DNA of 54,709 bases, from NCBI GenBank assembly GCA_019828545.1, contig JACVRA010000043.1, forward strand, positions 362 through 55,070. The letters are read 5' to 3'. The translations under genes and the position numbers were made by a program. The notes beneath the pieces were generated by a model, which saw only the letters and a program-made list of their open reading frames with translations, had not been told where the DNA came from and did not search any database. This DNA comes from Paracamarosporium sp. OC-R06-R3 (Eukaryota; Ascomycota; Dothideomycetes; Pleosporales; Didymosphaeriaceae). Shown piece by piece: positions 1 through 54,709 of this stretch (position 1 is its first letter; each line of letters opens with the position of its first letter).

Positions 1-260
1 CGTCCTAGGTCCGCATAGAGGTTGCCCAAGTTGTTAACTGTGTCAAGTGTTGATGTGTGCTCTGGTCCCCATGCCTTCTCGTAGCCCTGCAGCGCCCGCT
101 GGTACATCTTCTCCGCCTCGTCCAGCCGTCCTAGGTTCGCATAGAGGAGGCCCAAGTTGTTAACTGTGTCGAGGGTTGATGTGTGCTCTAGTCCCCATGC
201 CTTCTCTTAGCCCTGCAGCGCCCGCTGGTACATCTTCTCCGTCTTTTGTCGATCTTCGTC
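1..260 (-). repeat. 126-bp tandem TPR-coding repeat
   Basis: On the minus strand, near-identical 126-bp units each encode a 42-residue TPR_10/TPR_12-type repeat (core LDTVNNLGNLYADLG). The two visible units differ at only a few bases, including the C-to-A change that makes the TAA at 207-209. High identity between units suggests recent copying or concerted evolution, as in highly variable fungal NLR repeats. The array continues off the left edge. Confidence 0.85.
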
Positions 261-2883
261 TGCAAGAACATATCCTAGAGAATGAAACATCCACCCTTGA
301 ATTATGCCTACACCTTCCTCTTTTTCTGCGGCAGAGTTTGTCTTTATTAACCACCCACTAACGCCTATAGCATGCCCTAGTAGTCGCTTCCGCTTTTTCC
401 AGAACTCTGGCTCAGATATAAACGGGACATTCGATGCCACTATCCCTACCGCTATCCGACCAAGGGCGTGCTGCTGCTCCTTGCTTTCTGCCAGCCGCCC
501 ACACCATTGATGCAATACCGAGTGCATTGAGTGGGTATTACTATCTTTTCTTGCATCTGCAAGTGAGTAACGCGATAAAAGGCCAACTGCATCAGCGTAC
601 GCTAGTTCATCCTCCGCAATACTAAGTAGCCACGTTGGAATGTTCATATCTTCGCATAGTTTTGTTGCGGTTGCGACTAGCTCGTACCAGAGTTCGCCGT
701 GGTCCAGGTATCCCCACAGTTTAAGTAGCCACGCCGCCTCCTCGCTCTGCTTCTGCACCTGCTCGTATGATATCGTCCACGTTGTCAACACGTTTCGGTC
801 GCGATACTCCTCGAGCGGAAACCGGCCTTGGTTCTGCATTAGGCGCTCCCAGGTTCTATCGTAGTGCTCTATATAGGTCGATGCAGACATGTTCGTCTGT
901 TGCAAATATGAGCCAGCTTGGGTGAGGGCCAATGGGAGTCCACTTAGCCGTTCAAGAATAATGTTAACGTCTATTTACCACGTAATTAGTTGCTATATTA
1001 TTGTCTTTGTGTCTGTACTTATAACTCACTATTAATAGCTCTTCCGGCATTATTCTCCAGAATCGCCCTTGCCTGCTCCGTCTCGACCGTCCCTACCTTA
1101 AGCCCTGACCCGAGCCGCTGCAGACTCGCTAGCCGACTAGTAATAAGGATAGACCCATAGTCCGTATCGGGGAAATACGTCTTTATATTATACGCCTGCA
1201 GGTCATCTTTATCATGGTAGTCGCGGTCGACGTTGTCGAACATTATCAGCCAATGCTGATTCGTCGCAAGAGACAGCCACCGGAGACACTCGCGCACAGC
1301 CACACTGACGTCAATAGTAGAGCGCTTCAGCATCTCTACACCCTCTGCCGTCAGTTCATCCCGCGGCAGCGTCTGCATTATACTGGCAAACGACTGCTTT
1401 AGACTAGCTTCCGACGCCCCGTCTATCCAGAAGACGCTGCTGAAACGGTGATGGTGTTTCCGCGCGAACTCGACCGCTAGCTGTGTCTTGCCTATGCCGC
1501 CGAGGCCATGGAGGACGACGACAACTCTTCGTCGCTCTGTTACAGTCGGCGTATTGACAAGAAGTTGCTCTAGCTGCTGCATCTCTGCATCGCGTTCGAC
1601 GAACTTGCCCACAGTTGGCACACCTTTAAGATGGAAGTCGACCTTGTGCTTGCCATGGTCTGCCACAACAGTCAATCTCTATTTATTATCGTCTAGGCTA
1701 GGATGCATCGTTACATTGAGATCGCGCCCACACGAGCTTGTGAGATTCGCTGACCATGTGCTCAACGACTTCTGCCACCGTCTCAAAATCTTCCTCCGTT
1801 GCTTTTCCAAACTTGTTCATGTTGAAGTGGGTCCGAGAGAGCGAGTACTTGCTCGTCGCGTCCGACAGGTCGAGACAGCCAGAGCTCTCGCTGACCACAA
1901 ACCTCTGTGCATGTAGTTAGCTTTGCAATTTATATATAACACTCGTACACACTTACCGTCCGACTCTGCCCCCCCACGATTCTCCCTACGTCGCTGCTTT
2001 TAAGCTCGTAGAAGCATGCGATTTGCGTCTTGTTCGCCTGGCCCCGCATCTTCTTTAGGAAGCTATCCACCACCTCTTGCAGGTACGCGTTTCCCGGCTG
2101 CAGCACCTCAAGAGCGGTGGGCTGCACCTGATCGTTGTCGTATTCGCGCCGTGCCGCCTCTAGCATCTCCATCTGGTTCATCCCGCCTGCGCCTCGAAAC
2201 GGCGTGCCAAAGAAGACTAGGCCGGTAGTTGACCGAAATACTCCAGGCCACTCGCTCTGGTACTGTTCGGCCTCAAGTAGTGTCTGCAAAATTCAGCTAC
2301 TGACACGTTGCCTAGTTCACTCCACACCCTCACCTTAAGTACGACTAGCCCGCCAAAGCAGTGCGCTATAAATACTAATGGGCGGAACGCAATGTCCTGG
2401 CAAAGTCAGCGGATACACAACACTTGTTAGATACGGTTAGCACCTTTCTTTTCCGCTTCAAAGTTCTTAGTAACCGCTCGGCCACCGTGGACGCGCTCTG
2501 CTGCATCGCTTCTTTACCAAACCACTGCGACTCATATCCGTATCGCATAATGCGCGCGGTCGGAGCTACCACTGGCAGCATACTTTCGTCCTCGAGCCAG
2601 TTGACCCATCGCGGGCTTTCCCTGGTACCCGCATTCCCGCACCAGCTGTCGTCGGGATGGGCGCCAAGGCCGTGGATTGCGACGATGCTAGGTAGCTCAC
2701 GGTCAGTTTAGAAAAGCAAGCACTACTGGTACTAGTGAACGTACTCAATTATCTGAGCAGCTTCCGCCTCTGCTGGTGCCTCGCGGAGCACTTTCAGCCC
2801 GATATCGTCTTGGGTCACCAGCCGGACCTAAGTTAGCCCCGCGTTAGCCTCGGCGTGCGGGACCGTTGCGCGCTACCTACCAT
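1..2883 (-). pseudogene. NLR: alpha/beta-hydrolase, NB-ARC and TPR domains, with an in-frame stop in the TPRs (3' end outside the window)
   Basis: Eight exons on the minus strand join in frame: 2881-2883, 2745-2827, 2444-2687, 2334-2396, 1957-2283, 1734-1904, 1030-1678 and 970 down to a TAA at 207-209. The result is 767 codons. The three-base first exon is the least certain. Residues about 30-240 form an alpha/beta-hydrolase (PGAP1/DUF676-like) with the oxyanion motif IVAIHGLGAH. The nucleophile elbow reads AHCFGG, with Cys where lipases have Ser. NB-ARC follows, with a P-loop (GLGGIGKTQLA, about residue 357), Walker B (LIMFDNVD) and GLPLA. TPRs close the protein. The TAA replaces a Tyr codon that the next 126-bp repeat keeps as TAC, and the same frame stays open past it to the window edge. 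Such STAND proteins act as cytosolic receptors in fungal non-self recognition. Either this allele is truncated before most TPRs or it is a pseudogene. Confidence 0.8.
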
Positions 2884-3177
2884 GGTTTGCTTTTAGTGTA
2901 CAATCTAGATATAATGTGTAACGGTGAAAAGAGGAGTGGCGAGGAGTTGCGCATGCACTTGATAAGTATATATGTCAGGCTGAAAGACAGCCCGGCTGCC
3001 ATCAGCTGAAGATGAGTCCCTCGCCAAGCCGGGGCTGAGCAGGCTGCCGTCAGCCGAAGGCGAGCCCCTCGCGAGGCCTCAGGCGCAAAAACGATGCTCA
3101 CAACGGAGATATATTGTTTTCACAATCAATTCAACGTGCAGACTTGACCCATACAGATATACTTCTCGTGACTAGAC

Positions 3178-4137
3178 ATGCCTCCGTTCTCGAAAGAAGT
3201 CGAGCTCACGCACAACTACGAGCCTACAGCTAAAGCACCAACGACAGCATTTTTACCAGGCTACCCTTTGGTCAAGTGGAACGACTCTCCTCGCATAAAA
3301 CAATTCCTCGAGCAAGAACTATGGTGCATAGATCTGGAGGCGATGGCACCGCGTCTCTGGATTATGACAACTTTCTCCAGCGCCAACATCAACCCGTTGC
3401 ACCGCCAGCGAGTCAAGGGTCGTGAAATCGTCGTTACAGAAGAACCACGACTCCATCTAGTCTGGATCCACAACCGCATCTTTGTTAAACCTCTACCACA
3501 GTATCTGTTGTCGCATGCATTCTGGAAAACATTTCTGGAAGAGGGCTCGGACCGAACAGGCTACAGACAGAGCAACCTCTATAAGGCTGCGACTGGGTTC
3601 TTGCGGACGTATCGCTACTTGATCCAGCACGAATCCGACTTCCACATCGCCCAACAAGACCACCTTCGCCTCGTACCTAAAGACATAGACTGGCCATCGT
3701 TCTGCCGGTTCACCTCGGAACTCAGCCATGTCGACGACACAGCTGTGTCGAAGAGATACTGCTATGGCGAACTAAGGCTGACACGACTCAACTTCTACGC
3801 GCCGCTGCTTCTCCGCAAATTCCACTTCGAGCAGGTGCATGGACAGTACGGAGACTTCTTTGGACGTCTATATGGGCCTATACTTTTCATATTTGCTGTG
3901 GTTTCGACCATCCTGAACTCGATGCAGGTTGCACTTGCAGCTGACCAGCTGGAGGCCTCTCATTGGGAGGCAGTGTGGCACGTGTCGCGATATTTTAGCA
4001 TAGTCAGTCTTGTAGCAGCAGCTATTATCTCTTCGTGGTTTATACTCTTGTGGCTATGGATATTCTTGGACGAATGGATCTATACTGTACGACAAAAGCT
4101 AGAGAAGAAGCGAGAAGCCCAAAGCACGCCATGTTAG
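3178..4137 (+). CDS. DUF6601-type fungal membrane protein, 319 aa
   Basis: Single exon from an ATG at 3178 to a TAG at 4135-4137. The protein has features I associate with the fungal DUF6601 family: an N-terminal segment with RQRVKGREIVVTEE and HLVWIHNRIFVKPLP, a middle block YRYLIQHESDFHIAQQDHL, and CYGELRLTRLN just before the membrane part. Two hydrophobic helices follow (about residues 235-260 and 275-300), then a basic tail, which suggests a two-pass membrane protein. The molecular function of the family is unknown. It is divergent from the NLR to its left (about 295 bp between starts). Its stop lies about 50 bp from the end of the transposase remnant to its right. The frame has no stops, unlike its neighbours. 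Confidence 0.75.
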   Translation: MPPFSKEVELTHNYEPTAKAPTTAFLPGYPLVKWNDSPRIKQFLEQELWCIDLEAMAPRLWIMTTFSSANINPLHRQRVKGREIVVTEEPRLHLVWIHNRIFVKPLPQYLLSHAFWKTFLEEGSDRTGYRQSNLYKAATGFLRTYRYLIQHESDFHIAQQDHLRLVPKDIDWPSFCRFTSELSHVDDTAVSKRYCYGELRLTRLNFYAPLLLRKFHFEQVHGQYGDFFGRLYGPILFIFAVVSTILNSMQVALAADQLEASHWEAVWHVSRYFSIVSLVAAAIISSWFILLWLWIFLDEWIYTVRQKLEKKREAQSTPC

Positions 4138-4186
4138 ATAAAGTAATTACAACCCTAGGCGATAGTATTGCCTGGCTAAACCTCCG

Positions 4187-5935
4187 CTAATACATCCGCG
4201 CCACTGGGGCCCTCCATGGTCCTGAGGACGACTCGCTCTCCGTAACGGTTGCCTTGCTAACATGTGCCACTACGGACACTGTAGGGTCTGGCGCTGTGCC
4301 TATTCGCGCCACCTTAGCCTTCGGCTCTGTTACGTCTACCTCTAATGCCGCACTCGTGCGCTTCTGACCTTGTTTTCCTTTGGCTTTAATCTTTTTAGCA
4401 GCTTCTATTTCAGCACGCTTCGCTTGCGCGTACTAAAGGTCCTCGTAGCCAATGACCTTAGCCGTTCCTAGTATTAGTGACTTTGTTGACCGTTGAACTT
4501 TCGCTTTATTATTAACCTTTAACAAAAATTGGATCTGGTTCTGCTAGAGAGTACCTTTAGCGAAGGATAATTGTGCAGCTTTAGTAAATTTAGAGAGATG
4601 CCTCTGCAGACTTTGTTGGCACCTCTCTTTAAGAGTATAAGCGTCCTGCTTTATAATAAGGTTTTGTAGGGAGATAAGACCTTCTGCTGACACTAGCGTT
4701 GCGGGCGTTGCGGGCGTTTGCGGAATGTCTTCCTAAAGACTCGGCCCTATAATAACCTCGTTAGCTACTGACATGGTGGATTTAGGACCAGGCTGTAGTA
4801 TAGATCTAAGCACCCTATTTAGATTAAACGGAAACAATCTACTTGTAGTAAAGCCAGCCTTAATGTTTTTAACAGTAAATGCTTTATCTCGTGTAGGGCT
4901 AAATAGGGACGTGAAATGCTCCTTGCCTATTGTATTAACACCTCTGCGCTCCAGTCGTTTAACTTGTTCACGATAGGCAGATTTTAGTAGGGCAAATACA
5001 GCGACGTTGCAAGGCTGTAGCTTGTAAGAAGTGTGAGAAGGAAGTTAACAAAGAATAATGTTGTTTATAAAGCAATACTCTAGGATTTCTAAGGTTTTAT
5101 GCGTTCCGAAGCTATTACAAATTAGGACTCATGGCTTATTGTTGGCTCGTTCTTTAGTCTTAGGATTAAATATACGTTGGAGCCACTGTAAGCTAATGTA
5201 AGAGTCGGTGTATCCAGATTTAGAGTACGTATACTGCCACCTAGGGGTGGGAAACGTAGTCTAGTTACTTTAGTGAGTGGTCGCTGGCCAGATAATTATA
5301 GGGTTTAGATACCTACCGTCGGCGCTGATGCATTCGATCGCGGTGACCATTGTCCGCTTTATACGTACGCCCCTATAGTCTCGCATGTTATTTCTACCTA
5401 CTAGCACTTTTACTGAACCTAGCATGGAGAGCATAACGCCAGTCTCGTCCATGTTATACACATTCTCTGTGAGGATAGCCTAGTCTTGTAGTATCCGCCC
5501 GATTACCTTGAACTAGTGCGTGATCTTCCAGTATATGTTCTTCTCGTGGCGGTTCCAGTCCAGCGCCTTAACTCTCCTCGCTTGTGTTTCTGGGTGACGT
5601 TTCTCAAAGGCCCGAGCCCAGTTCTTACTTGGTAGCTTATGTGGGCGGTCGGTCTCAGGTCGCTGGCGGGTAACGTAGAACGCTAGGAACGGTATAAACT
5701 TGATTCGCACGGGCTGTCCAAGATTAGACATCTGCAGGATAAACTTGACCAGCGCATCCTCCTCCTAAGGATAAAGATACTGTTGACTCTGGGCCTTCTC
5801 CTCTATCGAGCGATGGCCATGAGCACGAGAATGAAGGGTGGAGCGAGGGACGTCGCCATGATCTGCTAGAGCACGGTAAGAAACAGGTACGCTAGGCGGA
5901 AGGCCTTGAGACAAGACTTGACTGGCTTTGTCCAT
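4187..5935 (-). pseudogene. pogo/Fot1-type DDE transposase, RIP-degraded copy B
   Basis: A single frame of 583 codons runs from an ATG at 5935 to a TAG at 4187 with no frameshift but many in-frame stops (for example 5765-5767 and around 5510). It is collinear with the transposase at 10951-12681 and shares the blocks VYNMDETGVMLSMLGSVKVL and LNPxIIWPATTH. The first catalytic Asp (NMDETG) is present. The second is changed to Asn (ICNSFGTH, where copy A has ICDGFGTH). The third is also Asn (LQPCNVAVF, where copy A has LQPCDVSVF). Both changes, and CGA-to-TGA or TGG-to-TAG stops, are G:C to A:T transitions, the RIP pattern. It is inactive. The C-terminal tail is rich in Lys and Arg. Confidence 0.85.
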
Positions 5936-6543
5936 TACAACAATGACCTGAAAGACTGGGTGCGGCAAAGAGCGTGTTAATGCGTCTCTAGGCAGCGCGG
6001 GAATGAGGCTACGTTGCAGCAGCGAGGCTGAGCTGCTGGTAGACGCTTCTAGAAAGCCGCCAGCATGCGCCATAGCTATTCTTAGAGGGCAGTTTGAATG
6101 GGTATAGCGCTGAATTTGTTATAGAAGATTACAGCAATATGTGAGCACGCTACTGCATGCCAAGACTGTCCAGTACGTCCTGATCTGCTGGAACGTTTTT
6201 CACGATCTTTGCTCCTGACCGGCGAAATTGCCGGACTGTATCCTGCCTCATCAAAAATAGCCTTGAAGCGTAACAATATAATCTTCTCTAATTCCTCTTC
6301 CTACTAGACCCACCGATTCCTACACAGACTCTCGTTGTCGCAAATAGACAGGGGGGTCTTGACAGAGGGTCAATTAACGTCGCTAATAAATTTCCAAAAA
6401 CACAGCCAACACTATACTAATTCGTGCCGGAGGTGAATGCCTTAGAGGAGATCTAGCTATAGAACATTAATACTGTAATTGTAGGATAATTTTCTCGCAA
6501 ATAAGAGAGTGCGAAGCTCCGAAGTGCGAACCGTCCCATTACA

Positions 6544-6575
6544 CCGTGCGTCCCGCCACGCAGTGACGGACGTTA
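6544..6575. repeat. probable right terminal inverted repeat and TA target site of element B
   Basis: About 31 bases ending GACGT at 6573, followed by TA (6574-6575), match the right end of the intact element at 13249-13278 at roughly three quarters of positions, including CGCAGTG and GACGTTAC. The end lies 638 bp outside the start of transposase copy B, much as the other right end lies 595 bp outside copy A. I found no partner near 4140-4187. The left end is therefore lost or lies beyond the window. Confidence 0.55.
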
Positions 6576-6727
6576 CCTCAGCAATTATCCCTCTTTGGCA
6601 TAGACCTCAATAATTATCTCCCTTTAGTATAGCAAGGCTCGAGCAGAAGTACCGGTATATTTATAATATAATTAAGACACCTCTATCTAGCAACAGCTTA
6701 CACTCTTGATTATACCTTTACTATATA

Positions 6728-6938
6728 ATGTGCTTAATTTACTACCTAATTAGCTTAACTACTTTTATCCAAACTCAAGTTCACGCTGTCGGTTACACAG
6801 ATAAATCATGCAAAAGATTAGATTCCTGTCGTGTAGGAGAGCCTGGAGCCGTGCTCGTTAGCGTTAATACCATGGCTGAAGGATCCTGGTCCACGCATAA
6901 TATTACGTACGAAGCGAAAGACTCAACTAAATGTCTTA
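6728..6938 (+). pseudogene. small secreted protein gene, 5' part, split by a transposon
   Basis: An ATG at 6728 starts a protein with a hydrophobic leader of about 20 residues ending near QVHA, then a Cys-containing mature region (KSCKRLDSCRVG). The natural frame runs to 6938, where the 6,338-bp element begins after a TA. Reading into the element gives a short unrelated tail that stops at 6995-6997. The rest of the gene is at 13279-13463. Together the two parts total 396 bases (131 codons plus stop) with no frame break once the element and one TA are discounted. The product would be a small extracellular protein of unknown function, effector-like in size and Cys content. As it stands the gene is disrupted. 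Confidence 0.8.
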
Positions 6939-6962
6939 ACGTCACCCACTGCGAAGCGAGAC
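6939..6962 (+). repeat. left terminal inverted repeat
   Basis: Twenty-four bases identical to the reverse complement of 13253-13276, directly after a TA at 6937-6938. A further GCGAGAC occurs about 15 bases inside. This is the left end of the 6.3-kb element. Confidence 0.85.
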
Positions 6963-7492
6963 GCACAACAAAGCGAGACAAACTAGAGGTACTTTAAACT
7001 TTAATCACGTTTACAACGCAGCAACGTCTAGTTTTTAGGTTCGCTTGCGGTAATAATATAAAAGAGCTTCTTAGGAGTAAGTCTCCCGCCTTAGAGGTAA
7101 AAATTACTGGTCCCATAGTTTTCTTTACGGCTCATTAACAGGAGCATCTTATTCCGCTGTTATGAATATCCTAGTCTACAACAACACCCTGCCGTCAACT
7201 GCAGCTTTCAAGTAGATAGATCTGTTTAAAATTGCGTAATAAATTATTTATAACTTTCAACATCTCCTATCGCCTGTATGGCTGCCGGAGGAAGCAGATC
7301 TATACAATATTGCCACCCTAGTCGGTACCTAGAATTTAAGCGAGCAAGAGAAAACGTGACCTGCACGGATTACACGCCGTTTCTAAAGATTATGTAATAT
7401 TCTTAGCAGTGTGTGGCTGTGCTTAATACCAGCTACAGAGGGTAAGCGTCTATATAACGCTTATGCCAAACCGGCCTCATTAATGCACGAAG

Positions 7493-10488
7493 CTAGAGAA
7501 TCCTAAGCAGAACCACACGACCAGATGCAAGTCCTAGACAAGCTGTGTCCTCGCGTACTGCAGTCGACGTTGATCGATATTCTGGCGGAAGCCACAGGAA
7601 TCTTTGTTGGTTTCGCAATATCCACTGATCCTGCACTTCAACGTAGAAGGACTGTAGCTGCGGTCTCAAGAGCGACGTCACGACAGGAGGTCGAGGCAAA
7701 GGAATGTCGCCTTTGTCAGTGCGAAGTATCTGGCCATCTGGTGAGAAATCAACATAACGGATGTGTCGAGAAGGGCTTTCTAGCGTGCTGCGACACGTCC
7801 CTGTTGCTGTCTCCCACAGCCGTACTGTCTTGTCGTCTGATGCTGACGCGACCAGCTGCCCGTCTGGCGAGAAGGCCACCGCGTTGACCTTCTGGGAATG
7901 GCCCTCGAGCGTGCTGCGACACGTCCCTGTTGCTGTCTCCCACAGCCGTACTGTCTTGTCCCCAGATGCTGACGCGACCAGCTGCCCGTCTGGCGAGAAG
8001 GCCACCGCGTTGACCTCCTGGGAATGGCCCTCGAGCGTGCTGCGACACGTCCCTGTTGCTGTCTCCCACAGCCGTACTGTCTTGTCGTCTGATGCTGACG
8101 CGACCAGCTGCCCGTCTGGCGAGAAGGCCACCGCGCTGACATAGCTGGAATGGCCCTCGAGCGTGCTGCGACATGCGTCCCAATCCGCTTCTTTCGCAGA
8201 TAGCATCTTGATCTGTTCTGGCACTTGCTCTGTAAAATTTTGTCGTATTAGGCTCCTTTCGGGTGCGAACACTAGCGCAGAGGAATAGATTTGCAGCGGC
8301 GCATCTGTAAGCATCAATTGGAACCGCAGCACAAATCGCTTAGCGTCGTGGAGAAAGCCTAAAACTAGCTTTGCAGATAGCTGCGTTGCACGTTAGCAGA
8401 GCAGTATCAAGGTATCTTGCAAAGATCTTACGCTAGTAAGTGCTTGAAGGCTGTCGAGCAAGTCAACGCATCTGCTCGATTCTCTCATCAAGCTTATAGC
8501 CTCGAGCCAATGAAGTAGGTGCTTCTGCAGAAAGAGGTGCGTCGCGTCTCCGTTAACGACGCCTTGCCCACTCTGCTTAAGATGATCAATCCAGTACCGA
8601 CACGCATACTGTAGATCAGGTGGCAGACTAGTAGCAACTGTCTTCTCATCTATCTCGCCCCTTAGCACTCCAGGGCCTAATAGGCCGCAAATGTTCTGAC
8701 GAAGTCCGCTAGATCTAGACATGAGCTCAAGGCAGCGAGATGCAAGCCTCTGGTGTGTCCTTTTCTTATTTACCCAGAATGGGCTATTTCCTTGTTTTTT
8801 AGGACTAACAAGGAATTCGCAAAAGGATAAGTGCAAGAGGCGGACAGGTGCGTCTTTGTTGTTGGGAACACTAAGCACAGAGTGCAAGGAGTCAAGTCGA
8901 CACTGGATCTCTTCTTGCGGGACTTGGAGCAGGCGGGCAAGTGAGACAGTAGAGAGTGGGCTTTCAAGTACAATGACACTGCCGACGACTTCTTGGAAAG
9001 CCTGAAGCCACGTCTCCTTCTCGTCTTCCTCTTGTTCACTAAGCAGCTGATTAAGCACAGGGAGGTATGTCCGTTCTAGCTGCGAGAAGGTCGCTTTCTG
9101 ATACTGCAGGACCTTGTTTAGAAAATCCGTAGGACTGCTTCCTTTGCTGCCAACATACCGACACACGGTGGCAGCGTAGATAAACAGCGGCACAGCCAGC
9201 TCAACCAGCGCGAGGATCTGCTGTTGCGCTGGCCAATCTGGGGCTAGCATGCGTTCTTTTCGTATCGTACCAAGCTCGTGCTCTAAGAACAAACGAATGT
9301 CATGCTCAATCGTGCTCCTTGGTACTTCGTGGAGGACTAGGTCTTGGTATGTGCCGTTCGCCATCTCCTTGAAGCCTAGGCGGATGTGGAGCTCTGGCCG
9401 ACTAGTAACCACGATCCGTAGCGGCACTGGGCGAATATCTTTTGTCTGAGCGAGGAGCTGGAGGATCGCCCTAACGTCCGCTTCTCGTTCACATTCGTCG
9501 AGCGCGTCAATTACAATAACTCGCACTAAGGCCTGCGAACGAGTCTGCTTAATCCCTAGAAGTGGCTGCAAGATGAGCTTCTCGAATTGGTCTTTTAGAG
9601 CTTTATATGAGATGGCCGAGTCCTCGTTGAGCGTCTTCCTAATGCCGGGCACCATGCCTGGCTCGCAGGCGACTAAATCAGTGGCGATAGTGGTAAAGAA
9701 CCGTGAGGCGTTGCCGCGCTCGCCTTCACCTCTCTTGAAGAAGAAGCTTGCTCCCAGCTGATCGTGGCTGGCAAATGACTCTGCGATTGTCCGCGCAATC
9801 GTAGACTTCCCTGTGCCAGCCATGCCGCTAAGCCAGAATATAGACTTGCCATCCTTATCTTGTGCCCAGTTTGTTATGTCCTGCAGCAGTGCAGTACGGG
9901 TGTTCGGTAGGCATCGCGCGTTGTGTTCCTCCGTATGCGAGTCATAGGACGCGCCTTGGGCGATGGGTAGTTTGGCTAGATCTAGTTTCTGGTCTATGCT
10001 CAACACGACGGTTCTGCAGTTGGTGAGAAGATGTTTCTGCGCACGACAGATCGGGGTACGGAGGCTTACGTCTGGTCAACCTGTAGCGCTAAGCTGAAGG
10101 TCTGTTCGTATCCCTCTAAGTTCGAAACAATCCTATCAACATGCTTGCTCGTGAACGGCCATTTGAGCGCACGGAAGCCGATCCGACTCAGAGTCTTGCG
10201 GCCCTTTCCTGGTTCTAGCTCTACTTGCAGGTTTTCTAGCTCCTTTAGGCATTTTGCGAGCGAGCTAAAGAGGCCCTGAGTGGTAGAGAGCCGGGTCTTG
10301 ACCTGGCTGTCAAGGAGCTGTTTGATCTGCTCTAGGATGTGGGAGATGTCGCTGACCTTTCTCTGTACACGCTTGATATCATCTTTGGCATCTTTGACGG
10401 CTTTAGAGTACTGGAGGCACAGTGAGACAATCTTGGCGGATATGTCAATCACCGCGATGACGCTTGCTGCGCCCGAAAGACCGTCCAT
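7493..10488 (-). pseudogene. NACHT-WD40 STAND receptor (NLR), one in-frame stop
   Basis: Two exons, 10070-10488 and 7493-10013, with an intron at 10014-10069, give a 979-codon frame. Residues 1-140 form an alpha-helical fungal STAND N-terminus (PigL_N/Helo-like). NACHT follows, with P-loop GMAGTGKSTIARTI (about 203), Walker B VIVIDALDEC (about 305) and the sensor region RIVVTSRPE. After the winged-helix region come three near-identical 42-residue WD40 repeats and a degenerate fourth. A TAA at 8393-8395 interrupts the frame just before the conserved FLHDAKRFVLRF linker. The same frame resumes at once, so a CAA-to-TAA change is likely (RIP-compatible). Without readthrough the product would be a receptor lacking its WD40 ligand sensor. 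The gene lies wholly inside the 6.3-kb transposon, on the same strand as the transposase. Confidence 0.85.
7765..8165 (-). repeat. WD40-coding 126-bp tandem repeats
   Basis: Three units of 126 bp, differing at very few bases, each encode a 42-residue WD40 repeat with SAVAFSPDGQLVASAS and DKTVRLWETATGTC. A fourth, diverged unit lies downstream. Near-identity between units is the hallmark of the fast-evolving NWD/HET family repeats used in heterokaryon incompatibility, where unit number and sequence change by recombination. Confidence 0.85.
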
Positions 10489-10950
10489 GATGTGAGGTCT
10501 GCGGCAGAGATGAAGTAAACCGATTGATCGCGCTTCATGTGATCGTAAGCTGGGGCAGCAGCCAGGTCGCTCTCACGCTGGTTGCAGTGCTATGATCCAT
10601 CGTCGCTGCACAAGGCTGAGGGCTGAGAGGGCTAACGTGGCTGAGCGCTGCTGCATGACAGGCGGCGCAGGGCCAATACCTAAGGGTTTCGGAAGCATGT
10701 TTCGCCGGAACCCGCTTCCTGATCCTTCCTTGAGTTACTGTGCGTCCTTGAGAAATGAGCGAGATAACGTTAACACGCGAACACTATTTTATCTTGTTGC
10801 ATATAGGGCGGCGCGATCGTTCGAGTATATTCATACTTCGCCAGACAAAGTATAGAAACGCCAGTATTTGTAGGTAGCAACTTGGAGCAGCTGACAGTCA
10901 TAGGAACTAGGCTGTCACTATCAACCAGAATCCAATCCTTTAGAATGCCA

Positions 10951-12681
10951 TTACCCTCTCCTATTATGCAGCATAGGTGCCTCAGGAGCTCTCCATGTTA
11001 ACGCAATCTGACCATCCACCTGGACTCCATCCTGCACGTCACTCTGTCTCACTACCTTAGCCTGAGGCTCTCCTCCAGCTATACCCTTACGCTTTCTTCC
11101 ACGTTTCCCAGTAGCTTTAGCTGCGGCGGCGGCCGCCTGCTCAGCACGCTTCGCTCGCGCTACTTCAAGCTCATTCCAACCCATAACCGCTCCCTCACCC
11201 TTTTCCGCCCTCCTTCCAAGTATGTGTCCTTTGGCCGATCGTCGGACCTTGGACTCGTCGTTCATATTCATCAGGGACTGGATCCGGTCTCGCTGCAGGA
11301 TGCCCTTGGAGAATGCTAAATGAGCAGCCTTTGACAATTTCTGGACATTCTTTTGGAGACTAAGGATGCTCCTCTGGTCAAAGCACTGGGTGGCTTGATT
11401 AGTTATAATATTCTGCAGCAATGCTATCCCCTGAGTTGTTACTGGCGTCACTGGTGTACGAGGTGATTAAACAGTATCTTGAGGGTTTGACACTACTTCT
11501 GCTTCGTTCGTGTCGATGAGGGTCAACTCCGATGGAGGCTTCGGCATACTTCTAAGCACTCTATCTGGGTTGAATGGGAACAACCCACACGCAGAGAAGC
11601 CAGATCTGATGTTTCTTTGGGTGAACGCCTTGTTCCTTGCATGGCTATAGAGTAAGGTAAAGTGCTCTTTACCTATCGCATTGACACCGCCTCGCTCTAG
11701 TCGTTCAACCTCATCGCGATAGGCAGCCTTGAGTGCAGCAAACACAGAAACATCGCAAGGTTGGAGCTTGTGAGAGGTATGGGATGGAAGGCGACATAAG
11801 ATAATGTTGTTTTCTAGGCAGAACTCAAGGACCTCGAGAGTCTCGTGGGTCCCGAAGCCATCACAGATTAACACTCGAGGCCTACCGTTAGCTCGGTCTT
11901 TGGTTTCTGGGTCAAAGATGCGCTTAAGCCATTCTAGGCTGATGTAGGAATCAGTATATCCAGATTCAGAGCATGCATACTGCCATCCAGGGGTAGAAAA
12001 TGTCGTCCAGTTACTCCGATGGGTAGTGGCGGGCCAGATAATCATAGGATTCAGATACCTACCGTCTCCACTGATGCATTCAATAGCGGTCACAGTCGTA
12101 CGCTTGACTCGTGCACCTCTATACTTTCGCTTATCATGCTTACTGACAAGGACCTTAACAGAGCCTAGCATGGACAGCATGACTCCAGTCTCGTCCATAT
12201 TGTAGACATTCTCAGCTAGGATTGCTGGGCCTTGTAATACTTCCCTAATCACCTTAAACCAGTGTTCACTCTTCGGGTATATGTTCTTCTCATGCTGGTT
12301 CTAGTCTAGTGCTCCTACCATCCTTGCCTCAAGTATCAGATGGTGCTTCCTGAAAGCTCTTGTCCAGTTGAGATGCGGCGGCTTACGTGGTCAAGCGGAC
12401 CGTGGTCGCTGCAGTGTGAGGCGGTGAGCTAGTGCTGGTATAAACTTGATCCGGATAGGATAGCCAAAGTTAGACATCTACAGGATGAACTTAACGAGTG
12501 CTTCCTCCTCCCACGGAGTGAGGTACTGCTAGTCTTGGGCCTTTTGTTCTAGCGATCGTCGGCCTTGCGAACGATGATGGGCTGTAGAGTAAGGAACTTC
12601 CCTATGGTCTGCGAGGGCGCGGAAGGAAAATGGCACACCCAGAGGAACCCCTTCCACTAATGCACGACTTGCCTTGTCCAT
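10951..12681 (-). pseudogene. pogo/Fot1-type DDE transposase, copy A
   Basis: One frame of 577 codons runs from an ATG at 12681 to a stop at 10951 with no indels. It has five in-frame stops, at 12529, 12478, 12391, 12301 and 11467. Residues about 140-430 hold the DDE_1 catalytic core with all three acidic residues: NMDETG, LICDGFGTHE and LQPCDVSVF (DDD as in Fot1/pogo). A helix-turn-helix/CENP-B-like N-terminus precedes it and a Lys/Arg/Ala-rich tail follows. The longest intact stretch is 11470-12252. The stops fit CAG/CAA-to-TAG/TAA or TGG-to-TAG changes. It is less mutated than copy B but should not give full-length protein. Its start lies 595 bp from the right inverted repeat. Confidence 0.88.
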
Positions 12682-13252
12682 GCCTACTTACTAGAGTGGT
12701 GCGATGAGTGTTGGTGGTGATGGTGGATGAGCGAGGCAGCAACCCCTTAGGCAGGCCGGCCGTTGCCGCGCGTCAAAGGACACGTTGCCAAGGACGAACA
12801 AAGAGCCACAGTTATTTTTGGAGTCTTATTGGGATAGGTCTAGTGTATGGCGTAACGTTGATTACATAACCGCGCTCTCGGATCATAAAATACAGCTAAT
12901 TTATCCCAATACTATGAGGGCACGGAGAAACAGTCGGAACAGGGCTGTAAAGCTCCCAATCACGACGCGACTAAGAGTATACAATCTTTATAATCACAAC
13001 TCTCATTTCTATTCTCCGAAATATCAATTAGTCTCCTCAGGAACTAAGAAGCAGGGGTAGGAAGGAAGGCGGCGTTTAAAGAGCGCCAATGAAATGATCG
13101 ACAACGTCAACCATGTCACAAGGATCTCTCTCACAAGCTAGTATAAGAATGAGTAGATGCTATAGGACTCATTACCACATTCTTAGGACGAGGCTCTTGC
13201 GATAGAACGAGATTTTGAGTTCTGAGTGCAAAAGTGTCTCGGTACTCTGTGT

Positions 13253-13276
13253 GTCTCGCTTCGCAGTGGGTGACGT
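13253..13276 (-). repeat. right terminal inverted repeat
   Basis: Twenty-four bases, inverted and identical to 6939-6962, followed by the second TA copy (13277-13278). The next inner bases (13240-13250) carry a second GTCTCGG motif that mirrors the left end. This is the right end of the 6.3-kb element. Confidence 0.85.
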
Positions 13277-13278
13277 TA

Positions 13279-13463
13279 CATGGGAGTATCTTGTAAAGAA
13301 TACAGGTTACAGTCAAGTAATAGGTGATATGCAAGGAACCAACGCATATATTAGCCTTGTTAGCCCAGACCATGGCGGACATTGCTTAGTATATGCCACG
13401 AAAGACTGCGCTGACAATACTGCCATGTCCTTAGGTGGATATAACTTGAAATTTCCTAAGTAA
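13279..13463 (+). pseudogene. small secreted protein gene, 3' part
   Basis: This is the continuation of the gene that begins at 6728, on the right side of the transposon. The frame that follows on from codon 70 runs through TWEYLVKNTG and two further Cys residues (GGHCLVY, KDCADN) to a TAA at 13461-13463. A longer open frame starting inside the inverted repeat is an artefact of the insertion. Together the parts give a 131-residue precursor with Cys in the mature protein on both sides of the insertion point. Confidence 0.8.
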
Positions 13464-13772
13464 GTTGGTACTGTCTTTTGAGTATAAATCCTAATGCAGT
13501 ACTATAGCAAGATTATCTGTCCAGGGGTGGGTGCAAATATGTTACCTCTTAGTTTTAAAGCTATCAAATGCTATAGCCATGAGGCATAAGTCTTTTTAGA
13601 TTAGTAGAGGAGGTTTTCTATAAAGGTTGTTATTAAGCTATTATAGCAACAGGGCTATTTTGAGGTTCCGATATGTAATTTTCAACACAAGACGATTGAT
13701 AATCTTAGCTGTTAATGAAAGTGCTGACAAAGGAACGGTAACCCATAATGTCTAACTATAAAAGATCTACGC
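13464..13772. other. intergenic, no gene seen
   Basis: I see no supported coding frame, RNA gene or repeat here. It is the 3' flank shared by the split secreted-protein gene on the left and the convergent cysteine-rich gene on the right. Confidence 0.6.
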
Positions 13773-14289
13773 TCACACACTGCATGTCGTAACTGCCGTG
13801 GTATTCGATCCTGCACGCTCCGGTGGGCATGTCTTTGCTAAGCATAGATAACTCCCAACTCCTTCACGAAACCCCTGATCTACCTTCCAATTCCCTGGAT
13901 ACCAAACACCGTTACCTCCCCACCCCTGATACGGTGTGTTACAGTCCATGTCACTAGATATTTAGCATGGAGTATATGTATAAAGTTACTGGTACGTGCT
14001 TACCCATAAAAGCGGCAGCATAATCCAAGGTCAATTGCTATTGATGCCACATCGTTCATCTGATTGGCAGGAAGACAATTGCCGAGAGCAGATGATATTT
14101 GGGCCGAACAATCCTGCCATCCATCTAAATTGCAGAAATGTAACTTTAATAAGGTCAGTCTGATACCTTATATAGGAGACTAATTCTAACGTTTCGTGTA
14201 CAATCTGATGTCACTCGGTTATTTTGGAGCGTGAATTGTGCAAGCACTGGCACCGTTAGGAGGCTAATAGTACAGTAAGAGAGCACCAT
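13773..14289 (-). CDS. small cysteine-rich secreted protein, 129 aa, three exons
   Basis: Exons 14202-14289, 14004-14124 and 13773-13953 sum to 390 bases and join in frame. The ATG at 14289 opens a clear signal peptide (MVLSYCTISLLTVPVLAQ). The mature part has eight Cys, including LGLCCRFYG and LCLAKTCPP, and is rich in Gly and Trp (YQGWGGNGVWYPGNW). The second intron (14003-13954) has GTAAGC and CTAG ends with a CTAAA branch-like site. The first junction, with donor GTACAC, is less certain. No family was recognised. Size, secretion and Cys content are effector-like. Each exon is too short to stand out as an open frame, so the gene is easy to miss. Confidence 0.6.
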
Positions 14290-14416
14290 TATTAGCAATG
14301 GTTTCTGTAGATAAAATGTCTATCTTCTTTATATAGTACTTCCTTCATTATTATAATTCAGCGTGAATGCTTAAATTTGAGGGGAAAGAAATCGGACCTT
14401 GGCCTGAATTTTTTTC

Positions 14417-15538
14417 TCACATCCATGTCTGTAGGATTGGATGCAGGGCAGATGGTTCCTGGTTTAACCAATCTTTTAAGTCTTCTTCTCGCCCATACTC
14501 TATGTTCCGCCGTGGTTTACCTATCTGTTCCAAATGGTCTGTTGCTTGATACCATACTAACGTCCGTGCCATATAGTCATAGTACCTCACAACGTTCTCA
14601 GGCGCTCCCACGTCATTGAACGTAGTGAGGAAGGTACTATGCTCGTCGTCTGACATCCTTACGTCGAAACCGCGCATACTCACGTTCCCACAAACCTTTC
14701 CGAAATTCTTCACAATATCCGGATAGGTACACCCCCCTTCCCCTGCCCAACAATATGTGAGACCACGTGATGCCATCTTGCCGTATAGATGGTAGGCTGT
14801 ATGAGCTGTAATAAAGCATTGCGCACAACTAGAGTGAAAACTGTACAGAAAGCTCATGTCAAGTGCATTCCCCCTATTGGTAATTCTGAGTAGAACTTCA
14901 TTACCTCTCATAGTTCCTGGTATCGTGCAGACGTAGGAGGAGGGGAAAGTACCGGCCGCTACTACCGACACGGTCACAGTCTTTTGTGACACCACTATCT
15001 TGCGTGGGAGTGATGTGGCCTGCGAATCCCCTCTCTCGAGCTTGAAAGCCATGGTTTTGACCATTTTCCACACTTGTCGGCCAAACATACGGGTGAACGA
15101 GGCAAATGAAAGAGTCATATCGCCGAAGCCTCTGACCAACAAGGCCCGTAGCAGGTCGACAGGCGACTGCCAGTGACCTCCTAGCTTCTCCATAGTATAC
15201 ATAAAAGAAGATGCTCTGGACTTGGAATCGTTGAGGTAAAACTCCCATGCTTGATTTGATGTACTGCCGGGGATGAAAAACTCCAAAGACTGAGCTCCTG
15301 AGAGGATGACGCTATTTTGAGACATTGAAGCCATGATCTCAAGCCCGTTGCCTATGTTCCTCTGGATGTATAAAGCAACAGAAAGCCTTTTTTTACACTC
15401 TTCTGCCACGATTCGATAGCGCGAATACGGAGAAACTGCATGCTTAAGATTAATAACATCATCCACAGTCAGCTCAGATAATACGATGGGCAGTAGATCT
15501 TGCGGAAATACAGTAAGGGAAGCCATTTGCTCACTCAT
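14417..15538 (-). CDS. F-box-like protein with a nucleotidyltransferase-like region, 373 aa
   Basis: Single exon from an ATG at 15538 to a stop at 14417. Residues about 8-45 look like an F-box (FPQDLLPIVLSELTVDDVINL). The next block, VILSGAQSLEFFIPGSTSNQ, followed by WEFYL, matches a common fungal family of unknown function. Its usual form is SGSRALEFFxPGS with a DWDFY motif that resembles a nucleotidyltransferase signature. Here the usual acidic DWDFY residues are replaced, so catalysis is doubtful. The middle contains FGDMTLSFASFTRMFG, and the C-terminal third has clustered Cys and His (SSCAQCFITAH). It sits tail-to-tail with nothing and about 0.8 kb from another F-box-like gene on the same strand. 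Confidence 0.65.
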   Translation of the reverse strand: MSEQMASLTVFPQDLLPIVLSELTVDDVINLKHAVSPYSRYRIVAEECKKRLSVALYIQRNIGNGLEIMASMSQNSVILSGAQSLEFFIPGSTSNQAWEFYLNDSKSRASSFMYTMEKLGGHWQSPVDLLRALLVRGFGDMTLSFASFTRMFGRQVWKMVKTMAFKLERGDSQATSLPRKIVVSQKTVTVSVVAAGTFPSSYVCTIPGTMRGNEVLLRITNRGNALDMSFLYSFHSSCAQCFITAHTAYHLYGKMASRGLTYCWAGEGGCTYPDIVKNFGKVCGNVSMRGFDVRMSDDEHSTFLTTFNDVGAPENVVRYYDYMARTLVWYQATDHLEQIGKPRRNIEYGREEDLKDWLNQEPSALHPILQTWM

Positions 15539-15767
15539 TACGTGACTAGCGTCCAAAGATAACGACAGATTTAAATAACGTTAATTTCATATTGCACCTC
15601 AACTTCCTTCTATCAAACACATTGAAGCTATTTAACAATGCCAAAACCACGTTACAGTACACAGCTCGTAACCGCGAGCTCTAAATTATTTCGGGACCAT
15701 CATCCCACGCTTGCAGTCGGGATGCGATTTGATAAACAGGATGAAAGCTACGATTCTCTTATAACCT

Positions 15768-16369
15768 TCATGAAATTACCTCGATCCTCCCATCCTGAAC
15801 TAGGAAAGGGCTCCCTTTGGGCATATTAATCCAGTATGGCAGACAATCATCGATGTCTGATTCTTCGTATGATACCTTAACAGGCCGCAGAATACTTTCT
15901 TCCTGCAAGTAAATCTTGATCTTCTTTGGGTTGCTGCTAATTACTGAGCATAGAGATAACACGTGCTCTACTAATTCAATGTTGTTTTCGTTGATATACA
16001 ATATGAGAGGGGCCGTAAGATCCCATGGACGAAGAATTTCTTTTGAAAAATTCTTCACCTGGTCTGGGAGAACCGTAAAAGGACCTAAAAGGGGGAGGAA
16101 CTCGCGGCGAATTTGGCGGCAGGTCTGTGTGAGGCTTATCCAGCCTCTTCGTTTAGGGGGTGCCCTCAGTTCGTAATCTCTTTGAACAATATGTAGAGGT
16201 CCACGGCAGTAGTTGTAGATCATGTTTCGAAGTTCTGTAGTAGTCCTCAGTTTAGCTTCTTAACAAAATTCATGCTATATGACTTACCCGCTGAAAGATC
16301 TAGGAATCGAAACGGTTGCTTGGTGATTTTTATACACCTGCTCAATTGGGTTCGTTTATGGGAACGCAT
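15768..16369 (-). CDS. F-box-associated fungal protein, 182 aa, two exons
   Basis: Exons 16288-16369 and 15768-16234, with a 53-nt intron, sum to 549 bases. The junction builds the motif FRFLDLSAELRNMIYNY, the standard opening of a large fungal family (F-box-like, consensus FRFLDLPxELRNxIY). LTQTCRQIRREFLPLL follows, also diagnostic. The rest is not recognised. The protein is short for the family, which often reaches 250-400 residues, so the C-terminus may be truncated. The likely role is as a substrate adaptor or an orphan relative; there is no evidence of catalysis. Confidence 0.7.
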
Positions 16370-17579
16370 CTGATTCAGAAGCTAGTAGCCACCTGAATCT
16401 TGGTCCTATTTAGCGTGGGTAGGGAAATATGCGCAGAAAGAGGAACGGACTGAAGAGTTCAAGACAAGAACAGGACACTGGGACGTGCTTATAAGCGGCG
16501 CGTGTTTCACATGTACGGTGACAGCGCACTGATAAGCGGGCGATAACGACAGATCGACGTTTCCTCGAAAATGACGCGCGGTCGGACACCTAGTAGTCGT
16601 TAACGAACCCGAGAAAGGGACTTCGTATCCGGTAGCTTACCTTAAATTCCATGTTCATTTCCGCGAAGTAACCATGCCTCAACACCTGATGTGGAACCCC
16701 ACAACTATGCCTAACTTGGCTCTGGATATGGACTGGGCACTGTAACTATAGCAGCCGGCGAATCAAGTGTACTTATCGTCACAGTAGATATTCTACGATA
16801 TGCGATCTTTTTTTTTCAGGGGAGGGGATCTCTATTCCTCTAGGGACTAAGCTAATTGTATCAGAAACCCATTCCAGACTTCAAAATCCTAACGAATCCA
16901 CTGCTACACTTCTATATGTTGAGGCCAATAGAGAAAATTCCAACAACCTCTGGAGAATTCGGAAACCATTGTGTATGACCGTGCGAAGCTTCGTCGAGGT
17001 CTATGGGGTGTATTGTGCCTAGCAACATATGGTAGAAGAGAATCACCAAATGGCGAACGTTGTTTAAGAGTTAGACCGTTTACTTGCTCAAAAGCAGACT
17101 TGGAGGCAGCTATGACGCTAGCGTATGATTAGTTTCACTTTATGTAGAGAGAGGAATTTCTTTCATACTAACGTTGACTATGATACGATGGAGGAGAGTC
17201 TGTCGAAGGATAAGTTAATGGTGGAGTATTTTCTGCCTAATTGAAGACGAAGTGTCTAAACTGGTGAAGTCTTTGTTTCATTTGGCTTCTTCCAACCGGA
17301 AACTGTTTACTTCGGGATCTTATAAAAAGAATAAGGCATATGTTTTTAGATCTAGAAGTAAAGACGCGAGCGTATGTGTAATCGTTTATATATGATTCAA
17401 AATAAGAAAACATTATATACATCAGAAAAGCCAGGCGTGTAGCCGCATATGGGACCTATATTTTTTTATAGCCTATAGGTGCTGTAATGGCTAATCAAAG
17501 AGGCCGATGAATCCGGCACGTGGCCTAATAGGCTAGCGGAGCAGGGGTACTGTAGGAGGATAGAGAGGGTAGGAGGAAA
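16370..17579. other. intergenic, no supported gene
   Basis: Both strands show only short frames without recognisable protein, start context or splice structure. Base composition drops in GC toward the right as the AT-rich block begins. Confidence 0.55.
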
Positions 17580-18215
17580 ATCCAGGACATATAATTTTAA
17601 TAGTACAAATCTCTATAAAGCTTTTTCTTATTATTTTATTTTCTCTAAAGATTTATAGTTTCTTCTATTATATATATATATATATATATTTATTATTTAC
17701 TATATAACGATATTATTAAGTGTAAATATAACTTTAAATAATAAATATAAATTTTTATATCTACTAAAGATAATATTAAAGTTTATATAATATATTATAT
17801 TATATATATATTACTATAAGGGGTTTTAATAGCTAAAAGGTTTAATAATAAAGAGAAGTGTTTTACCTATATACTTAAAAACTATAAGAGGTTTATATAA
17901 TAATAGTTTATATAATAATATAGTTTATATAATAGTAAAGCATTATATATAAAGTTTATATAATAATAAAGTTTATATAATTATAAAGTCTATATAATTA
18001 TAAAATTAATATAATTATAAAGTTTATATTAATTATAAAGTTTATATAATTATAAAGTTTATATTAATTATAAAGTTTATATTAATTATAAAGTTTATAT
18101 AATTATAAAGTTTATATTAATTATAAAGTTTATATAATTATAAAGTTTATATTAATTATAAAGTTTATATAATTATAAAGTTTATATAATTATAAAGTTT
18201 AAAAGATTTCTTTTT
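17580..18215. repeat. extreme AT-rich block with tandem short repeats
   Basis: About 630 bases are almost only A and T. From about 17880 to 18205 a unit of 17-19 bp containing AATTATAAAGTTTATA repeats many times with small length changes, and a TA dinucleotide run lies near 17670-17690. Loss of nearly all C and G is typical of heavily RIP-mutated DNA or an AT-isochore. It abuts the broken subtilase gene, whose 5' end is not recognisable within it. Confidence 0.8.
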
Positions 18216-18267
18216 TAAAGTAATTTTAGCTTTTTCTTTTACTCTTCTACTATTATATAATATCTGT

Positions 18268-19367
18268 GACTAGGTGCGAGGATTACAAAGCGTGGAAGAA
18301 ATCTTTCACAGAGACAGCCCGACATTACATAGACCCGCTCGAAAAAGATCATCGTGTAAAGATTGCGATTCTGGACACTGGCCTGAACACAAAGCATAGC
18401 GACATAGAAAATTCTCTAAACAGGATATAGGTATACGAGGACAACCCAATAAAGTCAAACGCTTCTGATTAGACAATGAGCAAAGATGATGGAGCTTACA
18501 ATACTTCTGAAGCAACACTGGGTACGTACAATCGATGTAAGGTGAACTCCATTGTAGACGAAGAGGGTCATAGTACCCACATTGCAGGGCTTATGTTAGA
18601 ATACGCACTGGATGCCCATCTGTATGTTGCAAACGTCGCCAATGAAGGCAAAGCAGATTCAGAGCTTCTAGCAAGAGTATGGCCTCTCAATTCCACACTG
18701 CCTCAATTTCAACTGACCCATTCAGGCCATCAGAAGTGCTGCCGATAGCGGAGTCAACATCATCTCAATCTCGATAGGATTCGACCACACTCCTCCTGAC
18801 ACCCTTGGAGACGCTATCGCCTACGCCCAACAGAAGAAAGACGTCCTGATTTTCGCGTGTGCGTCAAACAATGGAGGCAACAGCTTTCAGACGTGGCCTG
18901 CGAACTACCACAATGTGTTCTGTATTCACTCCACGGATCATTACGGCAACAAGTCTCTCTTCAACCCTACAGAGCGCCTGCCAGGCGATTTCTCTACTAT
19001 AGGCGAGGTAGTGGTCTCCCTTTGGCCAGATGATTTACCTGGAGGCACGTTAGATGGTGATGTGAACACAATAGCCAAGTCTGGCACGTCGTTTTCAACC
19101 CCTATCACAGCGTGTATCGCTGGATTCTTACTACGGTATACGTGAACACATCTTTGGCTCAAGGAACAAATGCGACTTAAGCGTCCTTATGTTATGAGAG
19201 CCCTGATGAAACGTCTAACGAGAGACCTGAAACGAGATGACTGTCACTACTTGACGCTGCGCTCTAGCACTGGTCATCTCTTCAAAAGTACAAATACAGC
19301 TGAAGAGATAAAGGCCTCAGTGGGGAAGATCATCAATGACACGTGGCAAGGTAGTAGACAATATTGA
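18268..19367 (+). pseudogene. subtilisin-like serine protease (S8), nonsense-mutated
   Basis: Two exons, about 18268-18676 and 18726-19367, share a frame across a 49-nt intron (GTATGG..TTCAG). The S8 triad is present: Asp in IAILDTGLNTKHSD, His in DEEGHSTHIAGL (usual GHGTH) and Ser in KSGTSFSTPI. Three in-frame stops break it: two TAGs near 18429 and 18472, and a TGA at 19143-19145. The first two fit TGG-to-TAG and the last CGA-to-TGA, all RIP-compatible. The frame goes on past the last stop to 19367. The N-terminus is lost in the AT-rich block. It faces a gasdermin-like gene 70 bp away. In fungi a subtilisin-like protease encoded beside a gasdermin cleaves and activates it (HET-Q2 and HET-Q1 of Podospora). 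Confidence 0.8.
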
Positions 19368-19434
19368 TGACATACAAAGGGATCATAAACGTCAATATAA
19401 TCTTTAATCACTCTCCACTAGAGCTTCGTCTCAC

Positions 19435-20349
19435 TTACAAGTCCCCAAAAATACGAAAGCTGATCTCTTCTTCGCCCTCAGCGACCGCAACAGCCGTCGT
19501 ATTCTTGACTTCGTGTTGATCCACAATAATCAGGACCAGATCCTCCTCGCTATCCTCTTTCAAAAGCTCCATGAAAGCACCCTTCAGGACTTCTTTCTCT
19601 TTCTTGACATCTCCCGCACGGTTGACACGCAGTTCTGAGTACTTGTACGCCAGCACGAAGTCTGAATTTCCATTCCAGGACATCTTGAGGCTCTTCTCCC
19701 GCCCACCGTGGACTTCTTGTCCAACTCCGGTAGGCACAAGGCCCCCAGTGGGCAGTGTTGGGTCAATCTGCACACCGATATGGCCTTCCCTAGCTTGAGA
19801 AGACACTGTAGTGCACTTGGCGCCCCGTACTGTCTTGACACCTGTAATGACATAGACATTTTTCATGAACCATTGTCTCTCGAGCTCACGCATGATTCGG
19901 GGCTGTTTGACGCAACGGTCGAGGTACGCTTCGTACAGTGTCTGATCGGCGGTTCCGCTATTCGCGTCGGAGGTGCGAGCGTATCGTGTGTCGATGGAAT
20001 CAAACGAAAACGTTTGCGTAAGGCTTGCAGCAAGTCAGCAGTGCTCCAGAGTAACGATTTTGGGGTGTACAAACGTCTTCTGGGAATCGGCGCCCACGTC
20101 TGCTCCAATACCCAACAAAGAGCTCAAGAATGACGTCGAGACCATGACTCCGCCTGATTTTCCTCTCCCTGCTTCTATTTCTGCGAAAGTCTTCTCCGTC
20201 TTGACAATCATGTTGTCGTCAGGCTTCACCGTTGCTTTAGCCTTGTGCGGTTCTTTCTCAACGAAAAACACTTTGCCAATCTAAATGTCGCCATCAGGTG
20301 GGAAGTCAAAATGCCGTGGGAGGTAGTACTCGGGGACACTAGAAGCCAT
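19435..20349 (-). pseudogene. gasdermin-like (HET-Q1/RCD-1-type) protein, nonsense-mutated
   Basis: One frame of 305 codons runs from an ATG at 20349 to a stop at 19435, with two internal stops: a TAG near 20280 and a TGA near 20034. It opens PEYYLPRHFDFPPDGD, the usual start of a large fungal family. Later it has NVYVITGVKTVRGAK, then a stretch ending KSLKMSWNGNSDFVLAYKY. This pattern of xYVxTxV, Thr/Gly-rich loops and xxVAYxx resembles the N-terminal pore-forming domain of gasdermins. An acidic, Glu-rich C-terminal tail could be the cleavable inhibitory part. Gasdermins permeabilise the plasma membrane in regulated cell death. The family call is by motif memory only. The neighbouring S8 protease supports it. 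Both stops are RIP-compatible. Confidence 0.5.
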
Positions 20350-21075
20350 AGTGTGTGAGAGCTCTAGAGTTGGAATGTGAAGGAGGGTAGTAGATGTGGT
20401 CAGCAAGAGGACAACGGCTGAGTCTATATAGAATACAGCCTGATTAATGGCTCCACATCCCGGACTAATTATGTAAGGCTATGCTGCAGTAGCCATCTTC
20501 GGGCTCCTACAGTGTAGCCGGGCTTGTTAAGACGGCATTAGCGAAGTGGCTTCCACCTGCGACAGCTCAGCCTCGCTGGCCGCATGGCATTCGCACTCAT
20601 CGGGGCGTCTGGCAGCTGTGCTCGGATTGGAGCAAAGAATTGTGCGAAACCGAGAGTCCAAGAGAGTTCAATAATGGTGATGTCTTTAGTAGCGTTAGCC
20701 TAGTGGGAAGCAGAGCATGCAGTTACAAATTTAGAGATTATGTAGTTAGTTGCAAAGAAACTTTAGTTAAGGGCGATGCAGTTAGATTCTTAAGTTATAG
20801 TTAGTAAGTGATGTGCAAGGCACTAGCTTAGAGAGTATAGGCTAGCTGTTCTAGGGCTCTGAGCACCGACAGGATGGTTATTGGTTAAGCTGAGGCAAGG
20901 CTATCCTAGTGCGACAGGGATGCTGTCAAAGCTGAGAGTGTGCAAAGGGTGAGGCCGGTTTTACAAAGTACTGTATAGGGGAGTGAGGAAAAAAAAAAAA
21001 GAAAAGGCTTTAAAATGTAATGCAGGCGACATATAAAGTAGAAAACTTTTCCTTTGTCCGCTAATTGCTTTTGAA
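20350..21075. other. intergenic, no supported gene
   Basis: No coding frame, RNA gene or repeat that I can support. A short poly-A run lies near 20988-21004, about 75 bases upstream of the next gene. Confidence 0.55.
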
Positions 21076-21519
21076 ATGAGAATTACACTTTTAGCTCTAA
21101 TTGCTGTGGTTGCACATGGGAGCGAGTTTCTTATATCTAGAAAGAACCATGGCACGGATACTGAAGAAAATCATCATGTAAACGAAACAGACTGGCATTT
21201 ATGCAATCAAATTAGTAGTCTAATAAGCGACTGGGAGTCGCGTACGTTTACTGCTGCGCAAGATGCGATCTGTATATTATTTAGGTCTGTTCAGATAGAC
21301 TTAGTAGATTCGTGGCTAATCTTCAGTAGTTTGGCTGACTGTCAGAAATACCATGGGGCCGGTGATGTTGTAGGGGGTCTTGTAGCGTCTTCTATGGCTA
21401 CCGTCATACAATCGCGTCAAGGAGATAAGGTAGATATGGATCTATATAAAGAGCGATCTCAAAGCTTCTACTGCCGACCATTTGAGGAGAGTTTCGCTCC
21501 TGGGGATTGGCAATGTTAA
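21076..21519 (+). CDS. small secreted protein, 147 aa
   Basis: Single exon from an ATG at 21076 to a TAA at 21517-21519. A signal peptide of about 16-17 residues (MRITLLALIAVVAHGS) leads a mature protein with five Cys, the last being the C-terminal residue. No membrane segment follows. No family was recognised. There is an N-glycosylation sequon (NET). It could be an effector-like extracellular protein. The frame has no stops, unlike the relics just to its left. Confidence 0.6.
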   Translation: MRITLLALIAVVAHGSEFLISRKNHGTDTEENHHVNETDWHLCNQISSLISDWESRTFTAAQDAICILFRSVQIDLVDSWLIFSSLADCQKYHGAGDVVGGLVASSMATVIQSRQGDKVDMDLYKERSQSFYCRPFEESFAPGDWQC

Positions 21520-21546
21520 TGCGAACTCGTCGGTAATTAAGACTGA

Positions 21547-22204
21547 TCACAGTCCTAATTTTTGCAATAGATATCGTATGTACTCAAATGGATGTTCTTG
21601 AAGATAGGAAGTCCTTTCCTGCTTAACAATGTGCACCCACACCTCGTAGTAGCATGGCTCCCAGCATAGCGAGCCCACGTCTGTACCGGGAAATCCTAGA
21701 AATAAATTTGAACAATTTAACAGGTCACTATGCTGATATCGTTGTTCGGTCCAAAGAAGGTAATCTTGTGGAAGCAGGAGCCCAAACGTAAGCACACGAA
21801 CACGAGCCCATCTATAAGGATTCAAGGATTCGTCTGTGCCCATGAGTGTATATTCAGATCCCAGAAATTCACATACCATTCTCTTGAACAAACAGACATA
21901 ATTCATAAAAGGCCATCGGCTCTAAAACCGGCGTGACCGTACGGGTATAATTCGAGAACTGCCACTGGCGTAGCAAAGGAATATGCTGCCTCCAAACCTC
22001 CAAAGGCCAGTGTGATGTTTGGGCAAAAATCAGTACTTGGGCTAAGACCCACGAGGCCCATTTAGATCTAGATTGAATGGATAGGAAATTGGTCCATTGG
22101 AGCAATCGAGCCCAAGAGCTAGATTCCTGCGTCTTGATATTATAAACGATTTCAAAGAGATGCTGAACGCTACTCTTTTGTGCGCTTGTCCATTCTAAGG
22201 GCAT
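21547..22204 (-). CDS. hypothetical protein, exon structure uncertain
   Basis: An ATG at 22204 opens a 111-codon Trp- and Leu-rich frame that reaches a strong GTATGT donor at about 21872. The remainder continues in one of the two other frames, and I cannot choose the acceptor from sequence alone. An overlapping frame runs to 21547 (contains SLCWEPCYYEVW). No domain was recognised. It follows the CSC1-like gene on the same strand, with 38 bases between that gene's stop and this ATG. Confidence 0.35.
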
Positions 22205-22242
22205 GTTGTTACTTATTATGCAAATCTTGTGGCATTCCTATT

Positions 22243-24593
22243 CTACTTATATAGGGTAGAGTTAACTAGTTCTATCTTTCCTTTGTTACTGATTGTAGCA
22301 TCTTCCGAAGACAAAGTGATGCCTGGTGAGAGTTCCCGACATTTATCCAGCTCTAAGTGACTGAAACCGCGGCTATCTTTAGGTAGTCGTAAAATCGTGT
22401 CCTTCTTCGCACTATCTGGATCATGGAACCCTTCATAATTCAGTCTTTCAGTGCTTTGGATTGATATCGGTAGAAATTTCAAAAGAGGGTCGTACATTCC
22501 GCGGATCGCGAAATGATAGACTGCAGTTAACGCAAGAGCCAGTAAAGATAGAACTGCCTGACTGATACAAGTTGCTTGCCCTCGAGAATCTCGAACTAGA
22601 AGAAATAGTGAAAGCAAACTGACTTCTATCGTATAAATCCCGACAAAGAGGTGTTTCAAAGCTTTTGGATAGAACATACCACCGTGATCACGTTGACTGA
22701 CATTGGCGGAAGGGCGCAAGTGGACCGTCCATGATATCATAAATACTGAAAACTGGAAAGGGATGATTATTGGGGAGATTATGGCATAGAGGATACCTGT
22801 ACAGCGTCAGGATATTGAATATTTGAGATGACAGATGAAATACCAATGCACCCAAGGTTTGTGTAGATAGGTACCAGAGTTCCCCATTCGATGTCAGGGA
22901 TCGTCCTTCTCTGGACCATCTGGGTGACGGTATGATCCAGCAAAGGGCCTGTGGCTAAGGTATCGATCAGACGGTCAATGCGAAGGAGCGCGCCCGCATT
23001 GATTGAAAGTGACTGGAGTAACACATATGACAAGAAGTAATTGCTTGCCTTGGGAAGATTCTTTGCCAAAGTTGCTGCAATCCTCTTCTCCATGGATATA
23101 TCAGACATGAAAACGGTAATCCCAGCAGACAGCGTCACACTCAGAGTGACTTGGGTTAGAAGGAAGAAAAAATAATAGTCCTGAATTTTGAGACTTGAGA
23201 TGCTCCTAAGAGGTATTCCTTGCTTTCTAACGAGAACGACCAGAGTGGCCGAAAAGACGCGAAGTAAGACAGCGAGGCACAGCGGAGGTAGAATACCCTG
23301 AATGGCCCCTAGGGCCCATTCAGGGAGTGTCTGGAGCCAATGCAGATAATCGAGCTGGGACAGATAGATCGCTTGGGATAGAAGGCTTGATAACGAAATG
23401 GGAACAGCACATATCAGTGAAAGGATAACAATAATTATGTTACAGACCACCGTTCGAATGGTTCTGTTCCACCACGGCATACTGACGTTATCCCATATAA
23501 CGTCTGATGGTGAGGTTGGAAGCATTCGCGGAGTCATGTATCCGGCGTCGCAGTGAATCACGGACTGACATGCGACGTGCGCAGCAAGGGGTGTGGCAAA
23601 AGTGACAAAAGCTGACGGAAGGATCGGTAAGGCCTCTGCTAAGCGATTGATGTCATCGTTTAGATCGATCAAGCGCTCGCGATACGATTCCGTACACTCG
23701 GGATCCCGTAGCAAAGCCTTACGAAGTCTCCTCGATAGACCGTCGTGTGAGGCGCCGCTCATGATTTTGCTCTTGATCAAATGTGTCTCCGCTTTCTCAA
23801 GCAATCTAGTGACATGTTCGCGTTGACGAAGCACTCGACGTAGAACACTGGAGTCTTTGTTGAAAGAGACCATCACTACCTCGCCAAAACACCCTAGCTT
23901 CTCTTTGAGCTTCTCTTGTGATGCCCAGGAATCCGGTATCGAGTCTATGAGCACTGTGCGCAATGCCGAAGTCTGTGCAGTTTGACGAATCTGTACATAC
24001 GAATGCAGCTCGTTCCATATGATCCAGCAGACGTAGACTACCAAACAGGAGGCTAGTAGTAGATGACCCCAGTAGCGATCGCTATGTTCGAGGCCAATAT
24101 TTGACCAGCCGAGCCTATCCAAGCCACTGACATGATTTTCGGGCCCTTTACCATGCCAAAAATTGAGCGATGCAAGAACTGGAGTGATGAAGAGGGAAGA
24201 GGGTAGGAAGACGAGGACAAGAGTCCTGAGGTAGCGCCGAAAGAAGTACATGTCAAGATTGTGCCCGTGATGCCAATCAAAATGCATTAATTTGGATACA
24301 ACCTCGCGACCAAAGCTACCGCTGGGATTGGTGAGACCGTACACATTGGGGATCTTGTTACGTAGGTAAAAGTAGAGTAGAATTTCTGCCGCGAAAACTG
24401 CCACAGAGGTTGACATAGAAGCCAGAAACGTGCTGAGCGATACTCCACGAAGCTGTAGAGCCTTTCCAAATGGGTTATTAGTATCCATCAGGGCATAGAC
24501 ATAGGAAAGAGTGAAAGTAAAAAGGGAAAGGATTACTGTCGATCGTTTATGAAATCCGACGATACCGCCGGCATGTCCCGTGATTTTTAACAT
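22243..24593 (-). CDS. CSC1/OSCA/TMEM63-family (DUF221) channel, 767 aa
   Basis: Exons 22844-24593 and 22243-22796 with a 47-nt intron sum to 2,304 bases. The junction rebuilds TNLGCIGILYAIISPIIIPF, a signature of the 7TM (RSN1_7TM) part. Order: N-terminal RSN1_TM helices (about 50-200), the cytosolic PHM7 domain (about 210-340, with TVLIDSIPDSW), then the multi-helix channel region with FYPKALKHLFVGIYTIE. The family forms osmo- or mechano-gated cation channels in the plasma membrane or endomembranes. At 767 residues it is on the short side. The first 15 or so codons lie inside a tandem repeat (24541-25000), so the true start may be later or the N-terminus is newly formed. Confidence 0.85.
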
Positions 24594-25000
24594 GATTAGC
24601 CTGGTCCAAGACGATCATACTATCGCCTCGATTTGGACCCGCTAAACCTCAAGCGTCTAGTAGTACTGACTTATAATAGTGAAATCCGACGATGCCGCCG
24701 GCATACCCCGTGATTTTTGATAATAGAGAACCCGTATAAGACTAGTCTGGTCCAAGACGACCAATTTTTCTCGTCGACTTGGACCTGCTAAGCCTAATAC
24801 GTCCCATCTCCAGTTGTACAATCTGAGGATACCGTCGGTATATCACGTGATCGACGGCGGGAAGACGAAGAATGTACCTATACAGGACTAGCCTGGTCCA
24901 AGACTATCATTATCCGCCATTAAATTGGGCCTTATAGGCCTTAAGCATCTAGTATAAGTTCCGACATTCATTACTGTCGCCATATCATGTGACATGTGTC
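24541..25000. repeat. tandem ~130-150-bp repeat with internal inverted motifs
   Basis: Three full diverged copies and a partial fourth begin near 24551, 24681, 24830 and 24960. Each starts with ATCCGACGATGCCGCCGGCAT-like sequence, then TCACGTGA-like sequence, then CTGGTCCAAGAC and, after about 30 bp, an inverted TTGGACCYGCTAA. The inverted pairs could form a hairpin, as in MITE-like or regulatory repeats. Copy 1 covers the start codon of the CSC1-like gene. Confidence 0.7.
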
Positions 25001-25065
25001 CGCAGAACCCGTCAAGGTCACCACGAAACATAAACATTCAACAGTTCATCAGACGTCTTGGATAG

Positions 25066-27596
25066 ATGACTTACAATGGACCTGCCACAATCCTTGACAA
25101 TAATCTCTGTAATCCTCTAAATTTCCTCAAGGCATTACGTCTTTCTAACGATATGCAGCAGTATTGCGAAAGTTGGAATGACACATGTCAAACTGCGACT
25201 ACAGAGGAACTTGAGACCCTAAAAGCTGCGGTGAACATCTGGTCAAAATCTATCCAGAATGCGATACGATCCCGCTCTAATACTCTTGAGCTGCGCCAGC
25301 GAGCGGTTACACGAGGCGAAGTACAAGGAAGTGCAAGGTCTCTAGTGCCAATGCGAAGACGGCCTAATGATACTCTAAATGGTTTTCATGACACAAGAGA
25401 CAGCCCCGGGACTAACGACTCTAGCACTAGCGCACTGTTCGTTTCTGACACAGCAGGACCAGCTGGAAGCATCGTTGCTCAATCGGATGTCTTAGAAGAT
25501 GGTNNNNNNNNNNNNNNNNNNNNNNNNNNNNNNNNNNNNNNNNNNNNNNNNNNNNNNNNNNNNNNNNNNNNNNNNNNNNNNNNNNNNNNNNNNTCCAATG
25601 GTAGATGTCGATGGTGCTTTTGAGCCTGGCTCAGGACTAGCTGGAAGCATCGTTTCCCAACCGGATATCCCCTCAGCATATGTTGACCCGCAATATCTAA
25701 TGGTAGATGTCGAAGGTGCCTTTGAGCCTGTTTCAGGACCAGCAGGAAGCATCGTGGCCCAAGACGATATTGGAAACGAGCCTAGCAGCAGCTACTTCCA
25801 GAATGAGATGGAGGCTCTGAATCAAATCGAAATGAATCATCTTCCAGATCTAGACGGGATTTTTGGTCCTGAGCTAATGTCGCATGGTGAGCGAGATGTG
25901 GTGAATGCCTCTTCTAGAGATCAACTCGATGCGAGCGACCTCACCCTCGTTGAGTCGTACCTGGAGAGTGCCTGTAAGGTCGGATTTCACCTGCCCTATC
26001 CTTCACAAGAGCTGGCTTCTGCTGACCTACGCGAGGTGCTCGAACCTCTTTTGCACGGGACCCCGTTGACCAAAGCTTTGATTTGCAACCTGCTTCTTCT
26101 ACTCCTTCCAGCGCCTCTCATCTTGGAACCTAACCCAGACGACGCACACTTGGCAGAATGGAACCTACACTTAGCCGAACGCGACCAGGGGGAAGCTGAC
26201 GAGGCAGATGAGGATCTGTTGATGACATTGGAAATCCACCCAAATATTTTATTGATCCTTGCTAACAGGCAGCAACATAAGCTGTTTCTCATTGGGCGTG
26301 GCACTTTACCAACGGCTTACGAAGAGGTGATTAGGAGTCATCAACTTTCGTTCGAAATACGAAACGTAAGCAACCCCTGTCCGAAAGCTGGGAAGGACTC
26401 ACCAAATACCACAGCCAGAGCAATGTCAGCCACAGCTTGAGTACACCCTTGGCTTGGTGTGCACGGCGGTGAACTCCACTGGTCGTTCGCTAGAATTCAC
26501 AACGGCACGAGAATTGAGAATGTTATTTATCGAAGCCGTACTTGGCCCTTGTCAAAATAGCGTCATCTTGCAAGGACTCGGATTAAATCACTATTCGGCT
26601 ACTGTCCAAACTGCTTATCCTATCAGGAACGCACTTCCTTCTGAGGCTACGCCAACCCACGAGCAACTTCGAGAGCTCTATGAGGCCAGTATCACGACCA
26701 TACCGACAGTGGGAGGAAAGAACCTCCTACGCATGCTCCAATGCATCCGAGAAATAGGCTCTGTCACAATCTTGGAAGCTTTGAAGGTTGCTGCAGCTCA
26801 ACCTCGAGAGCTGCTGCCTTTGGATGGACATACCCATCTCTTAGAGATACATCGCTATCTTGATACTAAAGGTGTGTCAAACCATCTGGACGTCGCACGA
26901 ACTCGATACGTCAAATACTGCTACTCTCGAGCCTTTGAGTCCCGCGTCGAAACTTTGATACACAAGAAGGCGAAGAGTCGAAGGGAAAGGAGACTGAAAG
27001 GAAAGCGCGTGTCGATTCAAACAGTCAGCGATACACCAGAGACCGCTTGGATTACTTCTAACTATCCAAATGTAGAGCACGGGACCCGCAAATGCTCGAA
27101 TATCGTCCGTCAATCAATTATAGAGGGCATCCAGAACCAATACGGCGGGAATACCAGTGCTATCGGAGGCGATCTCGACAAATATCTCAGTCAAGGCTCG
27201 GTGCTCAACACTATCTTGCAAGGTTTAAACCCGGCCCTTCTTGTTCTCTTCCCTGGCGACCAATCTTGCCCGCCTTCCCTTTCTTTTGAAAGACTGGAGA
27301 ATGCATCTGCAAAGGCTAAGTTGAAGAAGCGTATCAAGGCTAAAGAGTAAGTCGTAGAATACACGTGATCACTCACACACTGACCAAGTTGGACGTTCGT
27401 CAGCGTCGATACATTGACCGCAAAGGAGGCAAAGTTGTTTAGGTGGGCTATGCAAGTGCTACGCCCCGAGCTCTTTGTCCACCATGCTATTCCAACTGCC
27501 GTCGCCCTACTAGGCTTACCATCCGATGCGGACGGGACGCTGCGAGACCGCGACCCAGACTGTTATCGCGTCAGACCGTTAGACTTTCTTGCATAG
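25066..27596 (+). CDS. hypothetical protein with a gap-containing tandem-repeat region
   Basis: Three exons: 25066-26365, 26436-27346 and 27389-27596. Introns have GTAAGC..CACAG and GTAAGT..CCAAG ends, and the frame is kept across both. The N-terminal 140 residues are soluble, with Cys. A tandem repeat of about 34 residues follows (core AGSIVxQxD and MVDVxGAFEP), and inside it lies a 90-N gap. The frame after the gap is shifted by one base relative to the N count, so the N count is arbitrary rather than a true frameshift. The C-terminal 400 residues are basic in part (KKAKSRRERRLKGKR) and end VRPLDFLA. No family was recognised. It might be a nuclear or DNA-associated protein, but this is a guess from charge only. 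Confidence 0.6.
25504..25593. other. assembly gap of 90 N
   Basis: Ninety undetermined bases inside the repeated coding region of the 25066-27596 gene. The flanks carry the same repeat unit, so the assembler probably failed on a tandem array of unknown copy number. Confidence 0.99.
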
Positions 27597-27737
27597 CCAG
27601 GCGGTTACGTCTATTTTTAGTACCCTAAGCGCCGGAACTAGCAGGGGTGATGAACGAGGCGCAGGACTGGACATTACTACTTCAAACGTCGCGCTTCTTT
27701 ATGCAGACGTCTTAAACATCGCAAGAACAAACAAAAA

Positions 27738-28710
27738 ATGAACAAGATTGTGTTTCTCGCTGTCATATGGGCCTTTTTTGTCATGGCTGTGCTCGCCATC
27801 ACACTCCGCATCATCACGCAGAGAACGCCGCACCATTACGAAATCATCATATCTTTTTTCTCTCTATTTCTGTTCCTCGTCTCCTGTATTGTCAACACAG
27901 CACTGGCCTCGCTATACTTTAACCCCAAGGAGAATAACGTGACCGGCAACCTGACCTTCATTCGTCTACAATATTGTTCCAACGTCCTTTACCTAAGCTG
28001 TTTATGGCTTATCAAAATAGGAATCCTCGTTTCATATTATGGAATCGTTGAATCTTTTGGCTATCTTAAGAGAGCCTGGTACTCTGTGCTCGGAATGATG
28101 AGTATGGCATATGTGTGCTGCGTGATCGGGTACCCGTTCGGGGTTCCGCACTGCACCAACATCGGTATGACGCCCCAAGCCAAATGCAAGCCTTGCTTAC
28201 GAGGATGTAGAATGCGATCTAAACCAGATACAGTTATCCAGCGCAGCACTCTGGCTGACGACTACCTGGGATACTATCACCAACATCTGTCTTATCGCCT
28301 TTCCCGTTGCTATCTTGACAAAGGCGCGATTATCGCATCGTATCAAGAAGCTCGCTGCATTTCGTTTCGCTATTGTAACCCTCATCATCTTGATCTCGCT
28401 GGTACGATCAGCCAGCAGCTACCCGTTCAATGGCCTTGGGAAAACGTTTTGGTTGCATTTGTGGAGTTCTATTCAGAACTCTATGTTCATTGTCATCAGT
28501 AGTGGGTTGGCCATTCGTTCACAGCTACATTCAATAGATGCAATGCGCGATTCTCACGTGGTCTCCTATGCAGAGCCTGGACCTCGCCCAGGAGAGATTG
28601 ACCGCGATATCAGCCATGACTCTTCAGTTATCTTGGGAGTAAACAATAGAGTACCACCTGCTCCATTGGGAGCGCCAGGCGATGTTAGTCTACTCTATAC
28701 ATTACGATGA
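27738..28710 (+). CDS. fungal rhodopsin-domain (PTH11-like) membrane protein, 296 aa
   Basis: Exons 27738-28164 and 28247-28710 join in frame (891 bases). Seven hydrophobic helices are spaced through the protein. The block LTTTWDTITNICLIAFPVAIL is the family hallmark around TM5 (usual WxxTxxxNIxTDxxxxxxP), and TKARLSHRIKK follows. This is the fungal rhodopsin-domain family (PF20684-like), relatives of PTH11 without a CFEM domain, proposed plasma-membrane sensors. The acceptor at 28246 was chosen because it keeps frame; another at about 28232 does not. The C-terminal tail is cytosolic and unstructured. Confidence 0.7.
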
Positions 28711-28851
28711 CCAAACTGACAAGACCTAGTTACACGAACCTGGCGGAACAAGAGAGACAAGTGGTTTAGTCAGCGCTTTCAGTTGGTACTCTGAGACGAG
28801 CTCTTATCGAAATACCTAGTCACGTTTTTGAAATGATACCGCACGCTACAC

Positions 28852-29869
28852 CTATCTCAACTGCATACAATAATAGTAATCAAGCCAAAGATTTGTGCAT
28901 CCGGAATCCAGATGAGGGTTCATGAGTCTCAACTGCGCAAACGTCGTGTTGTACTCCGTTGCTATTTTGTTACATGTATCTCCTTCCCGGACGAGGTGGT
29001 ATTGACTACACGATTTGGACGTGCCAAGAGCAAGGCGAGACGAGGCCTGCTCAAAATGTACAATGGAATGTTGCAAAGTCTGCGTGTCTACAACACGTGA
29101 GCCTGTAGCAAGTGCCCGCGTCGGCGTTGGGATTGCACCGAGCCCAAGATGATCAAAACTACACGACGTATCCGCCCTGTGGGTCCATCCAAGAAGGCGA
29201 TTAGCAATGTCGGATGCATAGCATCGCGTAGCCCCTCCCTGTTCCAGATGATCGGGTACAACACCTAGCGGTCCTGCGTTGTATGCACGAGCTGCGCGAT
29301 AGAATCTTTGCGGGGTTTGCGTGCCGTTGTACATATCAACGGCTTGCTTCAACCCATACTCCCGACCTTTGCCTGCACCATCCATCAACATAGTCTTGAT
29401 CATCTCTGGCGGACAGGGCAAAAGGCCAGCACAGCTTCCCTGACCATTGTTGGATTGCATGAGGCCAGGGTTTGTAACAGCGGCTGCGGTACTTCCGACT
29501 CTTACACAACCATCAGACTCCTGCATCATCATCGTGAAGAATAAGCTCGGCGGCACGTTTGCGTATTCTGCAGCTCCGGCAAGAGAGGATCTGATAGCGT
29601 TGATCTCGGTTGGGGAATTATTTTCACCATACATCGGATAGCATGAACTGTTGAGAATGACTAGGTTCACATCCCATCTGTGACTGAGTCAGTTCGGGTG
29701 ACTTTGGGGTGACGGGGTGACAAACATACAGATCCTCAAAACTCAACCAATCGGATGCCGCGGGCCAGCCTTGTTCTGTCGATCCATCGCCAGAGAACAC
29801 TTTATAGGAGTAAGGCGATGCAACCGTAGACTTGACCCACAGTGCAAATAAAGTACGGTATTGCATCAT
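28852..29869 (-). CDS. secreted lysozyme-like transglycosylase with a C-terminal LysM, 321 aa
   Basis: Exons 29730-29869 and 28852-29677 sum to 966 bases, with a 52-nt intron. The N-terminus (MMQYRTLFALWVKSTVAS) is a plausible but weak signal peptide. Residues about 70-210 look like the goose-type lysozyme/SLT fold, with a Glu in FFTMMMQESDG, NPGLMQ and RAYNAGP. That Glu is the expected general acid for cleaving beta-1,4 bonds in peptidoglycan or chitin-like glycans. A LysM domain (YHLVREGDTCNKIATEYN through WLDYYYCMQ) ends the protein, with paired Cys. The combination suggests an extracellular enzyme aimed at bacterial or fungal cell walls. It is divergent from the 29991 gene (121 bp between starts). 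Confidence 0.75.
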
Positions 29870-29990
29870 TGTGTGATCGATTGACGTCCTAGCCACAGAA
29901 GCGGCTCCATATTTATACTTGTGGTTACGTTTGCATAGGCCACTCCCAAAGTCATATATTGACTAGCAGACAACGCTCTGCCTACTCCAC

Positions 29991-30455
29991 ATGACACGCC
30001 CAAGAAATGGTCGTTCTTATGGTCCAGCCGTGCGATTCGCTAGCCCGCCGGTGTCTGCAGGCATCTTCCCCTTGAGCAAGCCAGAATACTGGGTAGTCGT
30101 ATATTTTGAGGAGCATGTTGAGCGATGCAGAATATGCGAGTCGCCATACAGACGTCTTTGTCGAGTTGGTCGGGCTCACGCTGGTAAGTCATGAGATTAT
30201 CACAAGCAGCGTATGGGGCTGACATACCCAGGAAGCATCGACAGTTACATGTATCTGAAGAACAACTACGTTTATAGTAGTAGCTATAGACAGATAGTGT
30301 TGGAATTGCCTAGATATTTCATGGCTACACGAAAGCTGTTGGAAACGTTACAGTACGAGTTTCCCAAAACCACGAGTCACTATCAAACAAGATTAACGGA
30401 GCCGTCCATGAATTATGGGAGACGAAAGGGCTCGCGATATTTATATGTTTACTAG
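29991..30455 (+). CDS. small fungal protein of unknown function, 138 aa, two exons
   Basis: Exons 29991-30183 and 30232-30455, with a 48-nt GTAAGT..CCCAG intron, sum to 417 bases. The protein has CRICESPYRRLCRVGRAHAG, then a Tyr-rich segment and LVLELPRYFMATRKLLETL-like helices. I recognise this as a recurring small Pezizomycotina protein (usual form CxRCYDP, LCxTGHALAQ, then VRVEIPxxYxxxRxLL). Its Cys pairs may bind metal. Function is unknown. It shares a short divergent promoter region with the lysozyme-like gene. Confidence 0.6.
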
Positions 30456-30556
30456 TACCAATACAGCAATCTGCATGTAGATAACGTTACCTAACGCATA
30501 ATTGAAGAAATGTGAGCGATTGTAGTTTACTTGAATGGAAAACCCCACTTCTCAAG

Positions 30557-31596
30557 TTATATGGTTTGGGCGCGTTCCGAGGTCAATTCATCGGTGTCGT
30601 CGTCAGACAGTACATTGCAACCTTCATCAAAGTCTTCAAACATGTCTTCGGAAGGAGGATGAAGAGATTCGGCATTCGCTGTAGCGGACAACTCAAGCTG
30701 CTCAAATCCCATACTGTCACAGTCATTGTCGACGCTCCGCGACTCGCAGTCAAATCCATCTAACTCGTTGGTAAGCCATCGCTCAACTTCTTTACAAGTA
30801 TCCTGAATGGTGCATAACGCCTCCCCTTTCTTCACGTAGAGCTCCCAACCACCTGGAATCTCAAGTGACCACAACGACCGAACCATCTTGGAAGGACTTG
30901 GTCTGTCGCTCATGATCCAGATCGCTTTGTCCCAGACTTGTTTCAGAAACTCGAGATCCTCGTGATGGCCTGCCACCACAGAGATGTCCCGAGCAGACTG
31001 AACTAACAAGTCTCCCACCGCTACACATAGATTGTTCCTCTTGAATAAGATGTTGGCTTGGAATGTCAGCTTCCGGTGATATGTAGCTTTGGCTTCTCAC
31101 CTAGCAGGGAAACGGTCTGAACGTCGCTACTGATTGGCTCCGTTTCCTGGTGGGAGCTATCATGCTCGAATATGTTAAGCAAAAGTTGCTTCGTGTGAGA
31201 CTTTCCCAAGACTCGAGCTACTGTTAGCATTCTAGAAAGGTCCGAAGGCGTCAGTCTACCAGGTCTCAGGGTGCGTCGCGTGAAGCAAAACTGGACAAGG
31301 TCGTAGGGGGGGGTATTGGGCTGAATATCATATCGTCCAAGTATGAGTGCCAATTCGGTCAAAACAGACGCACTGACATCTCCTTGGGGCACAAATATGC
31401 CGTGTGCGGACTGTAGAAGGTATAAGAATGCTTGAGTATCCTCAGTCGCGTTTAGTCTGAGTGTACCATTCGTGCATGCGTCGAGGAGTCTGCACAGGGA
31501 TGGAGATAGACTTCGTAGCTTGGATGACGATACATTGTACACATCGTCCTGAATGATAATCCTAGTATCTGGCTGGAGTGCTATTTCGTGCTTCAT
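30557..31596 (-). CDS. BTB/POZ-like protein, 331 aa
   Basis: Exons 31131-31596 and 30557-31086, with a 44-nt intron, give 996 bases. The ATG at 31596 is the first in frame. Residues 10-110 form a BTB-like fold (RIIIQDDVYNVSSSKLRSLS, then a YLLQSAHG hairpin), and a BACK-like helical part follows (ELALILGRYDIQP). After the junction comes TYHRKLTFQAN, as in the many fungal BTB proteins of unknown role. The C-terminal 60 residues are very acidic (EDMFEDFDEGCNVLSDDDTD). BTB proteins dimerise or recruit Cullin-3; no substrate-binding domain is visible here. Confidence 0.65.
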
Positions 31597-31940
31597 GACG
31601 GCAAGTCTGGATATTGCCTGCACGAAGACCCTTTGAATTAAATACAGCAGTGTCGGCGCGATGGTCTAGAATAATCCGTAACTGTCCTCCGTATCACATG
31701 TAAAGACCCGTGTAAGAATGCGTAGCGGCAAGCGGTCCTATTCGTGAATCCGAGCACTGATACGCCGCAGCGGCATGGTCGGACTTAATATATCGCAAGG
31801 CTGACATGATGTTGTGGCGGCTGATGCGATCTGCGGCCTGTGTGGCGCGGGTTGAAAGCCCAGGTGCACGGTCCTTCACACACACATGCGAACGTATGTT
31901 CAGAACAAAGGTTGATTTAGATTCAGACTAATTAAGCTAC

Positions 31941-32765
31941 TTACGTAGGTCCACCCAGAAAACCTGGTGTCATATCGTTTACATTCCCCCACCCCGTATG
32001 CGAGTCTAGAAGATCGCCGAAGTCATCTGAAGGGTAATTTCCATGGATTCCAGCAAGCTCGCCGGGATCCGCGAGAAGATTGCTTTCAAAATATTGCGTT
32101 CCTGCTGAGCCCATTGGTAGATGATAATCTTGTGTATCAAAGGTGTTGGTGTTGATTGATGGCTCGAGGTTCGGTTCAAGGTGATAGCCTAGGTTGAACG
32201 AGGATTCGTCTATTTGTGGTTCCGCAGGCGGAGAGCTGGGTTTCGAACCAAGCTCGCGAACTTCGTCGGTCCCGATACGGAGTATATGCAGGATGTAGTG
32301 ATCCGATGGGTGAGGGGTAGCTTCCTTTTCTGCCTGAGTTTCATATGAGAAGCCCTTCGCACGAGCTGTTTGGAACAAGAATCTCAATCCTTTGGACAGC
32401 AATTCTCGCTCTTGTTTGGTGACCATTTCCCTGGTCGAACCGTCAGCAGGAAGGTCATGCCTGCTGGTCAGACCTACTTGGAGGGTACAGTTGAAGTGGG
32501 CGTAAAATTGCATAACCCATTAGTCGATTGACATTCGGAACATGGCACGCGGCCATCAAGCCCCAATTGGGTGCACTGAGCAACTATCAGCGTTTGTCCG
32601 CATTGTGTGGCTTGGCAGCATTACTCGCTTCTTCTTCGCTCTGCACCCGTCGCAAGCTCTTGACGCACGTCTTGGTTTCCGGGGAACTGATCTCTGGGGA
32701 GGCATGCTGGCTTGTTCAAGATAGTTTTGATTTACCCCAAGGCGCTTTATCAATGCCGCAGCCAT
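31941..32765 (-). CDS. Zn(II)2Cys6 transcription factor, short, 242 aa
   Basis: Exons 32625-32765, 32478-32575 and 31941-32430 sum to 729 bases. Splicing across the first intron builds a textbook binuclear zinc cluster, C-x2-C-x6-C-x10-C-x2-C-x6-C, starting ACDGCRAKKKRC. This gives the intron and start good support. The remainder is acidic and rich in Pro and Ser, with no fungal-TF middle homology domain. The terminal codons lie on a strong donor (AC|GTAAGT), so one more 3' exon may exist. The protein is likely nuclear. It is divergent from the F-box/LRR gene, with about 200 bp between starts. Confidence 0.75.
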
Positions 32766-32968
32766 CTCTCAAAGGACCTAGACAGTTGCCGCAGCGCTTA
32801 ACTACTCCAACGCTTCGATCGCGGCACGGATAATATGTACAGTAATGTGAAACATCGCAACAACGTTGACAAGGATGCATGTTGGTGTCAATCGGCATAT
32901 CACGTGAGTGCTAGCGAACCTGATGTGCGTATCCTTGTCGTCGGCCGCATCGTCACATTGCAACCATC

Positions 32969-34804
32969 ATGGACGTCTCCAGGCGCAACAACCTCGAGCT
33001 TATCCCAGTGGAAGTGCAGAGTCGTATACTCAGCTTTGTATGTCTTTTTGTCTTTTAAACCTTCCTTGTAGCTAATCAGACTCAGCTGGACTGCAGTTCC
33101 TTGGCGTCACTCTCCCTCGTCTCTAAACACCTCAACGCAATCGCACAATGTAAACTCTACAAACACCTCGTCCTTCCGCTTGCAACGTTCGGAGATATCG
33201 ATCGTGTACACACACTACTCATGATTCGGGCTGCCTCGAAAATCCAATCCCATACACGTAACATTACGATCATTGACACGCCTCCTCCTGCCGAAGCGCT
33301 TTCTGCCCCTACCGCTCATCGGAAGGTTGATCAATACCCCCACATCTACCGTGGGGCGGTCTTGCGGGGAAGAGTTCCTACCGACTCTGAGAAAGACCAC
33401 ACCCTGTATCTGCTCATCTCTTTGATACCTGATGGGAATCTGAAAACTCTTAGGTAAGCGACGACCAGCCTAACTGTATATTGTCTGACGCTATTAAGAC
33501 ACCTATCTTCCCGACCGCTATCCTATAGGATTTTCGAGTATCTGTCTCATGTTCAACGAGGACTGCGTTTCCTTCAGGCCGCCTCAATACGTCCGGTTAT
33601 GCAATACCGGCCACGTTTCAGGGATCGATTCGACGTACCAGATGTGCTTAAAAGTCTCCCTGCTCTAAGTACTGTCGACTTTACCTTCCTTGGTCCGGAC
33701 CTTTTCTATAAATTTATCCGATACCTGTATTCAGGATGTCCGTCGAGCTTACAGAACCTTCGAATCCAAGCATCATCTCCGGAGTCCTTTGCCGAGTTAA
33801 TGAAGCATGTCAAACCATCTCGGTCACTCCAGCTAAAGCAGCTCACCTTGGACGGTTTTGAACTCCAGGACCTCTATCAGCCGGTTTCCACATTAACCCA
33901 AGTTCAAGCCCTCACCCATCTCACATTGTGGAATTGTCGAAATGCCAAAGCATTCTTTGTTGAGCTCACGAACACGTTGTTCAAGGTCCCTCGGCTGATT
34001 AGCCTCCAACACATTGCTGTGACCTTCGATCATGTCGGCGAAGAAAATATCGACAGCTGCTTGGAAAGCATTTTTAAGATCTGCAACTTGAGCTCATTAC
34101 ATCTTGTGTGGGCATACACCAAGGGTTGGCCGATGACTACTTTGGCCGCTATGCCCCTGCTTTCGAAGAGCCTCCGATCCTTCTCCCTTCATTACAGGGA
34201 CAATTCTCATATAGCAGAGGACGAGGTCATCTACATGCGAGGGGGCTTAAGTGCGCTCATCGGACTTTGCCGCAATCTCTACGAGTTCGGGGTACAAGTT
34301 GATGAATACTGCATCCTACCTCAGGTGTGGGAAAAACCACTTCTTCAGCAGCATACAAAGTTCTGGGTAAGTGTAGCATTGTATGAAAAGAAATCTCTAA
34401 CGGCGCAGGATGCCCTCCAAAATATGCCTTATCTAACAATCCTGCATCTTCGTCAATACAAATTATGCCATCATCCACGATCAAGAAGTGAGAGAGATGT
34501 CGCTTGGGACTTGGAACGCTTCGCTTCGAGTCTTTTCGCTTTCTTAGACCGCGAAGGGTACTGTCCAAGGTTGCATTGCCTTGTGATTGGGATGCGGCAG
34601 CCACCAGTTTTCAATCACGCTTCCGCCAGTATTCCAAGGCATTACTTTATCAAGGCAAAACAGAAGGTGGCCAACGTTGAAAAGGTAGTGGCAGCATCAG
34701 TGACATTAAGCCAATTGCAAATGGAAGCGCCTGTCGCTACAATCCTCGACTACGATCCTGGGTGTGAGTGGCTGGGTGGTAGGCCAGGGCAGTTTCATGT
34801 ATAA
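32969..34804 (+). CDS. F-box/leucine-rich-repeat-like protein, 570 aa
   Basis: Exons 32969-33037, 33086-33453 and 33529-34804 sum to 1,713 bases. The N-terminus NNLELIPVEVQSRILSF, spliced to LDCSSLASLSLVSKHLN, is a fungal F-box (LPxEIxxxIxxxL, LxxLxLVSKxLN). A long Leu-rich region with LRR-like spacing follows (ALTHLTLWNC, NLSSLHLVW, PYLTILHLRQY). Such proteins bind Skp1 and choose substrates for SCF ubiquitin ligases. No frame damage is seen. Confidence 0.75.
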
Positions 34805-34918
34805 TAGTCCTTATATAAACCAGCATCCGCTGTCCAGTTTTGAACCCAATGAGCAAGATTACGCATAGCATGATGGATGACGAGATGACAACTCGAATAC
34901 ACGTGTGAGAGACCATGG

Positions 34919-37149
34919 TCAGGGCCTCGGAGGTTTTAGTGACCTGTATACATGAGGAATATCTTTCAAACGCTTACCCAAATAAGCATTGATATCAGGG
35001 ACCATGCAAGAGAAGATCTTCAGTTCCGGCTGTCGATGACTCAGGCGCACCAACTTACGAGGATCTGGCTGTACTTTTTTTAAACGGTCCAACGCAACCA
35101 GAAAGATTGTATAGCCCGATGACTTAATGGCTTTCAACACTCGAGCAACTTCAAGTTCATTGTTGGGACATTGCATGACAAGAGGAGGTGTGTGCAAGGT
35201 GACAAAGGTGACTGGCGCCGACGCCAATGATCTGTCACGTGACATCGGCTTGCCCGCCTGTACGATGCGAGTATCAACAGCGGTGCGTTCGAGGTCCTGA
35301 AATTGACCGGTTATGGACCTGCGAGGCGACTGTGTCATACTCGGCTCCCGAATAGGGTTTGCATCATCCTGTGCGGTAACTACAGCTGCGTCTTCAAGGT
35401 CCTGAAGTTGACCTGTTATCGACCTGCGAGGCGACCATGTCGTACTTGACTCCCGAGTAGGATTTGCATCGTCATGTGCGGCAAAATTTTTCAAATTTTC
35501 GAAGAATAAGGATAGTGCTAACGCTAGACGTCCGAATGGTGTAAGGGAGAAACCGGTCGTTCTGGAAGCCAAAGCATGCGATATGGCTGGTAGGTAGAAG
35601 TGATGGTAGTTGATTGCATCTTTTGATACCATATCGCTCGTTGCTGTCATAGATAGACTTGCCGACTCCTGACGACGTTCGAATATCGTCTGCCGATCAT
35701 GCCGTAGCTGAGCTTCCTCGTCGAGGGCAGCTTGAGAAACGCTATACAGAGCTTCAGGTCGCTCACTTCTCATGTTCCAACGGATGTCATAGATGTCCGC
35801 ATTGCGCTGCCTCAGTCTTAGAGTCACATCTGTCTCAAATCCCAAACGATCAGCAATGCACGCCAATCGAATAAGCCAACCAGAGCTTTCATGAGATTCG
35901 CCCCGTGTTTGCATTGGTATGTTCCTCTTTTCCCTCAAACACGCAAGGAATAACTGTAGATAGGCCAAGTCCGATGCTTCCTTTGGGGCCATTTTAATTC
36001 CATGCTCCTCTTTTTCATTGCACTGAATCACGCAATTGGTATCCAGAGAGCCGGAATGCTTATAGCAGTCTTGCAGTGCTATGCTTATCGAAGGATATGC
36101 CTTTTGTGGAAGAAGAAGTTGCCGTAAAGCTAACATTGCAGGCCTAATGATCTTGGTGTGTTTGAAGAATGTCGCAAAGCTGGGGACAAAGTCTGGTAGA
36201 GTGAGTAAACCATGCAGTATGACCACCCTTGAGGTCTCGTCAGCGTTCGAGAGAACCTTGCGTGTGTGAAAAAGCATTTCGACTTTGTGACGATCGGTTG
36301 AACTCCATGCTGGCGCCAGACCCTGGAGATTCTGGACGGTGAGAATATCACACCAGCAAGTATTGCCTTTTGTCAGAGCTTCCCATGTTGTAACCATGTT
36401 GGATAGGTAGCTCTCAATTTCCTGCCTCTATCAGTTTCCTATGAACCGAGCGGATCCCAAGGATGTCACCTCATAACACCTCCAACTAAGTATAGGAGGG
36501 AAGCAGCCCAGGTGGAAATCATTCCAGAGCCCTCGAAACGGCTCCAATCTATCGAGTAACCCAAGTAAACGCTTATTACGCAGCACTTGGTTCACATTCT
36601 TCTGTTTGGACTTGCTAAGCTTGGACATCCAGGCCGTGGTTTCTTCCATGGCGTGTACTCTCTGGTAGTATCGCACTCGAAGATAAATCTCGCCATCACC
36701 AAGGGTGTGATGATTTCTATAAAGTTTTCTAAGATGAACACTGGCTCCATGGGGTAATTCTTAGGGGGTAAGTTAAGCTGTCATGGGATGGGCGCAGTTG
36801 AATTACCAGCGGAGTACAAATCCACAGCCCACCATTCCAAAGGGTCGTGCCCATTGTTCCTTGCACTCCTCAATCTGAATTCACCATGTAAACAACCGAG
36901 CAACGTAGGTTCTGGACACGTAAGCTTTGGGTAATTTACGACGTGATGAAGTTCTTTTGGTTCGATCCTGTTTTCCTCCAACAGGGTTTGTAGATCCGAT
37001 GTTCGGATCAAGGTTGGCAGATTATGGTGAACATCGTTAATGCAGCATCCTGTACAGTTGTCTGCATGGGTCTCCAACTCTACATAACGTAGATTTTTCA
37101 GCGGAACAAATGCCGTACCCAGGTAAAATTCGCAAGCTCTCGCGTCCAT
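34919..37149 (-). CDS. DUF3723 protein, 711 aa (Starship-associated family)
   Basis: Exons 36807-37149, 36470-36759 and 34919-36421, with two introns of about 47 nt, sum to 2,136 bases. The first exon has CLHGEFRLRSARNNG and EWWAVDLYSA. The first junction continues to DGEIYLRVRYYQRV. Then come LLDRLEPFRGLWNDFHLG and SWRCYEEIESYLSNM. All are standard DUF3723 blocks (GLWxxFxxG, WTVDLY). Near the C-terminus a segment of about 30 residues (ANPxREpSxTxSPRRSITGQ) is duplicated. The function is unknown. The family is best known from lineage-specific chromosomes and as a frequent accessory gene of Starship giant transposons. The patatin gene starts 134 bp away on the other strand. Confidence 0.85.
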
Positions 37150-37283
37150 GGATATATGAACATCAATGGGAGTAACAATTTATATGAGATCGTAGTTTTA
37201 TGAATGCCAAAATCCCTACATGCAGATTTTTGAGGCGGTCACTTCTATAAAAGGAAACAGTGTCAGGTAGCTTGATACATGCT
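37150..37283. promoter_or_regulatory. bidirectional promoter between DUF3723 and patatin genes
   Basis: Only 134 bp separate the two start codons. A TATA-like CTATAAAAGG at 37244-37253 lies about 30 bp upstream of the patatin ATG. The region is AT-rich and carries no other feature. The two accessory genes are probably co-regulated from it. Confidence 0.5.
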
Positions 37284-40247
37284 ATGGGTACCTCGAAAGA
37301 TTGTGGATTAATCTACGCATTTACTGCGAACGACGAACCTTATCTCAAGTTAGGTGAAGGCTTGGAGAGGGCAGTGAGTCAGCTTGACCGTCCCGCCATT
37401 GATACCCCTGCTTTTGTCGTATCAGTCGGTCGACGCAGCTCCAAAAATCCATCCAGTAGGCATGCGCATTCACTAGCAGAAATTGAAGTCGATCGCTCGT
37501 CCGAAATACCAGTATTCTTCGTTACGATCAACCTTGAACATCTATATGACAGACTCCCGTCTCGCAATCATCACCACCACCCGTACAGCCATCGTGTAGC
37601 ATGGGCAGGTAGGTCCGCAGAGTTTGATGAACACAACATGGTCGACAACGTCTTGGGTCGACTTATCTTACCCTTCAGCGATGTACTGTGCCTTTTTGTG
37701 GATGAGTTCAAATCATCTGGAGAGGCGCTAGACATGCTCGCTCAGTGGTCACGCATTTCAACCAATTCAGGAAAGCGCTGGAAGTCGGCACTCATCCTTG
37801 TCAGCCGTAGGCGTCTTAGCGGAGTAGATCGGGAGAGCCTTTCTTCCTTCAACGTCATTATGCGGCCCAGGGCCTCCACTCTCCGCTCTAGGGTATTAGA
37901 AAAGGAAATCCTGCAAACTGCGGCTGCAGTACACGAAGAAAGAAAAGCAACCTGTTCGTTGTTCTCGGCCCAGCATCTCGTCGGATTTTTCAAAGCAGCA
38001 TTGAAACATATCGCTCACGCCCTCGATGCATTCGATTTCATCGCCGCAACACGAACCATGAATCCCATTGAACCTACTTTTAGCACGCATTTACGGTTCT
38101 TCCTGGATCTCTGTGCGCAAAATGGAGCCAGCAGAGAATTCATCTTTCGTTACATAGCCTCGGCGCTTGTGATGGACAGCTGTCCGCCGAGAATGCATCG
38201 TGAGTGCTACGGCCGGAGCTTAAGCTAAGAACGAGGCTAACGTCCTAAGGGTTTCCTGCTGAAGCGGTTTTCGACTCTCTTTATGCTTCTCATTGTTTCG
38301 AAGCTTTAGCACAAGGAGATCCTGCTCCTAGCGCTTCGTGCAAACTCATCAAGGCAAAATACTGCAGATTTTACAACTTAGTCAAGCATGAATCCACAGC
38401 CAAGAGTCACCAAGAGGTTATTCAGTCCTTTATAATCGACTGGAGAGGCTTTCGAACTACGCAATTATGTGTGTTCTGCATACATCGTAAGCCAGAGCAT
38501 TCCTTTCAGTGCGGCCACGCGCTGTGTGACGAATGCGTACGTAAATTTGGTACTCCGCTCAAAGAGAGAGAATATGCCTATCGCTTGACTACGTGCCCCA
38601 TTTGTAAGTTTAACAACAACCTAGTAGTTGATATGAAACCACCCACTGCGGGAGCACGGCTGCTCGTACTCGATGGGGGAGGCATTCGAGGGATTTTCAG
38701 CATACTAGCCATCCGAGCCTTGGATGAAGTGAGAAAACTTCCCTACCCAATCTACGATGATTTCGATCTCGTTCTAGGAACAAGCTCAGGTAAATCTCTT
38801 AGGATCAACCTTACGTGATGCTAACAATAATCAGGAGGTCTCATTGTTCTTATGATGTTCCTTCGCCGAAGCATGTCGGAATGTTTTTCACTTTTCGAGA
38901 CATTGGCAACCAAAGTGTTTTCCACACGTACAAACAGCTTGCTGTCTTGGATTTATAAAATCATATCGTCCCTCATTACAGATAGCCGATATGGCGCAGA
39001 TCAAATAGAGAGGTGCATCAAAGAAGCGTACGGAGAGGATACTCGACTTTTTAATGGACTCGGTCACGAATCGGGGAAGTCTGGCACGAAATTTGCAGTT
39101 ACTACCGTGAGCGTTTCAACTTCTCAGCTATACTTACTTTCAAGCTACAACGGGAAACGAGATCGAAACGGTACAAACCTCATCTAATTTACAGAACGGA
39201 ATTGACCAGGACAGGATATGTTCATCATCGCCCTATTCGATCTGATGAAGAGATTCTCGTTTGGGAAGCGTAAGAATCCCAGTTGCTTCGTAGGCTTCTA
39301 CTAATTGTGTCAGTGCTAGAGCAACATCAGCGGCACCATCATACTTCCCAGCAAAATTTGTTCGTGGCTTTGGGTTTCTTCAAGATGGTGGTGCGGGGAA
39401 ACACAACAACCCCATTGATCCGGCCGAATGGGAGGCAAGGGCTATCTGGAACACCGCTCCTGACTTAGTCATATCGATCGGAACTGGCTACTCTCAGACC
39501 CCTCAGCCATCACCGGTGACATCACATCGACTTCGATTCCGTGATAGATTCTTTCCTAGATTGTTCCGGATCTTCGATGCGATGATCAATGCACAAAGTA
39601 GCTGGAACGAGCATATCAACCGCCAGAGCGAGGAAGCCCGTGAGAAGTATTTCCGTGTGAACATGCCGCTAGACCAAGCACCTGAGCTTGACAAAGCTAG
39701 TGAGATCCCGAGAATGAAACGCAGCTCCTCGCTATTTCTTGAGCAATTCGATTTCCGACCTCCAGTCCAAGCACTACTGTCGGCTTCCTTTTTCCTCGAG
39801 TTGCACGAAATCCCAATAGCTGGGAGCACTAAGTTAAAGTGCCCAGGGGCTATACGGTGCCGAAGTCATAATAGCCACGCTCTCATTCATAGAATTCTTG
39901 ACGAATACCCTGCTGCGTACTTTAGTGTCGAGACCGGAGAAGTGCTCGGTAAAGTCAGCAGCCAAGATCTGTGCAGGAACTGTGGAAAGTATTTCAAAGA
40001 AGTTTTATTCAGCATACATCACATGGATCAGCCATTTACTATTCATCTGCAATTAAACGCATTGTGGAAAGGCAAGATTAGTGGGTTTCCGCAAAGCGCA
40101 TCATCCATGGCAAAGAAACAGTTGCTGGAGGCGAACTTTGGTCGCCCTGACCATGGACTACTGCAAACAAGGGGTTGTTGCTGCTTTTTTAAAAGGAAGC
40201 GTTCCATCTCACTACGCTTGAGCCGAAAACGGGTGAGATTGCAATAA
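37284..40247 (+). CDS. patatin-like phospholipase with a RING-like zinc region, 928 aa
   Basis: Exons 37284-38199, 38250-38789, 38835-39106, 39145-39269 and 39314-40247 sum to 2,787 bases. The 38-nt third intron is unusually short. The N-terminal 400 residues are not recognised. A RING-like C3HC4 segment (CVFCIH, FQCGHALCDECV, TTCPIC) precedes the patatin domain. That domain has the oxyanion loop VLDGGGIRGIFS, the nucleophile GTSSGG (split by intron 2), SAAPxYFPA, and the catalytic-dyad Asp in LQDGGAGKHNNP. All catalytic residues are present, so it should hydrolyse acyl lipids. Patatins of this kind are one of the recurrent Starship accessory genes and are also used as NLR effector domains. 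A Cys pair lies in the C-terminal part (CRNCG). Confidence 0.8.
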
Positions 40248-40308
40248 GTCGGTACACATCCTGCAGATATAAATTCGCAAAGCATTACCATGCCCATTTT
40301 GACACTCA

Positions 40309-40972
40309 ATGTGTTCACCAGTGAAAAGAAATAGCCGGATCATATGCGTGATGATTGCGACTATACTCTACGCCGCAAGTGCGTTCAGCGTTTTCGCAGT
40401 TTACCGCAGCGACACGCGACATGACTCAGAGATTGCTACGTTGAGGGTAGGTCCGCCGTATCAATCACATTTAGATATTTCTAACTCCACAGCGCGTGTA
40501 TCCAAAGCATGCGCGTCAGTGGTCTTTGCTCACTATGGGAACTTTCGATTATTGTTTTCACGATACTGCTCGTGTCAGATGCAGCCCACTCCCCATACAG
40601 CTCCAGCTCCTCGGTCTAGAAAACATGCCTGATAGCCGCGCTGTGGAATTGCTACAACCGGCTATTCTATACGCTAGCCTGACGGTTGGACTTACTGCCG
40701 GCATGTTCTCCTTGACCATGTATTGGATTTCGACGCTTGGTCACAAGGCGCATTGCATTCGCGGTCTCCAAATCATGTTCTCGATAGTTGCTTTGATTAG
40801 TTATTGCTCCCTTTTCGCATTGATCATAATCATGTACAAACACTTTCGCGGTGTCGCTTCATTGTCTGTCGAGGCTGGGTCATTCTTCACTAGATGTCTC
40901 ATAGCTGTCTCGTGTTCTGCTTCTATGGCTCTTATGTTGCTCGTAACGAACCCTCGTTATGTACAGGAATAG
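40309..40972 (+). CDS. four-helix membrane protein (claudin/SUR7-like topology), 205 aa
   Basis: Exons 40309-40446 and 40493-40972 join in frame (618 bases). Helix 1 lies at residues 12-30 (a possible signal anchor). A loop with two Cys (DYCFHDTARVRC) follows, then three more helices (ILYASLTVGLTAGMFSLTMY onward). This is the topology of fungal SUR7/PalI or claudin-like proteins, but the diagnostic GLWxxC motif is absent, so the family is uncertain. It starts 61 bp after the patatin stop on the same strand. Confidence 0.55.
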
Positions 40973-41012
40973 TAGTCCTTGTAAAAAAAATGAAAATTGC
41001 GAAACACTGCTG

Positions 41013-41660
41013 CTAGTCGCTCTCCACAAACCGGGTCCAGTCATGCATATCAGCGAAAAAGTCCTGGCTGATGTCGATTTCAGGAAGCATCGGCAGACCC
41101 CTGGGCCATATTTCTGCACAGTGAGAACTATCAGAAAGCCAAGTGACGGGCCGACTCTCTCGAAATTCAGTGTCCTCGTCGCCATCACCAAGTTCTAATG
41201 TGGCTAAATCTCCATCAATGCTTTCCACATCGACCGCTGAGCAGTGTTCTATTCTTGCATTGTTCGCCGAAACACGAGGCAAAGCGTAGAGATTCCCGAC
41301 CCGTACTTCGTTTTCGCTAGGAAAGGTACTGCTGCTCCGTAACCAGGCTACAGGGGGCTGACGTGGCTCTGAAGGATCATCTTCGCAACTGCTAGAAGTG
41401 GACCGAGGTTGCTGCAAGTGTTTAGCGAGGAACACCACGCCACTGATCCCAAAAGCTACCGCAGAGATCGAAGAAAGTATCATGAGGCTCGTCGATTGAC
41501 TGGACAATGAGAGTGGTTCGGCGTGGACCGGCTTGGCAGAGCTGGTATGGCTTGAAGATGGCGTGGTAGTGGGATCGAATGGCGAGCGAGGAACGGGTTC
41601 CGACAGAGTGACAGTGACCGTACTTGCATCGATTGCACTACAGTTCGTTGAAGTGCTCAT
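41013..41660 (-). CDS. single-pass membrane protein, hypothetical, 215 aa
   Basis: Single exon from an ATG at 41660. Ser/Thr/Pro-rich N-terminal 58 residues are followed by one membrane helix (about 59-80, LMILSSISAVAFGISGVVFL) and an acidic cytosolic tail of 135 residues (ATLELGDGDEDTEF). A glycosylated extracellular stalk with a cytosolic tail fits a cell-surface sensor layout, but no known domain is visible. It is convergent with the four-helix gene, with 40 bp between stops. Confidence 0.5.
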   Translation of the reverse strand: MSTSTNCSAIDASTVTVTLSEPVPRSPFDPTTTPSSSHTSSAKPVHAEPLSLSSQSTSLMILSSISAVAFGISGVVFLAKHLQQPRSTSSSCEDDPSEPRQPPVAWLRSSSTFPSENEVRVGNLYALPRVSANNARIEHCSAVDVESIDGDLATLELGDGDEDTEFRESRPVTWLSDSSHCAEIWPRGLPMLPEIDISQDFFADMHDWTRFVESD

Positions 41661-41998
41661 CGGTGCGTAATCAGTGTGTACAGTTGGTGGTGTTGCATTT
41701 GCCCGAGGTTTCGTCGCTAGGGTAAGAACTGGTTAGCGCCGTACTCCGGCTTCCCAAAAACGTTTCCCAAAGTACCCACCCATCTCAGCGACAGATTGCT
41801 CAAGAAGCATGAGAAAACACAGAATAATGATACAAGGCATTGCGTTTTGTCTAGTATCATGTCACTGTCTATTGTCGGGATGTTCTATCTGGCTTAAATC
41901 GAGTAGTAACATGCTTGGGTTCTCAACTGAGCCCCAATGCAGGCGCCGAGTTTCTACGCCACATCACGCTAAGCGCAAGTATGCCTTGCCGCTACCAC

Positions 41999-42472
41999 CT
42001 ACGCCGCCCCTTTTTCGCTTAAGATTTTAGTACTATCTTTTTCCGCGATGCATTCCGATACCTTCTCATGGACCTGGTAACACCATGGTATCAGTTTTAG
42101 ATAATTTCTATCGAGAGTTGCGACGTCTTTGAGCATTTGGACTAGCATTTTATCCGTGTTCTGAGACCGTTTATTGACAAGCTCAGTCAGCTCGGACAGG
42201 CTAGCCTCTGTTCTTTCTTTCATCTCTAACACGCTGGACTGAAGTTGCCGCACCTGCTCCGCAAGGTTGGCCATGGTTTCGGCGGTTAGGTCTGTGGCGT
42301 AGTGCGATGCTGCAGGCACATATTGATTCAGCGGAAGGAACTGATCTGGTGCTCCAGGATCGGTGTGACACCATGCATTGTCGTAGTCCTCTTCTGGTAT
42401 CGACCGCAGACTAGTATCAGGTTGAAATGACTGCATTGGTGGAATGTTCCAAGATGTCTCTGCGTAGTCCAT
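41999..42472 (-). CDS. hypothetical coiled-coil protein, 157 aa
   Basis: Single exon from an ATG at 42472. Residues about 65-130 show heptad-like spacing of Leu, Met and Val (MANLAEQVRQLQSSVLEMKE), consistent with a coiled coil. The N-terminal third is acidic and Pro-rich. No enzymatic motif. A TATATATA at 42501-42508 lies about 30 bp upstream. It shares its 5' region (279 bp) with the Myb-like gene on the other strand. Confidence 0.5.
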   Translation of the reverse strand: MDYAETSWNIPPMQSFQPDTSLRSIPEEDYDNAWCHTDPGAPDQFLPLNQYVPAASHYATDLTAETMANLAEQVRQLQSSVLEMKERTEASLSELTELVNKRSQNTDKMLVQMLKDVATLDRNYLKLIPWCYQVHEKVSECIAEKDSTKILSEKGAA

Positions 42473-42751
42473 AACGCTACGAATAGCCGAATTTAGAACC
42501 TATATATAGGCCCTCTGGGACTCGGTCCGGAGGCACGACTATTGAAAAAGAAAAAGAAGTGCCCTTTTCCCGGCGAAACGAGGAGTCTCAGACGATCGAG
42601 TCAAAATACCGCATGTTGCCGACAAAATTCCCATAGCATCCGATTGGTAACCCAACCTTGCAAACCGAACTTCAGTTAGTCTCGAAGCTTATTTGAATCG
42701 CTCAGGTCTGTCTAAGCAGACACACCTATCTTCATTGACTATGCCTCTTCA

Positions 42752-43132
42752 ATGCCTCGCCGACGAACCCTCAGCTACACCCTACAAGAAGAGAAACGAC
42801 TTTTAGATGCGAAGAAGGCTCATCCCACTGCATCTTGGTCTTGCATCCGCACGATATACAACTCGGATACTGCCGATCGACGTAGACGTAGAACCGTCTC
42901 GGGTTTGCGGAACAAGTGGGACGACATGTGTAAAAAAAACAAAGTTTGCGGGTCAGACAAGGAACAGTCAGATGTGACAGGGAACACGACTAATACATCT
43001 GGGGGTGTCCCTGCACCTGACCCTTTCCGCACGCCCTCGCCCCACCCAAAACGTTTGGGCATTGATAACGAAGAACCCCATGAACCAAAATCACATGTGA
43101 GCTTGCCGCAGGCCCTCATGTTCTCCGGCTGA
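42752..43132 (+). CDS. Myb/SANT-like DNA-binding protein, 126 aa
   Basis: Single exon. Residues 5-62 form a Myb/SANT-like helix bundle: TLQEEKRLLDAKKAH, then SWSCIRTIYN, then RRRTVSGLRNKWDDMCKK. Conserved Trp residues sit where SANT Trp repeats fall. The rest is Pro/Ser-rich. Small Myb/SANT proteins are common in Starship elements, in line with the DUF3723, patatin and ferric reductase genes nearby. Binding site unknown. Confidence 0.6.
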   Translation: MPRRRTLSYTLQEEKRLLDAKKAHPTASWSCIRTIYNSDTADRRRRRTVSGLRNKWDDMCKKNKVCGSDKEQSDVTGNTTNTSGGVPAPDPFRTPSPHPKRLGIDNEEPHEPKSHVSLPQALMFSG

Positions 43133-43485
43133 CTTGACATTGGCATGCCGCTCACTTAGTATTGCTACTATACCTAGCGATATTAAATTTCCTGGTGATC
43201 TCGATTATTCGTATATGGAATGGGTGGAATGATTTTATCTCGTACCCGCTTTCAAACAGCAGAGTTAGCTAGAACGTCATACAATCTAACTTCCGCGTAT
43301 TTCTGTGTCTATTCTCCGAGTGATCCGTCCCGGGTGCGCATGGTACAATTGGATGTGACTCATGAGGTTTCTTAATCCGAAGGTTCCGAAAAGAAGTCAC
43401 TTTACACTATTGAGTGATATGGCCTGGAATGCATAAAAGGGGTGGATCCAGCCCGAGATGCACAAGCGCATCAGGACCATCATCA

Positions 43486-43925
43486 ATGAACAACATCCAG
43501 CAACAGCAGAATGTAAGCATTCTTAAGTTCATATATTCCCTTCTGACAACGATAAGAATGCAGCGGTCGCTCAAATCGCCCGTCACAATGCCTATCACGC
43601 TCTCCAGCACCAGCAGCAAGTCGTACAGTGGGCCTGTCAGCAAGCTATCAGGGAACTTGACAACACCCAGAAAGAGTTGGAAGAGACTAGGTACCGCATG
43701 GAGCTGGCCGAACATGAGCGCCAGAACCTCCTAGGACAGATAGAAAGCGAGCAGAAACAGCATGATTATACGAAAACTATGCTCGAGGAGATGAGGAACC
43801 AAGCTTATAGGGCTAAAGAAGAGTGCGATTTCTGCCAAAAGCAGCTCGAGACGCTAAAGGGAGACAACCTGAGCTATCAGATGGGCACCAGACGGTCTCG
43901 TAGGCTCAAGCAGAGTGATGATTAG
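43486..43925 (+). CDS. coiled-coil protein, 131 aa, two exons
   Basis: Exons 43486-43512 and 43557-43925 join in frame (396 bases). The start is MNNIQQQQN, then a Gln- and Ala-rich stretch. A long coiled coil of Glu, Lys and Leu heptads follows (RYRMELAEHERQNLLGQIES). The C-terminus is basic (RRSRRLKQ). No family was recognised. Its TAG ends at 43925, directly against the stop codon of the convergent pseudokinase gene at 43926. Confidence 0.55.
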
Positions 43926-44972
43926 CTACTTTACATCCTCCTCCTGTTCAATATCTTTGATAGAACTTTCGGGAGTCACGATCCCCTGAAAAGCAAGGAC
44001 GATGGTTTTCAAGGCCAAATCAGCCAACGGCTTAGGGCCTGTCGATAGCACATCTCTTAAGAAAGGGTGCTATGTCCTTTAGTTTATTGACTCTTTTGTA
44101 TTGTTTGAGGACGAACCTGCTTCAATTCCTGCAACTCCATGCTTTTGTTTCTTCCCATTTCCATGAAATTTTCTAGCTCAATGTCCTCTAAAGGTGTTTC
44201 TATAGAATCGCGCACCGTTGACAACATCTTCACCAAGACCAAACTCTGAGAAGGTGGCGTGTATGGGCCAACATGGATGTTACGATCGAAAGCTACTGCG
44301 CTCTGTTATTCCATCTTCAAATGTATCCAGATACCCACCTATCTTCATTCGCCCATCCAAGTCGGATAGGTACACATCACAAGCTGAGATATCGTTGAAG
44401 TAACACCCAACCCTGTTCAGTGCCGCTAAACCCCGTAACGCCTTTCATCTCATCAATATAGACTTTCCAATTCAATTCATACTTACTTCCTTGCATATAA
44501 GCCGCAGGTCTCGAAGAGCCGTGCATTCTCTCCACACGACGTCGGATAGGGAGACTCCTGGGCGATTGTACACACAGAAAACTGAACCATTCCATGAAAG
44601 AGCGTCTAGCAGGTTTAATGCAAGAGGCTCACTACGTTCTAGCTCAAAAATGGCTCTATTCGAGATCCGTTTGATCATGACGCTAGTGTAGTCTTTTTTT
44701 GAGCTGGCAACACAATACTTACGGCCGTTACAAGTATCTATTGCATACACGAACTCATAATTTTCATCAGGATCGCATTCCCGAGGAACTTTTGGTTTGA
44801 GGAGAGGGTAGAAGCTGGGCTTTCCAGTGCTATTTGACGAACTTGGGAGGTCATTCGCGTTGCTTGACCGGAGAGGAGTGGTCGGTGGGATGGGCGAATG
44901 ACGCGGTAGGCTCCCCTCGGGTCTATTTTCGCTAGTCACGAGAGCGAATACCGTGTCCCTATCGGAATTCAT
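43926..44972 (-). CDS. protein kinase-like (pseudokinase) protein, 304 aa, four exons
   Basis: Exons 44487-44972, 44284-44441, 44117-44243 and 43926-44069 sum to 915 bases. The ATG at 44972 was chosen because an earlier one at 45077 overlaps the divergent gene. YEFVYAIDT and SVMIKRIS resemble the beta strands and VAIK lysine of a kinase N-lobe. The junction gives LICKEALRGLAALNRVGCYFNDISACDVYL, where a catalytic loop would have HRD and Asn. Here the motif is NDIS, and the DFG position reads IGGY. The C-terminus ends with HPFLRDV, as kinase C-lobes do. The catalytic residues are lost, so it is probably a scaffold or regulator. Confidence 0.6.
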
Positions 44973-45038
44973 TGTTTCGTGAGTACATAAAGGCTGACGC
45001 AAGGTAGACTTAAATAGACAAACGTCAGAACCCGTCAA

Positions 45039-45491
45039 ATGCCTCACAAACCTAAGTCTGAGGCACTTCCCCGCCATATCTCCTTAGAAGTGAATGAAAT
45101 TGACGAATTTGTACGCCGTCATCATGGAACGACCGTCGCCTTGGATATGGTTGACTCGAGAATGCATCATTCGAAGCGAAAAGAAAATATTATTGAGTAT
45201 ATTCACTATCTATCGCGCATCAATGGTGAGCTTCGAGCCGAACTATTATTCTATCGGCAGTGTTTCTCCGACTCGGAATGCTTCAAACAGAGAATCGAGT
45301 TCCAGTCACAAGACCTACTTCACGAGTACATCATCGCCCTGGTAGACAAACCTGACCTGGAAAAGATCCGTACGATATCACTTGAGATTACCAAGGAAAT
45401 CGAAACCCTCCAGAATCGGCACAACCACGCTTTCCAGGCTTTTGTGGCGCCTTACCACAACGAGCAACAGGAGCCCCTGCCAAGGGTCTGA
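45039..45491 (+). CDS. hypothetical protein, 150 aa
   Basis: Single exon, ATG 45039 to TGA 45489-45491. Predicted mostly helical, with many Glu, Lys, Leu and His (LEKIRTISLEITKEIETLQN). No domain was recognised. It is divergent from the pseudokinase gene (66 bp between ATGs) and convergent with the ferric reductase gene, whose stop codon begins at the very next base. Confidence 0.5.
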   Translation: MPHKPKSEALPRHISLEVNEIDEFVRRHHGTTVALDMVDSRMHHSKRKENIIEYIHYLSRINGELRAELLFYRQCFSDSECFKQRIEFQSQDLLHEYIIALVDKPDLEKIRTISLEITKEIETLQNRHNHAFQAFVAPYHNEQQEPLPRV

Positions 45492-47274
45492 CTAGTCTAT
45501 TCCCCGGCACATTACAGACATACTTCGTTCCCTTGTTGGTCGTTTAAGAGCACTACCTTCTGTATCAAATAATTTAAAGTCAGATACCATTAATCTTACA
45601 TTCTTGTTCATGCCTTCCGAAACTTTTGCTCGTACTTCGTTGGTAATCGCAGTACTAGCACATACTACATCACTTGTTAGAGAAGGACCACGATATACGG
45701 TAGCCTTACCGGATATTGCTATATTTCCAGTACGGGTTTTAAGTATTTTTCCGATGATCTTAGCATAGTTAGGTTGACCCCTGATCTCAACCATCCTTGC
45801 GCCACTTCTTTTCTGTTCCATAGGCAGGTCGTCGCGGTATATAAAGATGTCAAGCACCTAAAACGTGTTATAATCTCATGAACATTCTGTGGCAGGCTTA
45901 CACTTTTCCCAGATGGAACCGGCCGGCGTCCGGGATCCTCTTTCATCTCCGTCGACTGTAGGGAGCGTTGGTCCTTGGTCTGTTCCCTTTTTTTTTCAAC
46001 ACGCTCCTTGTCTTTCCTCAACAGTTCATCCATGAAATCTTTAGCAGGGTGATTCGTGAACCCACTCCGGATAGACCATATAAATATCACATCTCGAGTT
46101 TTTGTATCGAAGTGATCTTGCCCATTAACGACTTCCCTAAGGTAGGAAAGATGTCCTGTGATTCCGATCCCGCTAGCAATCATAATCACGGTACCAAATT
46201 CCCGCAAGTCGGTAGGGCAACCATAGGGACCTTCAATCCATGCATCGTGAAACTGATATTGTTCCAATGAAGGACGTAACTTTCTCGTGAATCCAGCTCG
46301 CGGCCAGATGTGTAGTTCAATGCTTTTCGTCAGAATCGGTGACACCACCATGAAGGGATGTCTCTGAAATCGAGAGAGCGTCCCAGCTCCACCCATGGTT
46401 AGGTACACATACTGGCCGGGACGCACTTTCCACGATCGAGCGGGGGTTATCTGCAACTTCAGTGCGTCGCCCGATCCTTGCACTACTGCCTTCGTCTTCC
46501 TGCCCAACGCAAGATTCCGGTACAGTAACAGACTATACCGGTGAACCAGGCTCAAAGCCCACACACCGGTGCCAAGAAGAAGGCTAAGGCTAGCCAGTCG
46601 GTTCTTTCTAGATATATGAAACCAAAGAGCAACCGTCATTGCTGCTGAGGCAACTATATGGACCAGACGGAAAAGCTCATGAGCACGTGTCCGGAGTGGC
46701 GTGATCGACGTCAGTACTATCATGAGCACGCTTGATGATGCCTTAACAGTCAACCATGTCCGCACGTTGAGATTATGGAGCTTACCGTTACACCAGCAAC
46801 AGATTTGACGTTCCATACTAAACCTTTGTCATAAGATGCTAAACAGGGGTGCAGTATACTTTGAACAAAGGCTAAAGAAGCCACCGCAACGTGAAGTTTT
46901 GTATAAACGCGGAGCGAGATACGGAAAGTGTCCGCTCCAAGGTCTGCGCTTGGTAGTAAAAGTGCTAGATTCGTAGAAAGGATTGATGCGGTTCGAGTAC
47001 TCAGATCGTTGACAGAATGCACTTTCCAGCTCATACAAAGGACGTTCGCGGAGGCCACAACGACATATATGATGACATCCCCGACGGTGGCTTGAAGCTT
47101 TACCCTTTTTAGAAGCCGTACCTCGGTGTATTGTAGATATTTCAAGATAACGTAGGTAAACCAGGCGGTTAAGAAATAAGATATACAGAAACTTAACCAC
47201 CGCAGCGCAAGCAGTACGACGAGAGCGTACCAGGCAACAGAATACCACAGGGTAGAGCTAGAACTGTCGACCAT
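45492..47274 (-). CDS. ferric reductase-like transmembrane protein (FRE), 564 aa
   Basis: Exons 46786-47274, 45902-46741 and 45492-45857, with introns of about 44 nt, sum to 1,695 bases. Six or seven helices include paired His residues in KLHVAVASLAFVQSILHP and LVHIVASAAMTVALWFHI, the bis-heme ligands. The FAD site has RFQRHPFMVVS (HPF motif), then DAWIEGPYG. The NADPH site has VIMIASGIGITGHLSYL. A Lys/Arg/Glu-rich insert follows before VLDIFIYRDDLP. All electron-transfer parts are present, so it should reduce ferric iron or oxygen at a membrane. Ferric reductases are a recurrent Starship accessory gene. It is divergent from the MADS gene (105 bp). Confidence 0.85.
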
Positions 47275-47379
47275 CTCTTGTCAGAGCTCTGTGGCAGCTT
47301 ACGTTGGCGTTTATATAGGCCCGTGCGCGGAGTGCATATTTAAACGCTGCCTCTGCCCTGCTTAGATCCTCAGATTATT
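47275..47379. promoter_or_regulatory. bidirectional promoter, ferric reductase/MADS-box
   Basis: 105 bp between two ATGs on opposite strands. Two separate TATA-like motifs are visible: TTATATAGG at 47310-47318, about 40 bp upstream of the ferric reductase start, and ATATTTAAA near 47336-47344, about 36 bp upstream of the MADS start. Confidence 0.5.
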
Positions 47380-47792
47380 ATGTCTTCGACTAGAACGCGA
47401 CGTGTGCAGTTAGAGTCATTTCGAAAGCGCCGCAATAACTTCATGCGTCGTGGAAATGAGATCAGCAGCCGGTATCAGGCAGACGTTTGGATTTGCATTC
47501 GTAAGAAGGGTCAATACTTCGTCTACAACTCTAGGCCAAGCGACACTGAGTGGCCTCCATCTAACAACGAGCTTGTAAGGGTTTCCACCACTAATTTCAG
47601 CCTTGCTCATATAATAAGAAATCCACGTATCCTGTCCCTGATGTAAAGACAGCCAAAGACTTCGAACCTGAAGTGTTGGAGAATGACTGCCCTCAAACAA
47701 GGTCCAGGCTGCCAAAAAACTTGCTGCCCCCTCCACCGGTTCCTGAATGCGTTCTCAACGAAGTTTTTCCGCAACTGTCCTCACGAAAATAA
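47380..47792 (+). CDS. short MADS-box (SRF-type) protein, 122 aa, two exons
   Basis: Exons 47380-47574 and 47619-47792 join in frame (369 bases). Residues 10-55 resemble a MADS box (SFRKRRNNFMRRGNEISSRY, then WICIRKKGQYFVYNS; usual KRKxGLxKKAxELSxLCxAEVALIIxSxxGKLYxY). The N-terminal basic helix is retained but several contact positions differ. The C-terminal 50 residues are Pro-rich (NLLPPPPVPECV). Fungal MADS factors (Mcm1, Rlm1) are far longer, so this may be a competitor, a mobile-element regulator or a degenerate copy. Confidence 0.6.
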
Positions 47793-47897
47793 ATCCAGTG
47801 TTAGAAATTAAAGGGCACTAAAAGCGGAGGCATCTTTTTTTTTTCCGTTCTAAGATTATATCTAGTATAAGAAGAAGATTAGGTAGAGCTAGATAGA

Positions 47898-49454
47898 ATG
47901 AAACAATCCAGTCTGAGAAACATCATCATGTCCCCTAAGAAGGCAAAGTCATCATCGGCAAAGTCATCATCGGCAAAGTCATCATCGGCAATCAGCAAAG
48001 CACCGAGGACTCGTCAACAAACAAGAAACAAACTCTCCAGCAATCTCCAACAAGTTCAAGAGCTCCAAGAGGAAGAGACTACATTGAAAAATGATATCGA
48101 GTATACAGAAGCATTAGTAAACCTAGATCAAGCACAACAGCATCAGGTGTCAACTATGGAGGAGAACAAACGGAGATTGTTAGAAATTCAACAAAGAATA
48201 TTCGAGCTTGGACAACAGGCATCGGCTGAATCAGTAATACACGCAGAAGGACGTGACACAACACAAGAGCCTACAGAGCCTAGCTTAGGCTCGGAAGTGA
48301 ATACCACCGTAGACAGCTCGGCACCGACAAGACGTGATACAACACAAGGACCTACAGAGCCTGATCCAGGTTCGGAAGTAAATACTACCGTGAACAGCTC
48401 GACACCGGCAGGACATGATACGCAAGGGCCTACAGAGCCTAATCTAGCAAATAGCTCGGCACCAACTGTTAACGCAGATGCTCCGATGATAGATGCCGGA
48501 ACGACACAACCCGGAAGTGTTAAGCCGGGAATAAATCCGAATCCTCGAAAAGGACAAACAGATGCGCCTGAGATTGGCATAGATGACCTCCACATAAGCT
48601 GGAATATCAGTAGGAAATTCAAACATGATGAGCAATCGCTTCAGGGAGTCGACAACGTAGTGTTCGGACATCTTTGTAAATTTTCAACGAAGCGGTATTG
48701 TGTCCGTTATGGATCAAAGGACATTTGCAGCTCTAGGTTCGAGCCTACACTTCCGCCCAATTCATCATATCAGGAGAATAGAGACGTTACGCAAGGCAGC
48801 TACCGCATTGTTGAAAAGATTATAAAGTTCCATACGGATCGTAAAACACCGCTTCCAACAGATATACTACGTCACGTAAAAATTCTAACTATCTATTGGG
48901 ATTCTAAAACTGGTGTTGGACACGAAGCAGAAGTTGAAGTGCTGCATCCAGATTTCCGGAATAATAGACGACCACATACACGCTGTTTTGTCTATCTTGA
49001 CCCTGCCTTATACACGAAGTACAACCTCGAGAACACTACCGGTTTTAGTCACGAAACTAGATCGACGATCAAGCGTTGCCTAGGCGAGATTGGTAACTGG
49101 AATAGAGATATGTCGTTCTACAATACCGCGGTTGAGCTTGAGAATAATTTCGAGAAACGGTATATGCAAGGGAAACCTGGAAGGCCTGGTCCACTTATTC
49201 CAATCAACAAAAAACAGGCACTTGACTTTCAACGACTGAGGCCGCGTCGACCAAGGTATACTGACAACCAGCAGATTTTGCCAGTTCCACTACAAACAGC
49301 TCAGTCCGAAAAGCAGCAGCAGAAAGGAAGTCCAAGGAGCCTTGAACCGCCGATTGATGGCTTCCTTGAATTGTATAAGGATTTACCTGAAAAACAAAAG
49401 CGTCTATTCTTTGCTCGGCTTGCAGGGTTGTTAGAATCCGCCCAAAGTGCCTAA
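47898..49454 (+). CDS. hypothetical repeat-containing protein, 518 aa
   Basis: Single exon, ATG 47898 to TAA. Layout: a KSSSA repeat (residues about 16-31), a coiled coil (50-110), a Thr/Pro/Glu-rich tandem repeat of about 36 residues present about 2.5 times (core TTQGPTEPxxGSEVNTTVxSS), then a globular region (225-430) with CRYGSK-like and CFVYLDPALY segments, and a Gln/Pro-rich tail. No family was recognised. It lacks catalytic motifs that I can name. The region is intact in frame. It might be a structural or nucleic-acid-binding protein of the surrounding cargo block, which is a guess. Confidence 0.55.
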   Translation: MKQSSLRNIIMSPKKAKSSSAKSSSAKSSSAISKAPRTRQQTRNKLSSNLQQVQELQEEETTLKNDIEYTEALVNLDQAQQHQVSTMEENKRRLLEIQQRIFELGQQASAESVIHAEGRDTTQEPTEPSLGSEVNTTVDSSAPTRRDTTQGPTEPDPGSEVNTTVNSSTPAGHDTQGPTEPNLANSSAPTVNADAPMIDAGTTQPGSVKPGINPNPRKGQTDAPEIGIDDLHISWNISRKFKHDEQSLQGVDNVVFGHLCKFSTKRYCVRYGSKDICSSRFEPTLPPNSSYQENRDVTQGSYRIVEKIIKFHTDRKTPLPTDILRHVKILTIYWDSKTGVGHEAEVEVLHPDFRNNRRPHTRCFVYLDPALYTKYNLENTTGFSHETRSTIKRCLGEIGNWNRDMSFYNTAVELENNFEKRYMQGKPGRPGPLIPINKKQALDFQRLRPRRPRYTDNQQILPVPLQTAQSEKQQQKGSPRSLEPPIDGFLELYKDLPEKQKRLFFARLAGLLESAQSA

Positions 49455-49858
49455 TTCAGGTTAAAGCGAAGGAAAATGCCAAGCGGTAGTTGATTATAGG
49501 GATTTAAGTAGTATAGCCATAAGGAATTAGTTTCAGACACCATACACGATTAGTTTGCAAGTGTGTAGGTAAAGGAGACTCAGAGACGTTTCGTCATACG
49601 GCCCACATCCCTGTCTCTTCTTCCTCAGTAAGGCAATGTGGCACTGTGCTGCTCGCTCTATCGACATTATCGTTATTCCTAAGTACAGTTGCTCCTTTTG
49701 AACTCGTCTAAATTCAAAGATTGCTAAGAATCTTTCCGGAGAGAATCGTCCTCACCACTGTGTTTACGTTCGCTTGCACGGTTCCAACGTAGCTCACAAT
49801 TCCACGTGGTAGGGGTTTCTACCAAGCCACGCTTAGGTCTTAATAGGCTTAGCGAACT
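49455..49858. other. intergenic, no supported gene
   Basis: No recognisable coding or RNA feature on either strand. Confidence 0.55.
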
Positions 49859-50482
49859 GTGAGTTCACAGCACACGTTAATAGCCAGGACCACTATAGCT
49901 TTTAACTCTCTTACTTTGCCAAAATCTACTCTTACTCCAACGCAGACCTATCTCGTTCCCGCTATTCTCAACGCCGGACTACCAGAAGCTTCATTGCCTA
50001 GTCCCTTCGCCGTCACTCTTAGAACCCAGGACGCACTGCGAACTGTACCCGAAATGACAGCTGCTCATCTAGAGGTAGCTAATAACGCTATCCCCAACAG
50101 CTACAGTGCAGCATATGCGTACATCAGCAACACAGCCCTCGCGCTGGGCATCGTTACCTTAGTGTCTCTATGCCTAGGTAACTTTTATCGCCATTTGACC
50201 AGCCGTGTCTCGCGTCAAATCTATCCCCATGCAGAAAAAACTCACAGCAACCCACTCCTAGACGCAGTATTCGAAGGCCAAGAGCAACCAGTAAAGCTAC
50301 TACTCAATGCAGGCCCCAATGCCGACGCACTCGACGAAGCACTCCAGCACGCAATATCTGAAGACAACGAGCAGATAGTAAAGCTACTACTCGATGCAGG
50401 CCCCAATGCCGACGCACTCGACGAAGCACTCCAGCGCGCAATATCTGAAGACAACGAGCAGATAGTAAAGCTACTACTCTAA
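49859..50482 (+). pseudogene. MFS (TRI12/siderophore-type) C-terminal fragment fused to ankyrin repeats
   Basis: A 207-codon frame has no ATG at its 5' end; the first in-frame ATG lies about 65 codons in. The first half matches the last part of TRI12/siderophore-type MFS transporters (YLVPAILNAGLPEASLPSPF, then VANNAIPNSYSAAYAYIS, then a final helix ending LVSLCLGNFY). Directly after it come ankyrin repeats with an 87-bp unit (IVKLLLDAGPNADALDEALQ, 29 residues), about 2.3 near-identical copies, ending with a TAA in mid-repeat. So a truncated transporter tail has been joined to a truncated ankyrin array. It is probably a chimeric relic. It could be expressed only from a non-ATG start or an upstream exon I cannot see. 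Confidence 0.6.
50220..50482 (+). repeat. 87-bp ankyrin-coding tandem repeat
   Basis: About 2.3 copies of an 87-base unit (29 residues, core NADALDEALQxAISEDNEQ), nearly identical in DNA, cut off by a TAA after the third LLL. Sequence after the stop is unrelated, so the array was broken here. Confidence 0.7.
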
Positions 50483-50963
50483 TACCGACACACGCCGATT
50501 ACCAGTCTCAGCTCTTCTATACAAGGCCACGGGCGTTGATCCGGCGACCAAGGAGGGCAAGACTGTGGCCGTCACAAGTAGTGAGCTCGGGGTGACTCTG
50601 GAGCGGAACCGCCCCAAACGCCACCACTTGAGCCTGTTAGCACAATAAAGAAACGCTGCCAGAGGTTTTGACCCTGCCAAAAGACCCCCAATCTCCTCAT
50701 TTCCAGACACAAAACAGTCGGCCTGAACAAGTCCCCTAAACACGTCTTGCATGGCAATAAGCTGTTCTTCATATCTCAATACGCTGCTGTCGGGCCCATT
50801 TCTTGCTTCTTTGTCTGCTTCTATTGGACCCCGGGCTCACAGAGCGTACGAAAGATGCAGGAAATGTCGTCGAAAGACAAGAAATAGTATTTCACTACAA
50901 AATAATTAGTCTGAGTCTGTCTCGCTATAATGTATGCCTCGCGCCAACACTATACTGCTATAA
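50483..50963. other. intergenic, no supported gene
   Basis: Short frames on both strands look like shadows. A plus frame continuing LPVSALLYKATGVDPATK could be remnant coding sequence, but I cannot assign it. Confidence 0.45.
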
Positions 50964-52079
50964 CTACTTCCCAATGTTTGAGTTTTGATGATGTTCCCAG
51001 CCTAGTTGTGAATCTACTGAATCACTACTGTCTGTATCAGCTTCTTTGTCGAAGTGCTCCAGCTTACTTTGGACGTATTCGTCTACTAAAACCCATACTG
51101 GCCCTTCTGATTTCGTCGGAACCTGGCAGATACTAACTTCAGGTATCTTGTCACCTCGCTTGAACTCCAAATCAGTAATACGAGGAACCTCTACAACCTG
51201 GTATTTTACTGTTCGTCTCTGCCCTTGTTCCTCCCGGGTCAGATTTTCTACGTTGTCCGTCTTCTTTTTGATATCGGTATCCTTGTTAAGTTCCACGGCT
51301 GTAATCCTATCGTGAGTGTTTTTCCGGCCACGTTCCACTGAATCCTCATCCACATCAATTCCGCTGTCCACTTTAGCCTCTTCGTCATCTCCAGAGCCTT
51401 CTTCATAGCCCTCCTCATCATCTCTAGAGCCTTTATAGCCTTCCTCGTCATCTTCATAGCCTTCTTCATCTTCCTCGTTATCATCTCCAGAGCCTTCATA
51501 GCCTTCTTCATCTTCCTCGTCATCTTCAGAGCCTTCTTCATCTTCTTCGTCATCTTCAGAGCCTTCTTCATCTTCTTCGTCATCTTCAGAGCCTTCTTCA
51601 TCTTCCTCGTCTTCTCCAGAGCCTTCTTCATAGCACTCCTCGTCATCCCCATCATCTACTTCTTCCCCTTCCTTACTATTTCCAGTGCTCTCCATCCTTG
51701 CTTTTTGTATAGATAGGCATACCACGCACCTATCCGCTTTATGCTTCTCGCATACAAACCGCTTTTTACAGGAAGTGCACTGATAAATGGCCTGTCCTAG
51801 CTCGAATTTGCAATTCTCTACGAAGCAAGCAACCTGCCCTTTAAACTGGCGGAGGTAGGGCGTCCCAGGTGTGAAGGTATCTTGGTTTTTGAAGACTTTT
51901 AGCATGTCTTCTTGTAGCCCAACAGATTGTTGTATGTCCTTGGCTAGTATATCATTAGGGATGATACAGCAAACACACTTTTGAATGTCTGAAAGAAAGC
52001 GTCGAGTTCTCTCCTCTCCTTTGTAAGTATAGAAATGGCGTATTAGGTCTTCACTTATCGGTTCTATGATTGTTTTCAT
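50964..52079 (-). CDS. acidic low-complexity protein with zinc-like Cys region, 371 aa
   Basis: The ATG at 52079 is the first in frame; an open frame extends to 52160 without ATG, so an upstream exon is possible. Residues about 75-130 have Cys pairs (CFVENCKFELGQAIYQCTSCKK, then CEKHKADRCVVC) that resemble a B-box or zinc ribbon. A long Glu/Asp/Gly tract follows, with a 30-bp (10-residue) repeat of EEDEEGSEDD type (51500-51620). The C-terminus holds PVWVLVDEYVQSKLEH. No family was recognised. A chromatin or RNA-binding role would fit acidity and zinc-like Cys, but is unproven. Confidence 0.5.
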   Translation of the reverse strand: MKTIIEPISEDLIRHFYTYKGEERTRRFLSDIQKCVCCIIPNDILAKDIQQSVGLQEDMLKVFKNQDTFTPGTPYLRQFKGQVACFVENCKFELGQAIYQCTSCKKRFVCEKHKADRCVVCLSIQKARMESTGNSKEGEEVDDGDDEECYEEGSGEDEEDEEGSEDDEEDEEGSEDDEEDEEGSEDDEEDEEGYEGSGDDNEEDEEGYEDDEEGYKGSRDDEEGYEEGSGDDEEAKVDSGIDVDEDSVERGRKNTHDRITAVELNKDTDIKKKTDNVENLTREEQGQRRTVKYQVVEVPRITDLEFKRGDKIPEVSICQVPTKSEGPVWVLVDEYVQSKLEHFDKEADTDSSDSVDSQLGWEHHQNSNIGK

Positions 52080-52359
52080 GTTGACGGTATTCAATGAGTG
52101 CTGATGCACAACACCGAGGTAAGGATAAGAAAGACTCTTTATATTAGGATATCGATCCAAAAGTCCTCTTTTGCTGCTCCATTATTTATGGCATGGACGA
52201 ATGGGCCGGGGTGGTTTCCTTCGGAGTAAATGCACCTTTAGTGGAGGCCTCGTAAAAAATTCCTACCCAGATAGATTGGTACCCACGAGAAACTACCAAA
52301 TCGTCCTCGTATAGAAAGTGGACTGATATCAGCGTCTCCACCCATCTAAGCAAGAAAAT

Positions 52360-53538
52360 ATGAGAACAGAACTTGCTCACAGAGCGCTACTGCTTCTGGT
52401 ATTATCATCTCCCTGTTCGGCGTTTTGGCGGCTACCATGTTATTCCAGGTGCGCTTTGTTCTTATACTAGCTAACGTCTAATAAGAGTCCAGTCTCGGTG
52501 TCTACAGGATGGATCCAATCGTCTCTCCAAACCAGCCTTCCCAACATTCACATACTTTCCATGGAGGCCAAGGTGCGTCGATCATTCCCGTTGTTTTGCT
52601 TTAGCTGAATCATCCGAAGGTATTAGTTTCAATGCCTCATACGGTGATCTGCGCCTTTCCAAGTGCACCTCGTGTGCAGTCACGCAAGATCTCTCGGTAT
52701 ATTGGACGCCGCCGCTAATGTTTGCTTACCCTAATAACACCGTTGTTATTGTACCTCAGATAAATGGAATGCTCATGTAGGTGTCTCTCGAATAGAACTA
52801 TCGAACAAACTCTCATACTGCTAACGATATTATTTCCTCTTTGGAGAAAACGTTACCGCATTTCCAAAAGGTTTCCAGATGGTAGCCGGAAACTCCTCGC
52901 GACGCGAGACCTTGTTACCATCCCAAGATCCTCCACGATCTTCGTGGACAGGATATGACAAGTCGCAAGGCATTCTGTCCCAACGAGCACTAGGTTTTAC
53001 ATGTCTTGATTACGAAGGTACTGGTGAGGGTGCGCTTCAGCGACACGCTCTACCGGAAAAGGCGTTTATTGATTCTCGATGTCGAGACGGTCTTCGGCTA
53101 GAGCTCATGTTCCCGTCTTGTTGGGATGGTGTGCATTTAGACTCATCTAACCATCACTCCCACTTGGCCTACCCTGATCTGTTGATGGAGGGCACATGTC
53201 CTGAAGGCTTCAACAATCGCCTGCCTTCACTTTACTACGAAACAATCTGGGATACCACCGTATTCAGAGATGTTGACGGATACTTTCTACTAAGTAACGG
53301 AGATAAAACTGGCCTAGGGTATCACGGTGATTTTCTGAACGGCTGGGATATTGATGTACTACAAGAAGCTATCACTCTATGCACAAGCCTCTCAGGGCGT
53401 ATAGAAGACTGTGTCGCATTCAAACAGCAATCGCTTCAAGCTGCAGCAAGATGTAGAATCAATGCCCCCAAAATCCTCCAGAACGATGATTGTACGGGCC
53501 CTAGATGCGGACTTTGCGGCAACATAAACTATGTCTAG
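52360..53538 (+). CDS. secreted DUF1996 protein
   Basis: Exons 52360-52448, 52508-52572, 52620-52776 and about 52827-53538. A signal peptide (MRTELAHRALLLLVLSSPCS) is followed by AFWRLPCYSR, then DPIVSPNQPSQHSHTFHGG, then CTSCAVTQDLSVYWTPPLMF. The last exon has LMFPSCWDGVHLDSSNHHSH, the DUF1996 core, and YFLLSNGDKTGLGYHGDFLNGWD. The protein is extracellular, of unknown function, and often found in fungal secretomes. The third junction is odd: family similarity demands that exon 4 begin at 52827, but the two bases before it are CG rather than AG, although a good CTAAC branch site (52821-52825) is present. Splicing may be non-canonical, or the gene damaged. Confidence 0.75.
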
Positions 53539-54375
53539 ACGAGGTAGGAATACGTAATCCAAAGCATCATATGAAATGCGTGCTCCCACGGTGCCCATAT
53601 ATGCGTACTCGCCGCATTCGATGAAGCTAAAGTCAAGGAGGTCTCAGCTGAAGTATTGAGCGTCTTGTTGAGTCTGGGTTTCTGAAGCGGGGGAGTGGTA
53701 GGAAAGATTCGATTCGACGCGGCCTCAGGTACGAGCAAGGTGTATATGGTAACGTCTATCCCGTAGATCAGGAAAACCCCCCATGCAGGAATTTAAGCGA
53801 GGTACTTTTGCTTCAAGTCTTCACAGTTTGGTGCAAGTGTTATAATAATTAAGATGGCAGTATTAGTGGTGCGTTAGAGCTCTTGCTATACAGAACAAAC
53901 ACTTCGCATACAAAAAATACATATGTGTGGCTATGTTCTTGCGCATAACGTACCTCAGCTTCTTATGAAGTATAACGGCACGCGCTGCTAAAATTACATT
54001 TAATAAGCTGACAACGCTTGTGTACATAAAAAAACTTAGTTAAGGCAGTTTTTGAAGCCTAAGTATCTAATAACTTCTCGTAGCATGTGCATAACAGTGT
54101 TGTGGCGAGCAGACTTAGGCCTAGTCGCCATGGTCGGCAGTACTTCTGATGAGGCGATTCCCAAACTAAGTCGGTACAAGCTAGCTACGTAATCAGATTC
54201 CTGTAATATAAGTTTGTCATCGCCCTAGTTAACCTGTAGCGGTTCAGCTGTGGCTATTCAAGTCTGTTAGCAATAATCGCTATCACGTGTCCGTGCAAAC
54301 CGCTCGTTTGATTCGACAATTCTACACGACTATTAACATATCCTACTAGATTAAAAGCACTCTTCTGATTACCCA
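53539..54375. other. intergenic, no supported gene
   Basis: No coding frame with family similarity and no RNA gene recognised. The composition is AT-leaning, with short direct repeats only. Confidence 0.55.
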
Positions 54376-54709
54376 CTATCCTATATCTAACTTTCTAAAC
54401 TTGCGAATTATGCGCTTTAGAGACCTTGACTTTGTCGCTCCAACTTCTGTAGGCTTAGCTTGGTCTTTCAGCTCTAGAGACAAAGCTTGTAATGTTCCAA
54501 GTCGATCCCTTAGCTGCATGCACGATTTTGAAGAAGGCCCTTGGATAGTTGCGTATCCATCTAACGCGCGAGTATACATTGTCTTCGCCATGTCTTCACG
54601 ACCTGTTGTAGAGAGCAGGTCACCGAAGTTGAACATTGTATTCAACGCTGGTAGATACGAGTGTGATAGTTTCGGTTCGAGTGCCTCCTCGTAGCCTTGC
54701 AGCGCTCGA
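54376..54709 (-). CDS. C-terminal end of a TPR protein (5' part outside the window)
   Basis: The frame runs in from the right edge, beginning RALQGYEEALEP, the junction between two TPR_10-type repeats like those at the left edge. It continues through ALNTMFNFGDLLSTTGREDMA and RALDGYATIQGPSS to a basic tail (KSRSLKRIIRKFRKLDIG) and a stop at 54376. This is the usual ending of fungal NB-ARC/TPR receptors. Only the last repeats and tail are here, so the domains upstream are unknown. Confidence 0.75.
   Translation of the reverse strand, partial: RALQGYEEALEPKLSHSYLPALNTMFNFGDLLSTTGREDMAKTMYTRALDGYATIQGPSSKSCMQLRDRLGTLQALSLELKDQAKPTEVGATKSRSLKRIIRKFRKLDIG

Follow-up and report, generated by a model that had tools for sequence, protein, structure and literature searches.

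The question raised by this locus is whether a small cut-and-paste transposon can carry a complete fungal NLR gene as cargo, or whether transposon and receptor came to lie together in some other way. The analyzed window (54,709 nt; positions 362 to 55,070 of the forward strand of contig JACVRA010000043.1) is part of assembly GCA_019828545.1 of Paracamarosporium sp. OC-R06-R3, the one genome covered here, whose contigs are denoted by C-numbers (C67, C151, etc.). The element in this window, termed A, is very probably a Fot-type pogo transposon with an NLR as resident cargo, belonging to a diverse family whose ends repeatedly enclose NLRs.

Element A measures 6,338 bp from TIR to TIR. Its two 24-bp terminal inverted repeats, located by repeat comparison and assembly-wide pattern search, are identical at 24/24 positions (left TIR at 6939-6962, plus strand; right TIR at 13253-13276, minus strand), and TA is found on either side (6937-6938 and 13277-13278, the left and right copies of the target-site duplication), as the preliminary description had it; counted with TA, the inverted arms reach 44 bp at 86% identity. 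Inward of the left TIR lies an AT-rich left end (6963-7492; 41.8% GC over 6939-7500), and on the other side a right-end module (12682-13252; 595 bp including the TIR), whose outer 391 bp share 72% identity with the right end on C99. A search of the whole assembly with the 24-mer, allowing up to three mismatches, returned only the two ends of A (0 mismatches) and one site on C128 (3 mismatches), and the reversed 24-mer, used as a control, gave 0 matches. We also checked the possibility that the two repeats stem from two different elements: the ends of A match each other best of all ends found and, being closer to each other than to any other end, both belong to one element. Full-length A is present as a single copy in the assembly, which counts against the family reading.

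The element would have entered at a TA by cut-and-paste, splitting a small gene for a putative secreted protein. Both halves, each read separately, are open in the phase originally proposed for them: the left part (6728-6938, plus strand) comprises 211 bases and the right part (13279-13463, plus strand; paralogues on C90, C334 and C213) 185 bases, 396 in all, with a stop closing the right half. Both halves recur in order on C90 of the same genome, inside one 159-aa open frame (right half vs. C90:29737-29853, E 3e-9; left half vs. C90:29878-30027, a weak match with E 0.023), a pattern such as an uninterrupted paralogue of the split gene would show.

Inside A, the preliminary description had placed a DDE transposase and a whole NACHT-WD40 receptor on the same strand. 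The domains and the shared strand are borne out, an intact transposase frame is not, and the receptor is continuous provided that two introns are spliced. The pogo/Fot-type transposase (10951-12681, minus strand; profile match and translation) has a DDE_1 domain (Pfam, E 4.5e-32) with 35 residues between the second and third D (DD35D), and its frame, starting at 12681 and comprising 576 codons plus stop, contains five premature in-frame stops, which counts against our reading. No Pfam match to an HTH domain was obtained in it, even with the stops read through; HTH_Tnp_Tc5 (PF03221) is present in part of its close homologues, one of which is annotated as transposase tan1. The transposases listed from Pleosporales and Leotiomycetes show 65-89% identity to A over the DDE part. 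Downstream of the transposase, on the same strand, lies the NLR gene (7493-10488, minus strand), which forms one 962-aa frame with no premature stop once two predicted consensus GT-AG introns (10014-10069 and 8381-8431) are removed. Its Pfam matches (PigL_N, 4e-9; NPHP3_N, 6e-31; NACHT, 3.8e-6; WD40, 8e-50) give the architecture of a fungal NLR, i.e., an N-terminal effector domain (PigL_N/SesA-like), NPHP3_N/NACHT and C-terminal WD40 repeats, with a short propeller in which three WD40 stretches pass alone. No fused transposase-NLR gene models were seen among the 120 matches listed of 175 proteins.

Family ends were sought across the whole assembly with two patterns (controls gave 0 and 1), yielding 38 ends, distributed over 30 sites. 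Ten of these sites enclose an NB or HET domain, and three more a TPR tail resembling NLR tails; counting against the family reading, the stretch read held no NLR at another eight (C17 read whole, the others over 0.5-2.0 kb), and nine of the 30 are unread, among them C298, whose ends lie 9.6 kb apart. A listed NACHT or NB-ARC match falls within 6 kb inside at 7 of the 30 sites vs. 0.41 expected, and among sites independent of the first pattern's design the proportion is 5/13 (0.18 expected). The second pattern alone gave 1/13 sites by domain lists (p 0.16, not significant), another point against. Five elements (A, C67, C244, C99 and C85) have an NLR enclosed by matched ends, with spans of 3.7-7.7 kb; these five and C17 have TA at both ends, and the ends at C66 and C258, which lack TA, count against the reading, as do the modest end-to-end matches within C99 (27/45), C244 (33/45) and C85 (33/45) and the decay of several NLR copies (C67, C244). 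The window itself holds a second member, B, with a right end of the same family at 6550-6575 (minus strand; pattern search), a decayed transposase (4733-5883, minus strand; 69% aa identity with the A transposase in the DDE part) and an NB-ARC gene (1-2707, minus strand; the NB-ARC domain is a Pfam match, the TPR repeats and hydrolase-like N-terminus are assigned by eye). The contig begins within this last gene, and thus the left end of B is outside the sequence. The order of transposase followed by NLR on one strand recurs on C151 and C162 and, by domain lists, also on C88 and in B. An NB-ARC-like fragment on C75, seen by eye, had no Pfam match and was left out of the count; a HET-like start on C132 was likewise noticed by eye only.

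It is unlikely that the NLRs and the pogo remnants are chance neighbours, both lying in repeat-rich regions near each other but not as units. Such an explanation would suit the location of many end sites at contig ends and the eight sites where no receptor was read, as well as the HET genes found near ordinary pogo copies on C272, C148 and C173. However, listed NLR matches within 6 kb occur inside at 7/30 sites vs. outside at 3/30, and two of those three are A and B seen from each other; moreover, C151 and C244, two separate contigs, carry one and the same NLR unit, with the NLR region 88% identical. As to the HET genes, whose starts lie about 2 kb upstream of the DDE starts on those three contigs, we considered a second, HET-carrying pogo family and rejected it: when the C173 stretch served as a DNA query, the 43 further matches listed, with 40 of 65 candidates scored, all run from base 923 on, past the adjoining HET ORF at 1-870, so that the HET is only a neighbour there.

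Nested insertion, by which the NLR arrived later within another mobile element, or the transposase of A is an ordinary element nested in an NLR-bearing one, appears very improbable. The presence or absence of the transposase block as a unit would agree with it, C244 being equivalent to C151 minus exactly the 2,036-bp transposase block, but no ends of the family of A were found at the borders of this block in C151, which starts directly after the transposase start codon and has a short common ATGRA at both borders; these features fit a deletion. Also against nesting, the NLR within A is not bordered by long repeats, either inverted or direct, and several loci keep the order and strand of transposase and NLR. 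An incidental role of the pogo ends at sites that are really parts of Starships is more doubtful still: Starships are known to carry NLRs (PMC9815663, PMC9594970, PMC12506042), but the whole assembly has just four DUF3435 matches, each with stops, on C318, C241 and C265 only, where none of the described NLR elements lies, and matched ends bound five NLRs within 3.7-7.7 kb. Resident cargo is thus the better reading of the NLR, given the C151/C244 difference, the apparent two-subfamily chimera on C99 and dN/dS values of 0.14-0.37 for the NLR copies of the family, showing that these are under constraint. The earlier proposal that the receptor of A is cargo and not a later nested insertion gains support from the other NLRs enclosed by related ends and from the C151/C244 pair, whose common NLR occurs with and without the transposase.

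With Fot/pogo elements, as described in PMC7386202 and PMC2836289, A shares TIRs, terminal TA and a DDE_1 transposase with DD35D. It differs in length (6.3 kb vs. the 1.2-5.2 kb that PMC7386202 gives for the superfamily), in having an NLR beside the transposase, where earlier members have transposase ORFs only, and in its TA duplication, which is a minority form among Fot elements, most having TAA. Since the length range and the transposase-only rule describe earlier members, we keep A within Fot/pogo as a variant. ToxTA of Pleosporales (formerly ToxhAT) is likewise a non-Starship, TA-flanked element with inverted repeats and a non-transposase cargo gene, probably moved in trans, but it is 14 kb long and single-copy with an effector as cargo (PMC12506042), whereas the elements here are many, diverse, about 4-8 kb long and loaded with NLRs, A having its own transposase. 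Starships, too, are mobile elements bearing NLR genes in Pezizomycotina, but giant ones with a DUF3435 tyrosine recombinase as mover, none of which is near the elements here; a contribution of their NLR and patatin-like genes to horizontal movement has been proposed (PMC12506042). The NLR of A resembles HET-E-type NACHT-WD40 receptors in its NACHT domain and nearly identical WD40 repeats, and many of the 120 homologues listed for it bear the name HET-E-1; it differs in starting with the PigL_N/SesA-like part instead of a HET domain and in lying inside a transposon. The literature search, which covered few subscription papers, turned up no pogo or Tc1/mariner element described as an NLR carrier. 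Among Fot1-type elements, Ant1 of Aspergillus niger contains a captured piece of a gene.

Overall, the NLR of A would be a resident cargo placed between transposase and left end, in a family in which the ends, whether or not a transposase is present, seem repeatedly to surround fungal NLRs of differing architecture. Movement of A may have relied on a transposase acting in trans, and the NLRs may have been gained and swapped through recombination among elements. Judged by homology only, these NLRs would act in self/non-self recognition or defence, and their function may also aid the persistence of the element. A transposon carrying a whole NLR, together with related ends around other NLRs, suggests a new spreading route for such genes; if true, a small TA-targeting transposon with whole NLRs would lead to dispersed single-gene duplication, presence/absence variation and inter-copy recombination, raising the question of whether the persistence of a transposon benefits from a self/non-self receptor. 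More tentatively, and with somewhat less than an even chance in our estimate, this pogo lineage could be a dedicated NLR vehicle, in which related ends and transposase are combined with an exchangeable NLR cassette, scattering and reshuffling incompatibility-type receptors in the genome and perhaps across Pezizomycotina. Pattern scans for relatives in viral contigs gave 5 and 3 candidate stretches, none of them confirmed; close relatives of the A transposase occur in Pezizomycotina.

Element A, a pogo-type transposon holding a transposase and an NLR inside a split small gene (halves at 6728-6938 and 13279-13463), spans 6939-13276 of the window (C209:362-55070 of the 43.1-Mb assembly, whose 337 contigs are designated here by C and a number) and is bounded by perfect 24-bp ends (terminal inverted repeats), each flanked by TA. 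Reading inward from the right end, A consists of a right-end module of 595 bp, the transposase (minus strand, 12681 to 10951) and, past a gap, the NLR (minus strand, 10488 to 7493), with an AT-rich left end last. The preliminary description took the 24-bp ends for the pair of one element, and a whole-assembly search with up to three mismatches bears this out, returning only A's two ends (0 mismatches) and C128 (3), with 0 matches in the control. The further claim that A splits a host gene draws support from an open frame on each side with matching phases, as well as from a paralogue on C90: both halves align to it in order inside one 159-aa frame, the left one only weakly (E 0.023). The alternative, that the two ends come from two separate elements, is unlikely in view of the 24-mer distribution, the matching phases and the ordered paralogue matches.

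A was also said to enclose a DDE transposase and a whole NLR; both are indeed present, but the transposase is interrupted and the NLR is continuous only if spliced. Five premature stops (3 TAG, 1 TGA, 1 TAA) interrupt the single 576-codon frame of the transposase, which has a DDE_1 match with DD35D spacing; no HTH domain was recognized in it even with the stops read through. Removal of two short predicted introns, both beginning with GTAAG, yields an NLR of 962 aa without a premature stop, while in the unspliced sequence the frame shifts and a stop appears at the predicted intron places. Because of the five stops in its own transposase, A probably needs a transposase supplied from elsewhere. 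This transposase lineage has about ten loci in the genome, and stops occur in the aligned frame of all five compared: A (5, terminal one excluded) and, with terminal stops and alignment errors included, C117 (12), C151 (5), C162 (3) and B (9), a neighboring element of the same family in the window (decayed transposase 4733-5883, NB-ARC gene 1-2707). Internal stops among pogo transposase matches of this genome are mostly TAG/TAA with few TGA, a pattern expected from repeat-induced point mutation.

Two end patterns delineated the family: pattern 1, derived from A, C99 and C128, matched 17 ends in the assembly (control, 0), and pattern 2, derived from related ends at C85, C151, C99 and C117, matched 26 (control, 1). 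Combined, they gave 38 ends, or 30 sites with each pair counted as one and one inner end at C85 left out. Genome-wide NLR domain lists comprised 84 NACHT-type (PF24883) and 13 NB-ARC matches; a listed match lies within 6 kb inside (towards the element body) at 7 of 30 sites vs. 0.41 expected, and within 6 kb outside at three of 30, two of these being A and B detecting each other. Among sites unused in writing pattern 1, 5/13 have an NLR match inside (p = 5e-7; 4/12, p = 1.5e-5, without B), compared with 1/13 for pattern 2 (p = 0.16) and 6/26 for both pooled (p = 1e-6). C85 and C67 were known by other routes too, yet pattern 1 recovered both independently of their NLRs.

An NB or HET domain lies inside ten of the 30 sites, according to domain lists (A, B, C67, C85, C142, C66, C132) or, for HET, Pfam (C99, C244, C151). 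At three more (C23, C258, C34) an NLR-like TPR tail is followed by the contig end, with DNA similarity to the C244 NLR at C23 and C34, and we infer that their cargo is also NLRs; in this single draft genome, contigs often break off inside NLR repeats. No NLR was seen in the stretch read at eight sites, C17 in its entirety and 0.5–2.0 kb at C151:57434, C48, C102, C75, C32, C143 and C128, and nine sites of the tally were left unread (C94, C286, C99:85302, C99:98291, C139, C298, C324, C126, C213). A HET match lies ~2.8 kb inside the C139 end; it comes from a HET list in which 150 of 346 candidates were scored and which was kept out of the enrichment test. The C143:77558 end (L080) resembles that of B and has a DUF6601 relative (34% identity) just inside. 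Outer ends lacking TA have CA at C66 and AA at C258.

The complete NLR elements, with both ends, are A (6.3 kb), C67:27414-31976 (4.6 kb, decayed; NB-ARC and TPR by Pfam, HET-like start by eye), C244:90334-94817 (4.5 kb, one in-frame stop) and C99:37224-40968 (3.7 kb), both with HET, TPR and an NB part without a Pfam match, and C85:491070-498722 (7.7 kb; NACHT and WD40, with a PNP_UDP_1 ORF ahead of them that probably belongs to the same gene). A complete 3.8-kb element at C17:47423-51215 (L074) carries a PigL_N-ULD protein, its PigL_N being the N-terminal type of A's NLR, and a C2H2 zinc-finger stretch recognized by eye. All six have TA on both sides, and their own ends match at 42 (C67), 40 (C17), 38 (A), 33 (C244), 33 (C85) and 27 (C99) of 45 columns. 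The C151:57434 end (L036) encloses a zinc-finger stretch resembling that of C17, and a better-scoring extra family end of the same orientation lies 259 bp inside the C85 left end (C85:491329; L020 5330-5355).

Between C151 and C244, identity is 88.7% across the NLR with its flank (~2.9 kb) and 82.8% in the right-end module (599 bp); C244 is without the 2,036 bp holding the C151 transposase, the gap beginning just past the presumed start codon. Judged from these alignments, the NLR is thus a part of the unit with or without the transposase. C99 appears to be chimeric between two subfamilies, its left 1.0 kb being 89% identical to C244 and its right 393 bp 72.5% identical to A; recombination of this type would allow NLRs to switch ends. 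Transposase and NLR stand in tandem on one strand at C151 and C162 (HET and NB-ARC at the latter), as well as, from domain lists, at C88 and in B; family ends were looked for at C162 and C88 and none were seen, and the sequence downstream of the C117 transposase was masked. In B, the contig begins within the NLR, and a DUF6601 gene (3172-4137, plus strand) lies on the opposite strand between transposase and NB-ARC gene; DUF6601 is possibly a second recurrent cargo gene.

A listed NLR follows on the same strand within 5 kb downstream of the transposase for 4/12 matches within A's lineage (two of these fall in the C88 locus, which makes 3 of about 10 loci) vs. 1/59 outside it (Fisher p = 0.002). 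The sole outside case, C327:61687-64584, pairs a distant pogo transposase (40% identity) with a NACHT domain 2.3 kb on, and may be a further NLR-carrying case in another lineage. An ordinary pogo family has at least 43 matches besides the query, and all of those listed start after the HET ORF beside one copy.

Both NLR and transposase genes evolved under constraint, as estimated from sequence pairs. For NLRs, dN/dS is 0.22 for C244 vs. C151 (544 codons; HET pieces 0.15 over 98 codons and 0.14 over 143), 0.23 for C244 vs. C99 (TPR tail 0.37), 0.36 for C244 vs. C34 (80 codons), and 0.20 and 0.35 for C132 vs. C66 and C67, respectively; for transposase pairs it is 0.14–0.27 with dS close to saturation, A vs. 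B being not estimable. Part of the NLR constraint perhaps predates capture.

By mechanism (ends, TA, DD35D), A's family is a Fot-type pogo transposon, although A exceeds the size range in the consulted portions of PMC7386202 and carries more than the transposase described there. NLR cargo is already known from Starships, according to excerpts of PMC9815663, PMC9594970 and PMC12506042; unlike Starships, the contigs of A-family NLR elements had no DUF3435 captain in a whole-assembly search. The TA flanks and cargo gene recall ToxTA, which excerpts of PMC12506042 describe as a TA-flanked cargo transposon of Pleosporales. Our literature search found no pogo family in which several members carry NLRs as recurring cargo. 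In database comparison, the C117 copy of the transposase lineage was matched best by a protein from Paraphaeosphaeria sporulosa (Pleosporales; 94% identity over 87%), so the host fungus is probably close to this species. Compared as proteins alone, transposases sharing 65–89% identity with A's DDE part are found, among the matches listed, in Pyrenophora, Botrytis, Curvularia, Lachnellula, Cladosporium and metagenomes, and relatives of A's NLR, at most 82% identical among the best 120 of 5761, in Pyrenophora, Bipolaris, Alternaria and others. Elsewhere in the window, ORFs resembling a patatin-like phospholipase (39294-40247, plus strand) and a ferric reductase (45719-46828, minus strand) were noted by eye.
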